Below, piece after piece: positions 1 to 36,047 of a stretch of DNA of 36,047 nt. Origin of the DNA: an uncultured Acinetobacter sp. (lineage in GTDB: Bacteria; Cyanobacteriota; Vampirovibrionia; Gastranaerophilales; Gastranaerophilaceae); assembly GCA_900321205.1 (NCBI GenBank), contig ONVC01000006.1, positions 1-36,047 on the forward strand. Reading direction: 5' to 3'. Position numbers and translations under genes: made by a program. A model generated the notes under the pieces. It ran no database searches, had not been told where the DNA came from, and saw only the letters and a program-made list of their open reading frames with translations. Every line of letters begins with the position of its first letter. The first letter of the stretch is position 1.

Positions 1-664
1 TATCCATTAATCTTGAGGCGTTTTCTAAAGTTAAAGGTGAAATTCTTTTATTAACCTTATTATTTGCTTCTTTACTCCAGCAGCCCTCAATTTTACAAAG
101 TTCTGCGATTCTGTCTTTTCTCGGTTTTCCTTTTGTTTTTTCAAGGACTTCGCAGACTTCCACCATCATATCTTCGCCGTCACCGATGCAAAAAACATCA
201 ATAAAATCACTTAGCGGAAGCGGATTAAATGCACATGGCCCTCCGGCAAAAACTATCGGCTCATTTTCTTCTCTTTCAGTGTTTTTTACCCCTACCCCCG
301 ACATTTCAAGCATTTTTAAAACAGTCGGGTAGGAAAGTTCATACTGAAGAGAAAATCCTATTCCGTCAAAATCTTTCAAAGCCCTTTTGGACTCAACGCC
401 GTATAAAAACTCGGGTTTGAAATCAGGCTCCGGAGCATAAGCCCTGTCAGCCAAAAATCGTTCAACTTTGTTAACCCTGTCATAAATGATTCTTACACCG
501 AGGTTGCTGATGCCGATTTCGTATTTGTCGGGGAAAACAAAGGCAAACTTAACGGAAGAAGAATGCCAGTCTTTGTTATATGATAAAAACTCTCCGCCGA
601 CATACTGATACGGTTTTGTCGCATTAAAAAGTGCGTCGTGCTGATTTCTGAAAAAACAACTCAT
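1..664 (-). CDS. Radical SAM protein, TIGR03960-like (N-terminal part, cut by window edge)
   Basis: The reading frame runs off the left edge, so only about 221 N-terminal residues are visible. The protein begins MSCFFRNQHD. It contains YVGGE, VFPDKYEIGISNLG, GFSLQYELSY, VFAGGPCAFNP and FCIGDGED, the order expected for the N-terminal B12-binding-like part of the TIGR03960 radical-SAM family. That family is often encoded beside or fused to a DUF2344 protein. The CxxxCxxC cluster would lie beyond the edge and is not seen. Reaction and substrate are unknown for the family. The frame stays open upstream but has no other ATG. A weak -10 (TACGAT, 671-676) lies six bases before the ATG and there is no clear ribosome binding site. 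Confidence 0.85.
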   Translation of the reverse strand, partial: MSCFFRNQHDALFNATKPYQYVGGEFLSYNKDWHSSSVKFAFVFPDKYEIGISNLGVRIIYDRVNKVERFLADRAYAPEPDFKPEFLYGVESKRALKDFDGIGFSLQYELSYPTVLKMLEMSGVGVKNTEREENEPIVFAGGPCAFNPLPLSDFIDVFCIGDGEDMMVEVCEVLEKTKGKPRKDRIAELCKIEGCWSKEANNKVNKRISPLTLENASRLMD

Positions 665-728
665 AAACTTATCGTAACATAAAATTATACATTTAATCCT
701 ACCCCTAACAAAATTTTATGAAATATGC

Positions 729-734
729 TAAAAT
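729..734 (+). promoter_or_regulatory. Extended -10 of cdd
   Basis: TGC-TAAAAT at 726-734 matches an extended -10 (TGNTAtAAT). It lies downstream of an upstream in-frame ATG (718) and upstream of the ATG at 763, so a transcript from here would only include the second start. No good -35 is seen, as is usual for extended -10 promoters. Confidence 0.45.
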
Positions 735-762
735 GTTTGTACACAATAAAGGTAAATATCTT

Positions 763-1152
763 ATGTACGATTATAAATTACTTATGGATAAAGCAAAAGA
801 AGCTTCAAAGCAGTCTTATTCTCCGTTTTCAAGATTTGCGGTAGGTGCTTGTGTTCTTGCAAAAAGCGGCAAGATTTATACAGGTTGTAACGTTGAAAAC
901 TCTTCTTTCGGTATGACAATTTGTGCAGAGAGGTGTGCAATATTTAAGGCTGTATCAGAAGGTGAAAGAGAAATTTTAGCTATCGCAATATATTCTCCAA
1001 ATACTGATGACTGCAACCCCTGCGGTGCGTGCAGGCAAGTTATGTATGAATTCCAGGATGATGAAACAGAGATGGAAATAATCACTGAGAGCATGAGTGA
1101 GCTCATTGTACGAAAACTAAGTGAATATTTGCCTTACGGCTTTAAAATATAA
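763..1152 (+). CDS. cdd: Cytidine deaminase
   Basis: This enzyme hydrolytically deaminates cytidine and deoxycytidine to uridine forms in pyrimidine salvage. In the 129-residue form the zinc site is complete: Cys54 and catalytic Glu56 in CAERC, then Cys87 and Cys90 in PCGACRQV. The substrate loop is GCNVENSSFG. I chose the ATG at 763 because AAAGG lies about ten bases upstream and the -10 box at 729-734 would exclude the ATG at 718. The length then matches the usual 130 or so. cdd often sits in the pgpH-ybeY-dgkA-cdd-era neighbourhood of Firmicutes. Here it comes first, and era is not in the window. Confidence 0.95.
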   Translation: MYDYKLLMDKAKEASKQSYSPFSRFAVGACVLAKSGKIYTGCNVENSSFGMTICAERCAIFKAVSEGEREILAIAIYSPNTDDCNPCGACRQVMYEFQDDETEMEIITESMSELIVRKLSEYLPYGFKI

Positions 1153-1153
1153 A

Positions 1154-1378
1154 ATGTATATAGTAGAATTTTTTATAAAATGGTTAAATAAGAATAAGAG
1201 AGGTACGGGAGCAAATCCTGAAAATCATTTCAAAGAAAGGACAGGGTTTCCGGAAGAGACAGCTTCAAACAGCGTTGAGGACGAAGCATTGACCTGTGAA
1301 CATAATTTTATGCCCGTTGACAGTACGGGTTTGGTCTTAGCTTGTACAAAATGCGGGTTTGTTATAAAACATAAATAA
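1154..1378 (+). CDS. Small zinc-ribbon-like protein, function unknown
   Basis: The 74-residue protein starts one base after the cdd stop codon, so it is probably translated by coupling; no separate ribosome binding site is visible. The first dozen residues are hydrophobic and basic (MYIVEFFIKWLNKNKR), followed by a charged linker. A C-terminal CEH...CTKCG pattern resembles half of a zinc ribbon. I do not recognise the family. Its position between cdd and pgpH suggests co-transcription rather than a shared function. Confidence 0.6.
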   Translation: MYIVEFFIKWLNKNKRGTGANPENHFKERTGFPEETASNSVEDEALTCEHNFMPVDSTGLVLACTKCGFVIKHK

Positions 1379-1408
1379 TCAAATTAGTAATGAGGATTAA
1401 ATTTATAT

Positions 1409-3601
1409 ATGGAAAAATTTCTTAATTTTATATTTTCTAAAGATTTCCGAAATGGGTTTATCTTTGTGTTGTTTACGCTTTTAATGGCGATAACAATATC
1501 ATCTCAAAACTATTTCTTCCAGAAGGTAATTGAGAACGGAATAAGCAAGAAAGATATTATTGCGCAAAAAGATATTGTTGTAATTGATACAAAGAAAACT
1601 GAACAACACAGAAAAGAAGTCGCTCAAAATGTTGAACCGATTATCACTCAGGCGGAAGATGATTTTATAACAACAAACCTGGCAACGTTAAAGAACTCCG
1701 TAATGAAAATTCGTGAAAAAGATGTTTCGGAAGAAACAAAACAAAACGAACTGAATGTTTTGTTTGACGAATCAGGAAAACGCGGACTGGTTGAGTTCTT
1801 GCTAAAATCAAACGATTCGGATTTGGAATCGGTGTTTGATAAAGCTCAGGTTACGCTGAGTGCTGTTTTGAATAACGGTGTTTCTTCAAATGATTTTGAA
1901 AACAATAAAGTCGAAAATATAATTAAACGACACATCCCGAACAGTGTTCCGAGGTATCAGGGAACTCTTATTGTAGGAATCTTAAACCAGGTTATCGTTC
2001 CTAATCTTGTAGTTGATGAGTTTGCAACTGAAATTGCCAAAAAGAATGCGCAAAACTCTGTTAAACCTTATGAAGTTGTGTTCAAAAAAGGTCAGAAGAT
2101 AGTCTTTGAAGGCGAACCTGTAACCAAACTAAAACGTGATGCTCTCAGAGCGGCAGGATACAATGTCCTGGAAGTTAACTGGTGCGGAATCTTAGGAATA
2201 TATTTGCTTGTTGCATTTTTTACTTTTGTATTTTTACAGTATGAAAGAAATTACGAGAAAAAATATTACAACTCGAAATATATGATTATAATGGGTACTT
2301 TTACTCTTTTGCTGGGCTTAATCTCGGCTGTTCTTCCAACCGGATTTTCGCCTGCAATAATACCGATACCTGCTTATACAATTTTATTATCTATATTTAC
2401 AACTCCGAGAAATGCGTTCTTTGCTTCTACAATAGTTTTGGCAATAATTGCAATCGGTATGCACTGGAATATAGAAATTATTGCGGCATTTATGCTTTTG
2501 AATACGGTTGTTATGACATCAATATCAAAGCTTAAATTCTCAAAACGTTCGGACTTGCTTATAGTAAGTGCAAAAATTACTCTTGCAGGTCTTTTGGTCG
2601 TCGGCGGTATTTACTTCCTTGAAAAATATATGATGGATATAGAAAATGCTTTAATCCTGAAAGATTTGGGATACATGGTAATTAACTGCTTTATCATAAG
2701 CGGTGTTATTGTTCTGGGTATTCTTCCGATTATAGAAAACACGTTTAAGGTATTAACTCCGTATGGCTTGGCTGAACTGGCAGACCATAACCAGGAACTT
2801 TTAAAACGTCTTATGCAGGAAGCTCCGGGTACATTCAATCACAGTTTAACTGTTTCTCATATGTGCGAAAATGCGGCAGAAGCAATCGGAGCTGACCCTG
2901 TTTTGGCAAGAGTCGGAGCAATGTACCACGATATCGGAAAACTTCAAAGACCGATGTTTTTTGTTGAAAACCAGTCCTTCTACGGAATAGAAAATCCGCA
3001 TAATACCTGCGCTCCGTCCTTCAGTAAAATGCTTATCACCGCACACCCTAAAGACGGTGTAGAGCTTGCAAAAGATTATCATATCCCGCAGGTTATTCAT
3101 AACTTTATAATGCAGCATCACGGAACGGGTTTGGTTACTTATTTCTATAATGAAGCCTTAAAGGAAAAAGGTGCGGAAAATGTTAAGGAAGAACAATTCC
3201 GTTATCCCGGTCCTAAACCAAACTCAAAAGAAACTGCTATTTTAATGATAGCCGATGCTGTTGAATCTGCCGTAAGAGCTGCTAAAAATCCTACAAACGA
3301 AGAAATTGATAAAATTATCGATAAAATTATTGCAGAAAGACTTAATGACGGGCAGCTGGCTGAATCTCCCCTGACATTCAAAGATATAACGGTTATCGGT
3401 CAGACATTCTCAAGAATGCTCAGAGGTATGCATCATAAGAGAATAAAATACCATGATGATTTGGTTCAGGAACTGGGTAAAAAACAGATAAAAGACCTTA
3501 TTCCGAAGCCTATAGTTGCACAACCGACACTTGATACGGATTTTGATGCAAAAATTAAAGAGCTGGAAAATAAAAAAAATAATTCTTCTGAGGAAACATA
3601 A
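1409..3601 (+). CDS. pgpH: 7TM-HD phosphohydrolase, PgpH/YqfF family
   Basis: A 730-residue membrane protein of the 7TMR-HD family. PgpH of Listeria degrades cyclic di-AMP, so a c-di-AMP phosphodiesterase role is likely by homology. One membrane helix (about 14-32) precedes an extracytoplasmic 7TMR-HDED domain (about 35-250). Seven membrane helices span about 255-450, and a cytoplasmic HD domain follows. The HD domain shows FNHSLTVSH, then YHDIGKL with the metal-binding pair His507-Asp508, and later MQHHGTG and ADAVES. GAGG at 1392-1395 lies 13 bases before the ATG, somewhat far. It is followed after 7 bases by ybeY, an arrangement common in Firmicutes and cyanobacteria. Confidence 0.92.
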   Translation: MEKFLNFIFSKDFRNGFIFVLFTLLMAITISSQNYFFQKVIENGISKKDIIAQKDIVVIDTKKTEQHRKEVAQNVEPIITQAEDDFITTNLATLKNSVMKIREKDVSEETKQNELNVLFDESGKRGLVEFLLKSNDSDLESVFDKAQVTLSAVLNNGVSSNDFENNKVENIIKRHIPNSVPRYQGTLIVGILNQVIVPNLVVDEFATEIAKKNAQNSVKPYEVVFKKGQKIVFEGEPVTKLKRDALRAAGYNVLEVNWCGILGIYLLVAFFTFVFLQYERNYEKKYYNSKYMIIMGTFTLLLGLISAVLPTGFSPAIIPIPAYTILLSIFTTPRNAFFASTIVLAIIAIGMHWNIEIIAAFMLLNTVVMTSISKLKFSKRSDLLIVSAKITLAGLLVVGGIYFLEKYMMDIENALILKDLGYMVINCFIISGVIVLGILPIIENTFKVLTPYGLAELADHNQELLKRLMQEAPGTFNHSLTVSHMCENAAEAIGADPVLARVGAMYHDIGKLQRPMFFVENQSFYGIENPHNTCAPSFSKMLITAHPKDGVELAKDYHIPQVIHNFIMQHHGTGLVTYFYNEALKEKGAENVKEEQFRYPGPKPNSKETAILMIADAVESAVRAAKNPTNEEIDKIIDKIIAERLNDGQLAESPLTFKDITVIGQTFSRMLRGMHHKRIKYHDDLVQELGKKQIKDLIPKPIVAQPTLDTDFDAKIKELENKKNNSSEET

Positions 3602-3608
3602 GACATAA

Positions 3609-4118
3609 ATGCCTGAAATAAACATTTTTACTGAAAATTTATTTGAAAAACAGGATATTGATGAAAAAGATGTAATTGAAAAAACCCGTAAATTACTGGA
3701 ATTTTATATTGCAGATATAGGCTCAAAATCTTGTCTTGAAGGAAGAGAGTATGAATCAATAACTCTTGATATTGTTTTTTGTGATTCGGAAAAAACTCAT
3801 GAGCTAAACAGAGACTATCGTGACAAGGATTATCCTGCCGACATTATTACTTTTGCTATTTTTGCCGATGATGAAAACAGCTTTATCTTTGACGGCGATA
3901 TTAATCTCGGTGAAATAATAATAGCTATGGATAAGGTTAATGAGTGTGTCAATAAAGATATAAGCAATTCGCAAAACTGGAGGCAGGAAATGTTCTTTTT
4001 GATTAGTCACGGATTAATGCATTTATTAGGGTTTGACCACCAGACGGAAGAAGAGTACAATTTTGTTATAGCAGAACAAAGAAAAGCGCTGGAGTGTATT
4101 GAGTATGACAAGATATAA
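3609..4118 (+). CDS. ybeY: Endoribonuclease YbeY (rRNA maturation factor)
   Basis: A single-strand endoribonuclease needed for 16S rRNA 3'-end maturation and ribosome quality control. The metal site HGLMHLLGFDH is present, with His134, His138 and His144 as zinc ligands, and NRDYRDKDYPADIITFA matches the conserved substrate groove. At 169 residues it has the usual length. It lies 7 bases after pgpH and overlaps dgkA by 14 bases, so the three genes form one transcription unit. Confidence 0.95.
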   Translation: MPEINIFTENLFEKQDIDEKDVIEKTRKLLEFYIADIGSKSCLEGREYESITLDIVFCDSEKTHELNRDYRDKDYPADIITFAIFADDENSFIFDGDINLGEIIIAMDKVNECVNKDISNSQNWRQEMFFLISHGLMHLLGFDHQTEEEYNFVIAEQRKALECIEYDKI

Positions 4119-4491
4119 ATCACAGGGGTTTAATAATACTTTCAGAAATGCAAGAAAGGGGTTTAATCTCGCGGTAAGAAGTGAAATAAATATACGTATT
4201 CACGTAACTGTTGCGATACTGGTTTTACTTGCTGCCTGGTATTTAAAATTTTCTGCGGTTGAGTTTTGTATAATTTTAGTTGCAATAGCTCTTGTAATTT
4301 GTTCCGAGATGCTTAATACAGCAATCGAATTTGCACTTGATTCAATTTATCACAACAGATATTCGAGAATGGTTGGTATGGCAAAAGATATTTCAGCAGG
4401 TGCAGTAATGTTTGCAACCTTTATAAGTGTTGCAATAGGCGTAATTCTGTTTGGTACAAATATTTTATCAATGCTTCATGTTATTTCCTGA
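4105..4491 (+). CDS. dgkA: Diacylglycerol/undecaprenol kinase, DgkA family
   Basis: A small integral membrane kinase of 128 residues that phosphorylates diacylglycerol or, in most Gram-positive relatives, undecaprenol. It has three membrane helices and the signature CSEMLNTAIEFALDSI carrying the catalytic and metal-binding Glu residues. The N-terminus (GFNNTFRNARKGFNLAVRSE) is typical. I chose the ATG at 4105 over the TTG at 4099 because GGAG at 4091-4094 is ten bases before the ATG but only four before the TTG. Lipid versus undecaprenol specificity cannot be read from the sequence. Confidence 0.93.
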   Translation: MTRYKSQGFNNTFRNARKGFNLAVRSEINIRIHVTVAILVLLAAWYLKFSAVEFCIILVAIALVICSEMLNTAIEFALDSIYHNRYSRMVGMAKDISAGAVMFATFISVAIGVILFGTNILSMLHVIS

Positions 4492-4981
4492 TTTTTCTTG
4501 TCATAATAAGGTTGTTGTTTTTATCGAAGCATTTATCTCCGAGCCAGTGAGCAAGAAGTTTTCCGTCAACAGAGTATATAAAACTTTCTTTTTCTGAAAC
4601 ACGGGTACCTGTGTTAATAATACTTCCGTCAGGTTTAAATTTTTTAAAATTGCAGGGGTAATTTTGTGAGCTTTTATATGTATAGCTGATAAGTTTTCCG
4701 TTTTGAGAGTAGTAAAAAGAATAGAACGGATTATCATAATAGTGTACTGCATAACTTCCGTCAGAAAATTTTGCAAGTTTGCGGTCTTTGAGTTCGGTTA
4801 TTCCCTGAAACAGATAATTTAAGTTCTCGGTATTATTACTGTCATAAAACCTGTTTTTTAAATCTTCATAACTCAGTTGTTCTGTCGCTTCTGTACTGTA
4901 TTCAACTTCGCCGGTTATGATTTGAGCATTAACAGGAACGCATAATAATATAAACAGAAAAATTAATATAAATCGTTTCAT
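4481..4981 (-). CDS. Exported protein with YwqK/MORN-like motifs, function unknown
   Basis: The 166-residue protein has a clear signal peptide (MKRFILIFLFILLCVPVNA, cleavage after ANA-like VNA). The mature part contains repeated F/Y-x-x-DG-x-hydrophobic units: KFSDGSYAVHYYD, YSQNGKLISYTY, FKPDGSIINTG, YSVDGKLLAHWLG. This resembles the short strand-turn repeats of MORN-variant/YwqK proteins, though I cannot assign a family firmly. It is convergent with dgkA, and the two coding ends overlap by 11 bases. It follows the beta-barrel-like gene at 5030-5671 on the same strand and may share its transcript. Confidence 0.75.
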   Translation of the reverse strand: MKRFILIFLFILLCVPVNAQIITGEVEYSTEATEQLSYEDLKNRFYDSNNTENLNYLFQGITELKDRKLAKFSDGSYAVHYYDNPFYSFYYSQNGKLISYTYKSSQNYPCNFKKFKPDGSIINTGTRVSEKESFIYSVDGKLLAHWLGDKCFDKNNNLIMTRKIRK

Positions 4982-5029
4982 AGATTGTATTTAACGATTT
5001 ATTTTATAAAATCAACAGAATCACTGCTT

Positions 5030-5671
5030 CTAAAACCTGAAATTTGTACCAAAGTTTATCTGGGAAGACCCCGAACCGTTATCCTGTTGTGTTTGTGCAG
5101 CGCCGGCATTAAAATCCATTCTGCCGTCTTTAAAAGGTTTATATTCGACAGACACTTCGCCTTTGTTTGAATCATTACCAAAGTTTTTTGAATACTTATT
5201 TTTCAGCTTTAGCTTGTCTGTCAATTTGAACTCCGGGCCTATACCAACAGAGCCTTTTGTCTGAGCCTCAACTCCGCTTAAAGAATCTGTTTGATAATCA
5301 GCTCCAACGGACATTTTTTCGGTTATATCATAATTTGTATAGAGTGTTCTTTTTTGTGAAACGCTGTCAGGATTAATTGTTGTACCATACTTTGCCCCGA
5401 ATTTTGCTTTTCCGATTGTTTTTTCTTTTTTGTTGGTAATTGTTTTTTGGGAATAAAGCTCTGATGCGTCTTCTTTTATGTATTTGAACGGATGGAATAC
5501 CATATCAGTATCAAAATCGTCTGTTTTTTCTTTCTTTTCGTTATCAATTTGCGGTGAAAAAGTTTTGTACTGATGAATGTCGCCTGCATTCAAATCCAGA
5601 TATACTTCTTCATCGGCAGAAACGGGAAGTAAAAAACAACATGATACAACAATTAATAATAATTTTTTCAT
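5030..5671 (-). CDS. Putative outer-membrane beta-barrel protein
   Basis: The 213-residue protein starts with a signal peptide (MKKLLLIVVSCCFLLPVSA). A charged, probably disordered segment follows (about 40-75). From about residue 88 there are alternating polar/apolar strands such as KAKFGAKYGTT, SVGIGPEFKLTDKLKLKNKYSKNF and GEVSVEYKPFKDGRMDFNAG. The chain ends INFGTNFRF with terminal Phe, the usual signal for BAM-dependent outer-membrane insertion. This implies a double-membrane cell. Function is unknown. A -10 box (TATAAT, complement of 5678-5683) stands six bases before the ATG, so the transcript may be leaderless. Confidence 0.75.
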   Translation of the reverse strand: MKKLLLIVVSCCFLLPVSADEEVYLDLNAGDIHQYKTFSPQIDNEKKEKTDDFDTDMVFHPFKYIKEDASELYSQKTITNKKEKTIGKAKFGAKYGTTINPDSVSQKRTLYTNYDITEKMSVGADYQTDSLSGVEAQTKGSVGIGPEFKLTDKLKLKNKYSKNFGNDSNKGEVSVEYKPFKDGRMDFNAGAAQTQQDNGSGSSQINFGTNFRF

Positions 5672-5677
5672 AAGAAT

Positions 5678-5683
5678 ATTATA
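5678..5683 (-). promoter_or_regulatory. -10 box, probable leaderless start of the beta-barrel gene
   Basis: Perfect TATAAT on the minus strand, then six bases, then the ATG at 5671. No Shine-Dalgarno sequence fits in the gap. A start of transcription about seven bases after the -10 would fall on the A of ATG. Confidence 0.5.
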
Positions 5684-5729
5684 AACTAAATTTATACATA
5701 AAGACAGTTTATATTATTTTTTAAAAGAG

Positions 5730-5735
5730 TATAAT
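5730..5735 (+). promoter_or_regulatory. -10 box of cysK
   Basis: TATAAT at 5730-5735, followed by AAAGGAG at 5743-5749 and the ATG at 5755. The -35 region has no good match. It is divergent from the promoter at 5678-5683. Confidence 0.45.
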
Positions 5736-5754
5736 AAATAAAAAAGGAGTGATA

Positions 5755-6621
5755 ATGATTTATAATAATGTTCTTGAACTTATCGGAAATACGCCTTTGG
5801 TAAGGTATAATGATAATATTTGTTTAAAACTTGAATACTATAACCCGTCAAATTCAATCAAAGACAGAGCTTCTTATTCAATGCTCAGAAGTGCTATGGA
5901 AAGAGGCGAGATTAATAAAGATACGGTTATAATAGAACCTACAAGCGGAAATACGGGAATAGGACTTGCTATGTGCTGTGCTGTTCTGGGACTGAGAATA
6001 ATAATCTGTATGCCCGAAAGTATGTCAATAGAGAGAAGAAAATCTATTTCGGCATATGGAGCAGAACTTGTTTTAACTCCAAAAGAAAAAGGTATGCAGG
6101 GTGCTGTCGATAAGGCAAACGAGCTGAAAAAAGAATATACTAACAGTTATATCCCTATGCAGTTTGCTAATCCTGATAACCCGAGGGCTCACGAACAAAC
6201 AGCAAGAGAGATTAGAGAAGCTGTCGGTGACAGAGAAATTGTAATTTCTGCAGGAATAGGAACGGGCGGAACGGCCTGCGGATTAAAAAGATATTTAGAA
6301 GGTGCACTTGTATATGGTGTTGAACCGAAAGAAAGTCCTTTATTTACCGAAGGAGTTGCTGGTCCTCATAAGATTCAGGGTATCGGTGCTAATTTTAAAC
6401 CTGAAATCTGTAAAGATAATAACCTCGATGGTTTTATTACTGTCAGCGGCGATGATGCAATAGCAGCAGCAAAAGAACTTGCGCAAAAACATGGTGTTTT
6501 TTGCGGTATAAGTTCAGGAGCAAATCTGGTTGCGGCAAAGCAGCTGGCAGAGAAATATCCTGATAAGCTTATTATTTCCATTGTTTGTGACAGCGGTGAA
6601 AGGTATTTATCCGTTTGGTAG
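5755..6621 (+). CDS. cysK: Cysteine synthase (O-acetylserine sulfhydrylase)
   Basis: A PLP enzyme that makes cysteine from O-acetylserine and sulfide. The 288-residue chain shows the Schiff-base lysine in NPSNSIKDRA (Lys36), the substrate loop EPTSGNTGIGLA, the PLP phosphate loop GIGTGGTACG, and ISSGANLVAA near the C-terminus. It is shorter than many CysK (about 305-310), mostly through trimmed loops. I chose ATG 5755 over GTG 5749 because AGGAG at 5745-5749 lies five bases before the ATG and overlaps the GTG. The downstream cysE supplies O-acetylserine; in other bacteria the two enzymes form a complex through the SAT C-terminus. The stop codon TAG merges into an iterated GGGGTAAATA array. 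Confidence 0.95.
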   Translation: MIYNNVLELIGNTPLVRYNDNICLKLEYYNPSNSIKDRASYSMLRSAMERGEINKDTVIIEPTSGNTGIGLAMCCAVLGLRIIICMPESMSIERRKSISAYGAELVLTPKEKGMQGAVDKANELKKEYTNSYIPMQFANPDNPRAHEQTAREIREAVGDREIVISAGIGTGGTACGLKRYLEGALVYGVEPKESPLFTEGVAGPHKIQGIGANFKPEICKDNNLDGFITVSGDDAIAAAKELAQKHGVFCGISSGANLVAAKQLAEKYPDKLIISIVCDSGERYLSVW

Positions 6622-6668
6622 GGGTAAATATTATGGGTAAATATCGGGGGTAAATACAGTGTAAATAT
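6621..6668 (+). repeat. Tandem array of GGGGTAAATAT-type motif
   Basis: Four copies lie between cysK and cysE: GGGGTAAATAT (6621-6631), GGGTAAATAT (6635-6644), GGGGTAAATA (6647-6656) and GTAAATAT (6661-6668). The GTAAATA cores are spaced 13, 13 and 11 bases. The first base belongs to the cysK stop codon. The same 11-mer recurs elsewhere in the window. Confidence 0.75.
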
Positions 6669-6673
6669 TTTTT

Positions 6674-6689
6674 TGGTAAAATGTTACCA
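6674..6689. promoter_or_regulatory. Inverted repeat before cysE
   Basis: TGGTAA-AATG-TTACCA is a perfect 6-bp inverted repeat one base before AAAGG, the cysE ribosome binding site (6691-6695). It also contains TGG-TAAAAT, an extended -10 match. It could be an operator, a promoter or a small RNA hairpin that masks the start. No T-run follows, so it is not a terminator. Confidence 0.4.
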
Positions 6690-6701
6690 TAAAGGTTAAT
6701 T

Positions 6702-7346
6702 ATGTTAAAACGAGCATTAAACAAAATAAAAGAAGATATTAAAGTGATTTATGAAAATGACCCTGCTGCTAATAATATAGCTGAAGTTATTTTTTGTTAT
6801 CCCGGCTTTCAGGCTCTTCTTTTCCACAGAATAGCGCATAAACTTGCATACTGGAAAGTTCCTTTTTTACCGAGATATATTTCTTATCTGACGAGGATTA
6901 TTACAGGGATTGAGATTCATCCGAAAGCAAGAATAGGAAACAGATGTTTTATTGACCACGGAGAAGGTGTTGTTATTGGTGAAACGGCAATTGTTGGTGA
7001 TGATGTTTTAATATATCAGCAGGTAACATTAGGCGGTACGGGTTCCGAGCACGGAAAACGTCACCCGACCATCGGTAACGGTGTTATTTTGGGTGCAGGC
7101 GCAAAAGTTCTCGGGAATATTACAATAGGTGATAATGTCAGAATCGGCGCAGGTTCGGTTGTAATTGACAATGTTCCTGATAACTGTACCGTTGTCGGAG
7201 TTCCCGGCAGGGTAGTTCAGCAAAAAGTGGTTAACCACGAGGGTGTTCTTATGCATAACAGAATCCCTGACCCTGTTACCTGTGAACTTAACAGACTCAA
7301 GTATGAAGTGCAGGAACTGAAAGATAAACTTAATAACGCAGAATAA
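6702..7346 (+). CDS. cysE: Serine O-acetyltransferase
   Basis: It transfers acetyl from acetyl-CoA to serine, the committed step of cysteine synthesis. The 214-residue chain has the N-terminal helical SAT region (DPAANNIAEVIFCYPGFQALLFHRIAH) and then a left-handed beta-helix of hexapeptide repeats (about 65-170). The helix includes IGNRCFIDHGEGVVIGETA, QQVTLGGTG and HPTIGNGVILGAGAKVLG. The active-site histidines are in FIDHG and GTGSEHGKRHP. AAAGG sits six bases before the ATG. It lies 80 bases after cysK with a motif array and a hairpin between, so independent regulation is possible. Confidence 0.95.
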   Translation: MLKRALNKIKEDIKVIYENDPAANNIAEVIFCYPGFQALLFHRIAHKLAYWKVPFLPRYISYLTRIITGIEIHPKARIGNRCFIDHGEGVVIGETAIVGDDVLIYQQVTLGGTGSEHGKRHPTIGNGVILGAGAKVLGNITIGDNVRIGAGSVVIDNVPDNCTVVGVPGRVVQQKVVNHEGVLMHNRIPDPVTCELNRLKYEVQELKDKLNNAE

Positions 7347-7388
7347 AAAGGTTTAAAACCTGAGAATATGCGGAGTTTACCCTGCCTC

Positions 7389-7417
7389 TTGCAAAATTTT
7401 GCAATATATATTATAAT
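7389..7417 (+). promoter_or_regulatory. Sigma70-type promoter with palindromic -35
   Basis: TTGCAA (7389-7394), a 17-base spacer and TATAAT (7412-7417) form a near-ideal promoter. The -35 is the left half of a perfect 16-bp palindrome TTGCAAAATTTTGCAA (7389-7404), a plausible repressor site. Transcription would begin near 7424, giving a leader of about 135 bases before the RGG protein. Confidence 0.65.
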
Positions 7418-7425
7418 GACCATGT

Positions 7426-7442
7426 GAGTTGTATTTCAACTC
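7426..7442 (+). promoter_or_regulatory. Leader hairpin followed by T-rich run
   Basis: GAGTTG-TATTT-CAACTC is a 6-bp stem followed by TTATTTTT. It starts within the first bases of the predicted leader transcript, so it could be an attenuator or a 5' stabilising hairpin. Confidence 0.35.
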
Positions 7443-7558
7443 TTATTTTTGATTGAATCTCGTATATTATTTTAATTAGTAGGAATTTTTTATAAGATTT
7501 TATTAGAATTGAAAGAATGATTAGAATTATTGATGTTATTGATTAAGAGGCTTTTATT

Positions 7559-8602
7559 ATGTATGTAAACAAGTGCATTAAATGTGGTGCTGAATTTGAA
7601 ACCAAAAACCCCAAAAGAGTGATATGTCCTAATTGTCTGTATGCGGATAAAGGTAGTGAAAATACGGATGAAAAACCGGTACAAAGTTATAGCTCATATA
7701 GCTCCTATTCTGCAGAGCCTCGTGAACAAAGAAATTATCAAAGACCCCAAAATGACGGTTACAGAAATAATTACCGTGAAGGCGGATATCAAAGACGTGA
7801 TGACAACGGTTATCAACGCCGTGACAATGGCGGTTATAATCGTGACAACCGTCAGGGCGGATATCAAAGAGATAATCGTCAGGGTGGGTACCAAAGAGAT
7901 AACAGAGGCGGATATAATCAAAACAGGCGTCCGGGCGGATTCAGAAATAATTATGCATCCCAGCAGGGCGGCGGCAGACCTCAGCAGAGACGTCCTCAGC
8001 CGAATAAAAGACCGCATAAACAGCCAAGACCGTTACTTGTGTCTAAGGAGCAATTAGAACAGATTGAACTCCTTTATAAAGCAATGTTACCGCTTCCGAA
8101 TCCGGATGCGCACGAAGTAATCGGCGCAAAAATCGGTATTGAACCGCAAAAAGTATTCTTTGGTATAAATTTGGTACGTCAGAAAATGATGTTGCCAAAA
8201 TTACCGTTCCCGAAACGTAAATTAGCAATCTCACCGGATCAGATGATGGCAATAAAAGCGCTTTATGAGCCTTTATTACCATTACCTCCAATCGGTTGTC
8301 ACAAAATTATTGCTGCACAGCTTAAAATGGATGAGTGGAGAGTTCACGTAGGTATTAAGCTGATTCGTGCTCAAATGGGCTTAGACAGATGGAACGAAGA
8401 ACGTGCTGATAAACCGGCTGATTATATGGTGGCAAAACATCCTCAAAAGGCTGAAAGAAAGGCTGCGGAAGAAGCTGCAAAAAAAGCACAGGAAGAAGCA
8501 GCTGTTGCAGTTGAAGAAGCTGTAAGTGAACCTGCTCCGGAAGAAACAACGGAAGAAAAGCCGAAAAGAGGAAGACCTAAGAAAAAAACTGATGAAGAAT
8601 AA
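7559..8602 (+). CDS. Zinc-ribbon protein with RGG/Tyr-rich disordered region and duplicated domain, unknown function
   Basis: A 347-residue protein with four parts. Residues 1-26 form a zinc ribbon (Cys6, Cys9, Cys23, Cys26). Residues about 40-157 are low-complexity, rich in Gly, Arg, Asn, Gln and Tyr, with repeats such as GGYQRDNRQ and GGYNQNRRPGG like RGG boxes of RNA-binding proteins. Residues about 159-214 and 223-278 are two copies of a 56-residue helical unit sharing LY...LPLP...H..I.A and V..GI.L.R..M. The tail is Ala/Glu/Lys-rich and ends in an AT-hook-like KRGRPKKK. AGAGG lies eight bases before the ATG. It overlaps rimM by 11 bases, suggesting a link to ribosomes or RNA. I do not recognise the duplicated unit. 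Nucleic-acid binding is inference. Confidence 0.85.
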   Translation: MYVNKCIKCGAEFETKNPKRVICPNCLYADKGSENTDEKPVQSYSSYSSYSAEPREQRNYQRPQNDGYRNNYREGGYQRRDDNGYQRRDNGGYNRDNRQGGYQRDNRQGGYQRDNRGGYNQNRRPGGFRNNYASQQGGGRPQQRRPQPNKRPHKQPRPLLVSKEQLEQIELLYKAMLPLPNPDAHEVIGAKIGIEPQKVFFGINLVRQKMMLPKLPFPKRKLAISPDQMMAIKALYEPLLPLPPIGCHKIIAAQLKMDEWRVHVGIKLIRAQMGLDRWNEERADKPADYMVAKHPQKAERKAAEEAAKKAQEEAAVAVEEAVSEPAPEETTEEKPKRGRPKKKTDEE

Positions 8603-9104
8603 TTATATTTCAATTGGTAAAATTCTTAATTTTCACGGAGTACAGGGGGAAGCAAAACTCGGTTATTCAAAGAACCGTGAAGAGTTTTTGTCGCAATTAA
8701 AACGTGTTTATGTACAGTCGGGTGATGATTATTTGCCGCTTGAAGTTGTGCGTATAAGATTTACTCCGAAATGCGGGATTATTAAGTTTAAAGGGATTGA
8801 TACTCTAAACGACATTTTAGAGTACAAAAACAAACTTCTTTTTGTTGAAGAAACGACTGCAAGAGAAAATCTTGAGGAAGATGAGTTTCTGATAGATGAA
8901 CTTGTAGGACTTGATGTGTTTGACGGAGATAAAAAAGTCGGTGCCGTGGTAGGAGTTTCAAATAACGGTGCCAGTGATTTGTTGTCTGTGAAAACTCACG
9001 GTGATAAAATTTCTCTGGTTCCCTTTGTTAAAGCTATTGTTTTATCGGTTGATATCAGTAACAGAAGAATACAGATTAATAATATAGAGGGACTGCTTTC
9101 ATGA
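8592..9104 (+). CDS. rimM: Ribosome maturation factor RimM
   Basis: It assists 30S assembly by binding ribosomal protein S19. The N-terminal RimM barrel starts ISIGKILNFHGVQGEAKL, with the expected GKIxxxHGxxGE, and the C-terminal PRC-like barrel contains LIDELVGLDVFDGDKKVGAV and LVPFVKAIV. The 170-residue form begins at the ATG at 8592 inside the end of the upstream gene; longer in-frame starts would add a basic stretch foreign to the family. Its stop overlaps the trmD start (ATGA), so the two are coupled. Confidence 0.93.
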   Translation: MKNNYISIGKILNFHGVQGEAKLGYSKNREEFLSQLKRVYVQSGDDYLPLEVVRIRFTPKCGIIKFKGIDTLNDILEYKNKLLFVEETTARENLEEDEFLIDELVGLDVFDGDKKVGAVVGVSNNGASDLLSVKTHGDKISLVPFVKAIVLSVDISNRRIQINNIEGLLS

Positions 9105-9793
9105 GGTTTGATGTTCTGACGTTATTTCCCGAACTTATTCAGTCCCACATGGATTTTAGTATTATGAAACGTGCCTCAGAGGAAGGCATTATAGAGGTTG
9201 TAACTTATAACCCCAGAGATTATACCCTTGATAAACATAAAAAAGTTGATGATACTCCCTATGGCGGCGGTGCAGGTATGGTTTTAATGCCTCAGCCTTA
9301 TGTCGATTGTTATGAAGGGGTAAATTTATTAGAAAATAGCATTACGTTAATGATGACTCCTCAGGGTGAACCGTTTACTGATGCTTTATCAAATGAACTT
9401 GCCGTATATGACCAGATAGTTATTCTTTGCGGTCATTATGAAGGGTTTGATGAAAGAATAAGGGATATTATAAAACCAAGAGAAATCTCTATCGGTGATT
9501 TTGTACTGACAGGCGGAGAACTTCCTGCTTTATGTCTTATAGACAGTATTTCAAGAAAAATTGACGGCACGTTGGGGAAAATTGAATCAGCAGAAGATGA
9601 CAGTTTTTCTGACGGGCTATTAGAGTATCCTCAATATACAAAACCACGTAATTACAGAGGGCTGGAAGTTCCGGAAGTTCTTTTAAACGGAAACCATAAA
9701 TTAATAAATGAGTTCAGACAGGAACAAAAAATCCTTCGTACAAAACAAAAACGCCCCGATTTATACGAAAAATGGAAAAATAATAACAATTAA
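9101..9793 (+). CDS. trmD: tRNA (guanine-N1)-methyltransferase TrmD
   Basis: It methylates G37 of tRNAs from SAM, preventing frameshifts. The 230-residue SPOUT-fold protein shows FDVLTLFPELIQ at the start, DDTPYGGGAGMVLMPQP, LCGHYEGFDERI and the trefoil knot SIGDFVLTGGELPAL. The C-terminal YTKPRNYRGLEVPEVLLNGNH is also typical. It overlaps rimM by four bases. rplS, often next, is absent; instead a gene on the other strand overlaps the trmD stop. Confidence 0.96.
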   Translation: MRFDVLTLFPELIQSHMDFSIMKRASEEGIIEVVTYNPRDYTLDKHKKVDDTPYGGGAGMVLMPQPYVDCYEGVNLLENSITLMMTPQGEPFTDALSNELAVYDQIVILCGHYEGFDERIRDIIKPREISIGDFVLTGGELPALCLIDSISRKIDGTLGKIESAEDDSFSDGLLEYPQYTKPRNYRGLEVPEVLLNGNHKLINEFRQEQKILRTKQKRPDLYEKWKNNNN

Positions 9794-10638
9794 ATATAAC
9801 GAATCAGTTTGTCCGTTATATCTTTTGATGAACCGCGTTCAAAAATAATATCACTGCTAATAAAACTACCGTTAAATAACGGCTGGAAAAATCCGTTTTT
9901 GGAGAGTTTTCCGTCTGTTCCGACCGTCAGGTCAAAATCTCCGATAATAAATAAACTGCCTTCTTTTAAGTTGTGTTTAGCGGTATTAATAATTTTTTCC
10001 GTATATTCTTTATTCAGGTACGGAAAAACATTTCTGCACATAACAATTGAGTTACCATCATCTTTTATATTGTTTAGCTCAGTAAGTATGTCCGATTGTT
10101 TGAATTTAACAGAGTTTCTTACAATATCTGCAACTTTATACGAAGATACGTACTCCGATTCGGATATGTAATCACCATTCAAGAATACAGACGCTTTTGG
10201 TTCGGTAAAATATTTATTCGTATTTATTCCGTAGTAACGCTCGGCTCTGTATATTTCTGCGCTGTACAGGTTAATTCTTCCGCTTTTGGCTGAGTTTATT
10301 ACTTCTTTATCAATATCGCTAGCAAAAACCGGTAAAAATTTATTATGCAGTTCTTGCGGTAACCAATCCAGAACCGATACCACAAATGAATACGCTTCTG
10401 AACCGTCAGAGGCAGCCAGAGAATATACGTTAACTTTTTCTTTATTGGCAAAGTGCTGCTTAATAAATTTCATTAATACATTCCATTCCAAATCTTCCCT
10501 GAGAATATTTGTAGATGTTCTTACAATATCTTTTTCAAAACAATCAGCAGATTTGAGTATTATGGGATTATAAGCCCTGGTACAACTCTTAAATACCGGT
10601 TTTCTTGTGTCTGTACTGTTAATTGGTAGTATCTTCAT
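9790..10638 (-). CDS. CheR-like SAM-dependent methyltransferase, target unknown
   Basis: The 282-residue protein has the catalytic pattern of CheR methyltransferases. SAM motif I is VYSLAASDGSEAYSFVV (CheR: SaacSTGEEpYS). ASDIDKEVINSAKSG is the acidic loop with adjacent helix. FKQSDIL precedes IVMCRNVFPYLN, matching the CheR 'CRNVliYf' motif. The usual alpha-helical CheR N-terminal domain is replaced by about 40 unrelated residues with RKPVFKSC. No chemoreceptor or other chemotaxis gene is in the window, so receptor methylation is doubtful. It converges on trmD with stop codons overlapping by four bases and no terminator between. Confidence 0.75.
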   Translation of the reverse strand: MKILPINSTDTRKPVFKSCTRAYNPIILKSADCFEKDIVRTSTNILREDLEWNVLMKFIKQHFANKEKVNVYSLAASDGSEAYSFVVSVLDWLPQELHNKFLPVFASDIDKEVINSAKSGRINLYSAEIYRAERYYGINTNKYFTEPKASVFLNGDYISESEYVSSYKVADIVRNSVKFKQSDILTELNNIKDDGNSIVMCRNVFPYLNKEYTEKIINTAKHNLKEGSLFIIGDFDLTVGTDGKLSKNGFFQPLFNGSFISSDIIFERGSSKDITDKLIRYI

Positions 10639-10674
10639 ATTAATAATAACAATCGTAAATAAAAATTTTGCTGA

Positions 10675-10680
10675 TATAAT
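10675..10680 (+). promoter_or_regulatory. -10 box of metH operon
   Basis: TATAAT at 10675-10680, 25 bases before the chosen metH ATG, with AAGAGA (10692-10697) between. No clear -35 is seen. The 66-base gap to the divergent gene leaves no room for a SAM or cobalamin riboswitch. Confidence 0.4.
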
Positions 10681-10704
10681 ATAATTGATTTAAGAGAAAT
10701 GCGT

Positions 10705-13380
10705 ATGCTCAGGGATTTATTAAAAGAGAGAATACTTATATTAGACGGTGCTATGGGTACAAATATCCAAAAGTACGGTCTTACGGAAGCGGATTACAGG
10801 GGTGATATTTTCAAAAACCATTCTGTTGATTTGAAGGGAAATAATGATATCCTTGCACTAACCCGTCCTGATGTGATAAAAGATATTCACAGACGTTTTC
10901 TTGAAGCAGGTGCGGATATTATTGAAGCAAATACATTTGGTTCAAATAGAATTTCTCAGTCAGAATACGGGTTAACAGATTATATAAAAGAATTAAACAG
11001 AGCTTCCGTAAAGTTAGCAAAAGAAGTTGCAGAAGAATATTCTACTCTCGATAAGCCAAGATTTGTAGTCGGCTCAATAGGTCCTACGGGGAAAACGGCT
11101 TCTATATCTCCTGATGTTGAGAATCCTTCTTTCAGAAATATAACTTTTGATGATTTGGCAGGTGCATACAAAGAACAAGTTGAAGTTCTTGTAGAAGGTG
11201 GAGTTGACGCTTTCTTAGTAGAAACAATTTTTGATACACTTAACGCAAAAGCTGCAATTTATGCTATAAATCAGGTACAGAAAATTAAAGGTACTGATAT
11301 CCCGATTATGATATCCGTTACGCTGACTGACAGGTCGGGAAGAACTCTCTCCGGTCAGGAACTTGAGGCGTTTTATTACAGTATAGAGTATGCTCATCCT
11401 CTGTCTGTCGGAATAAACTGCGCAATGGGTATCAATGATATGAAACCGCATATTATTGAGCTTTCGGATTATGTTGATTGTTATATAAGTTTGTACGCAA
11501 ATGCAGGGCTTCCTGATGCTTTCGGAAACTACAAAGATACACCGGAGGTTATGGCAAAAGGGTATCTTGACTTGGCAAAAAACGGGTATATAAATATTGC
11601 CGGCGGCTGCTGCGGAACAACTCCCGAACATATTAAAGCAATAGCAAATGCCTTAAAGGGCATAAACCCGAGAAAACTCCCCGAACATAAAAACAAATGT
11701 GCTTTTTCCGGGCTGGAACCGTTTGTTTTTAAACGTGAAAACAATAACTTTATTGTTGTGGGCGAGCGGACAAATGTTACGGGGTCTAAAAAGTTTGCCG
11801 AGCTTATCGAGAACAACAATATTGAAGAAGCGATTAATGTTGCACGCAGACAGGTTGAAAACGGAGCTAACATAATTGATATCAATATGGATAAGGGGCT
11901 CATTGATTCCGAAAAAATGATGAAGGAGTTCCTTAATTATGCCGCAACTGAACCGGATGTTGCCAAAGTTCCGTTTATGATAGATTCTTCTAAGTTTGAA
12001 GTAATTAGAGCAGGACTAAAATGTATTCAGGGAAAAGCTATTGTTAACTCAATCAGCCTTAAAGAAGGTGAAGAAAAATTTATTGAACACGCAGGAGAAA
12101 TCAAAGATTTGGGTGCGGCTATGGTTGTTATGGCTTTTGATGAACAGGGTCAGGCAGCGACAACTGAAAGAAGAGTTGAGATAGTTGAAAGAGCGTACAA
12201 AATTTTAACCGAAAAAGTCGGCGTAAAAGATGAAAATATTATTTTTGACCTTAATATTTTCCCTGTTGCAACAGGAATAAAAGAGCATAATATTAACGCA
12301 ATTTCTTTTATTGAAGCCACAAAAATTATTAAAACAAAATATCCCCGAGTTCTTATATCAGGCGGTGTAAGTAATCTTTCATTCTCTTTCCGGGGACTGA
12401 ACAGGGTTCGCTCTGCACTGCACAGCGTCTTTCTTTATCACGCAATAAATGCCGGCATGGATATGGGAATAGTGAACGCAGGGATGATAGAAATTTATGA
12501 TGATATAGAAGAACCGCTCCGAACATTGTGCGAAGATGTTATTCTGAACAGAACGGAAGATGCAGGTGAAAAACTCCTTGAATACGGCAGGGGTAAATAT
12601 AGGGGTAAATATGGTAGTGAGATTACTCACGAAATAAATCAATCCGAAAACAAGTGGCGCAAAGATACGATAGAAGAGCGTCTGCAATATGCACTTATGA
12701 AAGGTGATACAGAATTTTTAAAAGAAGATATTTTAGAGGGTCTGAAAAAATACTCTCCCTTAGAAATGATAGAAAAACCGCTTATGGCAGGCATGGATAA
12801 GGTAGGTGTTTTATTCGGTGAAGGGAAAATGTTTCTTCCGCAGGTAGTAAAAAGTGCCAGAGTTATGAAACAAGCTGTTGATATAATAAAAGAACATCTG
12901 CCAAAAAATAATGAACAAAATTATTCGGGTAAAATTGTTCTTGCAACCGTAAAAGGTGATGTTCACGATATCGGTAAAAATATTTTATCGCTGATACTTT
13001 CCTGCAACAACTTTGAAGTTATCGACCTTGGTGTAATGGTTAGCTGCAAAGATATTCTTGAAGCAGCGAAAGAAAATAATGCAGATTTAATAGGTCTTTC
13101 AGGACTTATCACACCATCATTGGATGAGATGATTAATGTTGCAGAGCAAATGGAAAAAGAGGGACTTAATCTCCCGGGACTTTTAATCGGCGGAGCGACA
13201 ACAAGCAAACTTCATACGGCATTAAAAATTGCTCCAAAATATCACGGTGTTGTTGTGCATACATCAAACGCCTCTGAGGTTGCTTCCGTTGCACAGAAAA
13301 TAATAAGCGGAGATAAAGAGTTTATAAAATCAATAAAAGATGAACAGGAAAGATTAATAAAAGAGTATGACGAGAACTAA
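10705..13380 (+). CDS. metH: Cobalamin-dependent methionine synthase lacking the reactivation domain
   Basis: It transfers methyl from methyl-THF through cobalamin to homocysteine. Domains in the 891-residue chain: homocysteine-binding (about 5-300, GINCAMG and GGCCGTTP zinc cysteines), pterin-binding (about 335-600, [24 protein letters not shown]), and cobalamin cap plus Rossmann domain (about 650-885). The Rossmann domain carries [10 protein letters not shown] with cobalt ligand His754 and [10 protein letters not shown]. The chain ends after the B12 domain, so the roughly 330-residue AdoMet/flavodoxin reactivation domain of E. coli MetH is absent. Residues about 628-636 (GRGKYRGKY) come from two in-frame copies of GGGGTAAATAT. 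ATG 10705 is preferred over 10699 because AAGAGA is seven bases upstream. The next gene overlaps by 14 bases. Confidence 0.93.
12590..12612 (+). repeat. Two tandem GGGGTAAATAT copies inside metH
   Basis: Exact 11-mers at 12590-12600 and 12602-12612, period 12, so the reading frame is kept and the repeat is read as RGKY RGKY. It falls in the linker between the pterin and cobalamin domains, where an insertion should be tolerated. Confidence 0.75.
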
Positions 13381-15202
13381 TATAATTGAAAAGATGAATG
13401 AAGCACCGCTAGTTTTTGACGGTGCTATGGGAACTGTAATTTATGAAAGAGGTGTTTTTATAAATGCCTGTTTTGATGAACTTAATCTTACCCGTCCTGA
13501 CTTAATAAAATCTATCCACAGAGAATATATTGATGCCGGAGCTGATGTTATTTTAACAAATACTTTTGGTGCAAACAGATTTAAGCTCGAAAAATTCGGA
13601 CTGGGAAATAAGGTTTATGATATCAATTATGCGGGAGCAAAAATAGCTCGTGAAGAAGCAGGTGAAGATATTTATGTTTTGGGCTGTGTCGGTCCCTGTC
13701 TTAACAGAGGTGCTTCTATAACCGTAGAAAATGTAGATAAATTAAGAGAAAACTACGAAGAACAGATTAAAGGATTATTTGATGGCGGTGTTGACGGAAT
13801 AATCCTGGAAACTTTTCATAATCTTGAAGAAATCGACCTGGCTGCTGAGATAATAAAAAAATATAAATTACCGTTAATTACATCTCTTGCGTGCAGAAAA
13901 GAAAAAGAAACGCTGAACGGTTTAAATATAAAAGATGCAATAAAATATTTAGATAAAAATGATAATATTGATGCTGTTGGATTGAATTGTATAATAGGGC
14001 CTCACGCTATGCTTTCGGTTTTGGAAGATGTTATTAATTTAACATCAAAACCGTTTGTAGTTGAACCTAACGCAGGGCATCCGCAAAACGTTGACGGCAG
14101 AATGATTTATATGTCAACGCCTGAATATTTTACAACGTATTGCCAAAACTTTATAAGACTTGGTGTCCGTGGGGTAGGCGGCTGCTGCGGAACAACTCCT
14201 AAGCATATAGAAGAGATGTCAAAAGGGGTAAAATCTCTTACGGGTGTTAAGAAACATCTTGCAATTGAGAAAATTGAAACAATGAGTGATGTTGATATAA
14301 AAGTTACACCAACGGAGGAAAAAAGCAATTTTGCACGTAAATTGTTTTCGGGAAACAAGGTTGTAACAATGGAGATTACTCCGCCACGTTCAGTTGTACT
14401 TGAACAAGTTTTAAACAAAGTTCGGGAGTGTAAAGATGCGGGAGTTGATGCGATTAATATTCCTGACGGTCCGAGAGCAAGTTCAAGAATATCCTCTCTT
14501 GTGACTGCAATTATGATAGAGCGAGAAGTCGGTATAGAAACAATTTTGCACTACTGCTGCCGTGACAGAAACCTTATCGGGATGCAGTCCGATTTGTTAG
14601 GCGGATATGCGGCAGGACTTAAAAATTATCTTATAGTAACGGGTGACCCTCCAAAACTGGGTGATTATCCTGAAGCAACTGCTGTTTTTGATATTGATGC
14701 GGTTGGACTTACAAAAGTTGTACATAATCTGAACAGAGGGTTTGATGTTGCAGGTAACGTAATTAATCCTCCGACTTCCATTCTTATCGGTGTCGGTGCA
14801 AACCCTTGTGCTGTTGATATTGAAAAAGAGATTAACCACTTAAAAAATAAATTTAATGCAGGAGCAGAATACGTGATAACTCAGCCTGTATTTGACCCTG
14901 ATGCACTGATTTCTTTTATTGGAAAAATGGAAAAGGCTGATATACATTTACCTCTTGTTGCAGGTATATGGCCGCTTGTTTCACTCAAAAACGCACTGTT
15001 TCTGAAAAACGAAGTTCCGGGAGTTGTTGTTCCCGATTCTGTTATTGAAAAAATGGAAAAAGCTAAAACAAAAGAAGACGGTGTAAAATACGGAGTTGAA
15101 ATAGCACACGAAATAAAAGAAATAATCAGCTCATACGTAAACGGCTACCAGATAAGTGCACCGTTTGGCAGAGTTGATATCGGGTTAGAAGTTGTAAAAT
15201 AA
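13367..15202 (+). CDS. Homocysteine S-methyltransferase / methylenetetrahydrofolate reductase fusion (YitJ-like)
   Basis: A 611-residue two-domain enzyme. Residues about 5-300 are a homocysteine S-methyltransferase barrel ([31 protein letters not shown] zinc cysteines). Residues about 320-600 are a MetF-type reductase ([43 protein letters not shown]). It would make 5-methyl-THF and possibly methylate homocysteine itself, as proposed for Bacillus YitJ. It overlaps metH by 14 bases, so methyl-THF producer and consumer are made together. Both neighbours keep a complete Hcy domain, which is redundant unless they use different methyl donors. Confidence 0.9.
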
Positions 15203-15206
15203 TAAA

Positions 15207-15491
15207 TTAAGCAAAAATGCTGAATTGTTTAGCATCTTCTTTTTGCTGTTTTTTGATTTGTTCAAGCACAGCTTTAGCGTACTGATATTGCAGACTGTTT
15301 GTCAGCATATCAATTTCCATTTGTGTGTCCATTGCACACAAAGCCTCCGGAGAACAGCCAATACCACCCGTTGTATCACCCGGGGTGCACATTAATCCCA
15401 TTCTTGCGTTATTAATGTTCATCATGTTCATAATTGCATTATTTTTTGCATTGATATAATGCATCGCAGACATTGCTAAAATTGCTGACAT
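15207..15491 (-). CDS. Small Met-rich protein, unknown
   Basis: The 94-residue protein starts at an ATG preceded by AGGAG at a good distance. Longer starts (to 15554) lack a ribosome binding site. The N-terminal third is rich in Met, Ala and Asn and probably helical (MSAILAMSAMHYINAKNNAI). A middle CTPGDTTGGIGC segment with two Cys may form a loop, and the C-terminal helix is charged (YAKAVLEQIKKQQKEDAKQF). There is no signal peptide. I do not recognise it. It converges on the methionine operon with a 4-base gap. Confidence 0.7.
   Translation of the reverse strand: MSAILAMSAMHYINAKNNAIMNMMNINNARMGLMCTPGDTTGGIGCSPEALCAMDTQMEIDMLTNSLQYQYAKAVLEQIKKQQKEDAKQFSIFA
15210..15247 (+). terminator. Possible terminator of the metH operon inside the opposing gene
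   Basis: AGCAAAAATGCT pairs with AGCA and TTTTTGCT across a 5-base bulge, followed by GTTTTTTG. It begins 8 bases after the operon stop codon and lies within the 3' end of the convergent gene. The T-run is interrupted, so this is tentative. Confidence 0.3.
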
Positions 15492-15641
15492 AATTTCTCC
15501 TAACCTTTCCATTATCATGTTAACATATTTTTTAAACTTGTCTATTCTACCCAAAGGTATAATTTTAAAAAAAATTTTGTTTGTGTTACGATTTTTTTGA
15601 GGAAGAAAAGATAATTTACGCAGAATACAGACGCAATAGAA

Positions 15642-16739
15642 ATGAATAGTTTGAAAGACAACAAAACAATAGGAATACCCAGAGCTATATCGTATTACAG
15701 TAATTATCCGTTCTATTACGGATTTTTTACTGCACTCGGACTTGATATTGTTTTATCCGATAAAACAACAACAAAAACCATAAATGACGGCTGTAAATTT
15801 GTTGTATCAGATACTTGCCTTCCGGTAAAAGTTTATGTAGGACATGTTATAAACTTGCTTGAAAAAGGATGTGAAACAATATTTATTCCTTCTCTTCAGG
15901 CTTCAGCTTACAAGGTTAATAACTGCAGTAAGATAAGAGGACTTCCTGAAATTATCCGTAATGTTATAGATAAGCCGATAAATATTATTGACCCTGAAAT
16001 TAATAAGACAGAAGGAATATCGTTTAAAGATTTTTGTTATAATTTTGCATCAAGGTTTGGTATAACTGATGAAAATATTATAGAATCAGCAATAAAAAAC
16101 GGCTGGGAAGTTTATAATAATTTCTTCAAAATGTCTAACTCAGGACTTGGTTTTGAAGATGCTCTTAATAATGCCGTAAAAGGAATAATGGTTACAAAAC
16201 CTGTTCAGGTCGTTAAACCCCTTTCTGTTGTAATTATGGCACACGGATACAATTTGTTTGATGAGAGAATTTCTCTTAATTTAATCAAAAAGCTTGATAA
16301 AATGGGAGTTAAATCTTATACGGCTCTTAATGTAACAAAAAATGATGCAATAAAATCAATAGAAGAGCTGGGTGAAATCCAGTACTGGGCAAATGAACTT
16401 GAACTCACCGGAACGGCAGCTTATTATATGCTTAATAATAAAGTTGACGGTATTATTGCCCTTTCTGCGTTCGGTTGCGGACCTGATTCTTTAATGGTTG
16501 AAGAAGTTCAGTACCATGCAAAAGAAAAAAATATTCCGATGATTCACATTAATATTGATGAACATACAGGCGAAGCTGGTTTTGTTACAAGAATAGAAGC
16601 TTTTGTTGATATGTTGTTCAGAAAGAAAAGAAGAACATTAGAGAAAGAAAACGTTATTAACTTACTTCATACAGCAGCAGGTATTAATAAAAATACTGTC
16701 GAAAAAGAAAAACAAAAAGAAGAAGCTTTGACAAAATAG
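15642..16739 (+). CDS. Acyl-CoA dehydratase activase-related protein (DUF2229-like)
   Basis: The 365-residue protein resembles the DUF2229 part of 2-hydroxyacyl-CoA dehydratase activator-related proteins. It starts TIGIPRAISYYSNYPFYYGFF. It carries the Fe-S motif VSDTCLPVKVYVGHV, then ETIFIPSL, and near the C-terminus FGCGPDSLM and NIDEHTGEAGFVTRIEAFVDML. These cysteines probably bind a [4Fe-4S] cluster. The BadF-type ATPase usually fused to or beside such proteins is not in the window. The gene at 17819 carries the same C-terminal pattern and is a paralogue. It is 13 bases upstream of the PHP gene. Substrate unknown; plasmalogen-synthase components are distant relatives by family knowledge. 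Confidence 0.8.
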   Translation: MNSLKDNKTIGIPRAISYYSNYPFYYGFFTALGLDIVLSDKTTTKTINDGCKFVVSDTCLPVKVYVGHVINLLEKGCETIFIPSLQASAYKVNNCSKIRGLPEIIRNVIDKPINIIDPEINKTEGISFKDFCYNFASRFGITDENIIESAIKNGWEVYNNFFKMSNSGLGFEDALNNAVKGIMVTKPVQVVKPLSVVIMAHGYNLFDERISLNLIKKLDKMGVKSYTALNVTKNDAIKSIEELGEIQYWANELELTGTAAYYMLNNKVDGIIALSAFGCGPDSLMVEEVQYHAKEKNIPMIHINIDEHTGEAGFVTRIEAFVDMLFRKKRRTLEKENVINLLHTAAGINKNTVEKEKQKEEALTK

Positions 16740-16752
16740 TAAGGGCAAAAGT

Positions 16753-17799
16753 ATGTTTCAGTATTGCGGCGCTATACATATTCATTCACTATTTTCAGAC
16801 GGAACAGGGGATTTAAAAACAATTGTTAAAGCTGCAAAAAAATCCGGTTTAGACTGGGTAATCGTTACTGACCACAACACAATAGACGTAGAAGAAGGCG
16901 TTTTTGAAGGTGTTTATGTCGTAAGAGGTGAAGAAATATCACCGCACAGCGAAAATCATTATTTGGCATTAGGGATTAATGAAGTTATTGAACCTTGTGA
17001 TAATCCGCAAATATATGTTGATAAAGTCAGAAAACTCGGTGGTTTTGGTTTTGCAGCACATCCTGACGAGGGGGTTACGGTTGATGAAAACGGCAATTGT
17101 ATTCCGAGAAAAAACTCAAATCATTGTATCCGGTGGACAGATAAAAAAGTTAAACCTGACGGAGTTGAAATCTGGAACTGGTTTTCTAACTGGGCGGATA
17201 ATTATGATGACACATCTCTTTTAACAAAAGCGTACTCATTTTTCTTTAAGCATAAAATAATAAAAAATCCTTCTCCTTTAACATTAAGCTGGTGGGACAG
17301 TTTGAATAATGAAAGTGAAAATGTAGTTCCTGCGCTTGGCGGAGTAGATGCTCACGCACTTCTTATAAAAGATTATTTAATACCGCTTTATATTTTTCCA
17401 TATACAACCTGTTTTAAAACAATAAATAATGTAATTAATCTGAAAGAACCTTTGTCCGAAAATTTTAATGAGGCTAAAAAGCAAATCTTATCAGCAGTAA
17501 TAAAAGGTAATAATATTATTATTAATAAAAATATTTTTAAAGACATTCCGGAATTTTTAATCTGCAATAACGAAAATATTGCATACTGCGGAGAATGTAT
17601 AAATTTAGAAGAAAATACAACTTTGAAAATAAAATTAAATAAAAAGGCTGATATAAAGATTCTTTTAAACGGAAAAGAAATTTTTAAAACAAATGATAAA
17701 GTTTGTACTATCAAAGTAACAAAAAAAGGAAAATACAGAGCTGAGTTCACGTACAAAGGAAGAGGATTTGCATATACAAATCCGATTGTGGTTAAATAG
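16753..17799 (+). CDS. PHP-domain metal-dependent hydrolase
   Basis: A 348-residue protein with an N-terminal PHP phosphoesterase domain: HIHS (His9, His11), SDG (Asp16), VTDHN (Asp40-His41), VVRGEE, FAAHPDE and GGVDAH. All expected metal ligands appear intact. Residues about 260-348 form a beta-rich C-terminal domain (KIKLNKKADIKILLNGKEIF, GKYRAEFTYKGRGFAY), probably an immunoglobulin-like or substrate-binding module. AAGGG precedes the ATG. It sits between the two dehydratase-activator-like paralogues and may cleave a phosphate ester in their pathway; that link is inferred from gene order only. Confidence 0.85.
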   Translation: MFQYCGAIHIHSLFSDGTGDLKTIVKAAKKSGLDWVIVTDHNTIDVEEGVFEGVYVVRGEEISPHSENHYLALGINEVIEPCDNPQIYVDKVRKLGGFGFAAHPDEGVTVDENGNCIPRKNSNHCIRWTDKKVKPDGVEIWNWFSNWADNYDDTSLLTKAYSFFFKHKIIKNPSPLTLSWWDSLNNESENVVPALGGVDAHALLIKDYLIPLYIFPYTTCFKTINNVINLKEPLSENFNEAKKQILSAVIKGNNIIINKNIFKDIPEFLICNNENIAYCGECINLEENTTLKIKLNKKADIKILLNGKEIFKTNDKVCTIKVTKKGKYRAEFTYKGRGFAYTNPIVVK

Positions 17800-17818
17800 A
17801 TTTGAAAGCATAGCTGAA

Positions 17819-18991
17819 ATGATTATAAAAGATAAAAACGGAAATATAACAATATCACAAATGGATGACACAATCGCGGCTAAGGAAAGAGTTATTGCCT
17901 GGCCGAGAATGGGTAATATTGATTTATCCATGGAAGCTCTGGTAAGTTCTTTAGGTGCAAAAATTGTTATGCCTCCGCCAAATACCAATCAGGCACTTGA
18001 AATCGGTGTAAAAAACAGTATTGAAGGAATTTGCCTCCCGTATAAACTTAATCTTGCAAATTATGTTATGGCTCTTGAAAAAGGTGCAAATACGCTTATG
18101 ATGTTTCAGGCTCCGGGCTCGTGTCGTTTTGGTAACTATACAAAAATGGCTCAAAAAACACTCAAAAAAATGGGATATGAGTTTGATATGTGCGTTTTTG
18201 ATATGTATCAAAGCAAGATGAAACAAACGCTAAAAGCGTTCTGGCACGTAACACACTGTCTTAATCCGTATAGATATTATAAAGGGTTCAGCACAGGATT
18301 TAATAAAGCATTTGCTATTGATACTGCTGAAAGACTTTTGTTTTACACCCGTCCGAGAGAACTTAACAAAGGTGATGCGGAAAAGTGCTACAAAAAATGG
18401 TACAAAATTATCCATGAAACAAGTTCTATCTCAGGTTGTAAAAAATTAAAAAAGCAGGTTATTGAAGATTTTAAAACTATCCCGATTGATAAAGACAGAG
18501 TTGTACCGAAAGTGTATCTACTCGGTGAGTTCTTTGTGCTTCTTGACCCTTTTGCAAATCAGGAAATAGAAAAAACTCTGGGCGATTTAGGTGTAGAAGT
18601 TGAAAGACAGATATTTTTCTCGGATTGGTTAGAACACGTTTTAAAACCGTCTTTCTTTTATAAAAAAGAATCTCACAGAGAAAGATGTGTAAGATACGCA
18701 CAAGATTATATGAAAAGAGCGATAGGCGGTGAATGTATTGAAACTGTTGGCGATACGGTATATGGTGCACGAAATGGTATTGATGGTATAATACATATAA
18801 TGCCGTTTTCCTGTATGCCGGAAATCGTTGCTCAAAACATTTTACCTAAAGTTAGTAAACAAGAGGATATTCCTGTTTTGGAACTTGTTTTAGATGAGCA
18901 AACGGGTAAAGCCGGAAATATTACAAGAATAGAGGCTTTTATAGATTTGGTTAAAAGAAGGAAATTAAAGAATATAAAGGAGAGTGTATAA
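17819..18991 (+). CDS. Acyl-CoA dehydratase activase-related protein (COG3581-like)
   Basis: The 390-residue protein, counted from the ATG at 17819 (19 bases after the PHP stop), is the larger paralogue of 15642-16739. Fe-S and fold motifs are WPRMGNIDLSMEALVSSLGA, EGICLPYKLNLANY, MFQAPGSCRFGNY, GGECIETVGD, IMPFSCMPEIVAQN and LDEQTGKAGNITRIEAFIDLV. Conserved Cys in CLPYK, GSCRFG and FSCMPE are the likely cluster ligands. An in-frame ATG at 17768 would overlap the PHP gene and has no ribosome binding site. The two paralogues may form a heterodimer like HgdAB. An ATPase activator must be encoded elsewhere if they work by the classical mechanism. Confidence 0.8.
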   Translation: MIIKDKNGNITISQMDDTIAAKERVIAWPRMGNIDLSMEALVSSLGAKIVMPPPNTNQALEIGVKNSIEGICLPYKLNLANYVMALEKGANTLMMFQAPGSCRFGNYTKMAQKTLKKMGYEFDMCVFDMYQSKMKQTLKAFWHVTHCLNPYRYYKGFSTGFNKAFAIDTAERLLFYTRPRELNKGDAEKCYKKWYKIIHETSSISGCKKLKKQVIEDFKTIPIDKDRVVPKVYLLGEFFVLLDPFANQEIEKTLGDLGVEVERQIFFSDWLEHVLKPSFFYKKESHRERCVRYAQDYMKRAIGGECIETVGDTVYGARNGIDGIIHIMPFSCMPEIVAQNILPKVSKQEDIPVLELVLDEQTGKAGNITRIEAFIDLVKRRKLKNIKESV

Positions 18992-18992
18992 A

Positions 18993-20051
18993 ATGACAGA
19001 AACAAAATCAAGAAACAGAATGACATTTGAAAGACTAAAATATTACAGACACCTAGGTGGTGGTGCGTTAACTTGCATAAAAAGTCGTTTGTCAAAAACA
19101 CCAAAGCCCTTATGTTTTTCACTCATGGTTACAAATAAATGTAATTGTAACTGTGATTTTTGTTTTTGGAAGCATAAAAATGATCATGACGATATGCCGC
19201 TTGATGAAATTCAAAGATTATTGAAAGAAGCAGGAGAGATTGGATATTTAGACAGTATTTTATGGGGCGGCGAACCACTATTAAGACAAGATTTTACAGA
19301 AATTTGTAAAGCTTCCCACGATGCGGGTTTATATACGAAAATAGCAACAAACGGGTGGTTTTTACAGGAAAATCCGGGGTTTGGTCAATATACGGATTTG
19401 ATGTTTGTTTCTCTTGATGCTATCGGAAAAGCTCATGATGATATAAGACATTTGCCGGGAATCTGTGACAGAGTGATGAATGGTGTTGAGTACCATAAGA
19501 TACATTCTCCAAAGATGAGAATTTATGTATGTTGCACGGTTTCTGCCCAAACAGACTTTGAACAAATAAAAGAGGTTGCTCAATATTGTAAAGATGCGGA
19601 TATTCTTTTGTATTTTACGGTTAATAAATCAAATCAGGCTTTAGAAGAGGCTCAAAATGTAAAAGATACCGAGCTTGAAAGTGATCAGTTAAAGGAAATA
19701 TTTATAAAAATTAAAGATTTGAAAAAACAAGGTTTCCCGATTAGAAATTCCGATTACTTTATGGATTATATTATTGACAAAAAAAATTATTATGAATGCC
19801 ACTGGCCAAGAATTTCTACCGTAATATACTCAAACGGTGATATGCTTCAATGTTACGACAGACAACCATTCATAAGTGTAAGAGGAAGAGCTTTAAAAGA
19901 TGTTATAAAAGACCCGGTCTTTGTAGAAAGTGTAAATAAATGTAAAGATTGTAAATTGGCTTGTGTAGGTAACTATGCCCTTGATGCATCAGGACTTTGG
20001 CGCTTAGAGTGGCCTGCAATCAAATCACTCATGCAGATTGCTATTACATAA
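18993..20051 (+). CDS. Radical SAM protein with C-terminal SPASM-like cysteines
   Basis: A 352-residue radical SAM enzyme. The SAM-cluster motif is Cys50-x3-Cys54-x2-Cys57 in NKCNCNCDFCFW. GGEPLL (SAM amino group contact) and VSLDAIGKAHDDIR follow. After residue 270 there are YECHWPRIS, SNGDMLQCYD and CKDCKLACVG, resembling a SPASM/twitch auxiliary cluster. The ATG at 18993 has AAAGGAG upstream and starts one base after the previous stop, so it belongs to the preceding operon. The overall look is like HpnH/MoaA-type proteins, but no precise family can be named. An anaerobic modification of a lipid or small molecule is inferred from its neighbours. Confidence 0.85.
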   Translation: MTETKSRNRMTFERLKYYRHLGGGALTCIKSRLSKTPKPLCFSLMVTNKCNCNCDFCFWKHKNDHDDMPLDEIQRLLKEAGEIGYLDSILWGGEPLLRQDFTEICKASHDAGLYTKIATNGWFLQENPGFGQYTDLMFVSLDAIGKAHDDIRHLPGICDRVMNGVEYHKIHSPKMRIYVCCTVSAQTDFEQIKEVAQYCKDADILLYFTVNKSNQALEEAQNVKDTELESDQLKEIFIKIKDLKKQGFPIRNSDYFMDYIIDKKNYYECHWPRISTVIYSNGDMLQCYDRQPFISVRGRALKDVIKDPVFVESVNKCKDCKLACVGNYALDASGLWRLEWPAIKSLMQIAIT

Positions 20052-20058
20052 TCAGCAT

Positions 20059-20077
20059 GCCATAATTTTGTTATGGC
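20059..20077 (+). promoter_or_regulatory. Intergenic hairpin before the SLBB gene
   Basis: GCCATAA-TTTTG-TTATGGC is a perfect 7-bp stem eight bases after the radical-SAM stop codon. No T-run follows, so it is more likely an mRNA-processing or stabilising hairpin than a terminator. Confidence 0.35.
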
Positions 20078-20108
20078 TATCACAGAGAATCGTGGAAGGA
20101 TTTTTATA

Positions 20109-22511
20109 ATGTTGAAAAAGTTATTTACGTTGTTTATATTACTGGCATTTTGTTCTAATTATGCAGTTTTTGCCGCAGACCCGACAGCTATAAATCCAAA
20201 AAGCAGTGACGCTTTTGAGGATAACGAGCAGGAACTGAAAAAGGATAATTCCGTAAGGTCGCCATTAAGCGAGATAGAAAAAATATACAACGGAAAAGAG
20301 AATGCAGGCTCCAGGAATATACTGTATCAGGCAGGATATAACCTCTTTACGGCAACAAGTGCCGCAGTTTCAACGACAGGAAAGTACGATAGTTCATACA
20401 AACTGGGTATAGGAGATAAAATCAATGTGTTTTCATACGGTGATTCTGTTGATGTAATATCATTGTCAGGATCAAATCTTATATCTCCTAATACGACCGT
20501 CAGTATAGGTTCTAACGGAAGTATTTTTATTCCGGGCGTCGGACTTTTTAATGCTGATGGCAGAACTTTAGGCGAAGTTGAAAGCGAAATAAATAATGTG
20601 GCAAGAAAAAAATATTCTAATATGAAAATAAGACTTCAGGTTGCTTCCGGAGCCTTTTCGATCTTTGTATATGGTGAAGTAAGAAAGCCGGGTAAAGTTT
20701 ATGTCGGTAATAATACTACCATATTGGATGTATTAAATGCAGCAGGTGGGGTTAAAAAGTCAGGTACTTTAAGAAATATTAAACATAACAATAAATATGT
20801 TGATTTGTATAATACTTTGTTTTTAGGTAATGACAACGGTATTATGTTAAGACCTAATGATAAAATTTTTGTAGATAAAATTAAAAATACAATGGCATTC
20901 AAAAATGGTGTTGCAGCCCCCGGTATTTATGAGTTTAAAACCGGTGAAACCGTTGATGATATTATTAAATACGCAGGCGGCTTATTGGTAACGACTCAAA
21001 GAGATGATGTTACCATGGTTAGTTTTGATAAAATTTTAAAGCAAAAAACAGCTCAGAATGTACCTTATTTAAAAGCTAAAGCAACAAAGCTGTCAAACGG
21101 TGATACTTTTCAGTTCAAAGAACTCTATAATGATGTGGAAAATACTGTTACAATACAGGGAAATATCAAGCATCCTGCAACATACGCATACAAAGAAGGT
21201 ATGAGATTATCAGATATACTCAAAAATGAAGACGAACTCAGAGAAGAAACATTCATATATCAGGCTGTTATAAGAAGAATATCCGGTCAAAATAACGTTA
21301 TAGAAACCATTCCTATATATTTAAAAGAATTTTTCTCAGGAATGAATGATCCGATTTTGCAGCCAAGAGACGTTATTACCATTTATAAAAATACAAACTC
21401 CAGTTTTGTTGATGTATATGGTTGTATAAACACTCCAAAACATATTCCTTATACATCTAATATGACATTAAAAGATGTTTTATCTGATATACAATTTATG
21501 GAATCAGAAGTAAGTTCAACAGAAATAAATACAAAAACAGATGATAATACAATCTCTCAGTCGGATAAAGAAAATGGAGATGTTCAGATAAAAGTATCTA
21601 CTGAAAATTCCAATAAACTTATTCCGGCAGAAAAAATTGCAGTTGAAATATCAAATGCTTCCGGTTCAAATCTGCGATTATTATATCTATATGACATTAT
21701 GATTCGTAGTGATGCTGCTGCATCAATAAAATTGAAGCCGGAGGATAAGATTTTCTTCAGAACTCTCAGAGATAATGAAATTATTAAAACCGTTAAAATT
21801 TCAGGCTTTGTTAAAAAACCAGGGGTATATTCGTTTGTGAAGGGGCAAAGATTGACTGATATAATTGAAATGGCGGGCGGACTTGATGAAGAGGCTGACT
21901 TAAGAGGTATTATTTACAGACGGTCCAATGTAAAAAACAAACAGGTCAATTTGGCAATTAAAAATACAGAAAAGGATATAAGACTTCTTGAAGGAAGGCT
22001 TGCCTCCGGTTATAAGCAGAGTGTTAATGATCAATCAACAAAAATGACACTTATAGAGCAAATGAAAGAAAGCAATGAAACAATTGCAAAACAGTACAAT
22101 GGTCAAATTGCACTAAATATTAAGAGCAATGATTTAAGTAAAATAAGTGATTATGACAATCTTGAATCCCAAGATGGTGATGACATATATATACCAAGAA
22201 TGTCTACTTATATCGCGGTAATAGGTGAAGTATATAATGAACAGGCTTTTGTTTATAAAAAAGGTGCAACCGTTAAAAGTTATATCAAGCAGGTCGGCGG
22301 ATATACACCGAATGCAAACAAGTTCAGAATATATAAAGTCGGAGTAAACGGAAGAGCTGAAAGAACACATTTAAGAACAAAAGTGGCTGCAGGAGATACT
22401 ATTGTTGTACCAAGACGTATAGCAGGAAATGACTGGTTAACTCCTATTTCTCAAACTTTGACTTCTTTTGCGAATATAGCGCTAATGTTCTTTCTTGTTA
22501 GAAGATACTAG
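20109..22511 (+). CDS. Wza-like polysaccharide export protein with six SLBB repeats
   Basis: An 800-residue exported protein. Its signal peptide is MLKKLFTLFILLAFCSNYAVFA with cleavage before ADP; the Cys is not in a good lipobox. A poly-export domain follows (about 95-170, LGIGDKINVFSYGDS). Six SLBB units start at VYGEVRKPGKVYV, KNGVAAPGIYEF, IQGNIKHPATYAY, VYGCINTPKHIPY, ISGFVKKPGVYSF and VIGEVYNEQAFVY. Classical Wza has far fewer. The C-terminus (LTSFANIALMFFLVRRY) is a hydrophobic helix that could cross the outer membrane as in Wza. No Wzc, Wzx or glycosyltransferase lies nearby. AAGGA precedes the ATG at 20109, which I prefer to 20073 because only this start exposes the signal peptide. 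Confidence 0.85.
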   Translation: MLKKLFTLFILLAFCSNYAVFAADPTAINPKSSDAFEDNEQELKKDNSVRSPLSEIEKIYNGKENAGSRNILYQAGYNLFTATSAAVSTTGKYDSSYKLGIGDKINVFSYGDSVDVISLSGSNLISPNTTVSIGSNGSIFIPGVGLFNADGRTLGEVESEINNVARKKYSNMKIRLQVASGAFSIFVYGEVRKPGKVYVGNNTTILDVLNAAGGVKKSGTLRNIKHNNKYVDLYNTLFLGNDNGIMLRPNDKIFVDKIKNTMAFKNGVAAPGIYEFKTGETVDDIIKYAGGLLVTTQRDDVTMVSFDKILKQKTAQNVPYLKAKATKLSNGDTFQFKELYNDVENTVTIQGNIKHPATYAYKEGMRLSDILKNEDELREETFIYQAVIRRISGQNNVIETIPIYLKEFFSGMNDPILQPRDVITIYKNTNSSFVDVYGCINTPKHIPYTSNMTLKDVLSDIQFMESEVSSTEINTKTDDNTISQSDKENGDVQIKVSTENSNKLIPAEKIAVEISNASGSNLRLLYLYDIMIRSDAAASIKLKPEDKIFFRTLRDNEIIKTVKISGFVKKPGVYSFVKGQRLTDIIEMAGGLDEEADLRGIIYRRSNVKNKQVNLAIKNTEKDIRLLEGRLASGYKQSVNDQSTKMTLIEQMKESNETIAKQYNGQIALNIKSNDLSKISDYDNLESQDGDDIYIPRMSTYIAVIGEVYNEQAFVYKKGATVKSYIKQVGGYTPNANKFRIYKVGVNGRAERTHLRTKVAAGDTIVVPRRIAGNDWLTPISQTLTSFANIALMFFLVRRY

Positions 22512-22527
22512 TTATGGATTTGAATAC

Positions 22528-23166
22528 ATGGAAAAACGAAATTACAACCGAAGATATCCGGAAGACTACGGATTCATAAGAACAACTTGGATTACATTGT
22601 TCCTGTGGTTTGTAGTTTGGCCTGCGGCATTCTTGTGGTACACAACTTGTGTTAAAGGCTGGAAGAATGTGGATAGACGCAAACGTTATGTTTACACGTC
22701 TAACCATCAGTCTTATATTGATCCTCCGTTAATTTCAGTTGTTGCAAACGCTCCGGTTGCGTATATGGCGAAAAAAGAACTTTATGAACACAAGAATCCT
22801 TTCATAAGATTTTTGGTTATAAGTTTAGGTGCTTTTTCCGTTGACAGAGAAAATCCCGAAAAAGCAACAATAAAAACTATTATTGATATAGCAAAGAAAA
22901 CAAAATGGAACATAGGAATGTTTCCTCAGGGAAGACAGATAAAAGATGGCGAAAAATTCAATGATATAAAGCCGGGGTTTGTTGCAATTGCAAAACTTGC
23001 CAAAATGGATATTGTTCCGATTGCGATATGTAATTTTACAGGTTACACCTGGATTCCTTTTATGAAACATCTGACTTTAAAAATAGGTAAACCTATATCT
23101 TATGAACTTCCGGAGGAAGAAATTGTAAAACAATGGGTTGATTATATGAAAGCGAATGCAGATTAA
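22528..23166 (+). CDS. 1-acyl-glycerol-3-phosphate acyltransferase-like protein (PlsC family)
   Basis: A 212-residue PlsC/LPLAT acyltransferase that would esterify a lysophospholipid or related acceptor at the membrane. A hydrophobic segment (about 18-38, WITLFLWFVVWPAAFLWY) precedes the acyltransferase motif SNHQSYIDPP (NHxxxxD). Motif II reads FPQGRQ instead of the usual FPEGTR, and motif III is VPIAICNF. The change in motif II may reflect an unusual acceptor. The ATG at 22528 is preferred to a TTG at 22495 inside the SLBB gene. It sits between envelope and radical-SAM genes. Confidence 0.85.
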   Translation: MEKRNYNRRYPEDYGFIRTTWITLFLWFVVWPAAFLWYTTCVKGWKNVDRRKRYVYTSNHQSYIDPPLISVVANAPVAYMAKKELYEHKNPFIRFLVISLGAFSVDRENPEKATIKTIIDIAKKTKWNIGMFPQGRQIKDGEKFNDIKPGFVAIAKLAKMDIVPIAICNFTGYTWIPFMKHLTLKIGKPISYELPEEEIVKQWVDYMKANAD

Positions 23167-23232
23167 CCTATTGAATATACATTACCCCTGTGATACCTTA
23201 TAAATAGCTTTGAAACACAGAGGAGAAATATA

Positions 23233-24771
23233 ATGAGAGTAAAAGAACAAAAAGCCATGTGGCAGTCGAACTCAATGGGTGCTTTTGACAGACTTAAACT
23301 TAATTTTAATAATTTTGTAATAGACCAGACAATTAATTATTTGGGACATAATTTTTCAAAACAAAAACTTATAAATCTTGCTAAAATATTTGAAAAAATC
23401 GCAGGTTCAAAAGGTGGTATAAATCACGCAAGAAGAATGCAGTGGCTTTTTGAATCTGAGCACGCTCACCTTTTCTGGTGGAAAAAGATTTTAACAGAAC
23501 TTCATCCAAATTGCAGAAATAAATGGATTAAAAACTTTTTCGTTAACGGATATTATGGAGATAATCTGAGAAAAAGAACAGAGTTCAATGAAAAGAACGG
23601 ATTTTTTCCGCCAACAGTTTTACTTGCAAGTATTACAAAAAACTGCAATTTCCATTGTAAAGGCTGTTGGGCACACGAATATGATGTCAGAGAAGACTTA
23701 ACAAAAGACAAATGGAGAGAGATTTTTACAGAAGCTCGTGATGTAATGGGTATTCATATATTTCCGATTGTTGGCGGTGAACCTTTTATCCGAAAAGAAT
23801 TTTTGGAACTTTGTGAAGAGTTTAATGACTGTACATTTATTACTTTCACAAACGGTTCTTTGATTACTGAAAAAACCGTGCGTGAACTTCAACGATTAGG
23901 TAATGTTCAGCCAATGTTCTCAATAAGCGGTTTAAAAGAAAATACTGACGCTGTTCGTGGCGAAGGTACTTTCGATATGGTAATGCAAAAAATGGATATG
24001 CTCAAAAAAGCAGGTATATTCTTTGGCGCTTCTGTTGTTGCAACTTCTCAAAACTGTGACGAAGTAACTTCTGATGAGTTTATGAAAATGCTATCAGATA
24101 AAGGCTGCCTGTGGACTTGGTTCTTCCACTATGTTCCGGTTGGAGACAGTCCTGATATTTCTATGACACCAAACGCAAATCAAAGAAGACAAATTTTGAA
24201 AGCCGTTTATAACGCAAGAAATACACTTCCTATGATGACGGTTGATTTCTGGGGTGACGGTCCTGAAATGATGGGTTGTATTGCAGGCGGCAGACAATAC
24301 GTTCACGTTAATCCGAAAGGGGATGTTGAACCTTGTACATTTGTTCACTTGGCAACACATAACGTAAATAACTGTACACTTACAGAAGCTCTTGCTTCAC
24401 CGTTTATGAGTGCAGTAAGAAACGGTATTCCGTATGAAGACGGAAATATGCTCAGACCTTGTATGATTGTTGACAGACCTGATGTTTTAAGAAAATACTA
24501 TCAGGAGTTTAAACCGTACGAAACTCATGAAAACGCAGCAGCATATTTAACTGATCCGCAGATTACATCTGAGATTGATAAATATTCATCAGAAGTAAAA
24601 GAAATCTTAGATAAAGACTGGAGAGAAAATCTCTGGATGACAATATTTCCGCTTGAAGGCGAATATTATATTGACAGAGATCACTTCTGCTCAACAGAAA
24701 AACCCGGGGTAAATCAAACAACTGAACATTCTTGCAACGGTCAGTGTGCAGGCTGTGGTTGCCAGGGGTAA
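23233..24771 (+). CDS. Radical SAM protein with cysteine-rich C-terminal tail
   Basis: A 512-residue radical SAM enzyme. The cluster motif is Cys138-x3-Cys142-x2-Cys145 in KNCNFHCKGCW, with VGGEPFIR and FSISGLKENTDAVRG downstream. A second cysteine set (GCIAGGRQYVHVNPKGDVEPC, RPCMIVDRPD) resembles a SPASM-type auxiliary cluster site. The last 20 residues end HSCNGQCAGCGCQG, five more Cys that may bind a third cluster or metal. The first 130 residues are helical and not part of the core. AGAGGAG lies just before the ATG. The family is not recognised. The last codons and stop form a GGGGTAAATAT repeat. Confidence 0.85.
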   Translation: MRVKEQKAMWQSNSMGAFDRLKLNFNNFVIDQTINYLGHNFSKQKLINLAKIFEKIAGSKGGINHARRMQWLFESEHAHLFWWKKILTELHPNCRNKWIKNFFVNGYYGDNLRKRTEFNEKNGFFPPTVLLASITKNCNFHCKGCWAHEYDVREDLTKDKWREIFTEARDVMGIHIFPIVGGEPFIRKEFLELCEEFNDCTFITFTNGSLITEKTVRELQRLGNVQPMFSISGLKENTDAVRGEGTFDMVMQKMDMLKKAGIFFGASVVATSQNCDEVTSDEFMKMLSDKGCLWTWFFHYVPVGDSPDISMTPNANQRRQILKAVYNARNTLPMMTVDFWGDGPEMMGCIAGGRQYVHVNPKGDVEPCTFVHLATHNVNNCTLTEALASPFMSAVRNGIPYEDGNMLRPCMIVDRPDVLRKYYQEFKPYETHENAAAYLTDPQITSEIDKYSSEVKEILDKDWRENLWMTIFPLEGEYYIDRDHFCSTEKPGVNQTTEHSCNGQCAGCGCQG

Positions 24772-24775
24772 ATAT
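24765..24775 (+). repeat. GGGGTAAATAT copy at a stop codon
   Basis: An exact 11-mer whose GGG-TAA supplies the final Gly and stop of the radical-SAM gene at 23233-24771. Confidence 0.6.
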
Positions 24776-24781
24776 ATTGTG

Positions 24782-24797
24782 TTGGGTTAGTACCCAA
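24782..24797. repeat. Small inverted repeat TTGGGT/ACCCAA
   Basis: TTGGGT-TAGT-ACCCAA with a 4-base loop, 10 bases after the radical-SAM stop and followed by TTTAT. It could be a weak first hairpin before the stronger terminator at 24818-24854. Confidence 0.4.
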
Positions 24798-24817
24798 TTT
24801 ATAGTCCAATAATTAAT

Positions 24818-24860
24818 AAAAGTTGTTCTGCAATTATATAACTGAACAACTTTTATTTTG
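24818..24860 (+). terminator. Rho-independent terminator of the 15.6-24.8 kb cluster
   Basis: AAAAGTTGTTC (24818-24828) pairs perfectly with GAACAACTTTT (24844-24854), loop 15 bases, then ATTTTG. The stem is symmetric with A and T tails, so it may act on both strands. It closes the co-directional cluster. Confidence 0.75.
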
Positions 24861-24886
24861 GGCTTTATTTTATTACAAATTTATTC

Positions 24887-24892
24887 TACAAT
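24887..24892 (+). promoter_or_regulatory. -10 box, probable leaderless start of the lipid kinase
   Basis: TACAAT, six bases (ACGAAT), then ATG at 24899. No ribosome binding site can fit. Confidence 0.5.
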
Positions 24893-24898
24893 ACGAAT

Positions 24899-25762
24899 AT
24901 GATGAACTGCGTCTTGATAGTAACAAACTTTAATGCCGGACGAAAACGAGCGGTCAGGTATAAAAAGCGTGTAATCAGTTTTGTATTAAAATATACAAAA
25001 TTGTTTAAGTTTGTCGATATTGACGAGTTCAGAGAAACAGATTTGACCCCGTATGATACCATATTTGCAATGGGAGGGGATGGTACTGTTAACAAAATCA
25101 TTCCTTATATTGTTAATACGGATAAAGTTTTGGGAATAATCCCATGCGGTACGGCAAACCTTCTTGCAGCAAAGCTAGGTTTATCAGGGAATATTAATAA
25201 GACTATAAAAATAATAGAAAAGCAGAACGTCAAAAAAATAGATGTTTTTGATATTAATGGCGATAAATGTGCTTTAAGATGCGGTTTTGGGTACGATTCT
25301 GATATTATATGCAAAACTCCTCAATCGCTGAAGAATAAATTTGGGTATTTTGCTTATTTTATTGCAGGGATAATTTTCGGTTTCAGGCTTAAAAACAGGG
25401 ATTATAAAATGACAATTGACGGAGAGTTGAAGGAAGTTAATGCGTCCTGTATAATTTTTGCAAATGCGGCTAATATGTATAAAAATGTTGTTACTTTGGG
25501 TAATGACACAGAGCTTGATGATGGTTTAATGGATATTTTTATGCTGAAAGTTACTAATCCGGTTATATTTTATCTTGAGTTTTTAAGTATTATTATAGGC
25601 ATAAGGAATAATAATAACAGGGCAGAATACTTTAAAGCTAAAAGCGTCAGAATAGAAAATAACTGGCTTGCGTGTCATATAGACGGGGAAAAAAAGAATC
25701 TGAAAGGCGATATAGATATAAGGATTTTGGAAAAATCAGTTAGAGTTTTTGGTAAAAAATAA
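24899..25762 (+). CDS. Diacylglycerol kinase-catalytic-domain lipid kinase (DgkB/YegS type)
   Basis: A 287-residue soluble lipid kinase. The nucleotide-binding loop is FAMGGDGTVNKII (GGDGT), with IIPCGTANLLAAKLGL after it. The C-terminal beta domain contains ANAANMYKNVVTLGNDTELDDGLMDIFML, as in DgkB. The likely substrate is diacylglycerol, giving phosphatidic acid, though YegS-like enzymes can use other lipids. The neighbouring PlsC-like gene fits a lipid context, but a terminator and its own promoter separate them. Start could be M1 (24899) or M2 (24902). Confidence 0.9.
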   Translation: MMNCVLIVTNFNAGRKRAVRYKKRVISFVLKYTKLFKFVDIDEFRETDLTPYDTIFAMGGDGTVNKIIPYIVNTDKVLGIIPCGTANLLAAKLGLSGNINKTIKIIEKQNVKKIDVFDINGDKCALRCGFGYDSDIICKTPQSLKNKFGYFAYFIAGIIFGFRLKNRDYKMTIDGELKEVNASCIIFANAANMYKNVVTLGNDTELDDGLMDIFMLKVTNPVIFYLEFLSIIIGIRNNNNRAEYFKAKSVRIENNWLACHIDGEKKNLKGDIDIRILEKSVRVFGKK

Positions 25763-25835
25763 AAATTCCTCTTTACAAAAATTTTTCAGCAAGTTATATT
25801 ATAATAGTAGACAAACCTACATGACAATTTAATAT

Positions 25836-25913
25836 GGGAGCGTAGCTCAGTTTGGTTAGAGCGCATGCCTGTCACGCATGAGGTCGCGAGTTCGAGCCTC
25901 GTCGTTCCCGCCA
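25836..25913 (+). tRNA. tRNA-Asp (GTC), CCA encoded
   Basis: The acceptor stem GGGAGCG pairs with CGTTCCC (one G-T pair). The D arm is GCTCAGTTTGGTTAGAGC. The anticodon stem CATGC/GCATG encloses loop CT-GTC-AC, anticodon GTC. The T arm is GCGAG-TTCGAGC-CTCGT. Discriminator G at 25910 is followed by an encoded CCA. A strong terminator follows at 25921. Confidence 0.97.
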
Positions 25914-25920
25914 TTAACGA

Positions 25921-25954
25921 AAAAATAAGTCCGCTTGTCGGACTTATTTTTTTT
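25921..25954 (+). terminator. Rho-independent terminator of tRNA-Asp
   Basis: AAAATAAGTCCG pairs with CGGACTTATTTT around loop CTTGT, followed by TTTT. It is a long perfect stem starting 8 bases after the CCA. Confidence 0.85.
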
Positions 25955-25981
25955 GTCAAAAGTTGTGGAATAAAGAGGTGA

Positions 25982-26018
25982 GAACTCGCCGCAGGTTGTT
26001 TTAAACCTGCCCGAGTTC
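25982..26018 (+). repeat. Two-level hairpin
   Basis: GAACTCG (25982-25988) pairs with CGAGTTC (26012-26018), and inside it GCAGGTT (25991-25997) pairs with AACCTGC (26004-26010). The outer right arm belongs to CGAGTTCGAGC, identical to the T-loop region of the tRNA-Asp. Confidence 0.65.
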
Positions 26019-26022
26019 GAGC

Positions 26023-26112
26023 GACCTGTGAGCAGAGTGCGGAGGACTTTTCTTTGGAAGAAACGAAGTTTCTGAAAAGAAAATCCGTAGACACGTTTAA
26101 TGCGAACAGGTC
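26023..26112. repeat. 90-bp palindromic element with GACCTGT/ACAGGTC ends
   Basis: The terminal 7-bp inverted repeat GACCTGT (26023-26029) and ACAGGTC (26106-26112) encloses an imperfect inner hairpin. AGAAAC-GAA-GTTTCT is at its tip and CGGA pairs with TCCG at its base. It interrupts a copy of the tRNA T-arm: CGAGTTCGAGC lies just before it and CCTCGTCGTT shortly after. It looks like a small mobile palindrome, but only one copy is seen here. Confidence 0.5.
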
Positions 26113-26117
26113 AAGAC

Positions 26118-26129
26118 AGCCTCGTCGTT
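26118..26129 (+). repeat. 12-bp direct copy of tRNA-Asp 3' region
   Basis: AGCCTCGTCGTT is identical to 25895-25906 of tRNA-Asp, followed by ACCACTATT versus CCCGCCATT. Such duplications mark integration at a tRNA 3' end. Confidence 0.6.
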
Positions 26130-26145
26130 ACCACTATTTACTTAG

Positions 26146-26171
26146 AAGTCTTGTTATTACGAGACTTTTTT
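26146..26171 (+). terminator. Rho-independent terminator
   Basis: AAGTCTTG pairs with CGAGACTT (one T-G pair), loop TTATTA, followed by TTTT. No gene ends just before it, which suggests a short RNA ending here. Confidence 0.6.
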
Positions 26172-26239
26172 AATGCGTCTGCTTTCGTTTTATAGTGTGT
26201 GTTTATGGCTAATTTTGTTATTATTATTGAATTTTAATA

Positions 26240-26260
26240 AGTTCGAACCTTGTCAATCCT
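26240..26260 (+). repeat. Diverged copy of tRNA-Asp T-arm/acceptor end
   Basis: The 21 bases align without gaps to 25889-25909 of the tRNA, sharing AGTTCGA, CCT, GTC and TCC. About 16 of 21 bases are identical by eye. Confidence 0.45.
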
Positions 26261-26300
26261 CTTGATATTTTATCCTGTTTATATAGCAGGAGGGTAAACT

Positions 26301-26552
26301 ATGAACAAGGCAACAATAACTCTTAAAGTGGATGACTACACAATAATCTTACACAGAGGCGAAGAAGAACCAGAAGAAATTGAACAGAAACGAATGGCTA
26401 GGTACGTAACTTGCCTATGCAATATGGCAATAAAACTAATGGCAAAACACTTTGAAGAATATTGCCCAGAATTACAATCTAAAGTACGTAATATTTTGAA
26501 AAAGGGTGAAAGTAAAATATTAAACGGAAAAGTACTAAAGCTGAGAGTTTAA
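26301..26552 (+). CDS. Small protein of unknown function
   Basis: The 83-residue protein has an excellent ribosome binding site (AGGAGG, 26289-26294) and good spacing. The N-terminal half looks like short strands (ATITLKVDDYTIILHRGEE). The rest is helical and basic with two Cys in TCLCNM and one in YCPEL. No signal peptide or known motif is seen. It lies 27 bases before the marR-like gene, with that gene's own promoter in the gap. Its place between tRNA remnants and the efflux genes suggests accessory DNA. Confidence 0.7.
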   Translation: MNKATITLKVDDYTIILHRGEEEPEEIEQKRMARYVTCLCNMAIKLMAKHFEEYCPELQSKVRNILKKGESKILNGKVLKLRV

Positions 26553-26567
26553 ATTCAAACTTTATAG

Positions 26568-26573
26568 TATAAT
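26568..26573 (+). promoter_or_regulatory. -10 box, probable leaderless start of the MarR gene
   Basis: TATAAT, six bases (ATCCCT), then ATG at 26580. An imperfect palindrome with AGTTT/AAACT arms (26546-26561) lies just upstream and could be a regulator site. Confidence 0.5.
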
Positions 26574-26579
26574 ATCCCT

Positions 26580-27050
26580 ATGAGAAAAAGCTGGTACACA
26601 CAATACAATAAATCAGTGGAATATGCTTCTGAGGTATTGGTTAAGACTTTTCAAGAAGTTTCAAGAAGAGTTCATAAACAACAGAATTTTGAAGTTACTC
26701 ACGAAGAATATGTTATTTTAGAAATAATATATCTCAACCCAGGTATTTTACAATTTGAAATAGCACAACAAATTTCAATGCACCGCTCATATGTTTGCAA
26801 GTTCCTATTGCAATTGCAAAATGAAGGTTATATCAGACGGGAAGAACATATAAAAGGTAAAAGAAAAATTATATTAAAAAACTTTTTAACTCCAAAAGGT
26901 GAAGAACTTTATCATAAAATTAAAAATTACATAATTAATGACATATTATTATCGTCTACTGATGAAGAAATAGAAGAATTCAACCGCATTGCTCAAAAGT
27001 TATTAAATAGAGCAAATAAAATGAAAGAAAGATTTGCCATACAATTTTAA
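26580..27050 (+). CDS. MarR-family transcriptional regulator
   Basis: A 156-residue winged-helix regulator. The core runs TYEEYVILEIIY-like (THEEYVILEIIYLNPGILQFEIAQQI), then the recognition helix SMHRSYVCKFLLQLQNEGYI and the wing REEHIKGKRKIILKNFLT. Terminal helices give the dimer interface. MarR proteins usually repress an adjacent efflux gene and release DNA on binding a small phenolic or drug ligand. The MFS pump follows after 95 bases, with a perfect 24-bp palindrome at its promoter as the obvious operator. Confidence 0.88.
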   Translation: MRKSWYTQYNKSVEYASEVLVKTFQEVSRRVHKQQNFEVTHEEYVILEIIYLNPGILQFEIAQQISMHRSYVCKFLLQLQNEGYIRREEHIKGKRKIILKNFLTPKGEELYHKIKNYIINDILLSSTDEEIEEFNRIAQKLLNRANKMKERFAIQF

Positions 27051-27069
27051 TCGATATTTATTACTTTAA

Positions 27070-27098
27070 TTGACTATAAGTTATTTATTATGTATTAT
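27070..27098 (+). promoter_or_regulatory. Promoter of the MFS efflux gene
   Basis: TTGACT (27070-27075), 17-base spacer, TATTAT (27093-27098). The end of the -10 enters the palindrome at 27097-27120, so repressor binding would block RNA polymerase. Confidence 0.6.
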
Positions 27099-27120
27099 AA
27101 TGTTAAATATTTAACATTAT
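27097..27120. promoter_or_regulatory. Perfect 24-bp palindrome, likely MarR operator
   Basis: ATAATGTTAAAT followed by its exact reverse complement, 26 bases before the pump ATG and at the transcription start. Length and symmetry suit a MarR dimer. Confidence 0.65.
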
Positions 27121-27145
27121 TACTTTGTTAAGTTCGGGGAGCAAA

Positions 27146-28705
27146 ATGTCTGAAGCATTGGCAGAAGAAGTATGGAGACCTAAAACAAATAAATGGATTA
27201 TAACTCTTTCGGTTATGATAGCTACATTTGTTGATACACTAAACAGCTCTATTGCTAATGTTGCTTTGAAATATATTGCGGGAAGTTATTCCATATCAGA
27301 TGACGAGAGCCTTTGGATAATTACAATGTTTTTAATCGCATGCAGTATTTTGCTGCCTGCAACAGATTGGTGTTCCAAGGTATTCGGGAGAAAAAAATTC
27401 TTTTTATTTTGTATTGCACTTTTTGCAGGGGCTTCTTTTTTATGCGGTATTGCACCAAATTTTGAAATAATGATATTGGGCAGAATATTACAGGGATTAG
27501 GTGGAGGGTGTTTGTTACCGATTTCACAGGCAATAATATTTGAATCATTTCCACCCGAAGAACAAGGAAAAGGAGTTGCTGTTTTTGGTGTCGGAATATT
27601 ATTGGCACCTATTATAGGACCGATTCTTGGCGGTTGGCTTACAACAAATTTATCTTGGAATTGGGTGTTTTTTATAAGTGTTCCTGTCTCAATTCTGTCA
27701 TTTTTTATGGTTATGGTATTTATTGAAGACCCTCCCTATATGAAAGCACAAGGTATGTTGCCTTTTGATACGTTGGGATTCTTACTTTTAATTGTTTGGA
27801 TTTCATCATTTCAGGTAATGGTTGATAACGGTCAAAAGAACGGCTGGTTTGATTCAGCATATATTTGTAAACTTGGTATTGTTTCTTTAATATCTTTTAT
27901 TGTTCTTATATGGTGGGAATTAAAAAACAAGAAACCGCTTTTTGATTTGAGGATTTTTAAAAATTTTCAGTTTACAGTAGGACAAGCTATGATAGCGCTT
28001 GCAATGGGAATCGTTTTTGCTTCTGTTGCTATACTGCCGAGGTTTTTACAAAGTTTGATGGGGTATGATGCGTATTTAAGCGGTTTAGCATCAGGTCCTA
28101 TGGGTGTCGGCTCAATGTCAGGTATAGCTTTATCAGGAATTTTATCAAATAAAATTGACCCTAAAAAATTGGTATTTATAGGTGTAATCTTTGTTTTTAT
28201 TGCTTGTATGATGTTTGCAGGACTTAATTTAACTATTGCAATACCAAATGTTATTTTGCCTAATATCTTAATTGGTATGGGTTCAACATTTATAATCATA
28301 CCTTCTACAACAATTACATTTGTTAAAGTATCAAACGAAGATATGACAAATGCTTCAAGTTTGCAGAATTTAACAAAAAATGTTCTTTCTGCCATTGGAA
28401 CATCGTCAGTTGGTGTATTTGTTTCGTCATACTCGCAAATTCATCAAACTTATCTCGTTGACAGACTTACTTTATTAAACAATAACTTTTCTGAGAGAAT
28501 AAGTTTTCTTGTTTCATCATTTATGCAAACAGGTATGGATAGAGTAACTGCTGAAGTGGCAGCAAACTCAATGATTTATAAACAACTGATACAACAATCA
28601 ATGTTAAGTGCTTACATAAGTACATATAAAACTTATGCACTATTAGTGCTTATTGTTATTCCGTTATTAATACTTTTAAGTAAAGAAAAAGCTGAAAATG
28701 GATAG
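27146..28705 (+). CDS. MFS efflux transporter, DHA2 (EmrB/QacA, 14-TM) family
   Basis: A 519-residue proton-driven drug exporter. The start SEALAEEVWRPKTNKWIITLSVMIATFVDTLNSSIANVAL is typical of EmrB, with an Asp and Asn in helix 1. Motif A is present as DWCSKVFGRKKFF, and motif C as GVGILLAPIIGPILGGW in helix 5. About 14 hydrophobic segments can be counted. No EmrA-type membrane-fusion partner or TolC is adjacent. GGGGAG precedes the ATG at 27146; the TTG at 27125 lies upstream of that site. Regulation by the upstream MarR protein through the palindrome is likely. Confidence 0.9.
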   Translation: MSEALAEEVWRPKTNKWIITLSVMIATFVDTLNSSIANVALKYIAGSYSISDDESLWIITMFLIACSILLPATDWCSKVFGRKKFFLFCIALFAGASFLCGIAPNFEIMILGRILQGLGGGCLLPISQAIIFESFPPEEQGKGVAVFGVGILLAPIIGPILGGWLTTNLSWNWVFFISVPVSILSFFMVMVFIEDPPYMKAQGMLPFDTLGFLLLIVWISSFQVMVDNGQKNGWFDSAYICKLGIVSLISFIVLIWWELKNKKPLFDLRIFKNFQFTVGQAMIALAMGIVFASVAILPRFLQSLMGYDAYLSGLASGPMGVGSMSGIALSGILSNKIDPKKLVFIGVIFVFIACMMFAGLNLTIAIPNVILPNILIGMGSTFIIIPSTTITFVKVSNEDMTNASSLQNLTKNVLSAIGTSSVGVFVSSYSQIHQTYLVDRLTLLNNNFSERISFLVSSFMQTGMDRVTAEVAANSMIYKQLIQQSMLSAYISTYKTYALLVLIVIPLLILLSKEKAENG

Positions 28706-28790
28706 TATTTTAGAAATATTAAAAGAAACATATTTAATAGATAATTTATTAAGTTCCCATGTATTAAACCAAGAACAAATGCAGCCTTAA
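28698..28790 (+). CDS. Possible 30-residue ORF overlapping the pump gene end
   Basis: MDSILEILKETYLIDNLLSS... starts 8 bases inside the pump's 3' end (AATGGATAG) and ends at TAA 28788-28790. It could be translated by coupling, but there is no independent ribosome binding site. It could equally be the remnant of a longer gene. Confidence 0.25.
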   Translation: MDSILEILKETYLIDNLLSSHVLNQEQMQP

Positions 28791-28869
28791 ACACAGCAAT
28801 ATCAAGTTTTTATTTTTTTGCTTTTTTCAAAAAATCTGAAAGTTTGATAAAATTAACCATAAACGGATG

Positions 28870-28875
28870 TATAAT
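28870..28875 (+). promoter_or_regulatory. -10 box of the lipoprotein gene
   Basis: TATAAT at 28870-28875. The best -35 (TTGATA, 28844-28849) is 20 bases away, longer than ideal. Confidence 0.35.
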
Positions 28876-28921
28876 ATGATATAGATTCTAAGATAAAATA
28901 CTGAATCTTTTGGAGAATTTT

Positions 28922-29371
28922 ATGAAAAAACTGGTACAGTTAACAATAATAATTTCTTTAATTGCAGTTGGTCTGATTATAGGCTGTACAGGTATAAAAT
29001 GTTTTTGTCTGAAAAAAACAGCACATTTAACTCCTGTTTACTTTGACAAAGGAGTTTATAAAGCTGCCTCTCCTGATAATAAAAATCCGGACAAATATTA
29101 TTTTTACATTTTTTACGATAAAAGTTCAGGTTATACCGAGGACAACGTAATGGGAATCGGCTTGCCGTTTTCTTGTGTACAAGAAAACGGTTATGTAAAA
29201 TTTAAATTCGGAGGAGCTACTGAACCGGATGAAATATTTAAAATAAAATCTGTTAAAGATAAAGTTGTTACAGGCTCTTTTGATGATGGATCGTTGCTTA
29301 TATTTACTCCTATTTCAGATGCAAGTCCCGATAATTTTGACGCTGTCGAATATACTAAAAAAAGAAAATAA
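28922..29371 (+). CDS. Small lipoprotein, unknown function
   Basis: The 149-residue protein has a lipoprotein signal (hydrophobic 4-21, lipobox LIIGC, Cys22). The mature part is a compact beta-rich domain: YYFYIFYDKSSGYTED, GYVKFKFGGA, VVTGSFDDGSLLIFTP. It ends EYTKKRK. GGAG lies six bases before the ATG at 28922. I do not recognise the family. It is convergent with the CDF transporter gene. Confidence 0.75.
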   Translation: MKKLVQLTIIISLIAVGLIIGCTGIKCFCLKKTAHLTPVYFDKGVYKAASPDNKNPDKYYFYIFYDKSSGYTEDNVMGIGLPFSCVQENGYVKFKFGGATEPDEIFKIKSVKDKVVTGSFDDGSLLIFTPISDASPDNFDAVEYTKKRK

Positions 29372-29388
29372 GCCTGTTAAAACAATTC

Positions 29389-29410
29389 TTTTTTCCTGTT
29401 AACGAAAAAA
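29389..29410. terminator. Weak bidirectional terminator
   Basis: TTTTTTC-CTGTTAAC-GAAAAAA between two convergent genes. The stem is nearly all A-T, so strength is doubtful. Confidence 0.3.
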
Positions 29411-29425
29411 AGTACAAAACTCTGT

Positions 29426-30298
29426 TTAATCCTGTTTGTAAGGTTCGCAGTGAATAGTTATCAGAGTATTAGGCAAAACTTCCTGAATTTTAGCTTCTAA
29501 TATATCGCAAATTTCGTGGCATTCTTTTATCGGCATAGATTCTTCGCACAGAAGAGTAATATCAATGTCTCTTGTTGAACCGCTTTTTCTGCTTTTCAGA
29601 TTTTTGAATCCGTAAATGTTTTTACAGTCATTTATTATATTTTCTATAATTTTAATATCATCGTCAGGCAAAGTTCTGTCCAGAAGGTCGTTGAGTGTTT
29701 CTTTTATGATAGATATTCCTGTTTTTAATATTATTAAGGCAACAAGTATTGCAATTAACGGGTCTAATAATGTAATCCCTGTTATTTTTATTAAAATTAA
29801 ACCGATAAGGACACCCAAAGAAGAATACACGTCTGTGCTCAAATGCTGAGCATCAGCTTTAAGTGCGACAGAATCGGTTTTTTTTGCAACAGCAAATAAA
29901 TAACTGCTTACCAAAAGATTAGCCGCTATCGCAATTAACATTACAACTATACCGGGTGTAGAGTTAAACTCTAATGTGCCATGGGTGATAATTTTTTTAC
30001 AGGATTCCCAAATAATGTAGAATGATGCGAGTAGAATTAAAACTCCTTCAAAAAATCCTGAAATATCTTCGTACTTCCCGTGACCGAAAGGGTGGTCCTT
30101 GTCGGCAGGTTCGGAGGAACGTTTAACCGCAAACAGGGTTAGGACGGAAGCCAGAAAATCGCTCAAAGAGTGAATCGCTTCCGATATAATACACATACTT
30201 CCGGTAATAATACCTGCGATTAATTTGAATAATATTATTAATCCATTAGAAATAATAGATAAATTTGCAGCTTTTGTCTTTATGTTTTCAATGCCCAT
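29426..30298 (-). CDS. Cation diffusion facilitator (Zn/Fe/Mn efflux)
   Basis: A 290-residue CDF antiporter with six membrane helices and a C-terminal cytoplasmic metal-binding domain (about 210-290). Metal ligands are IHSLSD in helix 2 and QHLSTD in helix 5. DHPFGHGKYED follows helix 2, and the cytoplasmic domain contains RDIDITLLCEESMPIKECHEICD. The ATG at 30298 is preceded by AGGA. The longer start (30343) would add a non-conserved hydrophobic stretch. Metal choice cannot be read from the sequence. Confidence 0.93.
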   Translation of the reverse strand: MGIENIKTKAANLSIISNGLIILFKLIAGIITGSMCIISEAIHSLSDFLASVLTLFAVKRSSEPADKDHPFGHGKYEDISGFFEGVLILLASFYIIWESCKKIITHGTLEFNSTPGIVVMLIAIAANLLVSSYLFAVAKKTDSVALKADAQHLSTDVYSSLGVLIGLILIKITGITLLDPLIAILVALIILKTGISIIKETLNDLLDRTLPDDDIKIIENIINDCKNIYGFKNLKSRKSGSTRDIDITLLCEESMPIKECHEICDILEAKIQEVLPNTLITIHCEPYKQD

Positions 30299-30416
30299 AA
30301 TCAAATCCTGTTCTATATATAATAGCATAAAATTAATTGTCACAAATAGATTTATTTTGCTTTCGTGATATTATATTTATAAAGGAAAAGATTTTAAGAA
30401 CAGTTGAGAAAATAGC

Positions 30417-30788
30417 ATGAACTTTTTATTGGTATTTACAGGCGGCGGTTTGGGAGCTCTTGTCAGATATTTACTTTATCTGATTATGCCCGGTCATGCG
30501 TATTTACCGCTTGCGACACTGGTGGCAAACTTCTTTGGCTGCTTTGTTGCAACTGTTATTTTTGTATATTTTGCCCTGAAAAGTGGCTTGAATGCAAGTT
30601 ATAAAGTTTTTCTGATTACGGGATTTTGCGGAGGATTGAGTACGCTTAGTGCATTATCGTTAGAACTGCTGCACTATATTCATTCTGACGATTACCTCAG
30701 AGCAGGAATATACATTTTTTCAACCGTAATTGTTTGTACAGCTGCTGTATTGCTGGGTGTATTTTTTGTAAAACACAGTCTAAACTAA
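30417..30788 (+). CDS. crcB: Fluoride ion exporter FluC/CrcB
   Basis: A 123-residue four-helix channel that exports fluoride as an antiparallel dimer. Conserved GGGLGALVRYL opens the chain. The Asn of LVANFFGCFVA and the TGFCGGLSTLSAL break-helix (usually GFCGGLTTFST) are present. No second copy lies beside it, so a homodimer is expected. The 73 bases upstream lack the fluoride (crcB) riboswitch core. Confidence 0.93.
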   Translation: MNFLLVFTGGGLGALVRYLLYLIMPGHAYLPLATLVANFFGCFVATVIFVYFALKSGLNASYKVFLITGFCGGLSTLSALSLELLHYIHSDDYLRAGIYIFSTVIVCTAAVLLGVFFVKHSLN

Positions 30789-30853
30789 GTTTCTGTCAAA
30801 ATTGTTCTTAAAGTTGTTTGTGATAAGATTAAAAAGTAAGGAAAATACTAAAA

Positions 30854-31663
30854 ATGATTTCACACTGGCAAATACCTCTTTTAATGACATTTCTTGCAGG
30901 ATTCGCAACCGTTATAGGCGGTTTTATTACGTTTTTTGTAAACAAAAGTAATCTTAAAGTTTTGTCGCTTGGGCTTGGTTTTTCTGCAGGTGTTATGATT
31001 TTTGTTTCTTTTACGGAAATTTTATCTACGGCGGAAAACCTTTTAAAAACGTATTATCCCGTAAAATATCACTGGATGCTTTTCTGGGGATTTATAGCAG
31101 GCGTAGTGGTCGCAAAACTTATTGACGAGTTTATTCCTGACCACGTAGAAGAAGAGGATTTCTCTGAAAACTGTTCTACGGAAGATGAAAATTGCAAGAG
31201 AAAACACAAAATTAAAAGGGCAGGATTGCTTACGGCTATTGCTATTGCTGTTCATAATTTCCCGGAAGGTCTGGGAACATTTCTTGTTTCTTCGCAAAAT
31301 CTTGCACTGGGAGCTTCCGTTGCAATAGCAATCGCACTTCATAATATTCCTGAAGGCATTGCGGTTGCTCTTCCTATTTACCACGCAACAGGAAAGAAAC
31401 GAAAAGCTATCTGGTATTCTTTCTGGACGGGTATTACAGAACCCATTGGTGCAATAATAGGTTTGGGCTTGCTTCACTGGTTCCTGCCGGAAGCTTTTAT
31501 CGGATTTTTATTAATAGCAGTAGTCGGTATAATGATATACATATCTTTTGATACTCTGCTTCCGCTTTCTCATGAATACGGTGACTGGCACTATGCAATA
31601 ACAGGTATAATGTCGGGTATCATTGTAATCTGGGCAAGTCTGTTGTTATTAAACGGATATTGA
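30854..31663 (+). CDS. zupT: Zinc transporter ZupT (ZIP family)
   Basis: A 269-residue ZIP importer of zinc and other divalent metals, eight membrane helices. Metal-binding motifs are AVHNFPEGLG in helix 4 and ALHNIPEGIAVA in helix 5. The loop after helix 3 is acidic and contains Cys (PDHVEEEDFSENCSTEDENC). AAGGA precedes the ATG. It stands 65 bases after crcB, and the divergent CDF exporter lies just beyond, so this is a small metal/halide ion group. Confidence 0.93.
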   Translation: MISHWQIPLLMTFLAGFATVIGGFITFFVNKSNLKVLSLGLGFSAGVMIFVSFTEILSTAENLLKTYYPVKYHWMLFWGFIAGVVVAKLIDEFIPDHVEEEDFSENCSTEDENCKRKHKIKRAGLLTAIAIAVHNFPEGLGTFLVSSQNLALGASVAIAIALHNIPEGIAVALPIYHATGKKRKAIWYSFWTGITEPIGAIIGLGLLHWFLPEAFIGFLLIAVVGIMIYISFDTLLPLSHEYGDWHYAITGIMSGIIVIWASLLLLNGY

Positions 31664-31699
31664 TATCTTTTAAATTTATGGTAATTTTGCGGCTCATGC

Positions 31700-31730
31700 C
31701 TCAGAAAGACGGATTTTTTGTCATTCTGAG
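31700..31730. terminator. Hairpin between convergent zupT and rlmN
   Basis: CTCAGAA-A-GAC pairs with GTC-A-TTCTGAG around a 9-base loop containing TTTTTT. It is placed to end both genes. TGTCATTCTGAGC resembles an interspersed palindrome I have seen in many bacterial genomes; that resemblance is from memory. Confidence 0.5.
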
Positions 31731-31752
31731 CAGGACTAATATTAATATTAAT

Positions 31753-32769
31753 TTACTTTTGTTTTCCTCTTAATTGACCGCAGGCAGCATCGATGTCCGC
31801 CCCGCGTTCAAGACGGACTGTAACTTTTTTGCCTGAATGTTCAAGAAGATATTTGAACTTCATAATATCCGAGCCTGATGGCTTTTTGTAGTCGTTTTCG
31901 ATTACGGAGTTATACGGTATCAGGTTAATGTTGCATTTAAGGTCTTTTAATAAAAATGCAAGTTCTTTTGCGACTGCGGTTGTATCATTAAACCCGTGTA
32001 TCAGAATATATTCAACGGTGATTCTTCTTCCGGTTTTATCAATATATTCCTTTAGTGCCTGCTTAACTTCGTTTATCGGATACTTTTCCTCAATCGGCAT
32101 AAGCTGTTTTCTGAGTTCGTGATTAGGTGCGTGAAGAGATATTGCGAGTGTTGACTGCAAATCAGTATCAGCAAGTCTTTTTATCCCGGGAACAATTCCG
32201 CTTGTTGAAATTGTTATTCTTCTTTGACCTATCTGAAAATCATTGTTAAATATATCCAGAGCTTTTAATACGTTATCAAGATTTAAGAGCGGTTCACCCT
32301 GTCCCATAAATACTATATTTGTAACTTTCAGCCCGGTATCACGCTGAATAGTAAGGACTTGTTCTATAATTTCTTTGTATGTGAGGTTTCTTTTAAATCC
32401 GCCTTTCCCTGTTGCGCAAAAAGAACAGTTTACGGCACAACCGACCTGACAGCTTACGCAGGCTGTCAAATTAGCACGGTTATCAAACCTCATCAGCACA
32501 GTTTCTACACACTCTCCGTCAGGGTATTCTACCAGATATTTGATGGTTCCGTCTTTACTAACCTGTTTAACTTTTATTTTAGTATCTGTAACGGTTGCGA
32601 TTCCTTTTAGTTGTTCTCTGAAATCCTTTGAAAGATTTGTCATCTCGTCAATTGAGGAAACAGATTTTGAATAAATCCAGTTATGAATCTGCTTTGCACG
32701 GAATTTCGTGGCTTTAAGTTCAGCCATTAAATTTTCAAGTTCTTCTAATGTCATTCCGGCAAGTATCAT
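31753..32769 (-). CDS. rlmN: Dual-specificity 23S rRNA/tRNA adenine-C2 methyltransferase RlmN
   Basis: A 338-residue radical SAM enzyme that methylates A2503 of 23S rRNA and A37 of some tRNAs. The cluster is Cys111-x3-Cys115-x2-Cys118 in CAVNCSFCATGKGGF. FMGQGEPLLN and RITISTSGIVPGI follow. The C-terminal ACGQLRG carries Cys330, the counterpart of the methyl-carrying cysteine. A resident RlmN can lower susceptibility to some ribosome inhibitors only modestly; this is the housekeeping type (CVSCQVGC), not obviously Cfr. It lies 17 bases after the YkgJ-like gene in one operon. Confidence 0.95.
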   Translation of the reverse strand: MILAGMTLEELENLMAELKATKFRAKQIHNWIYSKSVSSIDEMTNLSKDFREQLKGIATVTDTKIKVKQVSKDGTIKYLVEYPDGECVETVLMRFDNRANLTACVSCQVGCAVNCSFCATGKGGFKRNLTYKEIIEQVLTIQRDTGLKVTNIVFMGQGEPLLNLDNVLKALDIFNNDFQIGQRRITISTSGIVPGIKRLADTDLQSTLAISLHAPNHELRKQLMPIEEKYPINEVKQALKEYIDKTGRRITVEYILIHGFNDTTAVAKELAFLLKDLKCNINLIPYNSVIENDYKKPSGSDIMKFKYLLEHSGKKVTVRLERGADIDAACGQLRGKQK

Positions 32770-32782
32770 TTTAAACTACCCT

Positions 32783-32793
32783 TTATTTACCCC
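32783..32793 (-). repeat. GGGGTAAATAA copy at a stop codon
   Basis: On the minus strand GGGG-TAA-ATAA supplies the last Gly codon and the stop of the YkgJ-like gene. A second partial copy, AGGGTA, lies between that stop and rlmN. Confidence 0.55.
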
Positions 32794-33572
32794 AATTTTT
32801 GTTTATAGAACTCTATAATATCTGTTTTTGCTTTCAGAAGCATTGCCTGATGTGAAACTTCGTTTTTCCATTCATTAAAGGAACATGCTGAAGGTAACAG
32901 TTTCAGAGGGTTATGTGGAAAGTCTCTGCATATTGAGGGTCTGTCCTCATAAATTGTACACAAATTATCACTGTCGACTTTTGGACAATGATAATAGTAA
33001 ATTTTATTATCTTCTACCAGTCTGTTAAGAAGTTCAAAATACTCAGGGTTAACCTGTTTGGCTTCTTCTTCCGTTTCGTACGGAACAAAAATTGAAACAA
33101 AGTCTTCAGAAAACTTGTCACCTTTCATAGCTCTTTGTTTGAGCTGTGTATAAGAGTATTCGCTAACTGCCAGTTTACAGCAGTCTCCGCACTTGTTACA
33201 TTCACAACCGGATTTTTTATCCATAATAGATTTGTAAGCCGCTTTGAGCTTGTTTCTGTAATCGCCGGAAAGATACGTAATAGACTGCATCTGCCATTCT
33301 CTTAATTTGCAGCCTGTCGGCGGATATGGTGCGAAAATATCTTTTTTTTCAATTTTGCAGTCTTTATGTGTACAGCCATCGCAGGGATTTTCAGGTTTTA
33401 TTGTATCAAGTTCTTTTCTGATACTTTCAGCTGCTTCTATAAAAATCTGCTCATAATTGTTCTTTAACTCGTTATACTGACCGTCAAGCGAGTTATCTTT
33501 CGGTTTTTCATCCTTCTTTAAAAATAAATTTTTATTTTCGGAGTTGTCTCCTGATGTAAAGAAATTACTCAT
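32787..33572 (-). CDS. YkgJ-family cysteine cluster protein
   Basis: A 261-residue protein with the zinc- or iron-chelating YkgJ pattern. CNKCGDCCKLAVSEY and, downstream, YHCPKVDSDNLCTIYEDRPSICRDFP are the classic C-x2-C-x2-CC plus C-x-IY-x-RP-x-x-C motifs. An extra N-terminal set (NPCDGCTHKDCKIE, PTGCKLREW) adds more Cys. The first 40 residues are charged and disordered. Function of the family is unknown. A promoter with a palindromic -35 precedes it, and the ATG is only seven bases after the -10. Confidence 0.88.
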   Translation of the reverse strand: MSNFFTSGDNSENKNLFLKKDEKPKDNSLDGQYNELKNNYEQIFIEAAESIRKELDTIKPENPCDGCTHKDCKIEKKDIFAPYPPTGCKLREWQMQSITYLSGDYRNKLKAAYKSIMDKKSGCECNKCGDCCKLAVSEYSYTQLKQRAMKGDKFSEDFVSIFVPYETEEEAKQVNPEYFELLNRLVEDNKIYYYHCPKVDSDNLCTIYEDRPSICRDFPHNPLKLLPSACSFNEWKNEVSHQAMLLKAKTDIIEFYKQKLG

Positions 33573-33579
33573 ACATAGG

Positions 33580-33608
33580 ATAATACCATAAATTGCCGTT
33601 TACGGCAA
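33580..33608 (-). promoter_or_regulatory. Promoter of ykgJ-rlmN
   Basis: On the minus strand TTGCCG (33608-33603), 17-base spacer, TATTAT (33585-33580). The -35 is part of the inverted repeat at 33592-33609. Seven bases separate the -10 from the ATG. Confidence 0.55.
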
Positions 33609-33609
33609 T
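33592..33609. promoter_or_regulatory. 18-bp inverted repeat in the ykgJ/dfx divergent region
   Basis: ATTGCCGT-TT-ACGGCAAT, perfect 8-bp arms, is an operator candidate between the ykgJ promoter and the desulfoferrodoxin gene. It does not match the PerR box. Confidence 0.55.
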
Positions 33610-33656
33610 GTAATCAGAGTTTGGGAATGAAAACATATCATAGGGAGGTTTAAACT

Positions 33657-34070
33657 ATGACACTAAAATTGCAAATCTATAAATGTAACATTTGCGGAAA
33701 TCTGGTTCAGGTTTTGAATGAAGGTGACGGCAACCTTGTTTGCTGCGGTCAGGAAATGGAACTAATGCCGATTCAGTATGACACAAATGAACTCGGGGAA
33801 AAACATACACCGAAAATCGAAATAAGAGAAGGCAAAAAGTTTGTAAGTGTCATCGGTCATCCGATGAATGATGAACACTATATTCAGTTTATTGAAACAT
33901 ATTCAAAAGATAAAAACGAGCTGCATCTCAAATTCTTTTATCCGAACGAAACTCCGGAGATGGAAAGTTGTCTGAAAGAGGGGTTTAGCTCTGTTGAGTA
34001 TTGTAATATACATCATCTTTGGGGGGATAACAGAATGCTGGAAAATGAAAGCGGTAATTATTCAATATAG
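33657..34070 (+). CDS. dfx: Desulfoferrodoxin (superoxide reductase)
   Basis: A 137-residue anaerobic superoxide reductase that turns superoxide into hydrogen peroxide without making oxygen. The N-terminal desulforedoxin-like center I has Cys10, Cys13, Cys29 and Cys30. The catalytic center II has EKH (Glu48, His50), His68 in GHPM, His74, and Cys116 and His119 in YCNIHHLW. GGGAGG lies just before the ATG. Ferritin follows after 9 bases, pairing superoxide removal with iron storage. Confidence 0.93.
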   Translation: MTLKLQIYKCNICGNLVQVLNEGDGNLVCCGQEMELMPIQYDTNELGEKHTPKIEIREGKKFVSVIGHPMNDEHYIQFIETYSKDKNELHLKFFYPNETPEMESCLKEGFSSVEYCNIHHLWGDNRMLENESGNYSI

Positions 34071-34079
34071 GAGAGAAAA

Positions 34080-34571
34080 ATGGTCAGCGAAAAAATTAAT
34101 GAAATAATAAACGAACAAATCAACAAAGAATTTTATTCGGGGTATTTGTATCTTTCTATGTCAGCCCACATGCAGGAACTTGGTCTTTTTGGAGTTTCTC
34201 ACTGGTTAAAAACTCAGGCAAGAGAAGAAGTTGAGCACGGGTTGAAACTGCTTGATTATCTGCTTGAGAGAAATAGTTATGTAACTCTCAAACAAATAAG
34301 AACACCCGAGTTTGAGTTTAAAGGGATTAAATCCGTTTTTGAAACTCTTTATGAGCACGAAAAATGTATTACCGCTTCCGTTATGAATATAGCAAGACTT
34401 GCAGAGGAAGAGTGTGACAGAAAAACTCTTAACTTTATTGAATGGTTTATTGAAGAACAGGTCGAGGAAGAGCAGCAGGTTAAGAATATAATTAAACGTC
34501 TTGAACTCTTTGGTGAAGAGAGTACTGCTCTTTATCTTATGGATAAAGAACTCGGTGAAAGAGAAGGGTAA
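34080..34571 (+). CDS. ftn: Ferritin (non-heme)
   Basis: A 163-residue four-helix iron-storage protein that would assemble as a 24-mer. Ferroxidase ligands are Glu17, Glu50 and His53 (QAREEVEHG), with Glu in EHEKCITAS and IEEQVEEE. The chain ends EREG, where GGG-TAA is another copy of the iterated motif. AGGAGAG precedes the ATG. It forms an operon with dfx, probably induced by oxidative stress. Confidence 0.93.
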   Translation: MVSEKINEIINEQINKEFYSGYLYLSMSAHMQELGLFGVSHWLKTQAREEVEHGLKLLDYLLERNSYVTLKQIRTPEFEFKGIKSVFETLYEHEKCITASVMNIARLAEEECDRKTLNFIEWFIEEQVEEEQQVKNIIKRLELFGEESTALYLMDKELGEREG

Positions 34572-34586
34572 ATGGGTGAATATAAA

Positions 34587-34623
34587 GACAATATGGTGTG
34601 TAGTAATGATGCACCATATTGTC
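34587..34623. terminator. Bidirectional terminator between ferritin and murF
   Basis: GACAATATGGTG (34587-34598) pairs perfectly with CACCATATTGTC (34612-34623), a 12-bp stem with a 13-base loop. It lacks a T-run. Its right arm ends on the first base of the murF stop codon. Confidence 0.55.
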
Positions 34624-35954
34624 TATCCGTTTAATCCCGATATAATATTTTCAAATTTCATACTTCTTGACGCTTTCAAAAACAAAGTTACATGGGGGTG
34701 GATATTATTTTTTAAATAATTCACCCCTTCTTCAATAGTGTTAAAGTGGTGCGTTTCACAGTTTGTTATTGCATCAGTAATATTTTTTGATAACGTTCCG
34801 ATTGAGATAATTTTTGCATCTTTGTTCAGGTTAGATTTGTTGTTTATGTATCTGCCCAAATCTGTATGATATTTAACTTCGTTTTCTCCGAGTTCTCCCA
34901 TATCGCCGAGAACAATGGCATAGTCTTTATAATGTTCAAAAATTGTATCAACAAAAACCCTCATTGATTCCGGGTTTGCGTTGTAGCTGTCGTTTATGAC
35001 TTCTATACTGTTCCCATTGATATTTACATTTACCCCCTCCCAGCGCTTTTCTATCGGTCTGTATTTTTTTAGTCCGTTTTGGATTTGTTCAACAGTTAGT
35101 CCTAATTTAAACCCTGTATTTATTGCAGAAAGTGCATTCTCTATATTGTAATCACCGCCGACATTGAGTTCGTATTCATTTCCCTGATAATTAAACTTTG
35201 AATAGTGAGCGGATTTTTCAAGTATTTCAACATCTTTTAGGGAATAATATATTTTTTCTCCGTTAAACTTGACTGTCTTTTTAATCAACTCGTCATTATG
35301 AGCTATAAAAGTTTTTCCTCTCTGGTATTTAACAATTTCGCATTTTGCTTTTGCTATATTTTCTCTTGAACCGAGTCTTCCGATATGAGCGGTGCCTACG
35401 TTTGCTATGATTGTAATATCAGGTTCAGCGTATTTTGACAAAAGTTCGATTTCCCCCAGTCCTCTCATTCCCATCTCTAAGACAAGAACCTCGGTGTCAT
35501 CAGGTGCTTCAAAAACAGTTTGGCAAAAACCGATTTCGTTGTTATGATTAAGAGGTGTTTTAAAAGTTTTGTATTTTTCACTTAGAACTGATGCAACAAG
35601 CTCTTTTGTTGTTGTTTTTCCTGAACTTCCCGTAATTGCAACAACTGTAGGATTAAGTTTATTCCTGCGATAGTTTGCAAGTTGAAGATAAGCCGTAAGC
35701 GTATCCGGAACTTTTATAAGGAATGCGTTTATATTGTGTTCTGTTGTACAGAAACTTCCGACTGCACCCTTTTCAAGTGCCTGCTCTATAAACTTTTCAC
35801 CGTCAAAACTTGCACCTTTAAGAGGCAAATAGAAATCACCTTCTTTTATTGTTCTTGTATCCGTTGATATTTTGACATCCATATCTAAATCTGTATCAGC
35901 TGAAACATCTTCTATATTTACCCCTGTGGCTTCTAAAAGTTCTCTTATCTTCAT
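34623..35954 (-). CDS. murF: UDP-N-acetylmuramoyl-tripeptide--D-Ala-D-Ala ligase MurF
   Basis: It adds D-Ala-D-Ala to UDP-MurNAc-tripeptide, the last cytoplasmic step of the peptidoglycan precursor. In 443 residues there is the N-terminal UDP-binding domain (DTRTIKEGDFYLPLKGASFDG) and then the ATP domain with P-loop AITGSSGKTTTKEL and NHNNEIG. LEMGMRGLGEIELLS, NVGTAHIGRLGS and the C-terminal DSYNANPESMR and LGDMGELG complete the pattern. AGAGG is five bases before the ATG and a TATAAT -10 is further upstream. Two GVN sites are written with GGGGTAAAT on the minus strand. Confidence 0.95.
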   Translation of the reverse strand: MKIRELLEATGVNIEDVSADTDLDMDVKISTDTRTIKEGDFYLPLKGASFDGEKFIEQALEKGAVGSFCTTEHNINAFLIKVPDTLTAYLQLANYRRNKLNPTVVAITGSSGKTTTKELVASVLSEKYKTFKTPLNHNNEIGFCQTVFEAPDDTEVLVLEMGMRGLGEIELLSKYAEPDITIIANVGTAHIGRLGSRENIAKAKCEIVKYQRGKTFIAHNDELIKKTVKFNGEKIYYSLKDVEILEKSAHYSKFNYQGNEYELNVGGDYNIENALSAINTGFKLGLTVEQIQNGLKKYRPIEKRWEGVNVNINGNSIEVINDSYNANPESMRVFVDTIFEHYKDYAIVLGDMGELGENEVKYHTDLGRYINNKSNLNKDAKIISIGTLSKNITDAITNCETHHFNTIEEGVNYLKNNIHPHVTLFLKASRSMKFENIISGLNG

Positions 35955-35999
35955 ATAAACCTCTTTTTGCTAATAATTATACTTTGAATTTGTTTGATA

Positions 36000-36005
36000 T
36001 ACAAT
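36000..36005 (+). promoter_or_regulatory. -10 box, probable leaderless start at 36012
   Basis: TACAAT, six bases (TAGTTT), then ATG at 36012. No ribosome binding site fits. Confidence 0.45.
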
Positions 36006-36011
36006 TAGTTT

Positions 36012-36047
36012 ATGAATATTAAAGATGAATTTGATACAATAACTGCT
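36012..36047 (+). CDS. Start of a gene cut by the window edge
   Basis: Only 12 codons are visible (MNIKDEFDTITA). The ATG follows a -10 box at the same distance seen in other leaderless candidates here, and it is divergent from murF. Identity cannot be judged. Confidence 0.4.
   Translation, partial: MNIKDEFDTITA

Follow-up and report, generated by a model that had tools for sequence, protein, structure and literature searches.

The seven genes described here, which lie in two modules in a Candidatus Gastranaerophilales genome (non-photosynthetic Cyanobacteriota), are well supported as one functional unit belonging to one pathway. What might this pathway do? Our preferred reading, held tentatively, is that this cluster supplies most of a single anaerobic pathway in which a glycerolipid is remodelled. 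This glycerolipid would probably belong, as the lipid part, to a surface (glyco)lipid or to a glycan anchor. In the following, the window means the whole stretch of 36,047 nucleotides that was analysed.

Layout and conservation of the gene set

Between 15642 and 24771 of the window there are seven open reading frames, all on the forward strand, and their domains are those of the original prediction (Table 1). The likely starts are slightly shifted from those of the longest reading frames for B (ATG 17819), rSAM1 (ATG 18993), PlsC (ATG 22528) and perhaps SLBB (ATG 20109); given the last of these, a signal peptide is predicted for the SLBB protein. The series had been described as closed by a strong terminator. 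A hairpin followed by a U-rich stretch is indeed found there, with a stem of about 14 bp and a z score of -4.1 against shuffled sequences in RNA folding, but "strong" says rather too much of a stem with few G-C pairs. It was missed by a strict terminator scan because of its 15-nt loop and the few G-C pairs. Directly beyond the hairpin comes a lipid kinase gene, whose companions in relatives are rSAM2 and a PAP2 phosphatase gene. On the other side of the cluster, a small reading frame containing Cys and Gly lies on the opposite strand (15207-15554), and it recurs in one other locus only.

Table 1. Features of the cluster and its downstream flank (positions in the window)
Feature	Position	Strand	Description	Basis
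A	15642..16739	+	Stand-alone DUF2229/HGD-D reductase subunit, Red1-like	Pfam DUF2229, E 3e-45
PHP	16753..17799	+	CehA/McbA-like metal-dependent hydrolase with C-terminal beta domain	Pfam PHP
B	17819..18991	+	Divergent DUF2229/HGD-D reductase subunit, Red2-like; longest ORF from TTG 17768	
rSAM1	18993..20051	+	Radical SAM enzyme, 352 aa, Cys-rich C-terminal region	Pfam Radical_SAM
SLBB	20073..22511	+	Outer-membrane polysaccharide-export-type protein	Poly_export and several SLBB domains
PlsC	22528..23166	+	PlsC-type acyltransferase, variable member	Pfam Acyltransferase, E 3e-22
rSAM2	23233..24771	+	Radical SAM enzyme, 512 aa	Pfam domain search and co-occurrence
Putative terminator	24815..24857	+	Hairpin, then U-rich stretch	-14 kcal/mol
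DGK	24899..25762	+	YegS-like lipid kinase, beyond the hairpin and outside the cluster as first predicted	DAGK_cat, E 4e-18

Do these genes belong together? The proposal that the set is one unit is borne out by conserved order, by co-occurrence and by an alternative operon in other families. In 34 of 40 loci, the genes A, PHP, B, rSAM1 and SLBB follow one another without interruption and in one direction; the median gaps between them are 43 bp or less. They form a fixed core, and rSAM2 forms a second module. PlsC is present in the window as predicted, but with 14 of 40 loci having it near the core it accompanies the unit only now and then and is no constant member. Cluster-type B and rSAM1 are found in an identical set of 31 of the 146 family genomes, and SLBB accompanies them in all 31. 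PHP, SLBB and rSAM2 each occur in one extra genome; the extras are G448 and G411, in both of which a contig ends inside the unit. Fisher tests over the 146 genomes give p of about 1e-29 to 1e-32, uncorrected for phylogeny, and the 12 genera that include both carriers and non-carriers are all concordant. Scattering of the genes in close relatives would have spoken against the unit. The core is not scattered; rSAM2 is unlinked in some relatives, lying 16-44 kb from rSAM1 in 6 genomes and on a different contig in 6 others, and it still co-occurs. Co-occurrence in genomes where the genes are unlinked rules out chance neighbours. The cluster is not a marker of the outer membrane or LPS either, since LpxC is present in 144 of the 146 genomes.

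In three other families (f2, f3 and f4) the operon order is rSAM2-B-A-B2, and the B of these operons groups with that of the window with 98/96 support in the tree. In these families, neither SLBB nor PHP was seen in the neighbourhood of rSAM2 or rSAM1, and therefore export was perhaps a later addition. The distribution beyond Cyanobacteriota is based only on matches in a plasmid collection and in viral contigs. The PHP protein had no match among the plasmids. Among the viral contigs, rSAM1 and rSAM2 had no close relatives; with a wider profile, two partial homologues (L111 and L112, at 30-32%) came up, and the other radical SAM matches were weak.

The reductase-type pair and the two radical SAM proteins

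The proteins A and B had been described as dehydratase-activator-like, with PlsA/PlsR as distant kin. The kinship is closer than was claimed, while the role as activator (ATPase) has to be given up. A aligns with fused PlsA-type proteins (residues about 685-1040) at 24-28% identity, and in three such fusions A matches the Red1 half and B the Red2 half. For Acetoanaerobium, B matches Red2 with E 9e-18 and the cysteines are aligned. Three cysteines are invariant in the alignment of each protein and are the putative cluster ligands (C59, C95 and C279 in A; C72, C102 and C332 in B). The match of B to DUF2229 is just below the Pfam cut-off. Its AlphaFold model (pLDDT 83.8) finds its best PDB matches in the families of 2-hydroxyacyl-CoA dehydratases, benzoyl-CoA reductases and double-cubane proteins; Foldseek matches (E 1.6e-8 to 1.5e-5) fall solely in that superfamily, with Z of 11-15, and the values of 14-15 extend over about 300 residues. 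Judged by homology, A and B correspond to the two consecutive reductase halves of PlsA/Ger-type fusions, in the same order. A Pfam domain search found no BcrAD/BadFG activation domain in either protein, and the one strong activase match in this genome lies on another contig (C101), unlinked to the cluster. The pair is accordingly not a pair of activators: it is the reductase-type component, with the ASKHA activase coded at another locus.

The closest homologues found outside the order, at 32% identity for both A and B, have the same two-subunit build and stand side by side with an activase in an operon of Monoglobus pectinilyticus (Clostridia). Unlike in our genome, the activase is adjacent there, and radical SAM, PHP and SLBB genes do not adjoin. 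The dehydratases, benzoyl-CoA reductases and double-cubane proteins also share with the pair the B fold, a two-subunit build and a separate ASKHA activase. However, identity to them is 10-15%, A and B make up a DUF2229 branch of their own, and genes of a CoA-thioester pathway are neither present in the cluster of the window nor conserved among relatives. We found no relevant functional literature for DUF2229, COG3580 or COG3581.

In rSAM1 the radical SAM cysteines are C50, C54 and C57. Its nearest NCBIfam model, PTO1314 (TIGR03961), gives 107 bits, well below the 306 needed. In rSAM2 they are C138, C142 and C145, and C349, C368 and C410 are also conserved in the alignment. Is either of them a known lipid enzyme? 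The core of Tes, the archaeal tetraether synthase, is matched by rSAM2 at 1e-9, and rSAM2 resembles Tes in its size of about 510 aa, its N-terminal extension and its C-terminal cysteines. Tes carries a rubredoxin site at the N-terminus and an auxiliary CX3CX2C cluster ahead of the radical SAM motif (PMC9433317). These motifs are missing in both proteins, with one cysteine (C94) in residues 1-137 of rSAM2 and two (C28 and C41) before C50 of rSAM1, so neither is Tes. The model for the adenosylhopene transferase HpnH (TIGR03470, cut-off 225 bits) scores 49.7 bits for rSAM1 and 38.3 bits for rSAM2. Judged on Tes and HpnH, both proteins seem to stand outside the families with a shown lipid substrate, which counts against a lipid reading. 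The structure model of rSAM2 was too poor (mean pLDDT 51.8) and was left out of the fold search.

For the remaining core proteins, the eight metal ligands of the PHP protein (H9, H11, D16, H41, E61, H103, D199 and H201) are all invariant, and it scores 65.4 bits (residues 4-346) against a cut-off of 80 for the CehA/McbA NCBIfam domain. In the SLBB protein, Poly_export is followed by SLBB domains, both above the Pfam cut-offs.

A possible lipid pathway and its alternatives

The glycerolipid reading gives the following scenario. A and B would pair up as a heterodimer, each subunit holding one [4Fe-4S] cluster, and the ATP-driven activase on the other contig would pass an energised electron to it. 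The pair could then carry out a low-potential reduction or dehydration of a lipid, for example from an acyl ester to a (vinyl) ether, and this molecule may also be the target of radical C-H chemistry by rSAM2 and rSAM1. In loci that have them, PlsC, PAP2 and the lipid kinase would provide the glycerolipid or trim it, and hydrolysis of a (phospho)ester intermediate might fall to the PHP enzyme. The SLBB protein would be the exit of the product or of a polymer anchored by it. The lipid theme is suggested by the order rSAM2-PAP2-DGK in many loci of relatives, by rSAM1 adjoining a lipid kinase gene in one f3 genome and by PlsC at its 14 loci. The envelope theme is suggested by the genes beside the core in many relatives, which are those for sugar transferases, glycosyltransferases, epimerases, RmlA/RmlC-like proteins and a chain-length-type protein. 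Against the lipid reading, lipid kinase and PAP2 genes are commonplace, and identity of A and B to PlsA-type proteins is just 20-28%, the Monoglobus pair being closer. What is more, the glycan genes could equally mean sugar chemistry.

This last point leads to the strongest alternative, in which the unit, with A and B as its dehydratase or reductase, serves an exopolysaccharide exported through SLBB. It would either make a sugar of an uncommon kind (deoxy, dehydrated or C-modified) or modify an undecaprenyl-linked oligosaccharide. This alternative agrees with the constant place of the SLBB gene in the core of the window's family and with the glycan neighbours. However, these neighbours vary from locus to locus while the core stays constant, the operons of f2-f4 have rSAM2, B and A with no glycan genes nearby, and rSAM2 is accompanied by lipid enzymes. 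Known HGD-type enzymes use CoA thioesters or, for PlsA/Ger, lipids. We consider glycan chemistry unlikely, if still a serious candidate.

Another explanation is that A and B are a dedicated low-potential electron donor or a cofactor-maturing system, the chemistry being done by rSAM1 and rSAM2 alone. Radical SAM enzymes require a reductant, and double-cubane and HGD proteins attain very low potentials; strict co-occurrence and the operon joining rSAM2 and B would fit as well. But the usual reductant is flavodoxin or ferredoxin, and B2-type proteins occur in nearly all family genomes, whether these carry rSAM1 and rSAM2 or not, so proteins of this kind also serve purposes apart from the two enzymes. 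This explanation appears improbable. We give a similarly low standing to membrane-spanning ether lipids, with rSAM2 as an enzyme of the type of Mss, the membrane-spanning lipid synthase, that couples two fatty tails, and A and B as a Ger-type ester reductase. A radical SAM gene and a Pls-type reductase pair do share one operon in three families, and Mss with Ger, a PlsA homologue, is the known bacterial pair (PMC13274423, PMC11604127), Mss being assigned where a protein matches that of Thermotoga with E below 1e-30 and no less than 30% identity (PMC13274423). Yet rSAM2 lacks the N-terminal cysteine motifs of Tes, Ger has two fused activation domains where A and B have none, and the second radical SAM protein is left unexplained. 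Least probable is maturation of a small exported peptide (RiPP) by rSAM2 and rSAM1 as SPASM-like enzymes, for which SkfB and PqqE as best PDB sequence matches of rSAM2 and the small upstream reading frame would speak. Against a RiPP radical SAM locus stands the absence of a conserved small precursor gene: that frame is hardly conserved, and the core gaps are mostly too small. Genes for a peptide chaperone or an ABC peptidase were not seen either, and the lipid genes would be left unexplained.

Relation to known systems

No described system with this gene set was found, as the original prediction had supposed. The nearest comparison is with the plasmalogen synthase PlsA/PlsR and the glycerol ester reductase Ger of Clostridia, Thermotoga and others. 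The two reductase halves, their order and the three cysteines in each are matched by A and B, and an anaerobic lifestyle and nearby lipid genes are common to both. Unlike them, A and B are two genes lacking fused BcrAD/BadFG domains, and they come linked with PHP, SLBB and a pair of radical SAM genes. It is conceivable, at rather less than even chance, that gut Cyanobacteriota have here a new anaerobic pathway to an ether-type or C-C-modified surface lipid or glycolipid. In this case a split Pls-type reductase, charged by an activase that it shares with other systems, would make the product together with two radical SAM enzymes dedicated to the pathway, and an SLBB porin would export it.

Why would this matter? 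Ether and membrane-spanning lipids of bacteria serve as biomarkers and climate proxies, and their producers and enzymes are known only in part. Pls homologues without activation domains occur in many anaerobes, and their role is unclear (PMC13274423). Through a near-perfect pattern of presence and absence, the unit connects such a pair with an envelope exporter and two radical SAM enzymes, and if a lipid pathway is right, it would supply a role for these homologues. It also makes the question testable, with a defined gene set and close gut relatives with and without it to compare. The exporter itself resembles SLBB/Wza-type proteins in its domains and in standing beside glycan genes in relatives; it differs from them in its length of about 800 aa with several SLBB domains, and in the family of the window's genome it always stands with A, PHP, B and rSAM1.

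Gene order in the window and its relatives

The window, contig C69, comes from a 92% complete genome of 1.83 Mb; among the named members of the genome collection, its nearest relatives are Candidatus Gastranaerophilales from rumen and gut, which are non-photosynthetic Cyanobacteriota. All seven predicted ORFs of the cluster were found in place and domain searches bore out their assignments. In order, they are A (DUF2229), PHP (metal-dependent hydrolase), B (divergent DUF2229), rSAM1 (radical SAM), SLBB (Poly_export/SLBB), PlsC (acyltransferase) and rSAM2 (radical SAM). The strong terminator of the original prediction is a real closing hairpin (-14 kcal/mol, z -4.1 by RNA folding), but an A/T-rich one with a 15-nt loop, and the gene of a YegS-like lipid kinase (DGK) lies immediately beyond it. 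The small ORF divergent from A is kept in one close relative only.

Is this order conserved? A-PHP-B-rSAM1-SLBB recurs, contiguous and on the same strand, in 34 of 40 loci, with median gaps of 2.5, 8, -1 and 43 bp in order; in most of the remaining six there is one extra small ORF, or a gene is missing where a contig stops. Downstream of SLBB the loci vary: PlsC-rSAM2-DGK (as in the window), rSAM2-PAP2-DGK, DGK-rSAM2-PAP2, or a sugar transferase, an epimerase, a glycosyltransferase and further exopolysaccharide genes. Since the core is fixed and the region past SLBB variable, the cluster consists of a core of five genes and an rSAM2 module, the latter often with the PAP2 phosphatase and the lipid kinase. 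The core can be split, as shown by genome G438, where B stands alone and PHP, rSAM1 and SLBB are on other contigs. In the carrier genome G468, the several in-frame stops of the SLBB gene reflect either decay or assembly errors.

In three other families (f2-f4), rSAM2 directly adjoins B and A, typically as rSAM2-B-A-B2, an older arrangement. In trees their B groups with the window's B (support 98/96) and their B2 with the window genome's universal B2, the B2 side being weakly resolved. rSAM1 stands alone there, once adjoining a lipid kinase gene; a further family, f7, has B-rSAM1-SLBB, with rSAM2, DGK and PAP2 about 10 kb off. Thus B, rSAM1 and rSAM2 belong together in at least five families. 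Linkage of PHP to the core is seen only in the window's family, and that of SLBB only there and in f7. In f2-f4 the single A gene lies between B and B2, which suggests that the same A might partner either of them.

Co-occurrence across genomes

Five genes were surveyed in 146 genomes of the window's family. Cluster-type B (>70% identity) and rSAM1 occur in an identical set of 31; rSAM2 and SLBB occur in these and G448, and PHP in these and G411. In G448 the extra rSAM2 and SLBB are partial and share a single short contig; in G411, A and PHP are directly followed by a B gene that is cut off by the contig end. Fisher p values, which ignore phylogeny, are about 1e-29 to 1e-32, and all 12 genera with both carriers and non-carriers are concordant. 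The rSAM1 and rSAM2 genes lie near each other in 18 genomes, are separated by 16-44 kb in 6 and sit on different contigs in another 6; the pattern therefore cannot be put down to linkage alone. Among 57 further relatives, reaching into other families of the order, the presence of the two mostly agrees, and the exceptions are genomes that are fragmented or less complete. LpxC is nearly universal in the family, so the trait does not simply mark genomes with LPS. One contig labelled 'uncultured Acinetobacter' (L039) bears the Gastranaerophilales cluster, with 58-97% identity at the protein level; its bin is therefore probably mislabelled or contaminated.

Reductase pair, radical SAM proteins and probable pathway

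A and B, originally taken for activator-type proteins, match the first and second consecutive reductase halves of fused proteins of about 1450-1590 aa (Acetoanaerobium, Haliovirga, Collinsella), where these halves are C-terminal to activation domains; all three cluster cysteines align in each half. The fused proteins share the Act1-Act2-Red1-Red2 (activation, then reductase) architecture of single-ORF PlsA (PMC12838417). In a Monoglobus operon the genes of A', B' and a stand-alone activase adjoin one another. In the window genome, the single strong match to an activase (ASKHA type) lies on contig C101. The confident model of B (pLDDT 83.8) matches only this reductase superfamily above background in a structure search. 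Thus A and B are the reductase component, not activators. They are of the same general type as the PlsA homologues without activation domains borne by Bacillota genomes (PMC13274423).

Both radical SAM proteins have an intact CX3CX2C motif, and both lack the N-terminal cysteine motifs of the archaeal tetraether synthase Tes (PMC9433317). The nearest family of rSAM1 is PTO1314, with a score far under its cut-off; the nearest PDB entries of rSAM2 are SPASM-type enzymes such as SkfB. Full-length relatives of rSAM2 (about 33% identity) are found in two enterobacterial plasmid records.

The cluster very probably encodes one pathway. Its substrate may be a glycerolipid, tentatively the likeliest reading, given the kinship of A-B to Pls/Ger (Ger, glycerol ester reductase) and the nearby genes for PAP2, lipid kinase and PlsC. 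The presence of SLBB and of glycan genes suggests a link to the envelope. Sugar chemistry is a less likely reading, and electron-donor, membrane-spanning-lipid and peptide readings share the remaining probability. In its putative reactions the cluster would most resemble a split PlsA/Ger reductase joined with radical SAM chemistry. However, activation domains are fused in PlsA/Ger and not in A-B, so the cluster was filed as neither. A literature search, with most subscription papers outside its scope, likewise found no described system with this gene set.

The window genome has an extra A, 48% identical to A2. A2 adjoins ruvC and polA, and B2 adjoins mutL and an NAD kinase gene; B2-type proteins have matches in 142 of the 146 family genomes.

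Coordinates of features in the window and other loci
Feature	Location	Remark
Closing hairpin	window 24815-24857	
Small ORF, 115 aa	window 15207-15554, minus strand	with CTPGDTTGGIGCSPEALC stretch, divergent from A
B alone, G438	L035:10013-11134	
B alone, G438	L101	
SLBB gene with stops	G468:C46:1048-3407	
A2, B2, stand-alone activase	L056:1424-2509, L057:1607-2746, L059:8017-9021	three separate housekeeping loci, window genome
Single A flanked by B and B2, f2-f4	L072:13414-14523, L074:6516-7628, L075:2828-3934	
rSAM2-like, full-length	L066:2254-3633	NZ_CP117576.1, Escherichia albertii plasmid; 33-34% identity; close to replication and IS66 genes
rSAM2-like, full-length	L067:7896-9197	NZ_CP077819.1, Klebsiella pneumoniae plasmid; 33-34% identity; close to replication and IS66 genes
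rSAM2-like, shorter (~355 aa)	L068:5221-6933	Methanosphaera plasmid; adjoins TetR-type regulator gene
rSAM2-like, shorter (~355 aa)	L111:5926-6990	viral-collection contig
rSAM2-like, shorter (~355 aa)	L112	viral-collection contig
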